In this document: piece after piece, positions 1 to 64,000 of the stretch
How positions within the stretch are numbered: the stretch's first letter is position 1
How the letters are laid out: every line of letters begins with the position of its first letter
Source: Xiphophorus maculatus
Taxonomy: Eukaryota; Chordata; Actinopteri; Cyprinodontiformes; Poeciliidae
Length of the DNA stretch: 64,000 bases
Reading direction: 5' to 3'
Assembly: GCF_002775205.1 (NCBI RefSeq)
Contig: NC_036448.1
Location: 4,056,572 to 4,120,571, forward strand
The notes under the pieces: model-generated
The model's input: the letters and a program-made list of their open reading frames with translations, nothing else
Databases searched by the model: none
What the model was told of the DNA's origin: nothing
Position numbers and translations under genes: made by a program

Positions 1-1062
1 ACCACTGTTTTTTCCAGAGTGAACTGATTATACAGCTTATATCGTCAGGAGATCTGGATAGTTCAGTTTAAATAAAATGTGAATGATGTGATTTTTTTTT
101 CTTTCTAATCCACACTGCATCAAATTTACGACGTTCAAGGAAAAAAAGCAACCGGACTACGGGTTAATATTTGTAATATTAATATAATATTAATATTTGC
201 TTACGCAAATTATATGTGCTACGGACCATGTGGATTAAAGAAAATCCGCGTTACATTCAAACTTGTGCACTTAATTGTTGTTTTTATAAACGCAGTCATT
301 TCAACAGATTGAGATAAAACAATAAAAGCTCTAAATTATTGTGGCATTTATGCGCCTGATGAGTAAGATGTAAACTTTTAATCAGGACAGTAGATCAAGA
401 AAGAGAGAGAGAAAGAGAGAGGGACTAGTCTGATATAATAAAAGTGATCGAGGGGCTAAACAGGAATAAAACTAAAACATTCTAAAATGAATCAATGTTA
501 GTATTCAAATAAAAACTAAATAAATCATAAAAATTACACAGAACAGAAAGTTTTCCTGTGGACATTTTGGTGCTTCCTCTTGTCCTCTCATCTTCATTTC
601 CCATAGTTTGGTTAATAATTTATAAACATACTACATTAAATTAGTTCCAGCTTCGCAATTCACCTACTTTACCTCAAACTTGCTACCAGAGTTTAAAAAA
701 AAAAAAAAAGAAAGAAAAGAAAACTACAAGAAACCACCTTAAAATAAACCCAACATTCTGACTTCATCTTCTAGCTGGAAATGAGAGATGTTAGTGTCTT
801 ACCCAGAACCAGAACCAGAACCAGAACCAGAATCGGCCTGCTGTGTAGTTGCGCCACCTGCAGCATACCCTGTATCGACACCCTGTGACATCGTTGGAGA
901 ACCGTCCAGCCCGCTGGACGCTTTGTCAGAACGGAATACAAAAATCTGCAATTGTATGTGTCAGCATTTTTTTTCCTCTCTCTTTTTTTTTTTTTTTTAA
1001 GAGGGAGATTAGTTACTCCAGAACTCTGCGTGTGCGAGTCTCGAATTTTGTCGGATTGGATG
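1..1062. other. ro60 3' flank, no gene recognised
   Basis: AT-rich sequence with an A-tract near 697-709, the hexamer repeat and a T-tract at 982-999. No exon of a neighbouring gene and no convincing AATAAA on the minus strand were found. ATTAAA near 376-382 (minus) is the only weak poly(A)-signal candidate. Confidence 0.5.
803..832. repeat. (CAGAAC)n hexamer repeat
   Basis: Five near-perfect CAGAAC units lie about 255 bp downstream of the ro60 stop, probably in its 3'UTR or just beyond. Confidence 0.85.
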
Positions 1063-1085
1063 GGGTCGGGTCGGGTCGGGTCAGG
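1063..1085. repeat. (GGGTC)n pentamer abutting the ro60 stop codon
   Basis: Four GGGTC units plus a degenerate one run directly into the ro60 stop (TGA at 1088-1086 on the minus strand). The 3'UTR therefore starts with CCCGA repeats. Confidence 0.8.
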
Positions 1086-4000
1086 TCAGATAAGGTCGAG
1101 GGCGAGGTTCCGGATGACGCTGAACGCTCCGAGGTCAAAGCCGCAGATGCTGAGTAAGCCCCTGTCCTCTGTGTCTGCGATGGCGTGGCCGATGGAGGTC
1201 AGGCCGCACATCACTAGCTTGGAATCTGTGCCCGATGCCTGTAGTTGAGGAGGAAGAGAAGAATGTTTAAAAAACACCCATCATCTCTAGACTTGTGGGG
1301 GGCAAGGAGGGGTGGCCTTTTAAAATGAGCAAAGGCCGCTGTTAGATGGAGTTCTGTGTGTTGTGAAATTAAAGACATAGTTCAGTTGGCTGTGAAGCTC
1401 TGTTTATGCTTCATGCATTAACATTCTGCATGAAATCAGCCTGACAACTTTTGCGGCCCGTATTCTCCTAGACACTAGGGGGCAGTGTAGGGCACCTATG
1501 GTGACAGTAACATGTTTAGAAGAGGTGGGGGGCTAAGTCAAACAACCTTTGACTTAGCAACGTTTTGAAAAAGATGCAGCAAAATAAGTCGCTTTAGGCC
1601 ACAATAATCCCAAAAACACATCGCAACATCCTGGAGGGACAGATTATTCTGTTTACAGTGAATTTACTGTAAATCTAAAACCTGAGACAACATGTTGCTG
1701 ATGCTAGCAGCAATGCATTCAAAAGTACCTTATTTGCACTGAAATGCTTCAGCTGACAGAGTCGGGAAGGGAAGAGCTGCAAGAAGATCAAAGTGTCTCA
1801 CAGAGACAAACCTACATGTCTGTGTTTCTTCAGAGACTCCACTGGGCTGGCTGTAAACGTCCACAGCGGGTTGTTGGTCAGAATGATGAACATGTCCACA
1901 GACTTCCCATTTTCTGTGGCCCATGTGACGGGAAGGGTGCAGTCTGTGCTGCCGCTGGGGAACTGGAAGAGAAAAGTTCAACAGAAACATCTGTTTTCAG
2001 ACTAACTGTAACTCCAACAGGCAACAGTTGTGGGGTAAAAAAAAAAAAAGTCAGGGTGGGAAATTGGCAAGTTTTCAATTCAGACAGGAGAGTGGCGCTC
2101 AGTTACCACAAGTGACCTGCTGAGGGCAGCAAAGCGCCTCGGTTTCCACTAACGTGTTGCAGTGCGAGAGAAATTTCTTTTATTTTTATCCTGCTTTTGC
2201 TTTTTTATTGGTTACATTTAAATGTTTTTGATCAAACAAACTTAAATGTCAGACAAAGATGTCCAGAATTAATACAAAATACAGTTTCAAGATGATGCTT
2301 TAGATGAAGTGATTGTGCCTACGAGCAAATTGTTATATTTAACAAGCAAATATATCAAATAATCAATAAACAACAAAAACAAAAATAAATAATGAACATA
2401 GGATGTACAAAACAACATGATACCAAACAGTGTTTATTTTTTGACTAACAAAATATCCACAACTTATGCAATCGGGACACTGTAGCGGCAGATGGAAAAG
2501 AAAGGGAGAAATGTTTTAAAGGGAAGCAGGAAACAGAAGTAGAAGCCAGAAAGCAGCATAGAGATGAGCAGTGGACACACCAGAGGTCTGCTTCTAACAC
2601 CTGCAGAAAGAGAGAAAACAGCTGTTCATCTTACCTTAACCAGCTCAGCAGTTACTTCTGCAAGCGACATATCTGCAGAAAGAGAGCACGGAACCACAGC
2701 GCCCTCAGAGAAGGACAGAACGTGCGTGTTCGCTTCTGTCCGGGTAAAAATCTGCAGCAAACAGACATAAAAAGCTGAAGAAACCAACCAATCTAACTCT
2801 GCCTCTCTTCAGTACATCTAAACAAAACTCTTTCGTTTGTTTTTGTGATGTCACTTTCCCCGGCTAATAACCTCTTAGGGGGCCCTGTGGACCAACATGG
2901 CGCGGAAAGAATTTGCCAGGAATTCCCAGCATGCGCCAACAGGTCCCAGCCGGCAGACGCAGCTGTTCCTTCTGCTACAGCGTAAAGTCTCCCTCACTCT
3001 GCTCAGGGCTCACCATGGTTATGGCTGCAGCTGCAACCGCCGTGCTGATCGCCGTTCCCGGGACGATGCTGGTCAGCGACGTGCCCACGTCTACGGCCAC
3101 GACGAAGCGCTTCCCGACGGGCTCCACGTTCTGAGCAACGGAAACGAGAGTGGCCATGTTCTTAGTAAGACGCCGATGGCTGAGGAGGAACTCTGAGACC
3201 CAGAAAACTCACCAGAAAGCTTGTGTAAAAGGCCCAGTCCATGGCTTTGAGGATGCTACCGTCCGCCTCCCACTTTGTTTTCCCCTGGAAGCCTTGACCT
3301 CGTTTATAGTTTTCCGAAGCCAAAAGGATGCTGAAAGGGTGGATGTTGGCCTGGAGGGTTGAAAATGGAAACGTTTTCACCTGCAGCACAGAAAATTGGT
3401 GACGCCGTTGGAGGATGTTTACGGCAGTACCTTCTTTAGCGACGACTCGTTCTGAAGTCTCTCGCAGATGGTTTGCGTCTCCGCGCTCCGTGGCTCAAGA
3501 AGTCTGTTGGACGTCATCTTTCCCAGGATTTTAAGAATGGACTGCAGAGATATCTCCTTCAGCAGGGCACTCCACACCTTCAGAAAAAAGAAAAAAGGTT
3601 TACACTTAGCAAATTTCCGGTTTCTTTACTTTAAAGAAACTGGTATTTACCATATCTGTTTAAGCGGTAAATGGCACTTATTTAGGTTTATTTGATATCG
3701 TCACTTTAATAAATAAATGGTTAATGTCATTTTCTTATCAACAGCCCTGACCAGCCACTAGTGAGATAGAAGCCAAGAAATTCGACCTTTCGTCTGGTCA
3801 GTGAACGCACCATATCCAAGCACTAACAGAATTGTCGGCGTGGAAGCCATTTCTGCAAGAACAACACTCAAAGTTGGCCAATTTCAGCATCAGTGTTAGC
3901 TTGAATCCTGGCCGTTTCGGTACTTCACTGTTTCATTCTTTCAAGGTTTTTGGGTTTTCATAAAGTATTTCTGCAAGTTAGGAACCCGATCCAGGAAACC

Positions 4001-6454
4001 TGGTGGTCTTCTGGGGTCATCGTTAAACATCATTTGAAATTTAGATATTTAAACAGTATTGTACAGTGTTAGCTCTCAAATACATTCATAACAGTGATTA
4101 GTCAAGTGATAGTGAACTTCTACTGGGGGCTCAAAGCCATTTTTGGGGTTGCGGATGGGTACAGTTATGACATTTTAAGATGTTTGTGCTTTGAGGTACA
4201 ACTTACGGCCATCACAAATCCCCAGGATTACAGCTCCTTACCCAATATTGAGATTCATGCACTGAAGTTTTTGCTGTATCTCAGGGCTCCACTCCAAAGA
4301 CAAGTGAAAAGGGAAATCCACATCAGCGGATGTGGATTTCCGCCAATGTGGATTTCATTCAGACTCTTCATTCAAACTCTATTCCAGCTTACTAAGCACC
4401 GTATCGGCTATAAGACAGCTTCATTGTTGGAAAACCTGTAGATTGAAAAATCTCTGTTACATCTCCCAACAGAGATGTAACAAATTTCTAAAATGCAGAC
4501 GTGGCCTCACGGATGAAAGTGTCAAAGAAAAGCAGCGTACCTGTTTTGACCTCAGGTGGTCTGTAAGCAGCTGCTCCCTCTCCAGCTTGTGCTCCTCTAT
4601 TAAACCGCTGACCTCCACTTCGTCACAGCTGCGCTTGACCTTTTCCAACACTTCCAGATAGGAGAGCACTTTGGCCACTTCCTCCGATTTCTCTTTGTCC
4701 GCGTAAGCCGCCTGGACCTCCTTCCACCCTTTTGTTACATATTTGCTGATCAAGGCAACAGCTGGAAACACAAAGAGCCGGTCGCCACCGTTTAACGGTC
4801 AAAACGTGGAACGCTGCAAGCGGAGACGTCTGGCGTTTCTCGCTCGTCTCTTATCCTTGTGCAATAATGGAATTTCACTTTAAAAACACGAGAGTTTAAT
4901 GGAAAAAAAGCAGCTCGTTGTTTTCAAGCTCTTAATACTATAATGTGTTTCGTTAATCAATTAAAAACAAAAAACAATTAATCGGCCATGTAAAACAGCT
5001 GATGCAAAAATGGTTCAGATATGCTTCTTTTTTTAAATTTAGCTTATTGTTTGAGTTAAAGAAAAATGGTCGAGCCTCTAGACACAAAAGGAAACTTGTA
5101 TCGATTTATTGATAAAACCAATCAACTTTACATTATCTCCATTGATAACTTGCATCCCTATTTCTAAATGATCCCCTTTGAGAGATGTGCAATATTGCCC
5201 TTAGATGAGCACAGAGAGACACTATGTGGTGATGGAGCACAAGCTCTTTTCATTTGCAATAAAATGCCTTTCTGATTTTTTTTTTTTTACCAGTAGCTGC
5301 GTTTGCATTGCAGATGTGTGCAAATCTGTGTCAATATTCTGCTAATGTAAAATAAATAAATAAATTTAAAAAATAATAATTTTGTAATTGCGTTTTTACA
5401 TTAAGAAGTTAAATTAAAATCACACATAAATAAGCTTGTTCGCTACAATAAGCGATTAATAATCAAGGCACAGACGGAAGAAAGCAGTTACATGAACGTA
5501 TGTATGCTTGTAGTTTCTGCCAGCAGTAACATCTGGATGTTGATCATGTGGTTTGTGTGATGTGAAGTAAAGTGTTTCTCATTGCAAGTTTTGCGAAACT
5601 CGCAAATCTTCATACGGCTGAGAAACCACCTCATCCTAGTGCAAAAAACTTTATCTGTAAAAATGAAAACACGCCAATGTCATGTTTTCGAAATGATTTT
5701 AGTCAATTCAATTTGCACAATTTTATGGTTAATGGAGATGCAGCTGGTGTCATGTGTGACTTGTAATAAGTCTCACATCTCGCAGGCAGAAGCTCCAAAC
5801 GCCACACAGGGTGCCTTTTTCTTTTCTCTTTTTTTTAAATTTGAGCGCCTTCGCTCCCAAAATGTCCGCCCCTCACTCACCCTCTGTGGCCGGTTTGGTG
5901 TGGGAGAGCCTGAGCAGGTCCTGGTGCGACCAGCCCTCTCTCTGTTTACACCTGGTCACCGCCGCAGCCAGATTCAGGGCGTCCTGCTCGTTGTACCAGT
6001 CGGACACGGCCTTCCTCAGGGCGCGCCCCCACATCCCGCATTTCATGCCCTCTTTCAGCTCCTTCTTGTACTGGACGAAGGAGAACAAGTGGGCCGGGTC
6101 CCGGCAGACCTCCCTCAGGGCTTTGAAAGCCGCCTGCCTCGTCTTCAGCTCCGAATGCTGCGAGCACAAGGCCAGGGCGAAGAGGGCCGGTCCCGGACTG
6201 ACGGCACGGCCGCCCTGGGCGAACCGCTTCGCCTCCTCCACCGCCTCTGCGCCTCTCCCCTCCTGCAGGAGCGACAGCAGGGCTCCGGCGGTCTCCGTGG
6301 AGACGCGGCCCTGCTCTCTGGCGGTGTAGATGTCTCCCTCAGAGCCGTAGCAGAGGAAGCGGCACAGTCTGGTCTTGTCGCTGATCTCCCATGAGCCCTC
6401 GGCGCCTGTCGAGTTCAGGGCGTGGTTGCTGGTAGCGTTTTCTGATGGCTCCAT
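1086..6454 (-). CDS. ro60: Ro60 / TROVE2, RNA-binding ring protein (complete, 8 coding exons)
   Basis: Coding exons on the minus strand, 5' to 3': 6454-5881, 4761-4541, 3577-3431, 3350-3213, 3130-3014, 2751-2635, 1962-1816, 1238-1086. Every junction is GT-AG and phase-consistent. They total 1614 nt, or 537 residues, against 538 in human Ro60. The first exon encodes the start of the TROVE (HEAT-repeat ring) domain, with near-identical blocks such as [20 protein letters not shown] and [12 protein letters not shown]. The second carries [10 protein letters not shown] and [13 protein letters not shown]. Exons 5-8 encode the C-terminal von Willebrand A-like domain, ending [19 protein letters not shown]. 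The start ATG at 6454 has G at -3 and +4 and lies 18 nt inside an exon with a good acceptor. In the family, the ring binds ends of misfolded RNAs and Y RNAs in nucleus and cytoplasm. Oddity: MIDAS positions are altered (DVGTS for DxSxS; TNN where human has TDN). Orthology is firm; metal binding is doubtful. Confidence 0.95.
1472..1487 (+). promoter_or_regulatory. CTCF-like motif (plus orientation) in last ro60 intron
   Basis: ACACTAGGGGGCAGTG matches most of the CTCF core consensus. It lies in the last ro60 intron, between coding exons 1238 and 1816. It is a motif match by eye only. Confidence 0.35.
5290..5752. mobile_element. MITE-like repeat, copy 1 (ro60 intron)
   Basis: It begins CAGTAGCTGCGTTTGC and ends AATGGAGATGCAGCTGGTG, inverted versions of each other. 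Interior landmarks (TTCTGCTAATGT, AACCACCTCATCCT.GTGCAAAAA, CAATTTTATGGTTAATGGA) recur at 23.95-24.27 kb and 33.4-33.6 kb. It lies in the intron between the first two ro60 coding exons. Confidence 0.65.
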
Positions 6455-6627
6455 TGCTGTGTTGGAGAAGGCCTGGGTCAGAGGAGGGTACAATAAAAAC
6501 GATTCACACGACGTCTGGTGAAATAACAGGTCAGCGTCTCTGTTTTGGTTTGCGGGCATCGCATACTTTTACATTCGGATATGTTGCTTATTTTTTAAAG
6601 TTCTACTTTTTAATAAGTACCACGTAC

Positions 6628-7214
6628 CAGAGCCGACCAAAGAAGGAATTATGCGAGTTAAGCAGCTGCTTAGGACCCCCGCACCACCAGGGGGTCCCCA
6701 AGAGCATGATAAATTCTCTTCTTTTTTTTTTTTAATGCTTTGGTGATTTTTCTTTTTTTAAGAAAATAACTCTGAATCCAAAAGAAAATGAGGGGATTAA
6801 AATACTGCAACAATACAAACTAAATCCTATTACACATTGAAAAAATATTTGTAGATTGCTTTTATAGTTGTTACACAAATAATAGATTAATCTCCCTGCT
6901 GCTGCCACTGTTAGGGAAATGAGACGCATCAAACTTGCTAACTATAAATTTCATCAGTTGATGTTACTTTCAAGTGATTAAAATAATGTGGCCCATTTAA
7001 ATACCAATATACTATTTTTTTTTTAGTTTGCTAATCTTGCACGGTTAAAATCAACAGCCAAAACAACACCAGTATGATGCTAATGATATTAAGTAAGTCA
7101 CACACATAGAGTTGCATAGGAATTTCAAAGCATAGCTGGTGTTGACATGTTGATAAGAAGCCCCCCCCAACTGAAAATCTACTTAGACCCCCAAAAAGGC
7201 TTGGGACGGCCCTG
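6628..7214. mobile_element. 587-bp non-autonomous hAT element in ro60 intron 1
   Basis: The ends are inverted: the left begins CAGAGCCGACCAA and the right reads CAGGGCCGTCCCAAGCC on the opposite strand. The flanks are an 8-bp duplication with one mismatch (CCACGTAC at 6620-6627, CCACATAC at 7215-7222), the hAT signature. No transposase ORF is seen. It sits between the probable ro60 5'UTR exon and the first coding exon. Confidence 0.8.
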
Positions 7215-7480
7215 CCACATACATTGGATGTGCCATTCGGTGCATAATTTTCTTTTTTGCCAATACCAGTTTCTGATTTTTCTACTAAGGTCTATTTCTC
7301 CAACCCATAAGAGAAGAACAAATGTGCTTTGGTGACTTTTTTTTGTTTGTTTTTAGAGGAAATAACTCAGAAAATAAAGGGATTAAAATATTGCAATAAT
7401 ATGCATAAAACATTTGTCTGTAACCTTTATGTGACTTTTATTAAAACTTAAAAAAAAAAATAGTCCATGCTGCTGGTTGA
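6732..7480. repeat. two diverged copies of a ~100-150 bp segment
   Basis: The stretch starting TGCTTTGGTGA at 6736 (poly-T, AATAACTC, AGGGGATTAAAATA, TGCAA.AATA) recurs at about 7327-7415 in the same order. One copy is inside the hAT element and the other just outside it. This suggests nested or rearranged copies of one family. Confidence 0.6.
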
Positions 7481-8301
7481 TGTGTAGAACCAAAATAATT
7501 GCAGATTTTTTTTTAAGGAATTGATGAGTAGCAATAACATGTAACATGTAATTTTACGCAGGTGAAATAACTGGTGCATCTCCACCAATCACACGTGGAA
7601 ATATTCATTTACTCTCTCGTTGCATGTGTGCATCCGGGAGGTTAGAGAAGCAGAGGTCAGACCCAGCAGATTCGTGCAGGTCAGCGCTGACTTTTACATA
7701 CTAGCATCGTTTCCTCGCTGCCTCCGTGCCCTGACGGAAATAGATTAAAGCCGATTAGAAGACATGGTGATGCACAGCGAGGAGCCGCTCCGACCCACAA
7801 CACTGGAGATGCGTGAAGGCTTCGCCGTTCCGAAGTTGTCAACTTCAGAGATCCCACCCTGCTAACTAGCATATGAATCTATGCTAAGCTAACACTCCCA
7901 GTTCCAGCTTTAGTAACTTGACTAGTTAACCAGGCAGCAGAGAACCGAAAGCTTTGCTCTGCTGGTTTTGTAGGTTCAGATGTAAAAATATATATATATA
8001 TCTATACTAATAATTATAAGCTCGTAAATGTACGAAACTGCTTTTTATGGTAGTTACGTCGCGATACATATCCCCACCTACTCATAAAAGCATAGCAAGA
8101 CAGCCGAGCGCGTTTAGCCGCGGTCTCCTTTAGCCCAAACTATCAGATAAATCTGAGCACTTTTTTCATCCACCTGGACTCCGGAGAGCGGAGCCAGCAG
8201 GAGGCCGGTCGCCTTCCAACGGCACCGGCGAGTAAACGGCTGACATATGACGCTGGTATTAAAACATAATAATTAGGGATAAATTCTGAATAAATACTTA
8301 C

Positions 8302-8470
8302 AGCGAGATATTTGCACAGTGCGAAAGTTTAGATGCAGCCTGATGGAGCGAGGCCTCTCCTCCGGTTGGCAGTGACGTAATCGGAGGGGAAAGAGGGTGG
8401 GGCGCAGTGGATGCTGGGATACGGTCACACACCACACTACACACCATGGTATCTCTCGCGCTGCCTCTCA
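8302..8470 (-). promoter_or_regulatory. ro60: probable ro60 5'UTR exon and promoter region
   Basis: On the minus strand a consensus donor (GTAAGT) follows position 8302. An acceptor opens the first coding exon at 6472, so a non-coding first exon ending at 8302 fits ro60. The stretch just upstream is more GC-rich than its surroundings and holds a CRE-like TGACGTAA at 8373-8380. No TATA box is seen, as expected for a housekeeping gene. The transcription start is not determined. In mammals this region is a divergent promoter shared with UCHL5, but I find no uchl5 exon to the right. Confidence 0.5.
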
Positions 8471-8689
8471 CTTTCTTTCTCTCTCCCACACGCATAACTT
8501 CATACTTCTGCCTATATTAGGACTTTGTATTGACTTCCACTCATTTTAGTCGCCACATTTATGCCTAACCCTAACCATTACAAATAAATTCATAACAATA
8601 CCTTTAGCAAAAACATAAATAGCACCATATCTCTACATAGAGCCAATAAACGCTAAAAAAAAAAAAAGCCTGGCCAAAGCCTTCCTACG

Positions 8690-8945
8690 GAATTCCGCTT
8701 GATTCTCATCTCCCTACAGTTCTCCGTCTGAACGTTCTCCCATTGAGCTTGATTTCTCCAGCTGAATTACAACCACTCAGCAACCAGAAAGAGGAGATCA
8801 ACAATGACTTCATTGGAACAATGACATTGGTTTCTGAGCTGCAAACTAATGGCAACGGAATTGAACGAAGCCCTTCAGTTTGTGTTGGCCACGCCTCCAA
8901 ATACTGAATTAACACTAACATTAACTTGTTCAACCCGAAACTTTT
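8690..8945. repeat. dispersed repeat, copy upstream of ro60
   Basis: GATTCTCATCTCC, TTCTCCCATTGAG and the CAACCACTCAGCAACCAGA stretch recur with the same spacing at 10.77-10.88 kb in the rgs2-like intron. No coding potential was recognised. Confidence 0.55.
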
Positions 8946-9189
8946 CTCTTCTCGGTTGTTTACATCTCAGGTAATTTCTGGTAAGCTTTATAGCATCGAA
9001 CTGGCGCATTACATATATCACGATTAAACATTAGTGATTGGGTAACATTTTAAACACAGTCCATGCCTCCAGCAAGCAATCGTTTCTCAAGAGCCCAGAA
9101 ACCAGACCTTTTATGAAACCAAGCATAAAACAAGTGGCTAGTTTTTACTAGGCTACCTATAAAACCTAAGTGTAACCTAAAAGTGTCTG

Positions 9190-9550
9190 TAAACAACATT
9201 TTCTCTAATCTTCCCACACATTCTCAATTGGATTCAGATGTGGACTTTGACCAGGACAACACATGAATATACTTTGATCTAATCATTGTGTTCCAGCTCC
9301 GGCAGCATGTTTAAGGTCATCGTCCTGCTGGGAGGTGAACCTCTGCTCCTGTTTGACATCTTTTCCAGCTTCTTACAGGCGAAATAGATAAAAAAAAAAG
9401 AAACATCTGTAAAAAGGTCTGTTTTATGTCTCATTTACAATAATTCATGATGTTGATTTATAAAAAGATCAATTAAAGTTGATTTGTCTGGGTACCTCAG
9501 ATTTGGCCTGGTAGGACTGAAAAAGTCATTCTGTATGTAAACTTTTAGTT
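9190..9550. mobile_element. DNA-transposon remnant (Tc1-like landmarks)
   Basis: Phrases common in fish DNA-transposon remnants are seen: TTCTCAATTGGATTCAGATG, GTCCTGCTGGGAGGTGAACC and, at the right, TGTATGTAAACTTTTAG, which resembles a Tc1 terminus. A related stretch lies near 61.74-62.14 kb. There is no usable reading frame. Confidence 0.45.
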
Positions 9551-9831
9551 TTAAAGACAATAAATTAATCTCTGACATGTTATTTCTCTCATCAAACTTT
9601 AAAACGTGAAGTCATTGTTTTAATATCAACATGAGTAATAAAACAAGTTATGGAATCAGATTGTACATTTTCCAAAAAAAAAGTAAAGGCAACAAGAAAA
9701 AAATATATACTGAAACTGAAAGAAAGAAATGTCAATAATGTGAAATTTTTAATATATATACAAAAGTTGATACAGAAAAATTTACTCTGAACGTAAGTAT
9801 GGTTAACCTCCACTGCACTACTGCGCTCCGG

Positions 9832-9848
9832 CCACTGGGTGGCAGTAG
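9832..9848 (+). promoter_or_regulatory. CTCF-like motif (plus orientation)
   Basis: CCACTGGGTGGCAGTAG resembles the CTCF core CCASYAGRKGGCRS with one mismatch. It lies in the ro60 to rgs2-like gap. It is a motif match by eye only. Confidence 0.35.
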
Positions 9849-10150
9849 CGCACCAGATGCAGCATGAAGGATGCACTTTTGTTACCTCCACGCAGCTGGC
9901 GCTGTAAAATAAAATAAAAAATCACGTGATTTATCATGAAATAATCCATGTGCTACATGATGCCTACATGACTGGATGATTTCACATTTTCACAAACACT
10001 GTTTTAGTCCAAACTTACAAAATACATTTCATTACAAGTCACTTGTGCAGACAAATAAAAAAAAAAAAACATATTTACATTCAAAGCTGTCCCTGCCAGA
10101 AGCTGCACAGTAAAAGCAAGAGCCTTAGCTCCTTTTCATGTCATTTTCAC

Positions 10151-10152
<2 letters not shown>

Positions 10153-10211
<59 letters not shown>
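10153..10211. repeat. (CT)n microsatellite
   Basis: About 29 uninterrupted CT units lie 125-183 bp downstream of the rgs2-like stop codon. They probably appear as (GA)n in that gene's 3'UTR. Confidence 0.95.
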
Positions 10212-10213
<2 letters not shown>

Positions 10214-10335
10214 GTCTAACAGAAATCTGCTGTGAAGCTTTGTGGGATGAGGAAGTGCCTGTGCAGCACTTTGACCCGCAGCCCTTCATCAGTCTGTCTG
10301 GGCAACACTTCAGACTCTCGGCAGCACACACTGAG

Positions 10336-13193
10336 TCAGTCCTTGCTCACCAGGAGCAGAGGGTTCACTTTGAAATCCTCCACAGGGCTCTTTATTCTCA
10401 CCGCCGTGCGTTTCTTCTGAAGACCTCTCTGTTTCGAAAGGGAGTTAATAAAGAGTTTGTATGGCTCGGTTTCGGTAAAGCGTGGGAAGGAGCAGTTCTC
10501 CATCAGGGTGAAGATTTTCCTCTCTGCCACGGCGAAGCAGGACGACCCCGGCTCTTCCAGACTCTGTCTGATCGTTTCTCTCGTGTAGGAATCCAGATTC
10601 ACCTGCAGAAACAGCACATCGGTTACATAAAGCTACAGAAACTGCAAACGTTGTCTCACTTCACTTTGTGCTTACAGTGCAAGAGTGACCATGCTCCCTT
10701 GACCTTTTACCAAACAGTATTTTATGAGCGTTTAATGTGACAGACCAACACAAAGTTTACAACACAATTTTGTTTGATTCTCATCTCCTTTTAGTGGAGT
10801 TTCTCCCACTGAGTTGAATTTCCCTGGTAGAATTTCAACCGATCAGCTAACAGAAGAATTTCCAATAAGCTTCATAGTGTCGGTCGGATTATTTTAGGCC
10901 CAATCTACATGGTATGAGTACACTTTAAGAGTGACATTTAATTAGGGGATTCTTTATTTAATTTTTTTACTCTTTCAATAAGTAATTACCCCTTTACTTT
11001 AATCCATCTAAATACAATCCAGTGCAATCAATGTCTTCAGAGATCACTAATTAGCATAGTTTAACCTCCCGATGTTCTATGAAGGCCTCAGAGGTTTGTT
11101 AGAGAACATCAGTGATGACGTAAAGGCCCATTACGTTGCCGTTACTAATGTGAAAGTTTAAAGCAGGGTCACGTTCTCTAAACAGTATCCCATGCTCTGT
11201 TCAATCCACCAACTCAGAATGGAATGAGGACAGCGCAACATCAAACCTACTAAGACATGGCCGTCCAACGAAACGGTAAAGCCAGTCAAGGAAAAACATT
11301 AATCAGAGAAGCAGCAACTCTGAAGGAGCTGCAGAGATCCACAGGCTCAGCTTACCAAAAGCAAAGTAGGAGATACATGGAAGAAATAGAAGAAGGTTAA
11401 AAGAAAGCAAAATTGGAAATGAAACCTGTTAAAGGCTGGAAAGTCCCCAAAAGTTGGTTGATATCCAAAGCTGTTTGAGAGCCAATAAGACCAGCGATTT
11501 TAAATCCAGCTAAAGGTGATCCTGCAAAGTACCGACCCACACACCGACATGCCACAGTCCTCGGAATTTTATTTGAAAAAGAAAGAAATCCAAAATTATG
11601 AATCATTTTAGCCACGATTGACCCAGTAAACAATGTTGATCTTTGTTGTACCTTTACCTAACTAAATCTTAAAAGTTTATTGGTATAAGTGCTTTTGTAT
11701 GACGCTGTACATTTGGTTGCATGAGTCCACATCAGATGAACTATCCTCACCTGTTTGGGGGATCCCTCCCTGATGAACTCTTCATAAATACTCGCCGCTA
11801 TCTGCGTCCGCTCCTCCAGACTGTCAAACGACCGATACTCCCTACAGGCGAGCCAGAATTCCAGGTTTTCCTCACAGAACTCCAACTTCAGGAAATCCCG
11901 AAACGCACTTCGCCCGCCTTTTTACAGAAAAGAACAGAGCTGCATTATGAAGACGGCAGTAGCCAACCATGACATTGGTTCTGAACTGCCTGAAAGCAGA
12001 AGGAAATTACTTTTCTGGGAAAGGACCGTCTTCAGAGAGTCTCCCAACGGGTTTGCTTCGTACGTTTCCTGTCTGCAAAGAAGGAGAAAAAGGGGGGTTT
12101 ATTTTGATCGTGTGGCCATTTTACAGAAAAGCAGCATTACGCAATATTAGCAAAAAAAGAAAATAAAGGCAAAACAACAGCAGATCTGCATCAATGGTAA
12201 TCGATTCATGGAAATCTCATTGAAATATCTGCAAATCAGAGTTGTCCAAGGTGACTAATACAAATTACAAAATGTTTACCAAATAATTGAAATCTTGAAA
12301 TAGAACATTTTAGGTACAACGTAATGTAAATTAACCTAACAGTAAAAAAGAGCACAAACATTCAGTGACTTTTTACTCAAAAGCAGACTTGGACACATCT
12401 ATCTTGCACACTTGGTGTTTTTGAATAAAGAGTAACTCATAAGCAGTTCTTACTGCTCGTCTTAAGATTTTTAACCCCAAAGTGTTTATTTGCCATATTT
12501 GTTGTGAGTAAAACAAAAAATGACTGTGGCCCCTTCAGTTTGAAAATTGTTTCCCACATGCCAAAAAAGTTTTGTGTCCTCATGTGGCTCTTTAAAGCTT
12601 TATGGCGAGTGATAAAACTAATGTTTTTAAGTAAAGTTCTGTTTTAAAAATGCATTTTAGTAGTTTTTTTCATGGACTTTGCATTAAAAACAGAATGACA
12701 CAAAAAGTCACAGTTATATGTTTTAGATGTATTTTTCTTGTAAAAGTGGAAACTAAATGCTTTCTTTTTGTTTACATAGTTACAAGAACATGGCATAGAA
12801 GAAAATCTATCTACCGGCGTTCTCGTTCTGCAAAGAAAGGTCTTCAAGTTTGAATTTGTTTTAAAATCTGAAAGTAGAAATAAGATTGTTTCTTTTTCTA
12901 TTTTAGTAAATACTTACTATTTACTAAATTTCAAACAGTAAATCTTGACTACAAATCAGAATTGCCTTTTCTCCAAACCTTATTTTAACATTTGCAGCTG
13001 TAAACAAGTTTTACTTTAGCTGGACTGGGGACAAAAATAACAATGTGAGCTGTCAAGGTTACAGAGCCTAGACTTAAACCACGCAGGAGCACGAACGCAC
13101 AATAATCAGCCTTAAAGAACTCCAGATAAAATGAACTTACATTTTCACTGTGTCCTTCACGGCTGTTTGGAACTTCTTAAGGAATCCATACAT
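10336..13193 (-). CDS. divergent R4-family RGS protein in the rgs2 slot (rgs2-like, complete, 4 exons)
   Basis: Coding exons 13193-13141, 12072-12011, 11917-11751 and 10602-10336 give 549 nt, or 182 residues. The 62-nt and 167-nt exons are the sizes shared by the other RGS genes here, and all phases agree. The RGS box runs from about GDSLKTVLSQKSGRSAF through EFCEENLEFWLACREY to LMENCSFPRF. Three positions that make mammalian RGS2 Gq-selective point to RGS2: Cys in CEEN, Glu after RFT, and a non-Asp residue (Cys) before SFPRF. The gene also sits next to ro60, as RGS2 does. Odd points: the N-terminus before the box is only about 25 residues (starting MYGFLKKFQTAVKDTVK, possibly an amphipathic helix). 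The catalytic Asn of RGS4 (N128) is Ser. The usual Trp in the first helix is missing, and a basic 35-residue tail follows the box. It could instead be a lineage-specific paralogue. Predicted role: GTPase activation of Galpha at the plasma membrane. Confidence 0.82.
10735..10920. repeat. dispersed repeat, copy in rgs2-like intron
   Basis: It shares GATTCTCATCTCC, TTCTCCCACTGAG and AACCGATCAGCTAACAGA with the copy at 8.69-8.95 kb. The preceding GACAGACCAACACAAAGT resembles the end of a common fish DNA-transposon remnant. Confidence 0.5.
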
Positions 13194-14149
13194 GGTTGAA
13201 CTGAATCACCTCAGAAGTGAATGATTCTCAGCGTGTGCATGATGTGGCTCAGTCCTCTGAAGAATCACTCCAACATCCAGTCAGATCTAGGATCTTTATC
13301 GCTCTCCGCTTTCAGTCTGCTGACTGGGTAACTAGACCCAGAGCATCGTGCAAACGCACGTCTTGTTAGATTATTGGATACAGCATGATATCCCTTTGTT
13401 ATCTGCCTCAAAGGAGCCACATGAATGCATGGAACTTAGCATCTGCTCTTCCTTGTGGTTTAATTTTAGAACACACCTTGTCACACACCCACCACGCTCC
13501 TCATTCTTACAAGCTTAAACTGATTGATAGTCATCTGTGGCAATGGACTTACCTTTCAGGTCTGGGCTATTTTTAGTGTCAGGTTACTTTTTTTTCTCTC
13601 AAAATTCCACCAGTCTCTTTCGGGGTATTTTTGTTGTTGTTTTTCTTATGTCGAACAATTTCAGAGAATTGAATTTTAGTTGCTTCAGACATCCACTCGC
13701 CATCACGCAAGACTGGGCATTTTGCATTCACATTTTGTGCTGGCGGTGGATCGTAGCCAGGTTCTAAATAGACATTCAAAGTGTTCGAGGCCGTTAGCTC
13801 GTGTGGAAATGTGACTCTTGTGTGATTTTCTATTTGTCATTCAAACCACCGCGGCCGAGACAAAAAGGCTGGATTCTGAGTGCCATTTTGATGCTTATGA
13901 GGCAGGATAGTTGAAATCATTTTCATTTTGCTCCATATCAATATCAAGAATGTCTTCAAAGGGCCAGTTGTGTCTGAAGGCATTAATAAATCTGCCTGCT
14001 AAACTGATAAAATGTCTCTGTATTGGATGAGTACTTCTTAAAATTATGTAATGCTTAACATCTTTACATATTAATTTAATTTGACACTATATGTAAAAAA
14101 TAAAAACCAGTTTGATTTGATTTATAAAATAACTGCCGTTTTGAAGCAA
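13194..14149. other. upstream flank of the rgs2-like gene, nothing recognised
   Basis: The presumed promoter is on the minus strand just right of 13193. No TATA box is visible. The rest is AT-rich with no exon-like homology. Confidence 0.4.
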
Positions 14150-14465
14150 TGCAAATTCGAGGCGTTCCCAGGCCAGCTGAGAGACATAGTCCCTCCAGTG
14201 TGTCCTGGGTCTTCCCCGGGGCCTCCTCCCGGTGGGACGTGCCCGGAACACCTCACCAGGGAGGCGTCCAGGAGGCATCCTGACCAAATGCCCAAGTCAC
14301 CTCAACTGACTCCTCTCGATGTGAAGGAGCAGCGGCTCTACTCTGAGTCCCTCCCAGATGACTGAGCTTCTCACCCTATCTCTAAGGGAGAGCCCAGCCA
14401 CCCTATGGAGAAAACCCATTTTGGCCACTTGTATCCTCGATCTCGTTCTTTCGGTCATTTACCAA
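14150..14465 (-). mobile_element. non-LTR retrotransposon 3' fragment
   Basis: The minus-strand reading at 14287-14160 contains RPTGRRPRGRPRTHWRDYVS and LAWERLEF. This is a C-terminal stretch typical of many fish LINE ORFs. The lower-coordinate end is truncated, and no upstream reverse-transcriptase motifs are seen at higher coordinates. Confidence 0.65.
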
Positions 14466-14524
14466 AGCAGTAACTATTTTACTTCTGGTTTTTATAAAAG
14501 TGCTGCATATATCTAATGACTTTA

Positions 14525-15012
14525 AAAAATACTTTACTTCATAATTTAACACATTGAAATCGAGTTTCTGTTTCTTTAAGAAGCTCCTGTCCTGTCTGAA
14601 ACTCCGCCTTCAGGAAGTCAACATAGCTCCTCTATCAACCCTTCAAAAATATTTTAGCCAGTATTTTAATGAGAAGTAGCCCCTACAATGAGCTCAGTAG
14701 ATGAACAGCTCCACCGGGTGTTTGCTAATGTTGGCTAGTCTGAAGTGGGGGAGTCTCTCTGTGAAGTGCTTGGAAACTGCAGCTCTGAGGAGGAGTTGTG
14801 TCTAGAAGGTGGGGCTAGGTTCACCCAGGTGTTTTGCACATCTGATTGGTTGCCATGGGAGATTAAAGGATTTCTCAAACCTGCATGAAAGAATTACAGC
14901 AACACTCCAGGCAACACTCCCTCACCAATAGGTATTTGATGAGGGAATAACATGATAATATAATATAAAGCTCAAAAAAGTCAATTTTATGTAATACTGT
15001 CTGTTTAAAGCG
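14525..15012 (+). mobile_element. TTAA-associated ~0.5-kb repeat family, copy 1
   Basis: Landmarks in order: CTTTAAGAAGCTCCTG, CTCCGCCTTCAGGAAGTCA, CAGGTGTTTGCTAAT, GGATTTCTCAAAC, CAACACTCCAGG, GATGAGGGAATAACAT. The copy ends in an AGTCAATTTTATGTAATACTG-like terminus followed by TTTAAA. Related copies lie at 42.2-42.8 (inverted), 55.8-56.3 and 57.4-58.0 kb. Confidence 0.75.
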
Positions 15013-15823
15013 AGCGTGTGAGAAATATCTGCTCATGTTTCACAGTTACAGGCATGTATAAAATACCTCGAATCTCCCAAAATATCTCAATATTCCTTTG
15101 TCCCTAATGACGGAAATGAAAACTCATTTACTTTATAAATTCAGTGAAATAGCATGAAATATTTCAAGCATGTCAAGTCACATCAAAAATGTCTTCATTT
15201 TGTCCAACAACCACCAACGTAAACATGGAGAAGAAACTCTTCCACTGTCCAGCACATGATTCCACAGATCCTGTGAGTTTGTGGTGTCAGGAAATCCTTG
15301 TGATCCGAAGACGTTTGACATTAAAACGATGTGTTTATTAAACTTCATACTTACCCAGGAAGCACCAGTCTGGATGGCAAAGAAGTGAAAACAAACGGAT
15401 CAGTCGCCGGATCATTTCATGTCATCGATGCGAAGTGATCTAGATGCGTAGCGCTAACTCTGCATGACAGCAGTATTCATTGGTCATTCACAACTTTTTC
15501 CTTGCAGACTGCAGTTTGTTGCGAAATCTCTCAACTTCGGTTTATTTTCTCTGGCTCAGGAGACCGTGTCAAACTCATTCATCTGGTCCAGCCACCCGCT
15601 GGAGCAGTTCTACAGACACAAAGCTGAATTCCCGGCTCACCTGGAGCCTTTACCCACTTTATTTAGCGGGACATTTTGTGGCCTGAACTCGTGACGGCGC
15701 CACCACCACCAGGTTGGTTCAGAACCCACAAGGCAAAACAAGAAAGTTTATAAATGCCTTGACTAAGGTCAGTTTGGATTTAAGTCCTACTTTTATGGTT
15801 TCCTTTATTGTCCATATTGTATT
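15013..15823. other. no feature recognised
   Basis: Apparently unique AT-rich sequence. Short plus-strand ORFs near 15.46-15.69 kb show no family motifs and are treated as chance. Confidence 0.3.
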
Positions 15824-16045
15824 TTGGTAACACTTTAATTTATGGGGTGTGCATAAAACTGACGTGACACTGCCTTAAACATCACATAACACAGTTCCAA
15901 ATCTGTCATGAGCATGAAGGAGTCTTTATGAATGTCTGACTATTGTCATGAAGTGTCATTTGGTAAAGAATGACACTTTTAACTTTGCAATAAAGTGTCA
16001 TTATTTACAAAATAATGTAAAGTTGGCACTTTTACTGGACTTTCA
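15824..16045 (+). repeat. dispersed fish repeat (TGACACTT-rich), copy 1
   Basis: GGTAACACTTTAATTTATGG, GTGTGCATAAAACTGAC, GAGTCTTTATGAATGTCTGA and AGTGTCATTATTTAC occur in order. The same phrases appear inverted at the right end of the window (63.88-64.0 kb). Confidence 0.6.
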
Positions 16046-16059
16046 AGGCAACTTTCACA

Positions 16060-16295
16060 ACCATGCACACACACACACACACACACTCACACCTAGGGAG
16101 AATTTGGGGAGACCAATTAACCTGACAGTCATGTGTTTGGACTATAGGAAGCCGGAGCACCCAGAGAGAACCCACGCATACACAGGGAGAACATGCAAAC
16201 TCCGTGCAGAAAGACCCCGGGCCGGGAATCGAACCCAAGGACCTTCTTGCTGCAAGGAAACAGTGCTACCAACTGCGCCGCTGTGCAGCCGTCAA
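16060..16295 (-). mobile_element. tRNA-derived SINE
   Basis: On the minus strand an A-box-like GGCGCAGTTGGTAGCACTG is followed by a B box GGTTCGATTCCC, then a body with GGAGTTTGCATGTTCTCCC. The end is a (CA/TG)n run at 16064-16086. This order is that of a tRNA-derived SINE, not a functional tRNA. Confidence 0.75.
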
Positions 16296-19200
16296 ATAAA
16301 GCGTTACCTGTATTTTTTTAAGTGGGGTTTGATAGCCTGCAGAGCCCAGCGAACAGGAGCGGTGCTGGGCGGAGCAGTGAGCCAAAATTCCTTCTGCGAT
16401 GACGTGAGGACCAGATAAGTCACAAAGAAAACAACTACTGTACTTCAAGGTTCTACGCACCGTTTCCTTGTTGGCTGGAGTTTGATTTATCTTTTTTCCC
16501 CCACAGTCTTTTCCTTTTGGCCTCGTCTTTCTTTAATTATTAATAACTCTGGAATTTGTTGTGTGTTTTTTGTATTTCCATTTATTATGGCACAAAAGCA
16601 ACTCAACATACAGTATGTATTACAATAATGATTGAAAAACAACATTTATATATAAAAAAACTATTTCAATTTATAATTTAAAAATGTATCTGATTCCTTT
16701 TTTTCTTTGACCATCTTCTCTCCAACTTTCTGGCTGGGTGCCCCAGCACCCAGACCCAACATTAAAAAACACTGTTTTAATGCACGAGTACAAGAAACTT
16801 ATATACATTTGAAAAAAAACAAAAAAAAAAAAAAAAACATTGTCCTGCTCAATAGTGTATGGAATGTTATTTTTAATTTTGCTTGGTTTTATATATTTTA
16901 AATACTCGATGCTGATGTTACGCCTGAACTTCTTCACAGTGGGAAAGACATTTATGTTCTATTCTATAACACAACAATCTGCATTGTGAAATGTCGGCAG
17001 AGCCAAGCAGAAGGATTGCGAACGGAAATGATAAAGGACGAACTCCTGCCTTAATCACCTCTTAATATTTATGTGTTCTTTCTATTCGACGGGCCAAATG
17101 GAAGCAGCAGGAAGGAAAAACATCTGCAGTTTTTACTTCACTTTTGCATTCAGCCCAGTCGTTTTAACCCACTCTCTCCGGCCGTTCCACAGTTTGCAAG
17201 TCTTGCCACGGTTTTCCATTCAGCCGTTTCGCTGCAACTTAAACTCACACAAACGCCTCGACATTTGGGCCTGCAAAAAATACTCTTGCGAGGCACCACG
17301 TCCAAAATAGCGCTCTCAGTTTCCTCGTTTTGTCTTCATTAGAGTTTGCCTCGTGTCGTGTCTGCAGCCTGATGTGCCAGCCAGTGATCTAAACAGGGCT
17401 GTTTACTTGGTTTCAGGCTAAACACAAACCAACAGGAACTGTACGTCCAACGTGACGTTATGACTTCACAACTAAGATGTCTGGTTTGGTTAAAATTAGC
17501 AACCTGCCATCTATTTTCTGTCTGCTCTCTCCGGCCTGGCGGCTGCGGCCGTGAGAGCGTCCAACCATTGTTGACGTTCTTCTGTTGAGTGACAACCACA
17601 AAATGTATTTACTTCCTCCTTAATCAAACTTGAACCTAAGAAAACACAGATAAGAGCTGTACGGAAGAATCTCAAAATAAAAAAGATTCTTGTGAATTTT
17701 TTTTTCCTCCCGTAAGAGTCGAACCAGTTAAGCCAGTTTCATGAACCGCTTATGTAGTATTTGTTTAATCATTTCTCAACCTAAGTAAACAGAAAAAAAT
17801 CAAGAGGTGAGTGACAGCAGGGACTGTTTGCACTGCAAGGTTAGTAAAAAAGAAAACCCCCAAAAAACCGGAATACAGCAGGTTTAATTTCATGTTTTTC
17901 TTATTCTATTGCATTTTCTAGAACTTGATTAGCAACACGGACAAACAAACGCGAAGTAGATCAAGATCTGCAGCGTCGGCCGAATCAGGAACTTTTTTTT
18001 TTTTTAGCAGTTGCACAAGACCAACAGTGACAGCAATCAGTGAAGGCATCTCCTGGTTAAACTACCAGCTAACCAGGCTGCAGGTTTTAGGCTACAGTTT
18101 GATATAATGTATTTATGTTAATCAGATTAACTACTAAAACTCCAGGCTTGCCTTTAATCAGTCTTGGATCTACCAAAAAGCTAATGCAAATGAAGTCCTT
18201 CACTTTAATGGGCCCTTTGTAACAGAGAAGAGAATAAAGGATATAGATTGTGAATATGTAAGCATTCATTTTCTAATTCAGTTCAATTAAAATCAGCTTG
18301 CAGCAAAAATTCATCCATATGTATTCTCAAGACATTTCACAAGACGGGGATCCAAATCAATCAAGCAGAACACAATCGTACGTTTAAAATTTAAAACCAG
18401 TTGCACCAGCCATTACTTAATCCATGCTGGTTTATGTCATCACTCATTCATTCCCCCAGTGATGTGGGTAAAAAGGTCAAAACAAACACGTTGTAAACAT
18501 CTGATTCGCCCACTTGATGCCCCTGACCTTACTTAACCCCGGACAGGAAGGCACGACATTGGCTGACTGCTAATAAATGCAGGGATTTATTTACTTGTGA
18601 CACATACAGAGGAAACAAGACAATATTAGGCGACATAAAAACTTAGATCTACATCCCGTTTTGTAATCAGTAGCGTTGTACATGCAGAGTGGTTTGGGGC
18701 TCCTCTCTGCTCGGACTGCAGACGGGCCTACTGAGTTCTCTGTTTTTCTTCAATTGCTATGTGAATTTTGAGCAACTTTTAAATAGTCGCAAAATAATAA
18801 TAAAAAAAACCCAATTAAAAATGCAAATTAGAAATGAATCAACCAGGCTGCACAAAGCGTAATTTCATCAGATGTTGATGCTACGCATGGCTGCAATGGA
18901 ACAGGAACTACAGGCTGCAAACCGGCATGGAGTACAATCTCAGAGGACTGGAGAGTTCTCCCATTTGAGCTGCAGGTTCGGACTGCAGTAATGTGACAAA
19001 ACTGTGGAACATCTAAATAGACAATGTGGTTACCATGTCACTTTCAAACATTGCACTATATGTCAAAAACAAAAGCTGCAAGAGCACGATTATAAAAACT
19101 TGGAAAAAAATGACCCGAGATATCAGATTGATGGCCTTTGCCAAGGCAATTGTTACTCAGATGGCCTGTATTGGTGTTGATATAAGGTAAATTATAGAAG

Positions 19201-19455
19201 CAATTGCATAAGCTTTTCTTTCTACAAAAGGAAAAGCTCTCCTTGGATGGTTACCTCGTCATGGAGGTCACCAAGGTGTATTGTATTTGAACCTAAAACA
19301 TAATCACTATATGATCTCTGTGTCTGGCTCATTTACACCAACATGACACTAGGCTTAGAAAAAGACCAGGATATTGCCATTAAAAATAATGCTTCAATGC
19401 TTTATTTTTTAAAACAGTTCAGTATTGTTCTAGCTACATTAAGGATGATTTGTGA
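16296..19455. other. intergenic, no gene recognised
   Basis: AT-rich DNA with an A-tract (16815-16837) and a small GGGTGCCCCAGCACCC palindrome near 16736. No exon, RNA gene or clear transposon end was identified. Confidence 0.3.
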
Positions 19456-19705
19456 CTCCTCCCAAATGTCCATCATAAATCCTCCCAAATGTCCATCATA
19501 AATCCTCCCAAATGTCCCATGTTAAATCCTCCTATATTTCCCAATGTTTAATCTGGGTGGATTTAACATGGACGTCCTATACAAAGTCCCCGTGGCTGTC
19601 CTTGTGAAGTGCCAGCCATTTAGGAATACTGCCGGATGCTCCCATATTTCCTGATGTTAAATCCACCTTTAGGTCCCATATTAAGTCCTCCCATATTTAT
19701 ATAGT
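19456..19705. repeat. degenerate ~23-bp tandem repeat
   Basis: CCTCCCAAATGTCCATCATA units repeat at 19458, 19481 and 19504. They degrade into CCTCCTATATTTCCCAATG and related copies, with one inverted GGATTTAACATGG unit, to about 19705. Confidence 0.8.
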
Positions 19706-20379
19706 GAGTGCCAAGTAGAAATTTGTGCATATTGTTTGCTGTGCAACTAAATACTAGGGTTATCGTTAGGGCACTCTATCCCTATCTGTTTCCACAGTGT
19801 CAGACCACTATTCCCCCTGGTGGTGGGTGAGAGCATTTATTATCAAATTAGCCATCTGGGATGTTAGAAGTCAAATTTTGGTGAACTTTGCCCTCTTTGG
19901 TGGGCTTTCACGGGTCACCATGGGTGCTAAAAATTCAGAATGTTGGGCATGAGGGTAAGGAGGGATGGCCCATTCAGCTGACATCCGGAACATACCGGAC
20001 ACAATCCCTACAGGACTGGCATGAAACCCTACATTAACTAGAACATCCGACAAAACATCAGCATTGTTTGGCCAGACAAAGCAACGCTACCTGACACAGA
20101 ACAATACAAGCTTTTTCCCAGATCTTGACCGAATTTGACACCGCTCACATTTTTGTTGCGTAACATCAGGCTGCTTTGAGCAACTCCTAGAGGCCTGAGG
20201 TTTGGACCGGTGGGTATGTGAATGGATACAACACTTGTTTTGCAAAGCGGTGTTGTGAAAAGCACATCCCGAGTGAACAGTTGCACAATATGACTGAGTA
20301 ACCTCATTTACAGCCCAACGGTGTGACGCCCAGCAAGCTCTTTCAGGAGTACCAAAGTTTGACAAATACTCCTTTATGA

Positions 20380-21480
20380 CAAGGTGGAGAAAAGGTTTTT
20401 GAGTGATTTGTAGTTATTAAAAATAAAAAAACTAACAAATTACATTCAGTTAAGCCTTCACAACCCTTTCTTAATATGTTGCAGAACCTTTGGCAGCGAT
20501 GACAGCCTCAGGTCTTTTTGTATTTGAAGCCACCAGCTTAGCTCAGCTCCCTTTAGGCAGTTTGGTCCATTTCTCTTTGCAGTTTGTTTCCATCAGAGAC
20601 AGCTGTCGGTCATTTTCCAGAGATGTTCAATCGGATTCAAGTTTGGACCCTGGCTTAGACTCACCAGGATGGTCCCAGAGAGGTTCTAAGGCCGCTTCTT
20701 AGAGACCTTGTCCACATGCTTTGGGTTTTGTCCTGCTGAACAATGAACCGTCGCCCCAGTCGGAGGTCAAGAGAACTCTGGAGGAGGTTTTATCCAGAAT
20801 GTCTCTGGACATCTGACTAGTTCGTCTGTCCTGACAAGTCCACCTTTTAGTGCTGCTGCTGCAAAACTTACCCATACCATGTTGTCGGCAACACCATGTT
20901 CCACTATAGGGACTGTACTGGCCTACAGATGATCTGTGTCTGGTTTCCTCCAAACACGCCAAAGAGTTGAATCTTTGTCTCATCAGACCTGAGCATCTTG
21001 TTTCCTCTGGTCCAAGAGTCCTTTATGTGACTGTAGGCAAACTCCAGACGAGCTACCCTGTGACTTTTATTAAGCCTATGGCTTTCGTCTGGCCACTCTA
21101 CCATAAGGGCCCGATTGGTAGAATGGTGCAGAGATGTTCGTCCTTCTGGAAGGTTCTCTTCTCTCCACAGAGGAACTCTGGAGCTCTGACAGAGACACCA
21201 TTGGGTTCTTGGTCTCCTTCCTTCCCCAGTCACCTTGCTTAGACTGCCAATTGTAGGAAGACTCCTGCTGGTTCCAAACTTGGATAACACTTTGAATACT
21301 TTCTGGATGCGCTCTATATGCAATTGTGAATGTCTGTGCCGATTTCAAGTCTTTAGTTCTACCTGATTGTCTTGCGGTGTAGCTCTGTATGCACTACCAA
21401 CTCTGGCCATCTTCTCTGCCCCACTGAAGAAAATCATCCCACATGAAATCTTCAATTATTTGATATTTTGTTCTGGTTTA
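20380..21480 (-). pseudogene. degenerate Tc1/mariner-type transposase element
   Basis: Several minus-strand frames together show Tc1-like transposase blocks: HRVARLEFAYSHIKDSW, SDETKIQLFG (a DDE-core Asp region) and YSGTWCCRQHGMGKF. The coding sequence jumps between frames at about 20.95 kb and elsewhere. It is frameshifted and cannot encode an active enzyme. Terminal repeats could not be delimited by eye, so the ends are approximate. Confidence 0.8.
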
Positions 21481-23689
21481 TGGTTAAATGACTAAATATA
21501 CAATGTGACCAATCGACACACACGGCGTGGCAAGACAAAGTGTTGCAAAAGGTTGGGAAAGTGCTCAACAGTTATTCAAAACATTGCGTAAAGGTCAAAA
21601 GATGCAAACGATGCTTTGTACACGTGCCTGGCAGCAGAGGCAGATATACAGAGGTTTGTTGTTGTAACACGACTGAATGTAGAAGTTTAAAGTGTTGGAA
21701 TACCTTTGCAAGGTACTCAAGACTTCGGTCTTTGCGTTTCTGCTCTGCATGAGGAAAACGTCGTGTTTATGTTGAAGCATGAACTCTGACTGCTTCAAAG
21801 AGTTTGGAATTGTTTTTAAAAGCTGCTGCAGGATGGTCTTTAGAAACCCCCCTCCCCGAATTAAAGCACATAACGCTAACATTTCATGTTCTGATAGACG
21901 GACGTCTGCCTGTGCAGTCTGGACTGATTTTAGCTGTAACAGAAAGTGAAAATATGAAAAAGAGGCACTTCTGTTTTTTTTGCTTTTGGTGTTTGTGTTG
22001 GTGGGGGCAGTAGACAGCCAGAAAAAACAGGCTAAAATAAAGCAACTGCATTTAAACAAAATTTCCAAAAACCCTGATCGTTTGGTTAGGAATGCAACTC
22101 ACATTTGCTTTTATCTTCCTTTAACTAACTTTTTCTTATAAAGAACTTGTTGCACACTGTGGTATCGCCTTTAGTTTAATCATTCCATCTCATTTCCTTA
22201 CTGTTGATTCTTTCTGTATGTCTGCACTACATCTAACTCCTCACATTTCACCTGCTACCCCTAAAAATGCACATTGATGGAAGCCGATCTTTATCTGGCA
22301 CCAAGTTTCCACCTGGCAACTCTCACCTGCCTAGAACAAAGGCCGCTTTGTCTAACTGGTTCGACAGCGTCCCAGCCACATCGTACTTACAGGTAATTTG
22401 ATCTCAGTAAATACTTTGTCTCCATGCACGTGACGACCAAAAATACTTCAAATTTCTGTTACACTTTCCATCTCATGTGCTGGACGTTTTTTTATTTTTA
22501 TCTCCAGGAGTGTTTTAACGTCTCTGAAACCTTGCTTGGCAAGAACATGAACGACTTAGGGGCTTTCAATGCTACAATTTTTTGCTCATTTCAGTATAAA
22601 AGCATAATATAAGTGTTCCTGGAATATATGTATATGTTTTGAAAACTTGTGTATGTGACTCTGTCGTCGTCTCAAAAGTACGTGAACAAGATCAAAAGAG
22701 GATGTGGTGAAACAGTCAGGCCCGAAACACTTCCTCTTCAAGTTTTTTTTTGTAACCTTTTAGAGACTGATACCTGCTGTGTTCTCACAGATAAACTTCC
22801 TTTTTGGTGTCCCCCCTCCCTCCCTCTCATACAGATGCAGTTTCAGTTTTAATCCTTTCTGCTGTACGAAGACAAAAATGTGTGAAGATGAGGCATGTTT
22901 CCTGTTCTGATAAACAGGAGATTGAATGGTAAACCAAGCAGGTCTGTAGCGTAGTGAGAAGAAAGCCCATTCAGAAACACGAAAAGCCCCCAAAAAAGCA
23001 AAACAAAAAAAGAAACATTACAGCAAAGCTGACGTGATAACAGATCCTGTGTAGGCTTAAGAAAGGCAAAACTATTTCTTAGGCAAATACGAAGCACTAT
23101 GGCGGAGTGCAACACAAAAGTTGAAATTTTTAAGCTGTGACCATGCCAAAAAACTGAAATTTATCAACACATTTATATGTTTAAAGTTGGAGAAGCTCCA
23201 CTCTGCATCTTGTCCGTTCTGTGTTTTACTTTTGAGGAAAACATGATCCTGAACCAGAGGTCTTGAACCTGGGGCGGTTGCGAAATTTTTGATGATGTGT
23301 TTTGTAAAGGTTTTCAAAATTCAAAAGTCGTGTCTTTAAATACACACTGGCATTGAAAGAAAATAAAACGCACTGGTAGAAGGAGGCATAAAACACTGTA
23401 TCTTGATTAGTGAGCAACTATGAGTTGTGGGTTTTTGCTCCGCCTTTCTATCAGTTTCCCAGGGGGGGGAAATGTTGAAGACTATGTCCTAAGCTTCTTA
23501 AAGGGCCAGTTGTGCCAGAATATCTTAATAAAACCAATTAAACTGTTCCTTGTTATTATTTCAGTGTTTTTTTTATATCAAAGTAGTAGATTTTGTGGTG
23601 CCAATTTAGAAATGTTTGTAGGGAATTTTTAGGATATTTGCGCTAATCTATGATGTTAAATTTGACTTTTTATTCGCTTTATCGATTAT
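21481..23689. other. intergenic, no gene recognised
   Basis: AT-rich sequence. ORFs of 60-160 codons here have no recognisable motif or splice context. Confidence 0.3.
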
Positions 23690-23900
23690 AACTTGACATT
23701 CAGTGAGACTGAGCCACTTGAGCTCAATGTTTTTGACTAATTTTGAGAAAATCTGCAGAAAATGTGGAGATTTGTTGATTTTGTGTGAATTTTGCAGATT
23801 TGTGAAAAACTGGAAGGACTTATTGACGTAATTTGGAGTCTAGAGGGCCACATAAAAAGCTACAACGGGCCAGATTTGGCTCCCAGGCCTTGAGTATGAC
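23690..23900 (-). repeat. dispersed repeat related to 40.83-41.30 kb
   Basis: On the plus strand GAGGGCCACATAAAAAGCTA and GGGCCAGATTTGGCTCC are inverted relative to GGGCCAAAGCTGGCCC and TTTTTATGTGGCCCTCTA at 40.85-40.90 kb. This is one truncated copy of a shared family. Confidence 0.6.
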
Positions 23901-23949
23901 AAGGCCTAGGAGCCTTGTCATACTTCCAGGTTTGACAAGGCCTGAGCCA

Positions 23950-24271
23950 TTAGCTGTGTTTCCACTACAAATGTACGCAAAACGTTGTCAGCATTCTGCT
24001 AATGTCCAAAAAACATGCCGCGTCATCACCCTGCCACTTCCTGTTGTCTTTTTCGCCAATAGTAACATGACTTGTGTGATGGAAAAAAAGCGTTTGTGCT
24101 GCAGTTTTGCGAAATATACAAATTTTGATACGCCTTAAAAACAACCTCATCCTGGTGCAAAAAATGCTTCATCAAAAATCGCGAGTTTTTTCAAAAATTG
24201 CCGTGTTTCCACTCTGCAAATTTATGTTCGTAATTCGCAATTTTATGGTCAATGGAAATGCAGCTAGTGAG
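23950..24271. mobile_element. MITE-like repeat, copy 2
   Basis: Ends CATTAGCTGTGTTTCCACT and AATGGAAATGCAGCTAGTG are inverted. The interior shares TTCTGCTAATGTC, CACTTCCTGTTGTCTTTTTC, AACCTCATCCTGGTGCAAAA and CAATTTTATGGTCAATGGAA with copies at 5.3 and 33.4 kb. Confidence 0.7.
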
Positions 24272-25619
24272 AACCAACAGTCCTTTTCTTTGTGGTTAAA
24301 TAGTTTTTTTTATGAATTATTGAGATAGTAATTTTTTTGTGAAAACTTTACTTCTATTCTATTCTAATTTACCCAGTTTCCATTTATTTTGGTTGTGATT
24401 CCTCCTCCGCACAGATAACTTTGATATGACAGCGTTTGACCCCCCAATTAAACCAAATTACTCTCCCACTGGTAGAATTATTTAACCATATTTCCTTATA
24501 ATGAACTGTTGAGATCATAAAAATATTTTAAATCATTAGTTGCCAAATCGGGGTATGAAATGTTCCCCTGGTGGGTACAAAATGGTGGTTCGATAAAATG
24601 CAATTCGTGTCAAACCCCCACAAGGTCAGGTCAACCAGAAGTAAAAAAAAAATAGAAAATGACAAAAGTCACCTGGCACAGCCACAAAAATTTTTTTTTC
24701 AGATACACGTGACCCTTTAACTTCATGAGGGACAGAATCCAGATTTCACCAGCAGTTTAAAAGCTGTGTGAGACGTGATGCTACAAAAATAAAACTCCAA
24801 ATAACGTATCGTCTAAGAACCGAGCCACCTGTAATTTTGGGGCTGATGAAGTGAGAGCAAGATTGCTCAAAAGAGAAGCCAACTCTTGCTTTCAAGGAAG
24901 GCAGCGTGACGCAGAGCGATGCGCTAAAGCGGTTAGCTCGACTTCAACTGCATGGAGAGCATGACGTCATACCATTAGGGTTGGAATGTGGAGTAATTAG
25001 TTGTAGAGAAAGTCGTGTGAGTTCACGCTGTTGGATAGTGTTCAGTCGTATCAGAATATTAACATTTTTAATTCATCTAATCTGAATAATACAGTCGTAT
25101 TTGACTTCTTATATGTAGCTTAGAGTTTCCTTTCAGAAAACTCAAAATAATGTTCAGGTTGGGAAAACGTAAGTTGGTACATTTATTCCCAGCTCTAATC
25201 ACAACTGTGGATAGAATAATAATAAATAATAAGAAGAATAATGGAGGAAGTTGGGTTGCTGTCTATGAGAGAAATTCAAGTGATTCATTTTTGTGACAAA
25301 ATGACCATTTTTTCCCCCCAAGAAGTCATATTTTCTCCTTATCTCATGGATACACAGTTAGCGCTTCCGTTGAACGGAATCGTCCTGAAATAAAAGTTAA
25401 CGTTTTTGTTTTACTTCTACATCATTTGTGCTTGCCTAGAGAACAGCATTATTTTAAAAAAATGCCTCAATTTTGCAGTTGTGTGGCTTTTTAATATCGG
25501 ACGCTATTGCAGAAGCAATGAGACATTTTAACAATAATGCCATCTTTTAAAAATGCTCAAATATAGGACAGGTTTTAAGTGGGGACTCTGGATTCGTTGG
25601 CCCAAGAAGACGTAAGGTA
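24272..25619. other. intergenic, nothing recognised
   Basis: AT-rich. No exon, RNA gene or transposon terminus was identified. Confidence 0.3.
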
Positions 25620-25740
25620 AGGTATTGTATTTATGCAGGACATTTTCAGTAACAAGGCATTTCAAAGCGCTTTACATGAATTAGTAGGAAATACAACAAA
25701 ACAACAAACCAAAAGAAAGAGCAAAAGGAAAAAAAAGTAT
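25620..25740 (-). mobile_element. L2-type LINE 3' end fragment
   Basis: The minus strand carries AAAGCGCTTTGAAATGCCTTG followed at a distance by an A-rich tail. This is the same 3'-terminal motif as the LINEs at 30.3, 37.7 and 52.7 kb. Confidence 0.5.
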
Positions 25741-25953
25741 AAAACTACATATTGGTTCCCCATGTTTAATAAGAATAAGTAGTCCGTAATTTAGAAACTA
25801 GCAGGGATTTCTCTAGATTCTTGGTCTGATAAAATTAGATAGCACTTTCTAAGTTTGTTCTAGATTTGTAAACTAACAACAGTTTCTCTACATCTTGCTC
25901 CGATGTTAGAAGTTTAATGCTAAATGCTAAGGTAATGAGTAGTTCCTCTAGAA

Positions 25954-26177
25954 CAGGGGTGGGCAATCCTGGTCCTCGAGGGCCGGTGTCCTGCAACTCT
26001 TGACTGTCTCCCTGGTCCAACACACTTGAATCCAATAGTTGAATCGCCTCCTAGGTGAAGTCAAGTTGTCCAGAGTCCTGTTAATGACCTCATTATTTGA
26101 CTCAGGTGTGTTGAAGTAGAGATACATCTAAAAGTTGCAGGAGACCGGCCCTCGAGGACCAGGATTGCCCACCCCTG
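25954..26177. mobile_element. 224-bp palindromic hAT-type MITE, copy 1
   Basis: Long terminal inverted repeats begin CAGGGGTGGGCAATCCTGGT. They are flanked by a perfect 8-bp duplication CTCTAGAA (25946-25953 and 26178-26185). The second copy, at 59945-60168, is exactly the same length. Confidence 0.93.
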
Positions 26178-26185
26178 CTCTAGAA

Positions 26186-27527
26186 GCTAGTAGGAGTCTC
26201 TCTGGGCTCTAAGTTTGTTCTAATTCCTGTTCTGGCTTGAGTGAAGTGTCTTTAAGTGAACATCTGCACAGTTCTGTATATGTACGGCAGTAAATTGAAT
26301 CTGTTTACATCTGTAATGCATGGTATCAGCTTCATGTTAGCCCGGTGCCGCCACAGGATTTGTTTAAACCCCAGCACACAGAGCGGTGTGTGATGCTAGC
26401 CTGGCTGATAGGACTGGTATCTTCTTACTTTAGAAAACAACAAAGCAGCAGTGTTGAGATGTTAAGAGCTCGAATGTGAAAACTGAGTCAACACAAACTG
26501 AATTTATCACTGAAATCAGTGTTTTTTTTTGTACTTGCTCGTTTCGTTGTTCCAGATGTATCAGTCACCTCACTGCTGTACATTCTGCTACTCTGAACAT
26601 TTCTAAACTGCTGGGTAGTAAAATCTCTGGGTATGAGTAAGTAGATGAGTGAATGAATGAATGAATGAGGAGAAAGAATTGAATGAATTAGCGACTGGGT
26701 TGCTTCCTGTGTTGTGCTGAGGCGATGCGATTCTTACGCCTGACCTCGTTTTGCGGCCGCCTGTCTGACGAGTACAGATTTGAATCAGAGTGCACTTCAC
26801 AACACCTGTCTTTGAGTCCAAGTATGTTTTTTTTTTTATTAAACACCGCAAATCAATTTGAATATTTTACATTTACACCAACACATCCCCCAAGTACATG
26901 TAGAACAAATAGCTTATATTATTTCATTACAGTTGTAACATATCAACTCAGTGAGTCTGATGTCAGAATGGAAACATTGTGAATGCATAAAATTGTGAAT
27001 AAAGATAAAAAAATTTAAAAACCCCACACCTCTGATAGCATCTACTTAGCTATTGCTTTAGTGCGATAACAATAAACCTGAATGGAAGTGCAAATTGTAG
27101 ATAAGTACCCCAGGGTATGCTTTCATTTTGGGTGGAAGGGGGACTGTCTAGTTTCAGCTGTCACTCGCAGAAAGTCCCCAGCATTTTCATTGCACAGTCA
27201 TCGTCTCTTCGGAAAGTCTCTTGCTTTCCAGCTCCATCCGGATCAGCTGTGCTTTCAGAGTCGCATTCTGAGCAGAGACCCACATTGGCTCAGGAGACTG
27301 CTCAGATCTGCATACGTAACTGTTTTCACAAGCAAAAAGGCCCCAAGCAGAGTTATACGTGGTAAAGAGAATCCCTAAGTAGTTCTCAGACTACAGAGGA
27401 AAGTCCAGGCGTTCCGGCAAACGTGTTAGATCGAGCCCGATGGGTCGACAAACCCCCGGTCTTCTCAGTCCGTCCAAGCGTTTGACACTGCTTTACAGTA
27501 CGGCGAAGCCTCTGGCATGTGTTTTCT
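26186..27527. other. intergenic downstream of the rgs13-like gene
   Basis: It holds a short (AATG)n run near 26649-26668. No gene is recognised, and no AATAAA was placed on the minus strand. Confidence 0.3.
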
Positions 27528-28479
27528 TTACGTCCTCATTGGCCCTGATGTAGAGTCCAGCAAAGTCCTGTAAATGTCCGACTTTAGGAAGCGTGGGTAT
27601 GAGTCCTTCTCCATTAACCCGTAGACAATCTTCTGGGCCTCTTCGAAACACACTGCAGACGCAACCTTCATGTTGGTCCTGATTACCTCCCTGGTCTTGT
27701 GATCGATGTTGATCTGGAATTTAAAGAAACATAACATAAGTTGCTGAAGCAGTGCTGGCTTTTAAGAAAAGTACTAAAAAGAAAACTTCTTTCATTTAAA
27801 AGAAAAAAACCCTCTATGCGTACCTCTCTGGGAGCTTCGGCTTGGATGTAGAGTTTGAAGATCTTTTTGGCCCTTGAGGACATTCTGAAGGAAGACTTGA
27901 TCTTCTTGAAGTCCTCACACACCACCCAGAACTCCAGGTTTTCATCACTGAACTCCGACTTCAGGAAGGCCTGGAATATTTTCATCCCATCTGCACGGGT
28001 TGGGAAAGCAAGCATCAATTAGTCAACGTTCAAGAGGATGACTAACTGGAGGATTTGCATACCAGATGACTTATTGGCTAACTTACATTTGGAGGACAGA
28101 AGTCTCTCCAGTGACTGTGACCACTGGGACATCTCTTCAAAACAGAGCCTGCAAAAGGAGAGCGTGTTGTTACTAACACGTGAAAGGAGCAATAGTGCAG
28201 ATGTCGAGTTTCATGGTGAGAGATTTCTTGACTTACTCCTCTGTGTTGGCCGGTTGAGATAATTTACTCTGAAGCCGAGACTTTAGGTTTCCTCCCCTGC
28301 TAAACGACAGGAAAAACACAAGACAGCAAAAGTTACTTCACTGAAAAATCAAAGATGATCAGCAGAAATGGAAAGAGAAAGTATTATTTGGAATAAAATA
28401 GTTACCTGTATCCAACAGCTTTCTTGTCGATGTCCATGTTTAGGTGTTGCAGCGGTGTCAATGTGGCTAGACTTGGCAT
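27528..28479 (-). CDS. rgs13: R4-family RGS protein, rgs13-like (complete, 5 exons)
   Basis: Exons 28479-28406, 28296-28237, 28148-28087, 27990-27824 and 27713-27528 total 549 nt, or 182 residues, with consistent phases and GT-AG borders. The box starts EEMSQWSQSLERLLSSKYG and continues with SDENLEFWVVCEDFKKIK, SSRAKKIFKLYIQAEAPRE, INIDHKTRE, CFEEAQKIVY and LMEKDSYPRFLKSDIY. The SRAKK..K.YIQ...PREINID and CFEEAQKIVY strings fit RGS13 best. The N-terminus and MSQWSQSLE also recall RGS1, so this gene may stand for both. Glu-Asn of the GAP loop, the catalytic Asn (TREVIRTN) and Asp (KDSYPRF) are all kept, so GAP activity toward Gi/Gq alpha is expected. The start is taken at the upstream ATG (28479). 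A second in-frame ATG at 28437 has the better Kozak context and would shorten the protein by 14 residues. Confidence 0.9.
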
Positions 28480-28573
28480 GGCAACAGCTCTTGGTACATG
28501 TGCGGTTTCTTTTGGTAGGCTGCTCTCAGAGTTCTCCAACTGCATCTGTTTCTCCGAGCCCGCGCAGCCACTC

Positions 28574-28580
28574 TATATAT
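28574..28580 (-). promoter_or_regulatory. TATA box of the rgs13-like gene
   Basis: On the minus strand an ATATATA run lies about 95 bp upstream of the first ATG (28479), in otherwise mixed-composition sequence. The spacing fits a transcription start near 28545 and a roughly 65-nt 5'UTR. It is the only TATA box I can place convincingly in front of an RGS gene here. Confidence 0.55.
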
Positions 28581-28599
28581 GAACAGAAGTCAGCGTCAG

Positions 28600-29699
28600 A
28601 GCTGCAACTCTGAACAAACGACACACAAAGAGGAAGTTGTGGATGACGCAAACATCCGCGCAAAACGTGCTGCATAGAGCTTCAGCTGTCTTGACTGTAC
28701 TGTACTCCAGCCTGCATTGTTTGGCTTAAGGTCTGGAGATGCAAATTCGCAGGTGGAACATTCAGCAGCATAGGCAAATGCTTCAGTATCTCTGCTGCTT
28801 TGCCTACAGAGGCAGTGTCACTATTATAAGATTTGAACAACTAGATACTGAAGTCATTCCAGCACTACTGTCAAATTTAAATGAGAGATGTCTAAACCCC
28901 TTCATACTTGAGCACTAATGTTTCTCTCAGGGGGTTTTTCTGAAGTGGAAATAACTGATTTCTTTTGCAAATGATAGTGCATCAACAAGACTTTAAATCT
29001 CACTTTGCCCAAAAATATTCAGTCATTTTGCAAGGCCTGTTTTGAATTTTAGCTTCTGGTTGCCAGCTCTTTGCAACCCTGTTGACTGTTTGGTTGATAG
29101 AAACCACTGTTTCTCTCATAGCTTTTTCTTTTCTGAAGTGGAATCAACATGTGAGTGAAACTACAAGAAATGACTTTAAACCTCACTTATCCCCAAAAAG
29201 TCTTTTTGCAAGTCATGTTTTGAATTTTAGCTCCTGGTTGCTAACTGTTAGCTAACCTGCAGCAGAAGGCAATCACCTTTTTTGTTTGCTTTAGTCAAGG
29301 TGTCGGATCATTTTGTGAAAATGCAGTGCCAGCTTTATGAGTATGTCTTTTCTCAGCAGTCCTAGTTAAACTTGGTTGCGCATTTTCTAGAAAGTCTGCA
29401 TTTCTAGGTCAAATACTTAGCGAAAAAACAAAACTTCCTGTAACCCAAAGTAAGCCCAGCCTGTGAGACTGCAGCTGTGCACAGCCTGCCTGTGTCTGAG
29501 CCTCAAGTACCAAAAGGAAGCCATATGGGACCCAACCAGTTGTGTTCTACTTAAAAGCATAAGCTTTTCTGCTTGTCAGTTCATTTTCTGTTCACTAGCA
29601 CTGGGCACTCCTGTTATTTGGAGAAGGCCCAGAGTGAACAATGGAAAAAGAAAAAAGGAAAACTAAAGCACAAACAATGGTTATGTATGAATCAGCTGT
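28600..29699. other. upstream flank of the rgs13-like gene
   Basis: Two loosely similar stretches carry CTTCTGGTTGCCAGCTCT (29051) and CTCCTGGTTGCTAACTGT (29231), with ATTTCTTTTGCA / ACTTTAAATCTCACTT-like neighbours. This suggests a weak ~180-bp duplication. Otherwise featureless. Confidence 0.35.
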
Positions 29700-30440
29700 A
29701 ATGCAAGGTTGCTGAGCACCAGTAGACAAAGTCGGCCTTCTATCACCTGAAGAACATTTCCAGGATTAAAGGACTAATGTCTCAGCAAGATCTAGAGAAA
29801 CTCATCCATGGGTTTATCTTCAGTCGTATTGATTATTGCAACAGCGTCTTCACAGGTCTGTCCAACAAATCAATCAAACAGCTGCAGCTGATCCAGAATG
29901 CTGCTGCTCGCGTTCTCACTAAAACCAGGAAGATAGAGAACATAACACCAGTTTTAAAGTCCCTCCACTGGCTCCCTGTAGCTCAAAGAATAGACTTTAA
30001 AATATTGTTAGTTTACAAATCACTGAACGGCTTAGCACCACAATACATTAAAGATCTGCTGTTGTTGTATGAACCTTCCAGACCTCTCAGGTCTTCCGGT
30101 TCTGATCTGCTCTGCATCCCCAGAACCAGAACCAAACGAGGAGAAGCAGCTTTCAGAATCTATGCACCACAAATTTGGAACAAACTTCCAGAAAACTGTA
30201 AAGCAGCTGAAACACTGACTTCTTTTAAATCTCAACTAAAAACCCACCATGTTTAGGATTGTATTTGAAATGTAATCAATTACAAATTTATTGATGGAAC
30301 TTGACTTAATGCTTTGTTTTGATTATTGATTCTATGTTGCTTTGTGTTTCTGTGTTTGTAATGATGTAAAGCACTTTGAAATGTCTTGCTGCTGAAATGT
30401 GCTATACAAATAAAATTTGATTGATTGATTGATTGATAGA
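29700..30440 (+). mobile_element. L2/CR1-type LINE, 3' fragment with open C-terminal RT frame
   Basis: A continuous frame runs from about 29724 to 30256. It encodes the C-terminal part of a non-LTR reverse-transcriptase protein: SRIDYCNSVFTGL, LQLIQNAAARVLT, LKSLHWLPVAQRIDFK, LLYEPSRPLRSS and APQIWNKLPENC. The 3' end has GCACTTTGAAATGTC, ATACAAATAAAATTTG and a (TGAT)n tail at about 30418-30438, as L2 elements have. The N-terminal endonuclease and RT core are absent, so this is a 5'-truncated insertion. An undisrupted frame of about 170 codons suggests it is fairly young. Confidence 0.88.
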
Positions 30441-33329
30441 CAAAACTTTGTCAAATTTGAAGAAGTTGCTGTGTGAACAGAAGCAGAAAATGTTTTAAGT
30501 TTAACATACAGTAGTTTTCCCTTCAGCCATCAGACTCCTGAAGTCAAGCTTCACAGCTTCATTTCATAAATTATTCACTCTCACAAATACCTACATGTCA
30601 CATAAATTACTTTATTATTTATTTATTCATTTCTTTATTGTTTTGTGTAGTAGATTTCTTGATCTGCAAGCCGAGTTCAAATTTCGTACCACAAATAAGC
30701 AAAATGGCATATGACAATAAAAAAATCATTGAATCTTTGACTAGGAAGGATTGCTATTGCCTATTTACGTTGTACAACGTATTTGTGTATGTTAGGGATT
30801 ATAACCAAGCAAAACGTGAGATTCCCTCTAAAACCGCTCATAGCTGTCTATTTTAATAATATCAAATATGCCTTATTATGCAGGACTCAGCTTCTGGGGT
30901 TACAGCCAATCAGCTCCAAAGAAAATGAATGTCGCCCCCTGAATTAGCTGCTTTGCTAATAGCATTACATCCAGGTATTTGAGTTTCCCAAAATGCAATT
31001 TTTTAAAAAATATTGTCTATATGTGATACAGAAAATCTGCCAACAGGGACATTTTTGGCAAATAACTTGAAGGTGTTTTACTAAGTAGATGTGAACTTGA
31101 GCTTCACAAAAATATAAAAACAATAACAATCTGATCTGCTAATTTACCATGCTAACTACTATTAGCAATACAAGCTAAAAACAATATATTTCTCTCCATT
31201 TTGAGTTCATTATCTCAGTATAATGGATTTGCTTTCGTCTTGCCGAGTTTGTGCAAAAACATTTTTCTCAAAGAAACGTTTTAATGACTGCATCATTTTT
31301 ATGTTTATTCTTTAAAAAGCAACAGGTTTCCTTTGACAACTCATTTAATTCAGAATTATAAACATTGTACCAAAACACATTCGACTGGAGACGTTTCTGG
31401 TTTGACTAATTCAGAAGTATTGATTGTGATTCCATACAACATGTGGAGATTTTTAATGTCCAGTTTTATATAAATCATTGTATTCTGTCATGCTGTGAGT
31501 TATTTGTTTGAACCGAAAAGGGGGAATCTGGAATAAATGGACACCGATACTGATACCTTTTGAGTCATGAGCCACTCCGAATGAAATGTTGTGTATCGTG
31601 TTACCGTGTGAGACCGGTGTTTGGTACGCACTGAACTGAACTGGCCAACTCGGATGATGTCATCCATTATTTGCATGCTACTTATCTCCAGTCTGATCTC
31701 ACTCTCTCTCAGTGAGTTTGTCAAAACCAAAAAGACAAAGATCAGCACGAAACTGCTCTTCGGTTCCCATCGTTCATGCTAAAGAACCAAGCGGTGGATT
31801 TGGTCCACTAGAAGCCTGTTTCTATGTTGTTTTGTATGAGTGATGCTTGTTAGGGCAGTTCTGAGAAGAAACTGGTCAAAATTAGAACGCTTACATTATA
31901 GGATGAGAACAAAAGGGTCCAATTGACTATTATATTGACTAATTGCATTGTATTTTGTTGTAAAAAGTTTGTTCTTGGTGTTTTCTGTGAGGTATTCTTA
32001 CTGATTTAGCCACTGCGTCAAACATTTTAGCATAGCAGTTGGTACATTGTCTCCAGTCTCAGGTTACAAAGACTTGAAACATCATTTTGTAGTTTTATAA
32101 AGTTTGTTGTAAGTTACTAAAACTGTGCAAGAAACAACACTAAAACACAAGGGAGGTCGCTCACAAGGACATAAGGACAGATTATTACCGAATTCATCCA
32201 AATAGAGTAGTAAGTTAATCTTATTAAACTGTTTTTCCTACTTTGTACCAATACCCATACACTTGCTGATTATGGTATAGATATCTTCATGCTATGATTC
32301 ATGTTGATGCTACTGTTCAAAAAAAGGTTCACTTGGTTGTTTGTTTTTCAAAGTAACTGGTAGCAACATTCGTTTAATTGACAAAACTGTTGGCGTAAAT
32401 GTTCTATTTGTGCTGAAACGTAAATAGACCGTGCGGTTGTGCTGTCTGCAGCAAAATGGGTGGTTAATTTTGTAGATGTCAAAGTGTTACTTTAGTTAAG
32501 CTATCAGAAGACTTTGGCCTTTGCAACTACGACCTATTTTCTTACTTTGCTAGCATGAGCGTTTCTGTTGGGGTAGTGTTTCGGGTGGTTGGTGGGTGGT
32601 ATGTGGGCTTGGGGGTGTTCAGGCTCTGCATGATTTGCCATTGAGTTTTTTGCCATTTTTAGTCCTAATACATGTGAAGGTAAGTATATTATTTACTTCC
32701 TCAGATCCCCATCTTGTCCTCCCCATGACTTCAAGCTTTGTAAATGTAAACTTTTAACCCTCATCTGTTGGGGTTATGTCACTTCAAGTCTTGAAGGTTG
32801 CGCCGGAACACTTGCCCCCCTCATTCATTACTGCATCCCACCCTGTGTGGGCCTATTTTTCTGTGACTGCTCTTTGTTTCCATTCTAATTCTACTTTGGA
32901 GGCTTAAATCTGTGCCAGCGGAGGTAGACAGGAAACATGGGGGTGAACCAGCAGGGGGGAAGACATCTAACAAAGGTCAATCATCGGAACTAAACCGGGG
33001 CAGTGTGGTTATGTGGTCTGACTCTTAGACCACCAACACATGTCAGTGTTTCCATATTTGACAAGGCTGACGATTGTTGTTGCTAAAGCTGAGTTGCTCT
33101 CTGGTGGGGTAAGCACAAGATGAATTAACCTTGAGCTTCAAGCTCAATACAATGGCTTTAAATTTATTTGTATGTCTTGAACAGTTTACTCTTAAAACTG
33201 TTCACTTTGCTGGGGTTCTAAGTGATATACCAACACAAAAGTGACATAGATATAGTAGTTAATTTTGTTTTAACAAGTGCAAATCTGAAAGTTTGCAACT
33301 AAGCAACCCCCATTTACTCTAAGACCCCC
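30441..33329. other. intergenic, no gene recognised
   Basis: AT-rich DNA with only chance-length ORFs. No repeat boundary or RNA gene was identified. Confidence 0.3.
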
Positions 33330-33612
33330 AAATAAAATCCTGTACAACCAAATGCCAATTAAATTCCCATGTGAATAAGTCTGTTCACGCGATAAATCGT
33401 TAAAAATAACATACCACTTCCCGTCGTCTTCTTCACCTTGTTTGCCAGTAGTAACATCCGGTTGTTGATCACATTTTGATGCAGCCGAAAAACCACCTCA
33501 TCCCGGCGTAAATAGCTTTTATCGAATGTTTGTTTTGTTTTTTTCCAAAATTGGCATGTTTCCATTGAGCAAATTTATTCCAATTTATGGTCAATGGAAA
33601 CGGAGGTAGTGG
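33330..33612. mobile_element. MITE-like repeat, copy 3 (left end unclear)
   Basis: Shares CACTTCCCGTCGTCTTCTTC, CAGTAGTAACATCCGG, AAACCACCTCATCCCGGCG and TTTATGGTCAATGGAAACG with the copies at 5.3 and 24 kb. The right end GGAAACGGAGGTAGTGG is diverged. Confidence 0.6.
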
Positions 33613-33742
33613 TAGACGCATACCTCAAAGCACTTTGGCCTTTGAATTGCAATGAAAGATGGTTCTGCGATGTACCGCCACAGACAATCTAAATACATAT
33701 TTAGAAAACACTTATGAGATTCTTGTTTGTAATTAAACTGAA

Positions 33743-35266
33743 CAGTGTTGTATAAAGTACTGAAATCTCAGAGTCAAGTAAAAGTACAAGTACCTCTCCA
33801 AAATATGACTTTGGTAAAAGTCCAAGTCACTGACTGAAATGTTACTTGAGTTAAAGTCTTAAAGTATCTGAAACTTCTTGTACTTAAGTATGGAAATTAC
33901 TGTAAAAATGGATGTACTCAAGTAATGTAATGAAAAGTACAAGTAAAAAGTAAAACAAAGCAAATGCAGTTTGAATGACATTTTTTATATTTTGGTAAAC
34001 TTGTCAAATACACTTAAAATAATGTACACAACCAAGTGCAGGCAAAATTAAACCTGCTAATAGATATACCTGCAGGCATCATTTAGTTAAGAAAATTAGG
34101 TGCTTTACCTATAGCACAAGGTTAACTTAACCTGCTTTACAACTGAACCAGCTTCTTAGTAAACCCTCCAGGACAGAAAATACAAAGTTTTTATAAGCCT
34201 TAAGTTCAAGTAAGGTCAGTGCTGAAAATGAGAAAAATAAATAGTACAGAAAATGCGGCCAACATGAAGAAAAAGAGCTGTTACGATTACTCTACTTCAC
34301 AAATCAGTGAATCAGTCAATGCTACAGTCAGTAGGTGGTGCACACAACTGGTCATTATGCAAAAGAAAAAAAGAATTGGGAGGGAAATGCAGCTTATTGG
34401 CATCTGTAAACCTGGTTTTGAACTTGCATGCCTTTCCTATATTTGTTAAATTTAGTCTAAATTGCTATCGCTATGGCTTCTGTCCCCCCTTGAACAGAGG
34501 AGTCTAGGCAGCCTGCTACAGTCAACATTAGGCCTCAGCTAAATACACCACGTGTGGAACTGAAACAATGCCAAACAAAGTTCATTTATGGTCAAGATTT
34601 CACAATACAGTAGTGTCTAGTGACCAAGCTATAGTTACTGAAACAGGTGGATTATAACCATTTCATAAGAAGTTACCTCGATGTGTTTCTTCAAGTTGGA
34701 CGGGGAGTTTTTGTAAGATAGAATTTCCACATCTTCGGGCAGGAATAACATAAACTGCATGCGGTACGACGAATCTTTAACACCCACGAAAGAGTAAATT
34801 GTGTTTAAATAAGGCCATGGGCTCTCATCACCAGCTGGTGGTTCCCCTGGAGCCGTGTCCGACGTAGTTGCAGTCGTTGTGGTCTCCGTCTCCTCCTCCA
34901 TGTGGCTGCTGCTGATTGCGAGACTTGCTTTGTGTTTAATGGGAGAAGCGAAACAGGTGTATCCTATTGGAGGTGATGAACAAGCCCAGGCAAGTAGGCT
35001 ACCAACTTTGTTCGGTAGCCTACTTGCTACTTGCTAATCAGTAGGTGGATCAAAACACTTTGTTTCTCTCTCGCTTTTTTGTAACGAGTAACTAAACCAC
35101 ACATTGAAAATGTATCGGAGTAAAAGTATGCAAATAAGTTCGGAAATGTAGTGAAGTAAAAGTGAAAGTCATCAAAAATTTTTATACTCGAGGAAAGTAT
35201 GAAGTACTCCAAAATATACTTAAGTAAAGTAGTGAAGTATTTTTACTTCGTTACTATACAACACTG
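33743..35266. mobile_element. 1.52-kb internally deleted hAT element with relic BED-finger exon
   Basis: Inverted ends CAGTGTTGTATAAAGTA and CAGTGTTGTATAGTAA (right end, opposite strand) are bordered by a perfect 8-bp duplication AAACTGAA at 33735-33742 and 35267-35274. Just inside each end are AGTAAAAGTA-rich stretches. The only coding relic is the minus-strand exon at 34677-34901. No catalytic domain remains, so the element is non-autonomous. Confidence 0.92.
34677..34901 (-). pseudogene. first exon of a hAT transposase (degenerate BED finger)
   Basis: A 75-codon exon starts at ATG 34901 and ends at a consensus donor (GTAACT). The product is an acidic/Thr-rich start followed by SPWPYLNTIYSFVGVKDSSY, then KNSPSNLKKHIE, the order seen in hAT N-terminal BED-type zinc fingers. 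The place where the Cys-x2-Cys pair is expected reads MQFMLF, so both zinc ligands appear to be lost. No downstream hAT domain is present in the element. Confidence 0.7.
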
Positions 35267-36439
35267 AAACTGAATACTATTTTTTTCCTTTAACTTAACA
35301 GCTGTACAGTATTTTATGTGAAATGAAACCCAAAGGAAATATACCGGTGTGAAATTAGGGGAAAGGTTCATGAGGAATAAAAGAAGCAGCGACCCGACCA
35401 ATTACTCAACTCAGTTGTGTAAAACACGGTTCAGTTCTTCAATTTGTTGAGCCGTGTCACGGCGGCTGCTTCTTACATCGCAATGTCTCAGCTGAGGTGG
35501 AGATCGGATCTACTTTTCACTTCCTGCTGCTTTCTCTGCTGAACATGAGCTCCTCTCTCCGCTGGTCATTTCTCTGGATCTCCAACATGTTTCTAAAATT
35601 CCAGAGGAACAGCCACCCGGTGTGCTTTCCTCTGCTGCACCTGTCAGCTGAACTTTGTTCTGTTGCTCAGTTTCAGTGCTGCAGGCAAAATGACAATGAG
35701 TTGAACTTCCCAATTTCCATCTTACACTGAATTTTTTCATAGAAGTTCTGTTTTTTTTTTCTTCAGTAACATTTGGCTTTACCCTTCTGTTAGGATTTAG
35801 TTATTGGAATTTCCCCTCACATTCATTTTTTATGTCCGAAGAAGAAGAACTGAACTGCCAACGGACACTTTACTGTGTCTTCCTGTGTAATGTTACATTT
35901 CATGTTGACTTATGATTAGCTTTTTTTTCTTTCTTTTTACGTCCTTTAAACAGATGGGTGGAATTTTTAGGAACCCTTGTTAGCTTTTGATTTGCTATTT
36001 ATCACACACAGCAACTGCTGGGTTGAAGTTAAAAAAAATGTGTTATTTTCTTTATCCAAATATGATGTTTGTGCTGCTGAGAACGAGGTTGGGCAGTTTA
36101 CTTTAGTTAACCCGTCAAAAGGACAGGTCGCCAGTCAGTCGCAGGCTAAGTAGCTAGCACGTGCTAATGCTAGCTGTTTGACACTTTCACTTTGATCAAA
36201 TATATATTACGCTGTCAATAAACATTTCAGTGTTATCCAAGGTAAATTATTTGTCAATTAAGATCTTTCTAGACTTTCAAATGTTACGCCATATCTTTTA
36301 AAATGATTCTTTTTTAATTCAGAAAAATGTTTACTTGCACAGTCATCCTAGTTTCACTTATTTTGAATACTTTGCTGGGTTTGAAAACCTCGCACAATGT
36401 GTTGAACAGTGTTATGCTTGAGTGAAGCTCACGTTCTTG
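35267..36439. other. intergenic, nothing recognised
   Basis: Short overlapping ORFs on both strands near 35.5-35.7 kb have no family motif. Confidence 0.3.
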
Positions 36440-37630
36440 AGTACGTCAACCCGAACATGCTGGTTTTCACACGTCAGTGGTAAATCATCTTCACATTGTA
36501 GGGTTGATATGGAGAACCACAGGGTCCAGTGCTCGGGCCATTTCTCTTTGCTATGAATTATATTCTCCTGGCCTCACATAATGGCCTTGTTCTTGTTCTG
36601 TTCTGGTTTTTCTAGATCTCAGTGCTGCTTTTCACACAGTTGACCACAATATTCTCTCATAACAGCCTGAACATGTAGGTATCAAAGGAATAGAACGATG
36701 CTGGTTTGAACTGTCCAGGTTGTTCATGTGAAGGATAAATCTTCACACAGCAGGAATACTTGTGGAGTGCCACAGGGCTCTGTGCTTTGTCCAGTTCTTT
36801 TTAATATGAATGTACATGTACCTCCAACTTGCAAAATCATCAGACAGCACGGAATAAGTGTTCACTGTTATGCTGATGATACTCAGCTATATTCATCCAT
36901 ACATCCATAAATGAATCCGATCGGTTGGGCAGACTACAGGGATGTCTTGCAGTCATAACAAACTGGATGACAGTAAAATTTCAGCTTTTAATTTCTGACA
37001 GTGACGGCATTAAATTGGCCTCTGGGAATAAGAAACAACCTGTCCTGGTTAAAAGAAACGGTGAGGTTCTTTATAAATCCCAAACTAAACAGGTTTGGGA
37101 TTTACTTCTCTCACCTAAGGAATACTGCCAACCTTAGAAACACACTGTACAGGAGTGGTGCTGAAAAACTAATCCATGCATTTGTTACTCATTTAGCAGA
37201 GGAAGCTGCTAAATGAGCTGCTAAAGGAGCCACTACTGCCATTAACTTCTCAAACAAAGAAAGCACTTCTACATCAGTTCTTCTGTCTTCTCAATCCCCA
37301 GATTTTTTCCTCTTACAGGGGAACTTTTGCTCTCCGCTGTCGCTACATGCATATTCAGTAAGAGGAATTGCTGCAATTCAACCACATGGTGCAAGTCATT
37401 ATCTACCGCCGCTGCATGCTCGCCCTGGAGGGCGAATGCTGCAATTCAGTGAGTCGATGCAATCTGCTGGGTTTCCTCAGATAAAAAACGTTTGAATAAA
37501 GAACTTAACTTGATGCTCTGTTTGATAACTAGATTCAAGTGGAATGTATGTATGATTGGATTGAATTACCTTTATTGGTAAAGTGCCTTGAGACGATATG
37601 TTGTGAATTGGCACATGGCAAATTTGTTTT
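36440..37630 (+). mobile_element. degenerate L2-type LINE (RT core relic)
   Basis: Plus-strand frames show reverse-transcriptase motifs: CGVPQGSVLCPVLFN near 36.76 kb, then HCYADDTQLYSSIHP near 36.87 kb with the catalytic YADD. A later relic reads EKLIHAFVTHLAEE. The 3' end reads AAAGTGCCTTGAGACGATAT. Stops and frameshifts split the coding region. Confidence 0.8.
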
Positions 37631-37729
37631 ATTTTTAAGGCCTAAGATTCAAGTAACTACTTTATATGTCCTTAAAAAAAACTTTGTAAAAAGGAACTAC
37701 AACAAAAAACTCTTTAGACAAATGCTACA

Positions 37730-38060
37730 ACACATAAATTTTTATTTGTAGTGTACCATGCATTTCAAAGTGCTAAAACAATCACAAAAACTGTCAAAGG
37801 TATAACCATCAGATGCATCTGTAAATAGTGAGAAACAGAAAAGGTTTCTGTTCTTTTTCTGAAAGGTTTCTGTGGTTTGTTGAGCCATCAGATCGACTGG
37901 AAGTGAATTCCACAACGGAGAAGTTGCTGAGAGGAGAAGGCCTGCTGCTCCCTGGGCCTTCTCCTGGGGCGCCAGGACAGGACTTCTTGCTGTCTCTCCA
38001 GGGAGAATCTGAGTCATTAAAGTCCTCTAAGATGTCATGTCCAGCAGCAGGAGGTTGGTC
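37730..38060 (-). mobile_element. L2-type LINE 3' fragment
   Basis: The minus-strand frame includes SPLWNSLPVDLMAQQTTETF, the C-terminal LINE motif. It is followed downstream by AGCACTTTGAAATGCATGGT and an ATAAAAAT tail. Confidence 0.65.
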
Positions 38061-38739
38061 AGATATATGATCTCAATCAGAGGCGATCATCTCTTGTTTG
38101 TCGTCAGGACGAACGATAACAGAATTACACACTATAACATAAAAAACCATAAGTAACACCATCAGACTCATAGGACAAACCTGGACACACACTTACACGT
38201 ACAAGGTTCTCCCATACTTCTTCCAAAACATCAAGATTGGCTCTCATTGAGAGTTGCATGACGAAAATTGCGCGGTCCTCCCGTTCTCTACACCAGGCCC
38301 GGGTCAAACTACATGGCATGGAGCTTGGTGGTGTGTTGTGATTGGTCACAAGTGTGTGTGTTATGCAGAAGTGTGCTACTACCCAGTTTTTGTGTCTGGT
38401 GGTGACATGAATACTTTTTAAGGAGTGTTTACCAAACGCGGTGAGGAATTATGTACATTTGTACGATTCTTCACAGGAACTACAAAGATTGTCAAATGGT
38501 TAAAATCTGCTTGATGGTAATTGCAAAGTTGTTTCTCCATGGTGGAAGCCATCTGCAAAAACGTGTGGTGCTCTCTCCATGAACGTTTAGTAACCTAAGT
38601 GTTGCCAGGTGTGATCGGAACAACATGTTCGCACCTGGGAATGACTGTACAGCTCCAGGTGAAGTAGAGGATAACCTTTAATGAAATTTAAAAGCGCTTT
38701 TCAGGATCCTCAAAGATGCTTGACCTGAGACAGTCTGAC

Positions 38740-38905
38740 AGAAGTCAGGCTGGTATATCTCGCTAACGGCCCCTTCTGATCACCAAGAGCAGGCGAGGTG
38801 GGTGGCGTGGTGTGTCGTGTCCAAGAACACAACAACAGAGTTGGATGGAGCGGGAATCGAACCGGTAACCCACCAATTCTAGGGGAAACTCTTACCACTG
38901 TCACC
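38740..38905 (-). mobile_element. tRNA-derived SINE (B-box type)
   Basis: On the minus strand a tRNA-like head, ending GGTTACCGGTTCGATTCCCG, precedes a body with CTTGGACACGACACACCACG. A SINE is more likely than a tRNA, because the cloverleaf is incomplete and body sequence follows. Confidence 0.55.
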
Positions 38906-38949
38906 AGGATCGCTCAAAGGTTTCTAACTAAACTCAATGTGACCAAAAA

Positions 38950-39045
38950 CATGGATTTTGAGATAAGATGGCTTTGGACCCGGGAACCTCTTGCTGCAAG
39001 GCAGCAGCAGTAACTGGGTGGCACCCTGTGCTGCCAAAGGTTGAA
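38950..39045 (-). repeat. SINE fragment
   Basis: The minus strand reads GCCTTGCAGCAAGAGGTTCC and CGGGTCC, matching the B-box part of the SINE at 16.06-16.30 kb. Confidence 0.4.
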
Positions 39046-40829
39046 ATAATTGACCTCAGGTGCTCAGATCACTTCCACTGTCACAGGTGTAAACATCAGC
39101 ACTTGGACAGGCAAACTATTTCTATAAACATCTCTTTAAACATGTCTCAGGAGATAAACTGCGGCATGGTACGGTGATAGGATGTCACTTGTCCAATAAG
39201 GCAAGCCATGAAATTTCCTCACAATTAATTATTCTACAGCCAGCGGTCTGCTGCATCATAGCGAAGCAGAAAGTCTTGGGAGCAACCTGACCAAAAAGCG
39301 GTAGGTCAGGTACAATCACAGAGCGGGCCCAGTGCGTACTGCGACAGCGTGTGAAGAGGGCGGCCACTTTCTTCAGAAACCTTTAGACTTTCACGTGGCC
39401 TTCAGATTGGGTTTCCACCGGCAAGCCTTACCTCACCAAGGGAAATGCAAAGCCTTGGATGCAATGGTGTAAAGCATGACTAGACTCTAGACCAATGGGG
39501 AAGTGTTACTAAGTGTGACAAATCGCGTCTCGGTCTGACATTCAAACAAGCCAGCCTTAGATCAGCAGTTACCAGGAATTTCAACGATTTTATGACTCTA
39601 TTGTGTCAAGTATAACGATTAGTGCAGAAGGGATTATGGTGTCAGGGTATTGTCCTTAGTTCTAGTGAAAAGGAACTACTGATAATTCAGAATGCTGAGG
39701 AGGCATTTGAGGCAATGTTATGCTTTCAAAGTTGTAAAGTCCATAAAGATATGGATGAGTGAACTTCATGTCGAAGAGTCCTGACCTACAAACGATAAAC
39801 CACCTTTGTGATGAAGGAGCGGAGACTGCAAGCATCACTTGTTCCTCCAGAAATGCCTTTCCATTATTGATCATGGAAGCTTACAGGGTTACTAGTGGAT
39901 GCGTGAAGGCATTTCCTGACACTTACTTTGTTGCCTCCTTGAAAGATGTTGCAACCAGAACCCCTGCTATTGCTAACTGGATTACAGAGCCAGAGATCCA
40001 AAATTTTTAGTCTGTGAAATCTTCTACCAAAAGCATAAAAACTATAAATGTAATGCAAGGTACATGCGCCTCACTAGTCGGGATTCAGGGATGAATGGAA
40101 GGCAGGGTTGGATGAAATGATCCGGCCTGCATGCAACAAAAATACCAAAGAAGAAGAGTAACTGGAAATGCTTTCTGATTAGACTGAACCTTGCAGGTGT
40201 GTCACTTCTCTGATGTGGTCAAACAGGATTTATCGGTAATAAACAGAAGTGAAATGGAAATTAGGCTATATGTGTGTAGCTGGGAAAAAAACCCAACTTA
40301 CAGCAAAAGAAGGCCACTCAATTTGTGTGTCTTCATATCTACTTTAGGGAAACTTTCCCAGCAAAGAGACGAGGTACAGCCTGAACAAGTCACAGGACAA
40401 ACTTAGAAGCAGACCTGCAAACCCTGACTAACACCGAGCTACGTCTAAAATCACCACTTAACCCAAAATGCAGAATTCGAATTAAAAGCACTTTTAAAAA
40501 AAAATCCTTGTACAACGTTAATTTTGTCATAAATCGGGTTAGTAACTGTCTATCACTAAGCTCATGCTTGTTATTAGAGTTGTGAGGCCTTGGGGTAATT
40601 CTAGGAAGTAATCAGAATAATTTTCATTAAACAAAACACCGCAGTGTCAACATTCAAAGCAAACTCAAAACTTTCCTCTTCCTGCTCGGCTGAGGGAGAA
40701 GCTAAATATGCAACCTTGTGAGTTTTAGACGTTGAGGAATCACCTTAAACACGTGAAACATGTGAAACACAGTGGCAGGACTACAGTGCTGTGTGGGATG
40801 CAGTCCTGGAAGAAAACCTCTTAGTTTTA
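39046..40829. other. intergenic, no gene recognised
   Basis: No exon, RNA gene or clear repeat boundary. ORFs near 39.66-40.06 kb on both strands lack motifs. Confidence 0.3.
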
Positions 40830-41300
40830 TATCAAACTCAAGACCTGGGGGCCAAAGCTGGCCCACCATAGCTTTTTATGTGGCCCTCTACTCTAAGGGG
40901 CCACATAAACAGCATCGTCAAGATAACGGTGTGCTTAAACATTATTTCATCAACTCAAATCGGTTTTTATCCGTTTACTGACAAATTGCATAAATTAGTC
41001 CCTCCACTTTCTTGGGAATTATCGTGGAAACTCGCGCAAAATCAGCAATTTTGCAGATTTTTCACAAAAATGGTGAAATACTTTGGATCTGAGCCACAAC
41101 ACTTTTTATTACAAACCCCCCGCCCCCAAAAAAAACAATCGCGAAATCCTGCAGGGACTGGAAAGATGTGCAATATTATTTAATTTTAAAAATTTATTTA
41201 CTTTTTACCAGTTTAATGACTTTTATTAATACATCTGGCCCTTTAAGAACATTCGTGATGTTGACTGGGCCCTAAAGGAAAATGACTTTGACACCCCCTG
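40830..41300. repeat. dispersed repeat, copy with both ends
   Basis: It starts ATATCAAACTCAAGACCTGG and ends GAAAATGACTTTGACACCCC, partly inverted ends. The interior TTTTTATGTGGCCCTCTA is shared with 23.8-23.9 kb. It is probably a hAT-type MITE, but I could not confirm a target duplication. Confidence 0.6.
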
Positions 41301-42204
41301 TATTAAAGGATGTTAAAGTCTTTTTTTTCATTCATAGATTCTCTATGTTTTGCAGTTTAGGCTTTCTTATAATTGAAGTGATCATAAAATCCATATATAT
41401 ATATTTTATTTTCAGCAATTTTCGAGCAATCATTTTCAGACAAATGTTTTTGTTTGCTAAGCCTCTTAACTCTGACATTTACATCATCCAGGAATACAAA
41501 GTCTTCTAAACTCCAGGGATTAACCTGTGCCATTTCTACAAAGGATACTTAGCAGAGAATCTGTTTTAAATGGCATATTGGGGCTCTTTGTTACTAACAG
41601 CTTGTCACTAAGACACAATTTGTTCCCATCTCCTCTGCTGCATCCAAAATGAATACCACAGAAAAAACTGTTCGGCAGACAGAAAACTATTTTAACTTCA
41701 GCAGGGTTTGGAGGGCCTCCATGGTCAAGTGGAGGGTAATGCCTGCCTCTGGTCCAGTTTCAGATTTTTGCTGGATTTTATGTTTTTTTTAAAGTCATAA
41801 CTTTTAAATCATGTTCATTTGAGAAATATTTTTTTTTCCTAGTTACAAAACTGCCCCCCCTCCCCCCTCTCAATTGGATTTTTTCTCTGCAGTCTGGGCA
41901 TCCAAGAAGCCAAATATGAATTTTTAAAGAGGCGTTTCAAGCGTTTCCATCATCAGTGTGTGCAAGTTGGTCTGTCTGGATTTATAGTCATTTTCGATAA
42001 ACTAGTATATGTGCGCCGATGAGGTTTGGTTGTCAGATAAAAAGTCACTTTTAAATATAACAACCTTCAACCAGATGTTACACCTTTCATTAATCCCACA
42101 TTTATGTATTAAAATCTAATGTAATATTCTAATCTTAAGTGTCACATTTTTATTGACTGTAAGTACATAATTGAGAAGTGGAAGGGAAGTAATGCATGTT
42201 TTAG
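41301..42204. other. intergenic, nothing recognised
   Basis: AT-rich with homopolymer runs. No gene or repeat end was identified. Confidence 0.3.
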
Positions 42205-42790
42205 TTCTTAAAGGGACAGTATTGTGTAAAAATGCCTTTGAGCTTCACATTATGTTATGTTATTCCCTCATTAATAACATACTTGGAGTGCTACTTTGAC
42301 TCTTTTACACATGTTTGACAATTTCTTTAATTTCCCATTCAGCTGTGCAAAACGCCTGGGTGGGTCTAGCTCCGCCTTCAAGAATAAAGCTCCTCGTTGG
42401 AGCTGCATTTCTCAAGCTTCTGCCTCACTGAACTCCCTCCTTCACTGAGCTCCTTCAGACTAGCCAGCAGCAATTAGCAAACACCTGCTGGAACTGTGCA
42501 TCAGCTGAGCTCATTATAGGAGCTACTCCTCAGTGAAACGCTGGTAAATACGTCGCTAAAGAGTTAATAGAGGAGCCATGTTGTTTTGACTTCCTGAAGT
42601 CGGAGTTCCAGACAGAGCAGGAGATTTTAAAGAGACAGAGGCCCAATTTCAAGGTGTTAAATTACAAAGTAAAATTTCTCTTCAGTCATATTTGATATTT
42701 ACAGAACCTTATAGCAACTGAAATGAACACAGTTACTTGATTATGCTACTTAATGGCACTATGTGGCTGGAAAACACCTAATACTTTAGA
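42205..42790 (-). mobile_element. TTAA-associated repeat family, copy 2 (inverted)
   Basis: It starts TTAAAGGGACAGTATTGTG at 42209. It carries in reverse order the landmarks of the copies at 14.5, 55.8 and 57.4 kb (CTAGCTCCGCCTTC, AGCAAACACCTGCTGGA, TTTAAAGAGACAGAGGCCCA) and ends near CACTATGTGGCTGGAAAA. Confidence 0.75.
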
Positions 42791-44880
42791 GATGAACATC
42801 TGAAAAGTGTGACTGCTTTTCTGTTTAGCTCCACTAAGTTAATATTTCATACTAACTTTTGCTGTAAAAAAGATGTCTCCCAGCTTTGCACACCAAGAGG
42901 TTAAAGTTTCCACCCATCCTTCTTTGCAAGCTAGTTTTCGTCATATTGGACGGAGAGATCTGCTGTTATCTTAGACCGTGTTGGTGTATTGAATAAAATC
43001 CCAAAGAAACATTGAAGCTTGCGGCTGGACTCAGACAACACGAAAAACAAAAATAATTCAAGGGGCCAGACAACGTTTGCATAACAGGCTATGGATATTT
43101 TTATCAGTGGAAGTTCTGACGCTGTGAAGCGTCGAAAGAGTCCAGAAACTCAACGCGAAGACGCACATAATCTCAAAATGTGCACAAGCGATTTCAGGTT
43201 ATCTAACATGTTGCTATTGATGTAAGCAGCACTTTATCTCCCTGTCGCCATCCGTGTGTTTCTAACAGGAAATGCTTTGTACATGTTGATGACTTGCAGC
43301 GGTGACATTAAGTGTTATCAAGCTTTTTCTTGTCTTTATCGGTTGCAACACCTCACCAGTTCCTCAGCCGGCTGTTGTCATTAGCGGTTGGTGACGTTTT
43401 CCGGGGGCTGGAATGCGCCGGCTTGATGGAGCGTTAGCAAAAACGACGTCTAATGGACACTATTTCTGTCCTGTGCTTTTGATAAACAAGAGGCCCGAAC
43501 AGAAACGAACCGTCCTCCGCCAGATCACTCTGGCTGAGGTGGCAGCCGCAGTCATCTCAGGCAGAGGAAGTTGTGGCGGGGTGTCGCGACGCACTGCCAA
43601 ACACGTGGAACTCCTCTTTAAATAAAACTCCCCGTACATTCGGTACCACCAACACAAACTGAACAACATGTTCACGCAGCACACAGCAGTCACAAGGTGA
43701 AACCAGGCCGGGAACTACTTCTACTTTCCAAACAAAACAAAAAAAACCAACAACAACAACAACAAAAAAAACACATGACAATAAAGATAAGATGCACATC
43801 ACTTTATTCTTTGGAACTTTTCTACAGGGTAACCTGAGGTTAAAATGGAGACTTTCCAAGAGAGTTAAAGCCTCTTTGTTGTATTTGTGCTTGAATGTGA
43901 TGGGGAGAAGGTTGCGCTCTTTTTGTATTTGCATCCGTTTGCATAAACTATTCCACCAGCTTGTAAAATCCATCATGTCCCAATGAGAAGTGGTAAGCAA
44001 AAACAAAACGTACTCTAGCTACAGTCATCCTTTCTCTCTACCTTTGATTCACTTAAACACTAAATTTCGGGCTTTTGATCCGTGGCGTGAGCTGTCAGAT
44101 CAGATTAGCTCAGACGTTGCGCTCTGACTGTCCTCAGATACATTTTTGCAATGAGTGAGCAGTTCTGCCCCCCCGGCCCGCCCACCGTCTGGTGTCTGGC
44201 TGCAGCTCCAAGTTTAACACGAGATGATTCATGCACTTCTCCAATAAATGGAGCTTCTAGGTCAGATTGGGAGAAATGTACGGGAGGGCAGTAGAGCCAA
44301 ACTCCCCCCAAAATGGTAAAAAAAACAAAAATATTAAATGTGATAACTTAAGTAAAATTGAAATAAGTATATATGATTAAAAAAAAAAATCATGACTACA
44401 AATATGTAAATGGGTCAATATATTACCAAATAAGGAAATATCAGTATTGTTAATTTAAGAGAAACGTCATTGTGCTTTAAAAGCATTTACAGTTATTTCA
44501 CTTATTTGTGGTTTGAAATAATCAAAATTATTATGATTATTGAACTGAATCAAAATCTGGATTGGTTAACTTTCACAATAACAACAATGCATCTACAGTA
44601 ATGTTACTCCCAGTCCAATTTTTGTGTCTCACAAATAAAATGACGAAGTAATGAAATAAATAATCAAATAATGCACTCAAATCTTACAGAATTATTCACA
44701 CATTCATTCAGGAATTGAATTAAATATTAGAACATTAAATAATTGTTGATTCATGTATTTATTGAATTAATGTGTGTTTTTTAAAAGTTTTTAATTTTCA
44801 CATGTCAAAATATTTATTCAACTTATCTCACTAAATCCGAATTGTGACACTTTTGGACTTCCATAGAGGGAAATGCAATT
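42791..44880. other. intergenic, no gene recognised
   Basis: Includes a modestly GC-richer stretch at about 43.36-43.62 kb with a 70-codon plus-strand ORF of no recognised family. Otherwise AT-rich. Confidence 0.3.
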
Positions 44881-44898
44881 TGTAACTTCAAGACCTTT

Positions 44899-44915
44899 GC
44901 TGCCACCTGGTGTTC
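44899..44915 (-). promoter_or_regulatory. CTCF-like motif (minus orientation)
   Basis: On the minus strand the site reads GAACACCAGGTGGCAGC, a close fit to the CTCF core. It lies about 520 bp downstream of the rgs21 stop codon. It is a motif match by eye only. Confidence 0.4.
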
Positions 44916-45435
44916 GAGTGACCTTTTTGCACCCTGCAGCTCATCAATGTTCATTTGCATTGTACTCAGAAGGACCACACCCAAGCTGGACAGATTTAGT
45001 TTGTAAGATGTTTTAAAGCTGCAAACAGAAATACACTTTAAACAGAAGGTAAAGCAGATAGATATAACTATGTGTTTGCATATTAAAATGGAGAGAAAAA
45101 CCTGCAGAACAAATCAGCATTTCTTTCTGCATAATCAATCAAAGTTGTGATAATACTTTACAATAAAGGAACTGATTCTGTGTAGTCAGACTAGAAGAAA
45201 TAGATAATCGTGGAAGATGTATTTTGCACAGTTTCCTACAGGATTAGCTTCGTCTTAACATAAATAAACAGTAAATTCTCTAGAGCTGCAACTCACTACA
45301 GAACCACACAGGCTGAGAAGAAGTAAAGATACATTCCCTATGCTCCAGGATGAGGACGGTGCGGGATAAACCGGTTATCCACGCAGCATCGCAGCCCAGC
45401 AGGAGGTTTTCACGGGACCTTTTCCAACGGAACAG

Positions 45436-46659
45436 TCACCTGGAGTTGGCTTTCCTCAGGAGTCCCTGATAGATGTCAGATTTTAGGAAGCGCGGGTAGC
45501 AATCCCTGGCCATCAGGCTGTAGACGAGCTTCTGCGCCGTGTCGAAAGACGTCAGAGTCGGCTGGGAGATGTTCTTTGTGATGTTTTCTCTGGTAGTGCA
45601 GTCGATGTTGATCTGGAATCGAACAATACAACCCAGAGTGTCTTTAGAGCGGCGGGGTTCTGAATGGAAGCGACTCAGTCCGACATGTTTTTGTGTTGTT
45701 ACCTGTCTGGGTGCTTCCGGGTGGACAAACTCAGAGTAGATCCTGTTGGCGGACGAGATCATCTCCGGGACAGTCTTGATTTTTTTGTAGTCCTCGCAGG
45801 CGAGCCAAAACAGGATGTTCTCCTCGCTGTACTCCGACTTCAGGAACTCCCGGAACGCTATCTGTCCGGCTGGAAATCACGGGTCAGGAGACTTGTGTCA
45901 CGTCAAGTCAATTCAATTCTCATTCGTTTCATCAGGGACAGAACATTAAACCATTTTACGTGTTAAAAACAAAGCAATTGTTGTTTTCTGGCCACAGGCT
46001 AATTTGCAAACCCAGTCCTTGGTTGGACCTTTATTAAAAGACAACGAAATTAGAATTAAAGGTTCCTGTCACACACACACACAGACACACATACATAAAA
46101 TTTTTGGAACTTAACAAGAAAAACATAAAAATACATATTAGACAAAGTGAACTCTCCACAACAAAGTAGGTTGGTATCAATCAGCGTTTGCAAATTTGGT
46201 TTTGTTTAAGCCATTGTTTCTACTGGGAATTAAAAACTCTAAGATCTGTTACCATCTTTATTACTGATGATGAACTGTTCCAGATGTACAAACTGATAGA
46301 AAAGATGTTTCCTACCAACAGCCGTTATTATAACTCTTTGAACAATTTGAATTAAGATGAGTTGCAGCAACATTTCATTTCCCTTTGGGATACATATAGT
46401 ATTTTTGAACTGAATTGAATGAGGACCTCTGAATGAGAAGATATCTTGACCATATGATGTTTTGTACTTTGCAGGTTTGCAGTCTCCATTGACTTTGCCT
46501 CTGGTTACCCCTAGTCAACGACTCAAGGAGCAAGATTTGAAGATCCTCACCTTTGCAACCGAGGACTTTATCCACGGATTCGCTCCAAACCTCAACATCG
46601 TCCAGCGGATCCTTGGGAAAGCAACAAAATCTACCCTTGAAAAGAGCATCGAGAGCCAT
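45436..46659 (-). CDS. rgs21: RGS21 orthologue (complete, 3 coding exons)
   Basis: Exons 46659-46551, 45869-45703 and 45612-45436 give 453 nt, or 150 residues; mammalian RGS21 has 152. The first exon reads FCCFPKDPLDDVEVWSE, matching the RGS21 start in its CCF, the Pro four residues on and the 10-residue spacing to WSE. The box follows with KAGQIAFREFLKSEYSEEN, FWLACEDYKKIK, RIYSEFVHPEAPRQ, INIDCTTRENITKNI and LMARDCYPRFLKSDIY. The GAP-loop Glu-Asn, catalytic Asn and Asp are all present. An in-frame stop lies upstream of the ATG, whose context (G at -3 and +4) is good. The usual 62-nt exon is not separate: the N-terminal codons read straight into it, so an intron found in the neighbouring RGS genes is missing or has moved. 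RGS21 is a minimal RGS box linked in mammals to taste cells. Some features (FVHPEA, Gln before INID) also recall RGS1. Confidence 0.9.
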
Positions 46660-47389
46660 GACTAGCCAAGTTATCTGCGACCACTACGTGTAAACATCTA
46701 CAACATCCGGATAAATCCTGCTGAACAATTTTCACAACGTGAGGCTAACTAATGCCCCAAAGTAAAAAATGAGACTTACAGTGAGTGAAAAACTCCTTGG
46801 TGTTTTCCACATGGCTGCTGTGTGAAGTTCCCTGCTGAAATGTGCTAAAGGCCCAATAATGATACATACAGAAACTCACTTTATTGCCATCTCCTTCGTC
46901 TTCTGCTACGGGCGACGGAGACGAGGTCCTGCCAGGTTGAGGTCGGGGCTGTGACCGTTCGCAAATGATTGGAGTCGAGTGACTGAGCAAATCTAAATCT
47001 CAACCTACTCCGTCGACGAACCCCACCCAGTGTAGATGGAATATATGGAAATGGGCATGCAAAGTGTTGTTGTTGGGAGAACCAGGGCATCCTACCACAA
47101 CTTGAGGAAGAGAGAGCTCAGCCGTGATTTAGGCTGACCTCACCTGTTGGGCCACAGCGGTGGTTATGGCTAATACACACATGTGGTTGTGTTAATAAGA
47201 AATAACTGCATGACTCGACTGGTTAATTCCAGCATGTAGGGTCAGGATGGGGTCAAGAAAAGTTCTTTAAGGCAAGCACTCAGCCAGATTTCAGTCTTGA
47301 GGGTTGGTATTCCTGCGGTGGAGCTCAAGATTTTTGAGCTTAAAAACCAAGCCTACTTAAAACAACAAGCAAGCGATCAGGAAGCGCCG
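46660..47389. other. immediate upstream region of rgs21
   Basis: The presumed promoter of rgs21 lies just right of 46659. No TATA box is evident, and in-frame stops precede the ATG. No repeat was identified. Confidence 0.35.
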
Positions 47390-47640
47390 AGTAAAAAGAT
47401 CACGACGGTACACAAATGGCCGTAAACAAATCGGCCGATGAGGGACGGAGCTCGTCATGCCTGCCGTTTTTGCATCCGCGCGGCGTGACTTAGGAGACAC
47501 AAGCGGCAAACGCGCCGATTCATCATCCGCCTTCACGCCCCGTGACAGACGTTTGGAGCATTAGAGAGATCGCCGAACTTCCGGGGGCTCCTCTGCGCCG
47601 ACCGAAAGGCGGGGAGCGTTAAAAAAATGCAAACACTTGT
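47390..47640. promoter_or_regulatory. CpG-rich island-like stretch upstream of rgs21
   Basis: Many CG dinucleotides (GGCCGATG, CCGCGCGGCGTG, AACGCGCCGATT, GCGCCGACCGAAAGGCGG) sit in otherwise AT-rich DNA. There is no ORF. It lies 0.7-1.0 kb upstream of the rgs21 start codon. A regulatory role is only an inference. Confidence 0.35.
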
Positions 47641-48519
47641 GTGAGAATATGTGGAGTTTGAAAAGAGCAAGACTGACTGCAAAGAGTCACATTTACTACA
47701 GCATTCTCACATTTCACGTGAACAATTCTGTTTAAAGCGCTTCTGCTTTGCTGCCCGTGCTCTTGCTTAATGAATTATGTTCCCAGATGCAGTATAGAGA
47801 ATTTTAGATCAACCTCACACATCATCCGCTTCGTCATTTGAACCGATGAATTAATGCGCCATTAGTCATTTCAGTTCAGATCTCAGAGTTTAGGGATCAA
47901 ACCATTCAGCAGTATTCAAACTGTGATGGCAGCTGATGTTGGGTTCAGGAGATTTGGAGGCAAAATTTCTGAGCATTGTAGAATCGTGGTCATTGCTGCT
48001 TTTACATGGTTGCGATGATACAATGAAGAACAACTGTAAACATTTCATATGTTTTATTTGATTGCGAGGGGAAATGCTTCTAGTTTGAGCAAAAACTTCA
48101 TACTTGCACTGTTAGTGTTTCTTGTTCATAACTTCTGCAAATTTCATTCTACAAGCCAAACATTGTCCACAATTATCCATTGTTTGGGCCTAGACGGGTT
48201 TTGAGTAGATAGTTTCAGAAGTTAACCAGCTAGCCAGTTTTATCCAATTAAAAATCAGGTTTGGTGTGAATAGGATTATGGTCCTGTTGGAACAACCTTG
48301 TTGTGCCCAAGTTTCAACAATTCAACTGTTTCTTTGAGGTGAGCTAAGTTTATTTAGGTGTCATTGCAGCCAAATAGCTCAAACTTTATCAAAGCTTTGC
48401 TCAGACGGAATTTAATTTGACCGCGTGAGCAGTTGTACATTGTCACAGTTGCGGCAATCATTGACGTGGCTTTTTTTTACAAAGAATGGCAAACCTTCAA
48501 ATAATTTTGTACTTTCTGT

Positions 48520-49440
48520 CAGGACTCTGGCTTTTTGGGTTTGGGTTTGATCTTATTTATCATTATGTTTTAGTTCTCTTTAGGTTAGCCCTTCATGGTG
48601 ATTTCAGTTTTATTATTTAAGGTTATTTAGTGGGATTAGAACTGCCTTGTTGTTTTTCTTATCTGCAGCCCTTCATAGTGTTTCTAGTTAGGTTTGTTCT
48701 TTAGTTAGGTTCTGTTTTTCTTGTATGTCAGAGCCTAGGTCGAGCTTCTTTAGTGATAGTTTGTTTTTATTTAATCCTTCTAGTTTCTCCCGCTGTGTTC
48801 CTAGTTATTTTGTCACTTTAGGCTTATTTAGTCTTCCTTTAGTAACTCTAGTTAGGTAATCTCTTTGTTCAGATCTTCTAGCTTCTATAGCTCTACGTCC
48901 CCTCGTTTTTATTATTGATAGATCAGCCTTCTTTCTGTTTGGGTTTGTTTATGTTTTTCCCTCATGTCTTTTTGTCTTCTAGTTTATCAGGTTTTCTTTA
49001 GTATTAATGTTTTCTTTTGTTTGAGAGATATTTTCAGCTCCCTGGTTTTTCTCCAGTATATCTCCTCAGCTTCCCTGTGCCATCTTCTCACCGCCCCTCA
49101 GATAGCTTCTGTGCCAACTACTCATACCTGCAATCAGTTATCTCATCTCGTTAGGTCCATTGTTCCATTTACTACTTCCCAGTATTTAAGCTCCTCTATC
49201 CCAGTCACAACTCGCCAGTCTGTCTTGTCATCCTGATCGTCACTACCCATGTTTCCCTCCCTGGACCACCTGTTGGTCCCTCGTGTTTCCAGTTTGTTTT
49301 GTTTATGGATTTTTTTGTATCCTTGGATTTTGGATTTTTTTGTTGGCTGATTTTCTTCATTAAAACATCCACTTATTTCTACGCCTACTGCCTGCTGCGT
49401 TTGGGTCCACCGCCACACCACACCATGGCACTTTCAAACA
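48520..49440 (+). repeat. T-rich putative retroelement fragment, unclassified
   Basis: Strongly T-rich plus strand with many GTTTAGTT / TTAGTTCT / TAGTTAGG phrases. It ends TGCTGCGTTTGGGTCCACC and CCACACCACACCATGGCA, a terminus I associate with dispersed fish repeats. No coding motif; class unknown. Confidence 0.4.
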
Positions 49441-50510
49441 ACTGATTGTAAACTTAGCAGGTGTGAAGAAATGCTACCATAAGACTTTCTTCAACATGTG
49501 ACCGAGTAGCTTTATTACTTTCCACAAGCTTCTTACTTGTTTATTTGTACAAGTGACTCTCTTGAGTACCAAAGACAAAAATACAAACTGCAGTCAATGA
49601 TGATTTAATATAGAAAGTCGAGAGTCTTTGGCCTTGGCTATTAAAGAGATAACTGTCAGGATGATCTCTTTAAAGATTCTGGTGAATGTCTGTATAATTG
49701 TTATCTTTTGTCAAACATTAACTGAAGCTGTATGCTGCATAATCATGCATGTGGAAATAGCCCTAAATTAAGAGTACCTTCATAATTATTGAAAAAGTAT
49801 GCAAACGTCTCACCGCAACTTTATATTTTGGGTTGTACAACATTTTTTAGAAACCTTTCCAGTTTGGCTTCATCTTTGATTCATTAAGAGCCAAAAGCAC
49901 GGTGAAATTTGGTGTGATTCCAGGATTATGGAACGAAACGGATTCAAACTCGGTAGCATGAAAAGTGTTCAGGGGAATTTCCTCCATTCACCAATTTTTA
50001 AAAAATTTTTTTTCAGTCGTCAGGAGCTCTGCAGGAGTCCTGCTGCTGTGTGAATACATTCAGCTCTTGTGCATCACCCTCATCATATAAGCAGTCATGT
50101 AGCATAAGAAGACTGAAAGGTGATGATGAACCCTCGTGAGCGTTTGAAACGTTCTTCACTGCACTCAGACATCTCAGCATGAAGTTCTTGATCAGTCGGA
50201 AAGCCGTTCTTTCTGCTTTAGGAAAAGCATTGCTGAAGTAAGAAGGCAATGACAACAACTACACCTGTCCTTGTTTTATGGTCTGCTAATAAGGCTGACA
50301 AGTTCACCTGAGCCGATTCTATCACATGAAGTTATCCGACTGGTTTGTAGAGATTTTTGTCAAGATGTATTAAGGAAGTCAGGCTGCGTGGAGGAATAGT
50401 AAGAGAGTTGAGTAAATTTGTAGGAGTGATTCATTCAACATGTTTCTTCCGTCTTAGGTCGGCTGTAGAGGAAAAGAGAGAAAATGTTAAAGTGTTAACG
50501 TCTTAAAGTT
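49441..50510. other. intergenic, nothing recognised
   Basis: No exon-like homology or repeat boundary. Confidence 0.3.
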
Positions 50511-51148
50511 TTGGTCAGTCCAGACTGTAAATGGTTGGTTTGGGTTTTTTTCTGTTGAGGTTCTGTAAAGCTATTCCTGGTAATAGGTGCCTTAGCGTTA
50601 GCAGAAAGCTAACCGCCTGTGTTTTAGTCGATATCAGCAATTTATGATAACGCCAACCAAAACCGTTTATAGTAGTGGGATATGACACTATATTACTGGA
50701 TATTAAATATCTTCACTTTTGATATTTGGGGAGTTTGGCACAATGTCAAAACACTGTCATTGATGACCTTTCGTTGAAGTTTGAATTTAGCAATGCTAAA
50801 TCGTTTACCCAACGAATCTAGTTACGTAACGTCCAACAAATTCCGTCGACCCAGACTTTAAACGGTTGGTTTAGAATTTTTGAATTGAGGTTCTGTAAAA
50901 CTATTCCTGGTAATAAGTCCCTCACCTTCAGCAGAAAGGCAAACGCTCGTCAGACATACCTGGTGTTTTAGTCGATATTAGCTATTTAGTATAACTCCAA
51001 CCAAAACTGTTTATCAGTAGGATGACACTATGGTATTGGATATTAAATGTCTTCACTTTTGCAAGAGACATTTAGGAAGTTTGGTACCGTCTACACAGGA
51101 AAATGTAACTTTATGTTGAACTTTAAATTTAGCAATGCAGCTTTTTTA
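50511..51148. repeat. direct tandem duplication of a ~340-bp unit
   Basis: Copy 1 (about 50519-50805) and copy 2 (about 50857-51145) share, in order, AGACT.TAAA.GGTTGGTTT, GAGGTTCTGTAAA, CTATTCCTGGTAATA, GTGTTTTAGTCGATAT, ATGACACTAT, GGATATTAAAT.TCTTCACTT and TTTAGCAATGC. There is no coding potential. Confidence 0.85.
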
Positions 51149-51319
51149 CATGAAGAATCTCCCACAGCTCTTCCTGCTTATTACATGGCATTCTATTAGA
51201 GAGGGAAAGAAAGTGGCAAACTGAGAAACTTTTGGGACAGACTTGAGCGTCTTTATTCAGCGTGGGTCATGACATTTACCTTCAAAGGTAAGGCCATGGT
51301 GACTGCTGTGCTTTTGCGA

Positions 51320-51625
51320 ATGTGTGTGTGTGTGTGCGTGCGTTTGTTTCTAATACCTTGTAGGGACCATTTTCCTGACATATACTACGTTGTGGGGACA
51401 CACTGCTCATTGTGGGGACTAAAGCTTTTTCCTCATAAGGGGAAACGCTGTTTTTGGGTCAGGGGTCAGATTTAGGGCTAAGGTGTGAATTGAGTTAGGG
51501 TTAGATATGTAAGGGGTAGGGTTAGGGTAAGGGTAAGGGTAAGGTTTAGGCTGTAGAAATGAATGGAAGTCAATGGAAAGTCCCCGCGAAGATAGCTGCG
51601 CAAATAGGCGTGTGTGAGTGTGTAA
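51320..51625. repeat. dispersed repeat with (GT)n and telomere-like GGGTTAGGGT run
   Basis: A short GT microsatellite (51321-51337) is followed by GGGGACCATTTTCC-like phrases and CTCATAAGGGGAAACG. A degenerate TTAGGG/TAAGGG run follows at 51494-51555, then AATGGAAAGTCCCCGCGAAG. This order recurs in many fish genomes, so the telomere-like run belongs to the repeat. Confidence 0.65.
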
Positions 51626-52093
51626 GGGCACGGTTCAAGCTGTTGAACGCATTCTTTTTCTGATGGAGCCTGGCTTCCCTCTGCTTTAAGCTGGACTCTA
51701 ATACATTCTTTTTTTTGCTTCAAATGCAACAATATCAGAGGAAAGGTCATGACCTTCTGTTTCCAAGACATGGTGGGAGTCTGATGCAGGCAGGAAGTGA
51801 AACGTGAGGCTTTGCAGGTGCAGGCAAGACAAACAAGGGAATGATTCACAGCTTAATGAATTTTGCCACTTCTAACTTCACTCTTTGACATTTGTAGAGT
51901 TAAATATAGCCAATGTTAGATTTTGTCTTTAACATAGCGGAGGTTTGAACAGAGTCAGGGTCGAAAAGGAACATCAGCATCGTAGAAATTTAAAGACTTG
52001 GTCTTGATGGGCCCGATTTCAACTCTATATTGGTTTCTGACAACTGAAGCATGAAATTATGCAAACTACAGTTTGTATAGCATGACTGAGTAT

Positions 52094-52997
52094 CAGGGCC
52101 ATGTTAATTAAAAAAATATAATGAGAATAAAGTTAAAATTATCAGAGTGAAGTCGTACGACAAAGTCATGATATTACAATTATTCTCATTATTTTGACTT
52201 TATTCTCGTGTTATGACTATTTTTGCAATAATGTGGCTTTATTCTCAAAATATTATTTTATTCTTGTATTATGACTGTTTTCATAACAATATGACTATTC
52301 TCATAATGTGGCTTTTTTTAATACTGTGGAAAATACCACAAGTTCGTTGGACTTCTCCTAGGCTTGTCTGGACTGTGATTGGCTGGTCTGTCTGTCAATC
52401 ATGGTCGACGACAACCTATCAGAGCCTTAATGTGTTGGAACTTTCTAGAGTGTGGCAGAACAGGTGTTTTTTGTAGTAGCTTGCAGTAGTTCAATAGTTT
52501 AGCAACTATATTATCAAAAAGGAGTTATCAGTGTGATGCTTGCTGATCGTTTTGTTTTGTTGCATCAAGAATTGTAAGTTGAGCGACAATAAAAGGACGC
52601 CACATCTTTGAACGGACGCCTGCAGTTTTTTCAGATACAAATCACCACGCCCTTTAGTTCAAATACTATGACTCTGTTCTCATATTGCCAAATCAATAAA
52701 ATTTTATTTTAGCAATAAGGCATTTCAAAGTGCTTTTCATCATAAAAACACAAAGACATAAAGTCATAGAACACACAGCCAACAACTGAAACATTACATT
52801 TTGCTATGTTACAACTTTATTCTCGTACGACTCATTATTCTCGCAATACGACCGTTTTCATAATACTACGACTTTATTTGTGAAATATTACGACTACTCA
52901 TTATTTCGACTTTTAATCTCGTATGATCTCGTAATATTATAGCTATTCCCATACAAGTCAATTCTCGTAATGACTATTAGTTCTCAGTATGGCCCTG
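52094..52997. mobile_element. ATTCTCGTAAT-array element with inverted ends
   Basis: It begins CAGGGCCATG and ends ATGGCCCTG. Both flanks hold degenerate TTATTCTCGT / TATGACT / ATTACGACTT arrays (52115-52320 and 52808-52980) in opposite order. The centre holds ~480 bp with an L2 LINE tail. No target duplication could be confirmed. Confidence 0.55.
52690..52760 (-). mobile_element. L2-type LINE 3' tail fragment
   Basis: The minus strand reads AAGCACTTTGAAATGCCTTA followed by AAATAAAATTTTATTGATT, the LINE 3' terminus seen elsewhere in the window. Confidence 0.5.
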
Positions 52998-53029
52998 ACA
53001 CTCTATCGAGACAAATATGAAGAGAACAA

Positions 53030-53160
53030 CAGCTGTCACTGGTTCGATTCCCGGCCTGATGACCTTCCCTGCATGTCTTCCTTCTCTCTCTCTCTCTTGC
53101 TACCCACCTTCCTATGTGACCAATAAATGCTACTAGTGCCAGTAAAAACTTAAAAAAATA
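53030..53160 (+). mobile_element. SINE, B-box and 3' part
   Basis: B box GGTTCGATTCCCGG is followed by CCCTGCATGTCTTCCTTC, a CT run and an A-rich tail. It is the same family as the copies at 54.9 and 57.0 kb. Confidence 0.6.
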
Positions 53161-54150
53161 AAAAGAACTAAAAAGATGCGCTCCCACAACCAGGTCCCAT
53201 ATTCTCCAAGTCTTAATCATCGAAATGCTAACCCAGGCTGTCACAAACAGATCAACAAGTAAATGAGAACTAATCCGTACTTGAAGCATACGCAGCTTAA
53301 TGGTATGTGAACTGAACTTTGTAGTAGTCCTTGATTAGTGTGAGCCATCACAACACATTCCAACTCAACAGATAAATTTTCCCCCCAAAAAAACCCTTAA
53401 AAAAGAAAAGGAAACACAAATCATCTGCTGCACGTGTCTCAAAATCTAAGAAGCTTACTCCACTCTGGTTGGACTTAAAGTGGACTGATGAGTCACAGCT
53501 GATTAGGTCTTTAGGAATATCTGCCAATTAGGAACATTTTCAACTGTCTTAAGCAGCTAAAACTCAGAAACATCTTCACTTTTCTGCAAACTCCCAGTGA
53601 CCAGACACATGTCTACCGCAGGTGAATTAACTAATCGTTAGGCATTCAAAGTTTCTAAAATCTCACTTCTGAAGGTCCAAACTGTTTCTCAAAGTTTTAA
53701 ATGAACGCTAAACATCCGACAGCACAGACGAAAAACCAAATAGCCATGAGCTTGACAGAAACATGGTTAATTGGCTTATTGGCTTTCTGTACAGAGCAGC
53801 TGAAGCATTTTAAACAAAGAGTGAAATGAAACAATTAAATGTTTTTTTTCCAGCCCACATGTTCGTAGTTTGATTCAGCATTCCCCCAGGAGGCGGGTAA
53901 CGCAGCAGAATCCATATCGCCTCTACATGGCGCTTTTCATTTTCAGTTCTATCAGCCTCAGCTTTAGCATGTGTAAGCTATACATCTCAGTGCATTTCCA
54001 CTGTTTCTGACATGCTTTTAAGGATATCTGAGTCTCTCTCTTTTCTCTCTGGAGCCACAGACAGCTGCAGTGTCGTTTACTGCAGCAGACATTAACATAA
54101 CAGATCATTGGCTATATATGAGTGTTCACTTCTCCTCTGGGTTTGCTGGT
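53161..54150. other. intergenic, nothing recognised
   Basis: No gene, RNA gene or repeat boundary was identified. Confidence 0.3.
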
Positions 54151-54151
54151 T

Positions 54152-54153
<2 letters not shown>

Positions 54154-54219
<66 letters not shown>
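54154..54219. repeat. (CA)n microsatellite
   Basis: About 33 uninterrupted CA units, followed by a T/C-rich stretch (54240-54280). Confidence 0.97.
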
Positions 54220-54221
<2 letters not shown>

Positions 54222-54899
54222 CACATACAAATAGTGCTTCTTTTTTTCTCTCTCTCTCTCCCTCTCTTCCCCCCACCTTCGCTGACCTTCTTGACCATTG
54301 GCTGAAATGTGACAGAACCAAAACAAGGCGAGAATGTAAATCGCAGCAGATGATGGAAAACACCCAGGCTAACCCCTATTTGCATGTGAGGAGAAGCGGC
54401 AAGTCGAGCAATTTGTTTTTCAAAAAAGGGCCACCGGGTGCGCGCGGCCACTGCAGAGCGGCTGTGATGCTCCTGTGCAGATTAAGCCTTTTTTTTTTTT
54501 TGGGTCATTTCAAAGCTACTGTTCCCCTCCCACCGCCATTAGAGGTTACAGATAGCAGAGTGCTTCCCAACTAGCTAAAAAGGCACATTTTGTTAAAGAG
54601 CACCTAATTTGTTTTCATAGTTTTGTTAGAAAGGGTTGCAGTACCGTCACCGTACACACGGTGGCACTGTAGTCCTCCGCAGCTCTTCTCTCTCTCCGCT
54701 TCTCTAAGCTCCATTATGTTGTGTAATTACAACAGCCCTGGATTCGTCAGACTCTCCCTTTGTTGTTGGTCTTGCTGGGTTTATTCATTTGAACCTGAAC
54801 GGGTTTTTGATTCCTCCACTGAGGCTACAGGCAGCAGGATGCAGGTTGAAGGTGGAGAGGAAGAGGCAACAAAACGAGAAAAAAAAGAGAGAAAAGAAA

Positions 54900-55080
54900 C
54901 GGCGTGGCGCGGCGTGACGCAGGGGAAGAGACCCATATACGGATGGGATGCCTTCGTTTTTGCCGTGGCCGTCAGAGGTTCGAGTCCCGGCCCGTTGTGC
55001 TTGTTCCGTGTCTTCCCCCTTTCTCATAACACACTTCCTGTCTGACCACGGTTAAATAAAAGCCTAGAGAGCCGAAAATG
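54900..55080 (+). mobile_element. tRNA-derived SINE
   Basis: GCGTGACGCAGGGGAAGAG resembles an A box and GGTTCGAGTCCCGGC a B box. A body with GTCTTCCCCCTTTCTC and a TTAAATAAAAGCC tail follows, then (AC)n at 55090-55111. Confidence 0.7.
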
Positions 55081-55111
55081 ACCTGTAAAAACACACACAC
55101 ACACACACACA

Positions 55112-55839
55112 TTTAGAAAGCCTTGAAAGTAATTCAGTAAGTAGGTAATCTTTCTCTACAATTTTGCACGGCCTCTGTTTACTTTGATGGGATAAGATGA
55201 GGAAAATGGCGGTGAAGAAAAAAAAAATCCTTTTAATAATGAGTCATTTCCGGCAAAGCTCTATAGATCTAACGCTGCTGGCAGCCTCTCACAATCCTGA
55301 TATTTAGTGTGCAGCTGGCTGACAGAGAAACCTGCCACCTGTTCCCCGCAAAACATTCACTCACTTTAGGTAGTTCAGGGAACTTGGCGTCGAGTTGGCT
55401 TTTTCACTGCATCCTCCGACGTTCGGTGAGGGCTTCATTGCGTTGGAAGGGGAGGAGGTACTCACCTTGAGTCTTTCAAAACTTAATGTGGCCTTGTGTC
55501 TGCAGTTGCTCTGAGATTTATCCAGGCTCGTCGATATGGTTGCGGGCGTCGAGTGAAAACAGATTTTCAAGGGGGGTGGATTTCACAGCTCGATATCTGA
55601 GTCTGGCAGTCAAATAATCTCTAGATTTGTCTCGCATGGGGTCAGATAAAAGAGCTTCGGAGATGTGATCAACCTGCATAAAGCTTGCGGAGTATTTAGC
55701 CCGGGGACACGACACTCCTGATTATCTTAGAGTGGAATTGGAGTCTTTTAGTTCATGTATTTGAGAAATTATGAGCTAAGCTTGCTATTTGGATACTTTG
55801 AAGGGTCAAGTACTATATATTTCCCTGGCACATAGTGGC
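55112..55839. other. intergenic, nothing recognised
   Basis: No motif-bearing ORF, although the 55.36-55.72 kb stretch has overlapping minus-strand frames without family signature. Confidence 0.3.
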
Positions 55840-56335
55840 ACTTTATAGCACTTCAGTTATCAAAGTCAAATATCATATGACTTTAAAGAAATTAGATTTT
55901 GTAATTTATGCCTTGAAATTGTGCCTCTGTCTCTTTAAGAAGCTCCTGCTCTTCCTGAAACTCCGCCTTCAGGAAGTCATCACAATATGTCTCCATTAAC
56001 CCTTTAACAACGTTTTTACCAGCGTTACACTGACAAGTAGCTAGCATAATGAGCTCAGCTGATCCACCAGGTGTTTGCTAATTGCTGCTGGCTAGTCTGA
56101 AGGAGCTGAGTGGGGGAGTCGTGCTCTGTGAGGCGGAAGCTCGGAAACCTGGAAACTGAAGGTGGCGCTAAGTCCAACCAGGCATTTTCCACAGCTGAAT
56201 GGTTGCCAGGGGAGATTCGAGGATTTCTCAAACATACATGGAAAGAATCAAGGCAACACTCCAGGTAAGTTTCTGATGAGGGAATAACATTATAACATCA
56301 TGTAAAGCTCGAAAAAGCCAATTTTAAAACAAGTT
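55840..56335 (+). mobile_element. TTAA-associated repeat family, copy 3
   Basis: CTCTTTAAGAAGCTCCTGCT, CTCCGCCTTCAGGAAGTCAT, CAGGTGTTTGCTAATTGCTG, GAGATTCGAGGATTTC and GATGAGGGAATAACATTATA follow in the family order. Confidence 0.8.
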
Positions 56336-57014
56336 ATTTTGCTTTTAGGTCTCCTCATACTGGCATTTATCTCCATTTTCATGTTTACTTCTCCAGCCAA
56401 ACTGATTTCTGCCTCGTAATTAGTTTAGGAATTTTGAAGTCGGGTTCTATTAAAAGGTTGTAAGCAAAAACGTTACCTGAAACGGATAAGTCTCTTTAAT
56501 ACAAATCCAGAATGCTCGGCCATGGAGGCTTAAGCTAGAGGCTAATCCGAGAGGGGCCAAGACCAAAGCGGACTTCATCATCTTAGAGCGAGTCCAATCG
56601 CAACAGCATCAAAGTGGTTTGTGGGAAAGTTGTTTTTAATTAATCTTTAAACCCGTGGCAGGTTTAAATTGGTTTTTAAAAACAAGCCGATGAGGACTTG
56701 TATGAGAAACTGAGGTTGGCCCTGTGCGCCACCAGTGATCTTCCTGAGTGAAACAGCTACTTAGATTAATAAATGTGAAGCGTGCCACTCAGGGTAACTA
56801 TTAACTCTTGGACATAAAAACTCCTACTGAGCATTAGACCTAATAATGACACTGAGGCCAACTCACACACTTCACTCCCATGAGTCAGTGTTAAGTGGAT
56901 GCAGTCTTGAGTTTAGATTCAAACTGCCTGGTTGCAGTGGGGTCTAAAATTAGACGCTTAGAAATTCAGAAATGCCACAAGGGTGCCTGAATGTCCTGCA
57001 AAAAACAGCAGAAT

Positions 57015-57182
57015 GGGATTCTGTGGTGGCGCAGGGGCAAAGCACGACCCAGGTATGGAGAACCCTGGTCCTCCTTGTGGCGGTGGTCGCAGGTTCGATT
57101 CTTGGCCTGGCGACATTTGCCGCATGTCCTCCCCCTCTCTCATTACCCTCTTTCCTGTCATACTACTTTCAAATAAAGTAGT
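57015..57182 (+). mobile_element. tRNA-derived SINE
   Basis: TGGTGGCGCAGGGGCAAAGC (A-box-like) and GCAGGTTCGATTCTTGG (B-box-like) are followed by a body with CGCATGTCCTCCCCC and an AAATAAAGTAGTC tail. It is related to the 54.9-kb copy. Confidence 0.75.
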
Positions 57183-57224
57183 CTGACAGACTATAAAGTA
57201 GTCCTGACTTGTATAAATAAATAA

Positions 57225-58315
57225 GAAAAAAGCCAGGCTGAAACTCTGGCTCCAACACCTTTTTATTTTTCAAAAGAAACTAAATTCCCCCACAAACATG
57301 TTCCTTTTTAACATAGGTTTTGAACTTTCTGTCCCAGTCTGAAATTATCACCATGAAAATTTCATAGTGATAAGAAAAAAATCACTATGAAAAAGAAAAT
57401 AAATAAATAAAAACACAGCAAAATGTGCACACAGAAATGATTAAAGGGGGTATATTATGCGTTTTCCAGCCACATAGTATCGTTTTATAACACAATCCAG
57501 TAACTACTGTATATTCAGTTGTTATAAAAATGTTGCATATGCCAAACATAACTTAAATTACAAAATCAAATTTCTTCTAATGCCTTGAAATTGGGCCTTT
57601 GTCCCTTTGTCCTGCTCGTTCTGACGCGCCGCCTTCAGCATGTCATCACATCAACATTCCTCTATTAAGCGTTTAGAAATGTTCATCTGAGCTTTAAACT
57701 CAGAAACAGTTCATATCATGAGCTCCAGAGATGAACAGTTCCACCAGGTGTTTGCTACTTGCTGCTGGCTGCCAGAAGGAGCTGACTCTGAGAGTCGTGG
57801 GGGAGTTGGGAGCCGTTCTGTAAGATGGAAGCTCTGCTTGGAAACTGCAGCTCTGAGGAGGAGCTTCGTCCTCGAAGGCGGGGCTAGGTCCTACCAGGCG
57901 TTTTCCACAGCTGAATGGAGATTAAAGGATTTCTCAAACATGCACGAAAGAATCAAAGCAACACTCCAGGTATGTTTCTGATGAGGGAACTTAACACGTA
58001 AGGCTCTAAAGTCAATTTTTGCCGTTTGCACTATTAGAGCAGGCGGTTAAAAATAGGCAGTTTTAAAAGGAAATCTCAGGGATGATTTCCCTGAGATTTC
58101 CTAAAATGATTTCCACGAATTTTATTTGTGGTAAAATTTGTATTTGTAAAAACAAACAAAAAAACAAAACAAAGAAAATTTCATAGTGATAATTTCAGAC
58201 TGGGACAGAAAGTTCAAAACCTATGTTAAAAAGGAACATGTTTGTGGGGGAATTTAGTTTCTTTTGAAAAATAAAAAGCTGTTGGAGCCAGAGCTTCAGC
58301 CCGGCTCTTTCTGTT
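57225..58315. mobile_element. ~1.1-kb inverted-repeat (foldback) element enclosing a repeat copy
   Basis: The left arm (57225-57372) and right arm (58172-58315) are near-perfect reverse complements. For example GGCTCCAACA, AAACTAAATTCCCCCACAAA, CATGTTCCTTTTTAACATAG and GTCCCAGTCTGAAATTATCA each reappear inverted. The ~0.8 kb between them holds copy 4 of the TTAA family. No ORF suggests a transposase. Confidence 0.85.
57440..58025 (+). mobile_element. TTAA-associated repeat family, copy 4 (inside the inverted repeat)
   Basis: It starts TTAAAGGGGGTATATTATGC at 57443, then CAGCCACATAGTATCG, GCCTTGAAATTGGGCC, CCACCAGGTGTTTGCTACTT, GGATTTCTCAAACATGC and TTTCTGATGAGGGAA. Confidence 0.8.
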
Positions 58316-59944
58316 CTTATTTTTATGGTTCTCTCAGGAGTGAAACAGGTTTACATTTTTACCTTTAATAATACTAAAAAACCTGAAAAAACAAACAAAG
58401 AAAAACAAATATATATGACCCAATTTTAACCTACACTTTTCTGCACCATTTAGACACAGAAAAGACATTTTGATCACTGTGGTAAAGTAGCGTAAAATTA
58501 GTAAAAGTCTCATCAATTTAAGTAATGGTTATTTTATTAATCGAGGCTGCCTTTCTATTAGTAGCTCAGAGGAAATGTTTTAAATATTCTAACCTCAGCA
58601 CAGCTTTCATTTAAAGATGGCAGACGTCTGCTTTGCCTTTAGCTCTTCTCAGAACAGCCAGAAGCTTCAGTCTTAGAGGAAAAACTCATCTGGAGTTTTC
58701 AATTACACAAAGATGCCGTTGGGAGATCTCTACCACCGGTACTGTCCCTTTAAGTTTAAGAGGAGCTGTTCTTCAGTTGTGACTTGTTTGACAGGGAAAC
58801 GTTCGGATCCACGTTTGCTAATGCTAGCAGGCAATTAGAGGAAATCACGACCCCCTGCGCCACCCACACCTTCACCCTGCCGAAGCCCAGCGCGTGCGCT
58901 GCCGTCTTCCAGGGGGGTGAATAAATAATGTGAATTTTGAGATATTCCGCACAGATTTCGAGGAGATTGACACCAACATGCTCTGCGAAGGACTTCCACC
59001 GTGTGAAGGCTACTAGAAACCTGAGCGCAAATGAGGCGAAACCCCGATGCTGTCCACACATAATCTCGGTGTGTTGGAAATATGCAGATGTTCTGCACGT
59101 CTGGGTTGATACTTACTTCCATTTGCGGGAAACATGGCTCGCCCCATCCGTATACAGCAACATAAATAATTCCACACTAGAGTGGTTAGAGCTGATATGG
59201 GTCATTAATTTTTCAGTGATTTAGTGCAGGGAGCTACATGCAACCAGTGTTTCCCACTGGCTTAATATGTGCACATTACAGCTCTATTTGTCCTGTTTAT
59301 GCGCTCATTCAAAGCAATTAATGTCATTTATGGCTTCATTAACACAGATTTTACAGGAAAGTCTTTTTATTTGATGTTGTCCACATACAGTATGTACATT
59401 TGACAGCAGTCGAATACCAAAGGAGATCAAGTAATACATAAATTATATTAGATGGCAACTGAAAATCAGCAATCTTAATGTGACATAATATTAGTATTCA
59501 GAGAAGACACGGTGTGTGTGAGAAGGGAATCCGATCACGACAAGCAGACATGTATGATCTAATCGAATGTTAAGACAACAGTTGGGTGCTTTGCAGTCAA
59601 TAAGACCTCAGGCTTTCACTGCTTGTTATTCACATGGGAGGGGTCGACGGTGCAAGAGGCGCAAATCATCAGTTTTAATGAAAACTTAAGCATAACAGTA
59701 TGAATCTGTAACACACCGCGGCTGTGCAGAGGGGGGGCAAAGTGTTGAATGTGCCTCAACAAGCACTTGAACTGCCTCCCTTCCTCAAATGTTTCCACTT
59801 TCCTTCAAGTCTTCGGAAGGTTTCAGAAAGTCTTAAAGAAAATCCTCACCGAAGGCTGCTGTCATTCAGTGCATCACAATGGCAATCGCATCCACGAAGC
59901 AACCAGCGGAGCAATCCCCTTTCTGGGCTCAGTATATTTTAGCC
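58316..59944. other. intergenic, nothing recognised
   Basis: ORFs near 58.76-59.22 kb on both strands lack recognisable motifs and overlap each other. Confidence 0.3.
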
Positions 59945-60168
59945 CAGGGGTGGGCACTCCTGGTCCTCGAGGGCCGGTGTCCTGCAACTTTTAGATGCAT
60001 CTCTACTTCAACACACCTGAGTCAAATAATGAGGTCGTTAACAGGACTCTGGAGAACTTGACTGCACTTAGGAGGAGATTCAGCTGTTGGATTCAGGTGT
60101 GTTGGACCAGGGAGACATCTAAGAGTTGCAGGACACCGGCCCTCGAGGACCGGGAGTGCCCACCCCTG
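59945..60168. mobile_element. 224-bp palindromic hAT-type MITE, copy 2 (opposite orientation)
   Basis: Ends CAGGGGTGGGCACTCCTGGT and its inverse are flanked by a perfect 8-bp duplication TTTTAGCC (59937-59944 and 60169-60176). The interior is the reverse complement of copy 1 at 25954-26177. Confidence 0.93.
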
Positions 60169-60176
60169 TTTTAGCC

Positions 60177-61310
60177 GATGGAGCAGAAAAATGTTACCGC
60201 TGCTAAATAACCTCCCAGGATGGATTCGGGCTGTTGGTTGCCAAGTGAATAATCAGAATACATGCGTCCACATTTCTGGTAATATTGCCCTTTCGTTTTC
60301 AAGGCAAGTGTGAAACAACAGCATTGCTAACACGCTCGTGTCTGCACGAAGTTACCCCTAGCTTAGCGGAAAACACCGTGGGAAAGCAAAAAAAAAAAAA
60401 AAAAATTAAAAATACAGCTGTCTGTGCTGGCTTTAAGTTGCTAGGAAACAAATGGGTAGCAAACATCCAAAAGCATGGCAAGTTTCAAAAAAGCCCATTA
60501 CTTCAATTAATCATTTGGCTGAAATTGCACAAGTCACAATCTCCAACTAATGACTTCCTTCATAAAGTTGGAATTCCATCATGAAAGGTCAGACGTTTCT
60601 CACACAATCTGGCCTGAAAATTCAATATGGCAGCCATGCTATGCTAACGTTTGTTTCATAAAGTTAATAAATTAATTCTAATTAATAAAACCAGAGCAAT
60701 GTACAAGCTCTGGTTGCTACGGTGTTTGGACGGATAAACATCAGAGGAATATCATCATTATTAGCCTGGGAGGCTAATAGCTATTAGCATGGCCATGTAG
60801 CACAACAGAAGCAAACCATAGTGGTTTTTATAAACCGACTGGAACCCAATAAGGTTCAGAGATGATTATTAATACAGATCCAGGCTCTAACTTCTGAGGC
60901 AAATAAAAAATGAAACATAAACCGTCAGGAAAATAGAGCTAGGTAAATGAAAATAGAAATAGTTTCTGTCCTTCCCTTCTAGCAGTTCCTAAGGTAAAAT
61001 GAGAGAACCACGGGATAAAATTTACCAAGCTGAAACGAGGATAGAAATCTTACAAAAACTAATGGAAGGAAATGTTTCCCAAATTGTACATTTAAATTAC
61101 TATTAATGTCAATTCACTGTGGTGCTGTGTCTGAGAAGTCATCCATCGGGAAATCTGTGGTTACACAAAAATATTGCACTCTACATATCAGAACCTGTGG
61201 GGCCTAAATTAAGACACCGCATCGTGTCTCAACAGTTGTGTTGCAAATCAGAGACGGTCCCCCGGATGATGATGGCGAATCCATTCCACGCAGCTGCGCA
61301 GCATTTGCGA
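60177..61310. other. rgs18 downstream region
   Basis: Contains an A-tract (60388-60405). No gene and no clear AATAAA on the minus strand were found. Confidence 0.3.
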
Positions 61311-63279
61311 TTACCAAGCCGAGGGCTCGGTTTTGGCTTCCCCGCGCTCGTTAAACACGCAGGAGCGTGACCTTCTGCGGAACATGGTGGCTCCGGGGCC
61401 CTTCCTCCGAGTGATGCGCATGTAAATGTCAGAGTGCAGGAACCTTGGGTAGGAGTCCTTTTTCATCAGGCTGAAGACTTTCGTCTGGGCTGCGTCGAAG
61501 CAGCCCCGCATTGGGTGCTCCATGTTTTTCTGGATGGCCATCTTTGTGTTGTAGTCGATGTTGACCTGAGTTAAAGCAAAGGCAAATATCAAGTATGACC
61601 AGTTAGAACAGGAGACGCGGCTTGTAGGTGGTGCATTAAACACAAATATCCAACACGATTTTAGCTTTGCTGGTCAAGATTTAGAGTAGCCTGCAAAACA
61701 AATCGAGTGCCCTCGAACTTACCAGGTTTTGTCACATTATAACCTCAAGCTTCCTATTTTATGGGCTAGGCCAACAAAAAGTAATGCATATTTGAGAGGT
61801 TTCACAATAAAATTTGTCAAAGCGGGCATATATCTGTATCCAACCAATCAGATTTTTACTGTAATTACAGCTGCGGGTCTTTTGGACTCACTACCAGCCT
61901 TCCATGCCTAGAGTCTGAAATTTGTTCACATTTTTTTGCTAACTGGCTTAAACTCAGTGAGTGAAGATCTGTTTTCTGGTTCCGCCGCAGATTCTCAGAC
62001 TTGATTCAGAACCGGGACGTTTGATTCGGCCATTCCTAACGGTGGGGTTGGTGCGTTTCATTGCAGGTGTGAAGTCTTTGCTTAAAGGCCAGACAGACCC
62101 ATTCAGGTCCGAACTGACCAGTGAAGATTGCTTCATGTGTTCGCTGCGTCTCCTACTCAGATTGGTGCAAACCGCAAACTTCTTATGGCTTCCTTACTCC
62201 CACCGTACCACAGAGACCATATTACATATATTATATTTTTTAAATGAAAAATCTGCAGTGTACCAACGATTATCGCCAGATTAGTGAATTACTGAAAGAA
62301 TCATTAGCTGCAGCCCTACTATTAATTATTATTGAGGAGAAAGTTATTTCTGTGACTCACAATTTGGAATATGCCAACAGATAAAGGGCTGAGAAAGGTT
62401 CCCCAAAGACAGACGGGGAAAGTCCCACATTTGCTCGAGGAAGCGCGTTAGTACATTTTTATGACTTTAGAAATGCCCTTTGTGAAATGCGCTCGCCATA
62501 TCTTGCATTATTATCCTACACGCTGGTGTAGAACTTTATCTCTTCTGCAAACAGAACAGTCCACAACAGGAACTACAATGGTCACAAGCTGCCATGCTAA
62601 AAAAGAAGAAGAAGAAGCAAAAAAAAAAAGCCTTTCACCCTCGTAAATGTGCTTTTGTTCTAGACTGAAAGTGTGTGGGAGATGCTCTCTTTAGCTTTGC
62701 ACAGACAGTTCAAAACCTCAAACCAGACTCCTCAGCAAGCCTGAACTGCTGCAGGCTTTGAACGGCGCATCAGATGGTGGTCGCATCATCAAGCGCAAAT
62801 TGTCTGGAAGCCGCAACCGTCTCACACTCAGAAATAACTCAACCCGCTTTTTGCAGCATGCATGCACATGACCTCAGCAAACTGCTGCACCTAATGATTG
62901 TTCACAAAGGTCAGCTCGCCACAGGCTCATAACTATGGAGTGTGTTAGTCCTCGCCCACGGTTATTTTTCTGACGGTGACATCAATATTTCATCTCAAAC
63001 AGTCCTCAGTGACAGATAAGCTAAGAAAACGCTAAATGTCACTGGAGCATTCAGAGCTCTGCGCCATTAAATCTGTGCAGTTCTAGAGAACATAAAGATG
63101 CCACCACCGTACCTCTTTAGGAGCCTCCGATTCAATATAAACAGTATAAATATATTTGGCTTTGGACAGCAGCTTGGTTTCTGAATCGATGGTCTTGTAT
63201 TCTTCGCAGGCCAACCAGAACTCGATGTTTTCCTCGCTGAACTCTGTCCGGAGGAACTGAGAGAAGGTTTCCACCCCAT
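61311..63279 (-). CDS. rgs18: RGS18, 3' part (last two coding exons; 5' end outside window)
   Basis: Exons 63279-63113 (167 nt) and 61565-61311 (255 nt, stop TAA) are in phase. The first encodes GVETFSQFLRTEFSEENIEF, FWLACEEYKTIDSETKLL and IESEAPKE. The second encodes VNIDYNTKMAIQKNM, GCFDAAQTKVFSLMKKD, YPRFLHSDIY and a basic tail with RRRSRSCVFNE ending in Trp. That RRRSRS....NE...W tail after the box is the RGS18 signature, and the gene is the outermost member of the cluster, as in mammals. Catalytic Glu-Asn, Asn (AIQKN) and Asp (KDSYPRF) are conserved, so it should act as a Gi/Gq GAP. In mammals it is restricted to platelets and blood cells. The 62-nt and earlier exons are not found before position 64000. 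Confidence 0.93.
61720..62290. mobile_element. DNA-transposon remnant in rgs18 intron
   Basis: CCAGGTTTTGTCACATTATA, TTTACTGTAATTACAGCTGC, AAATTTGTTCACATTTTTTT and AAGTCTTTGCTTAAAGGCCA recall the dispersed remnant family also seen at 9.2-9.5 kb. No reading frame survives. Confidence 0.45.
62291..63112. other. remainder of rgs18 last intron
   Basis: No further exon or repeat recognised. Confidence 0.3.
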
Positions 63280-63879
63280 CTGAACAAAAACAGAATCACA
63301 AACTGTTGGAACAGCATGTGGTAAAAGGAGAGATACATACAGAGACTGTCGATCAACTTTTCTATAGTGTGGAGGGAATTCTGTCAAATACTGCATCCGT
63401 CATTTTATCATATTAGTGTGTTAGCATGGCAGAAAGTCCAAACTTCCCAACTCTGACTAAAAGAGATCAGTGTCACTTCCTGTTTAAAAATGACCTCTTT
63501 GGCCAACAATGAACTCTTCGGTGTTCACAGCTTTCTGTAAGCTAAAGATACTGGTGTAAGAGAACATGGCCTGTTCTGTGAACAATAGAAATGACACCAC
63601 TTGGACCCAAATAGCCACTTTCTCGTAATCCTGAGTAGATTCTGATGTGAATGCTGGTGGATTCTTTAATTTGTTCTCTCCGAATTTTAACCCTTAACGT
63701 GTTTTTTCCCCCATTCTGATTTAAAGTAAGTTTGAATAAGACCAATTAAATCACCAATAAAATAACCTTCCCCCGTTACATCTGAGAATCAAACGTTCTA
63801 TGAAACTTTAAAGTCTTTAAATCTGGTGTATGTGACTTTTATTCATTAAAAAAAAAAAAAAAATACCATTCCAAAAATA

Positions 63880-64000
63880 ATGACACTTTTAATGCAAAGT
63901 TGTACTATAAGTTGCATTAAAAGTCCATAAAGTGTCAACTTTGGATTAAAATTGTCATTATTTACGGAATGACACTTCAGGACAACAGTCATAAACATTC
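63880..64000 (-). repeat. dispersed TGACACTT-rich repeat, copy 2 (cut by window end)
   Basis: AATGACACTTTTAATGCAAA, CATAAAGTGTCAACTTTG, TCATTATTTACGGAATGACA and GTCATAAACATTC match the family at 15.8-16.0 kb. The window ends inside it. Confidence 0.6.

Follow-up and report, generated by a model that had tools for sequence, protein, structure and literature searches.

The window, the whole 64,000-nt stretch analysed here (positions 4056572-4120571 of contig C6), carries ro60, a gene that we label W1, and copies of rgs13, rgs21 and rgs18 (Table 1). W1 runs from its start ATG at 13193 to its stop at 10336 on the minus strand, limits that agree exactly with the original prediction. Its four exons of 53, 62, 167 and 267 nt hold 182 codons followed by TGA, and GT/AG borders are present at all three introns. 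The protein has a single RGS domain at residues 30-143 (Pfam score 112.6 bits, cut-off 23.9). The stop is followed, about 580 bases on, by an AATAAA or ATTAAA signal. W1 is a real, intact gene. An extra internal exon in intron 1 was considered and rejected; the best 15 of the 42 phase-keeping open stretches in this intron all score at most 4 of 7 donor points. MEF2-like sites number 19 in the window against 8.5 expected, a count reached in none of 100 shuffles. They were rejected as a promoter feature of W1, because they are strewn from 2 to 58 kb and are nothing special to its promoter. A long CT dinucleotide run (window ~10153-10211) lies immediately downstream of W1.

Table 1. Features of the window, in window coordinates
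Feature	Position	Strand	Description
ro60 (TROVE2)	1089..6391	-	tblastn with human RO60; TROVE family match at window 5876-6205
W1 exon 4	10336..10602	-	RGS box second half (VNLD retains RGS4 N128; LMENCSFPRFTE)
W1 exon 4 end			tail of ~40 residues after the RGS box, stop TGA
W1 exon 3	11751..11917	-	RGS box first half, contains FCEEN
W1 exon 2	12011..12072	-	helix-1 segment QETYEANPLGDSLKTVLSQK without the usual Trp (W59 column)
W1 exon 2 splice sites			acceptor TTTGCAG, donor GTAATT
W1 exon 1	13141..13193	-	MYGFLKKFQTAVKDTVK + 2 nt of the following codon; amphipathic short N-terminus; donor AT/GTAAGT
rgs13 copy (W2)	27558..28160	-	box and helix-1 exons only; limits approximate
rgs21 (W3)	45457..46700	-	box and helix-1 exons only; upstream limit approximate
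rgs18 (W4)	61419..63277	-	box exons; helix-1 exon outside the window, in L034

The neighbourhood of W1 was compared with the rest of the searched genome (704 Mb, 101 contigs). The order on C6 is cdc73, ro60, W1, rgs13, rgs21 and rgs18, with cdc73 lying west of ro60 and outside the window (L032, L033; C-terminal domain at C6:4.031-4.034 Mb). The conventional rgs2 sought elsewhere in the genome is present on contig C9 (L009, at 7.503 Mb), where it adjoins uchl5 (7.492-7.497 Mb) in the order uchl5, rgs2, rgs13, rgs1 and an rgs pseudogene. Genome searches place all five TROVE matches on C6 in two clusters, one of which (24.12 Mb) belongs to another gene, and all three CDC73_C matches are on C6 as well. 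Peptidase_C12 has no match on C6 and nine on C9, C7, C20 and C5, the C9 place being uchl5. The two clusters have rgs2-rgs13 in common; rgs1 comes next on C9 only, and then rgs21 on C6 or the pseudogene on C9. Both orders agree with the human order, RGS2-UCHL5-RO60-CDC73 and RGS2-RGS13-RGS1-RGS21-RGS18, and W1, like RGS2 in this order, sits beside rgs13 and the uchl5/ro60 block. The shared cluster order, together with the human order, points to one ancestral block that was duplicated and then thinned on each side. The flanking genes suggest reciprocal loss after duplication, with uchl5 found on C9 (L029 1571-6648) and ro60 and cdc73 on C6 (L032, L033, window 1-6400). At the rgs21 place of the C9 cluster, an RGS exon (L012 3328-3486, C9:7.549 Mb) has an in-frame stop inside the box and is probably an rgs21 pseudogene. 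What looks like a degraded retroelement coding end lies at window ~29700-30250, with 91-97% similarity to part of L036 on C9.

The N-terminus of W1 is short, as predicted: 29 residues precede the box by Pfam, close to the ~25 first estimated, versus 72 before the same point in the C9 rgs2. W1 has four coding exons and the C9 copy five, with the 17-codon exon of W1 replacing the first two of the C9 copy; the exon phases at the box are the same in both. The W1 ATG is preceded, five codons upstream, by an in-frame stop, and no upstream ATG exon (14-200 nt, GTRAG donor, fitting phase) was found within 3 kb. The acceptor of a candidate upstream first exon spliced at CAG/TTCAACCATG looks poor. The first 18 residues of W1 are amphipathic, with a hydrophobic moment of 0.51 that is matched by 1.2% of shuffles. 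The same measure gives 0.43 (2.6%) for the RGS4 start, 0.36 (26%) for the human RGS2 helix and 0.21 (74%) for a C9 rgs2 stretch, and since it misses RGS2-type helices, the amphipathic pattern of W1 is a hint only. RGS4, RGS5 and RGS16 have a similar short amphipathic helix pattern at the protein start, but W1 lacks the Cys-2 of the RGS4 N-terminus and is unrelated to it in sequence. PMC12554172 gives residues 5-16 as the FBXO44 degron of RGS2, with Cys13 essential. The W1 N-terminus has nothing of this type, and the C9 rgs2 has DC at the comparable place.

Residues were numbered by alignment to rat RGS4 (PDB chain 1agr_E, the query being aligned at chain position 52 of 205) and compared across 27 aligned rows, W1 and 26 others. 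In RGS4, N128 is the Asn in the motif K-E-V-N-L-D, and W1 keeps it in its own K-Q-V-N-L-D; the claim that W1 has lost this catalytic Asn does not stand. The Ser of TRETIRQS, which had been assigned to N128, lies at RGS4 N140, 12 residues further along. Asn is present in the N140 column in 16 of the 26 other rows and absent from 10; human RGS18 carries Ser there too, as do three other fish rows, and the C9 rgs2 carries Cys. W1 has the RGS box in common with the RZ family (RGS17/19/20), and Ser does occur in all three RZ rows at the true N128, as had been stated, but it is not the residue of W1. Masuho et al. (PMC7572916) place RGS4 Asn128 in loop 6, in direct contact with Galpha, and describe RGS18 as acting equally on Gi/o and Gq. 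Because RGS18 regulates Gi/o and Gq with Ser at N140, Ser at this position is compatible with GAP activity. The critical RGS4 contacts named in the review PMC8252600 are N128 with the switch II Gln and both N88 and D163 with the switch I Thr. The N88, N128 and D163 columns hold Asn, Asn and Cys in W1 and three Asn in human RGS2, so that W1 keeps two of the three contacts and human RGS2 likewise lacks the Asp of the third. L159 and R167 (RGS4 numbering) are also retained in W1.

We take C106, N184 and E191 of RGS2 to be the residues of interest for selectivity. W1 was read correctly at all three: the C106 column (CEEN) holds Cys, the E191 column holds Glu, and N184, which corresponds to RGS4 D163, is replaced by Cys. 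Helix 1 indeed lacks its Trp, having Leu at RGS4 W59. Only three of the 27 rows carry Cys at 106: W1 and the C9 rgs2, alone of the 18 fish rows, and human RGS2. At position 184 the C9 rgs2 has Asn. At position 191, Glu is present in W1 and in a C13 gene and His in the C9 rgs2; Glu alone is therefore no definition of a fish rgs2. W1 thus shares the RGS box, Cys106 and Asn183 with the C9 rgs2 and human RGS2, but differs from RGS2 in its Cys for N184 and in having neither W59 nor the long N-terminus. RGS2 chain 2v4z_B aligns with Ser, Asp and Lys at the C106, N184 and E191 places, as would be expected of an engineered RGS4-like version of RGS2. A literature search on these three residues returned nothing pertinent. 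Strict Gq selectivity of RGS2 itself is disputed: the introduction of PMC12554172 terms RGS2 uniquely Gq-selective, and Masuho et al. (2020, PMC7572916) report Gi/o activity in cells comparable to that on Gq.

The tree was built on 27 rows, 18 fish and 9 mammalian (two of the mammalian rows provisional, RGS13 among them), with the RZ family as outgroup. Helix-1 segments are absent for rows L013 and L022, and the row labelled RZ_C23_L023 is actually on contig C22. The pseudogene L012, the RZ-type L019, and L024, L028, L001-L007, L018 and L027 were omitted; L008 and L020 are one gene, included as L020, and five partial PF00615 places (C10, C15, C16, C22, C23) are outside the alignment. W1 groups inside R4, in a clade with the C9 rgs2 and human RGS2 (support 98/94), within which W1 pairs with the C9 rgs2 (98/26). 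The clade also persists (96/92) once the two provisional rows and the other two long ones are dropped, which leaves 23 rows (the reduced set). W2 and L010 group with RGS13 (97/96), L011 with RGS1 (71/78), W3 with RGS21 (83/73) and W4 with RGS18 (90/84). Removal of five columns (RGS2 106, 149, 183, 184 and 191; the N128 column and four diagnostic ones) makes the RGS2 clade disappear, and AU gives p values of 0.151 for it and 0.278 for a grouping with RGS3, neither of which is rejected. The placement of W1 with RGS2 in the full R4 phylogeny leans on a small number of diagnostic residues. The whole-genome search with W1 exon 3 has the C9 rgs2 as its best other match (4.2e-12). When the C9 rgs2 box serves as query in turn, W1 exon 3 (1.0e-12) ranks ninth among 44 places, after several other rgs genes, a rank that would fit a fast-evolving gene and also a non-rgs2 gene. 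The sequence evidence by itself favours RGS2 without settling the identity, and gene order is the firmer support.

W1 could instead be another R4 gene (RGS3-, RGS18- or RGS1-like) occupying the rgs2 slot, with Cys106, Asn183 and Glu191 acquired by convergence, and besides the loss of the RGS2 clade from the trimmed alignment, several observations favour this. In plain identity, W1 is nearest to an RGS3-like gene on C8 (46.9%), with the C9 rgs2 fourth (43.8%) and human RGS2 at 40.9% over the aligned segment. The same C8 gene is the best other match of exon 4 in the genome (6.0e-9, versus 1.1e-6 for the C9 rgs2). At a rejection threshold of 0.05, uncorrected for multiple testing, AU retains W1 with RGS3 (0.055), RGS18 (0.065) and the C5 gene L022 (0.138) in the full set, and with RGS3 (0.067), RGS18 (0.086) and RGS1 (0.058; 0.0575 for W1, L011 and human RGS1) in the reduced set. 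At the same uncorrected threshold it rejects W1 with L026 (0.0121) in the full set and with the rgs13 pair (0.018) in the reduced set. The C9 rgs1-like L011 was a candidate partner of W1, with a shared RE-I--SLE-P motif and an apparently common change of the helix-1 Trp, and was likewise rejected (p-AU 0.0235). Private residues also argue against an R4 gene of another kind: Cys at RGS4 85 and Asn at 162 are found only in W1, the C9 rgs2 and human RGS2 (3 of 27 rows), and two further residues are private to W1 and the C9 rgs2, against one shared privately with RGS3 and none with RGS18 or RGS1. As W1 also adjoins ro60 and rgs13, we consider such an origin improbable. The helix-1 exon of L011 (C9:7.527 Mb) is itself odd, with a Trp that can be aligned at the usual place only via a six-residue insertion.

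W1 diverges faster than the C9 rgs2. With human RGS2 as the outgroup, the relative-rate count is 29 for W1 against 9 for the C9 rgs2 (chi-square 10.5), and the chi-square exceeds 3.84 with three of the five outgroups (RGS2, RGS18 and RGS1), RGS8 (3.6) and RGS3 (2.3) being below. Such divergence might reflect decay, W1 being either a pseudogene at a late stage or a protein with little or no binding to Galpha. Its branch is the longest of the tree (3.66), and of the 12 columns that are invariant among the filled rows other than W1 (from 123 filled in at least 24 of the 27 rows), W1 alters four (W59L, E96R, Q153E and S171T), changes that could weaken folding or function. In a leave-one-out count, every other row breaks at most three, the row with three being the provisional RGS13. 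Against decay, W1 has a full open frame across its four exons with GT/AG introns and keeps N88, N128 and R167, and true decay is exemplified by the pseudogene of the C9 cluster with its stop inside the box. YN00 over 97 codons of W1 and the C9 rgs2 gives dN 0.50 and dS 1.42, a dN/dS of ~0.35 that is only a rough sign of constraint, since dS is saturated and NG86 yielded no dS value. The two copies differ at 37, 31 and 54 first, second and third codon positions, the third being the most affected. We give decay about as little credence as a convergent R4 gene. A reading in which the catalytic Asn is lost and GAP strength is shifted by Ser, as in RZ proteins, has practically no chance of being right: the Ser does occur in TRETIRQS, but 1agr_E numbering puts it at N140 and Asn at N128.

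W1 is best explained, with a probability of roughly 0.78, as a second, fast-evolving copy of rgs2, a gene that restrains G-protein signalling, and is most likely the teleost genome-duplication partner of the conventional C9 copy and most likely still a working RGS protein. The predicted fast-evolving RGS2 relative is upheld by the gene order, the full tree and the rate count, and is weakened where the tree leans on few residues. With the key catalytic residue present, W1 looks like an ordinary fast-evolving duplicate. Its RGS box would bind GTP-loaded Galpha, with N88 and N128 fixing the transition-state conformation of switches I and II, so that GTP hydrolysis accelerates. Cys106 and Glu191 would keep an RGS2-like, Gi-disfavouring interface, and the contact with switch I is probably weaker, as in RGS2, because the D163/N184 position is now Cys. 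Shrunk to one short amphipathic helix, the N-terminus may hold the protein at membranes, and the lack of an RGS2-type FBXO44 degron may bear on its stability. An altered Galpha preference is possible, and the changes that could bear on it or on GAP strength are the Cys at D163/N184 and the missing W59 and E96. A more specialised rgs2, degron-free, held at membranes by a new short helix, and with the Cys at D163/N184 altering Galpha preference or redox sensitivity relative to the C9 copy, is conceivable on these residues but on the unlikely side. Among the literature matches listed, none is about fish rgs2 copies, as judged from title and start of abstract.

The numbering correction matters for the ordinary-duplicate reading of W1, which would otherwise pass for a catalytic oddity. 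Because the C9 rgs2 has His at the E191 position, the two rgs2 copies do not retain the same set of RGS2 selectivity residues. The pair is a natural, ready test of which of these residues matter for Gq preference, with the C9 copy keeping C106 and N184 and the C6 copy keeping C106 and E191 in one genome.
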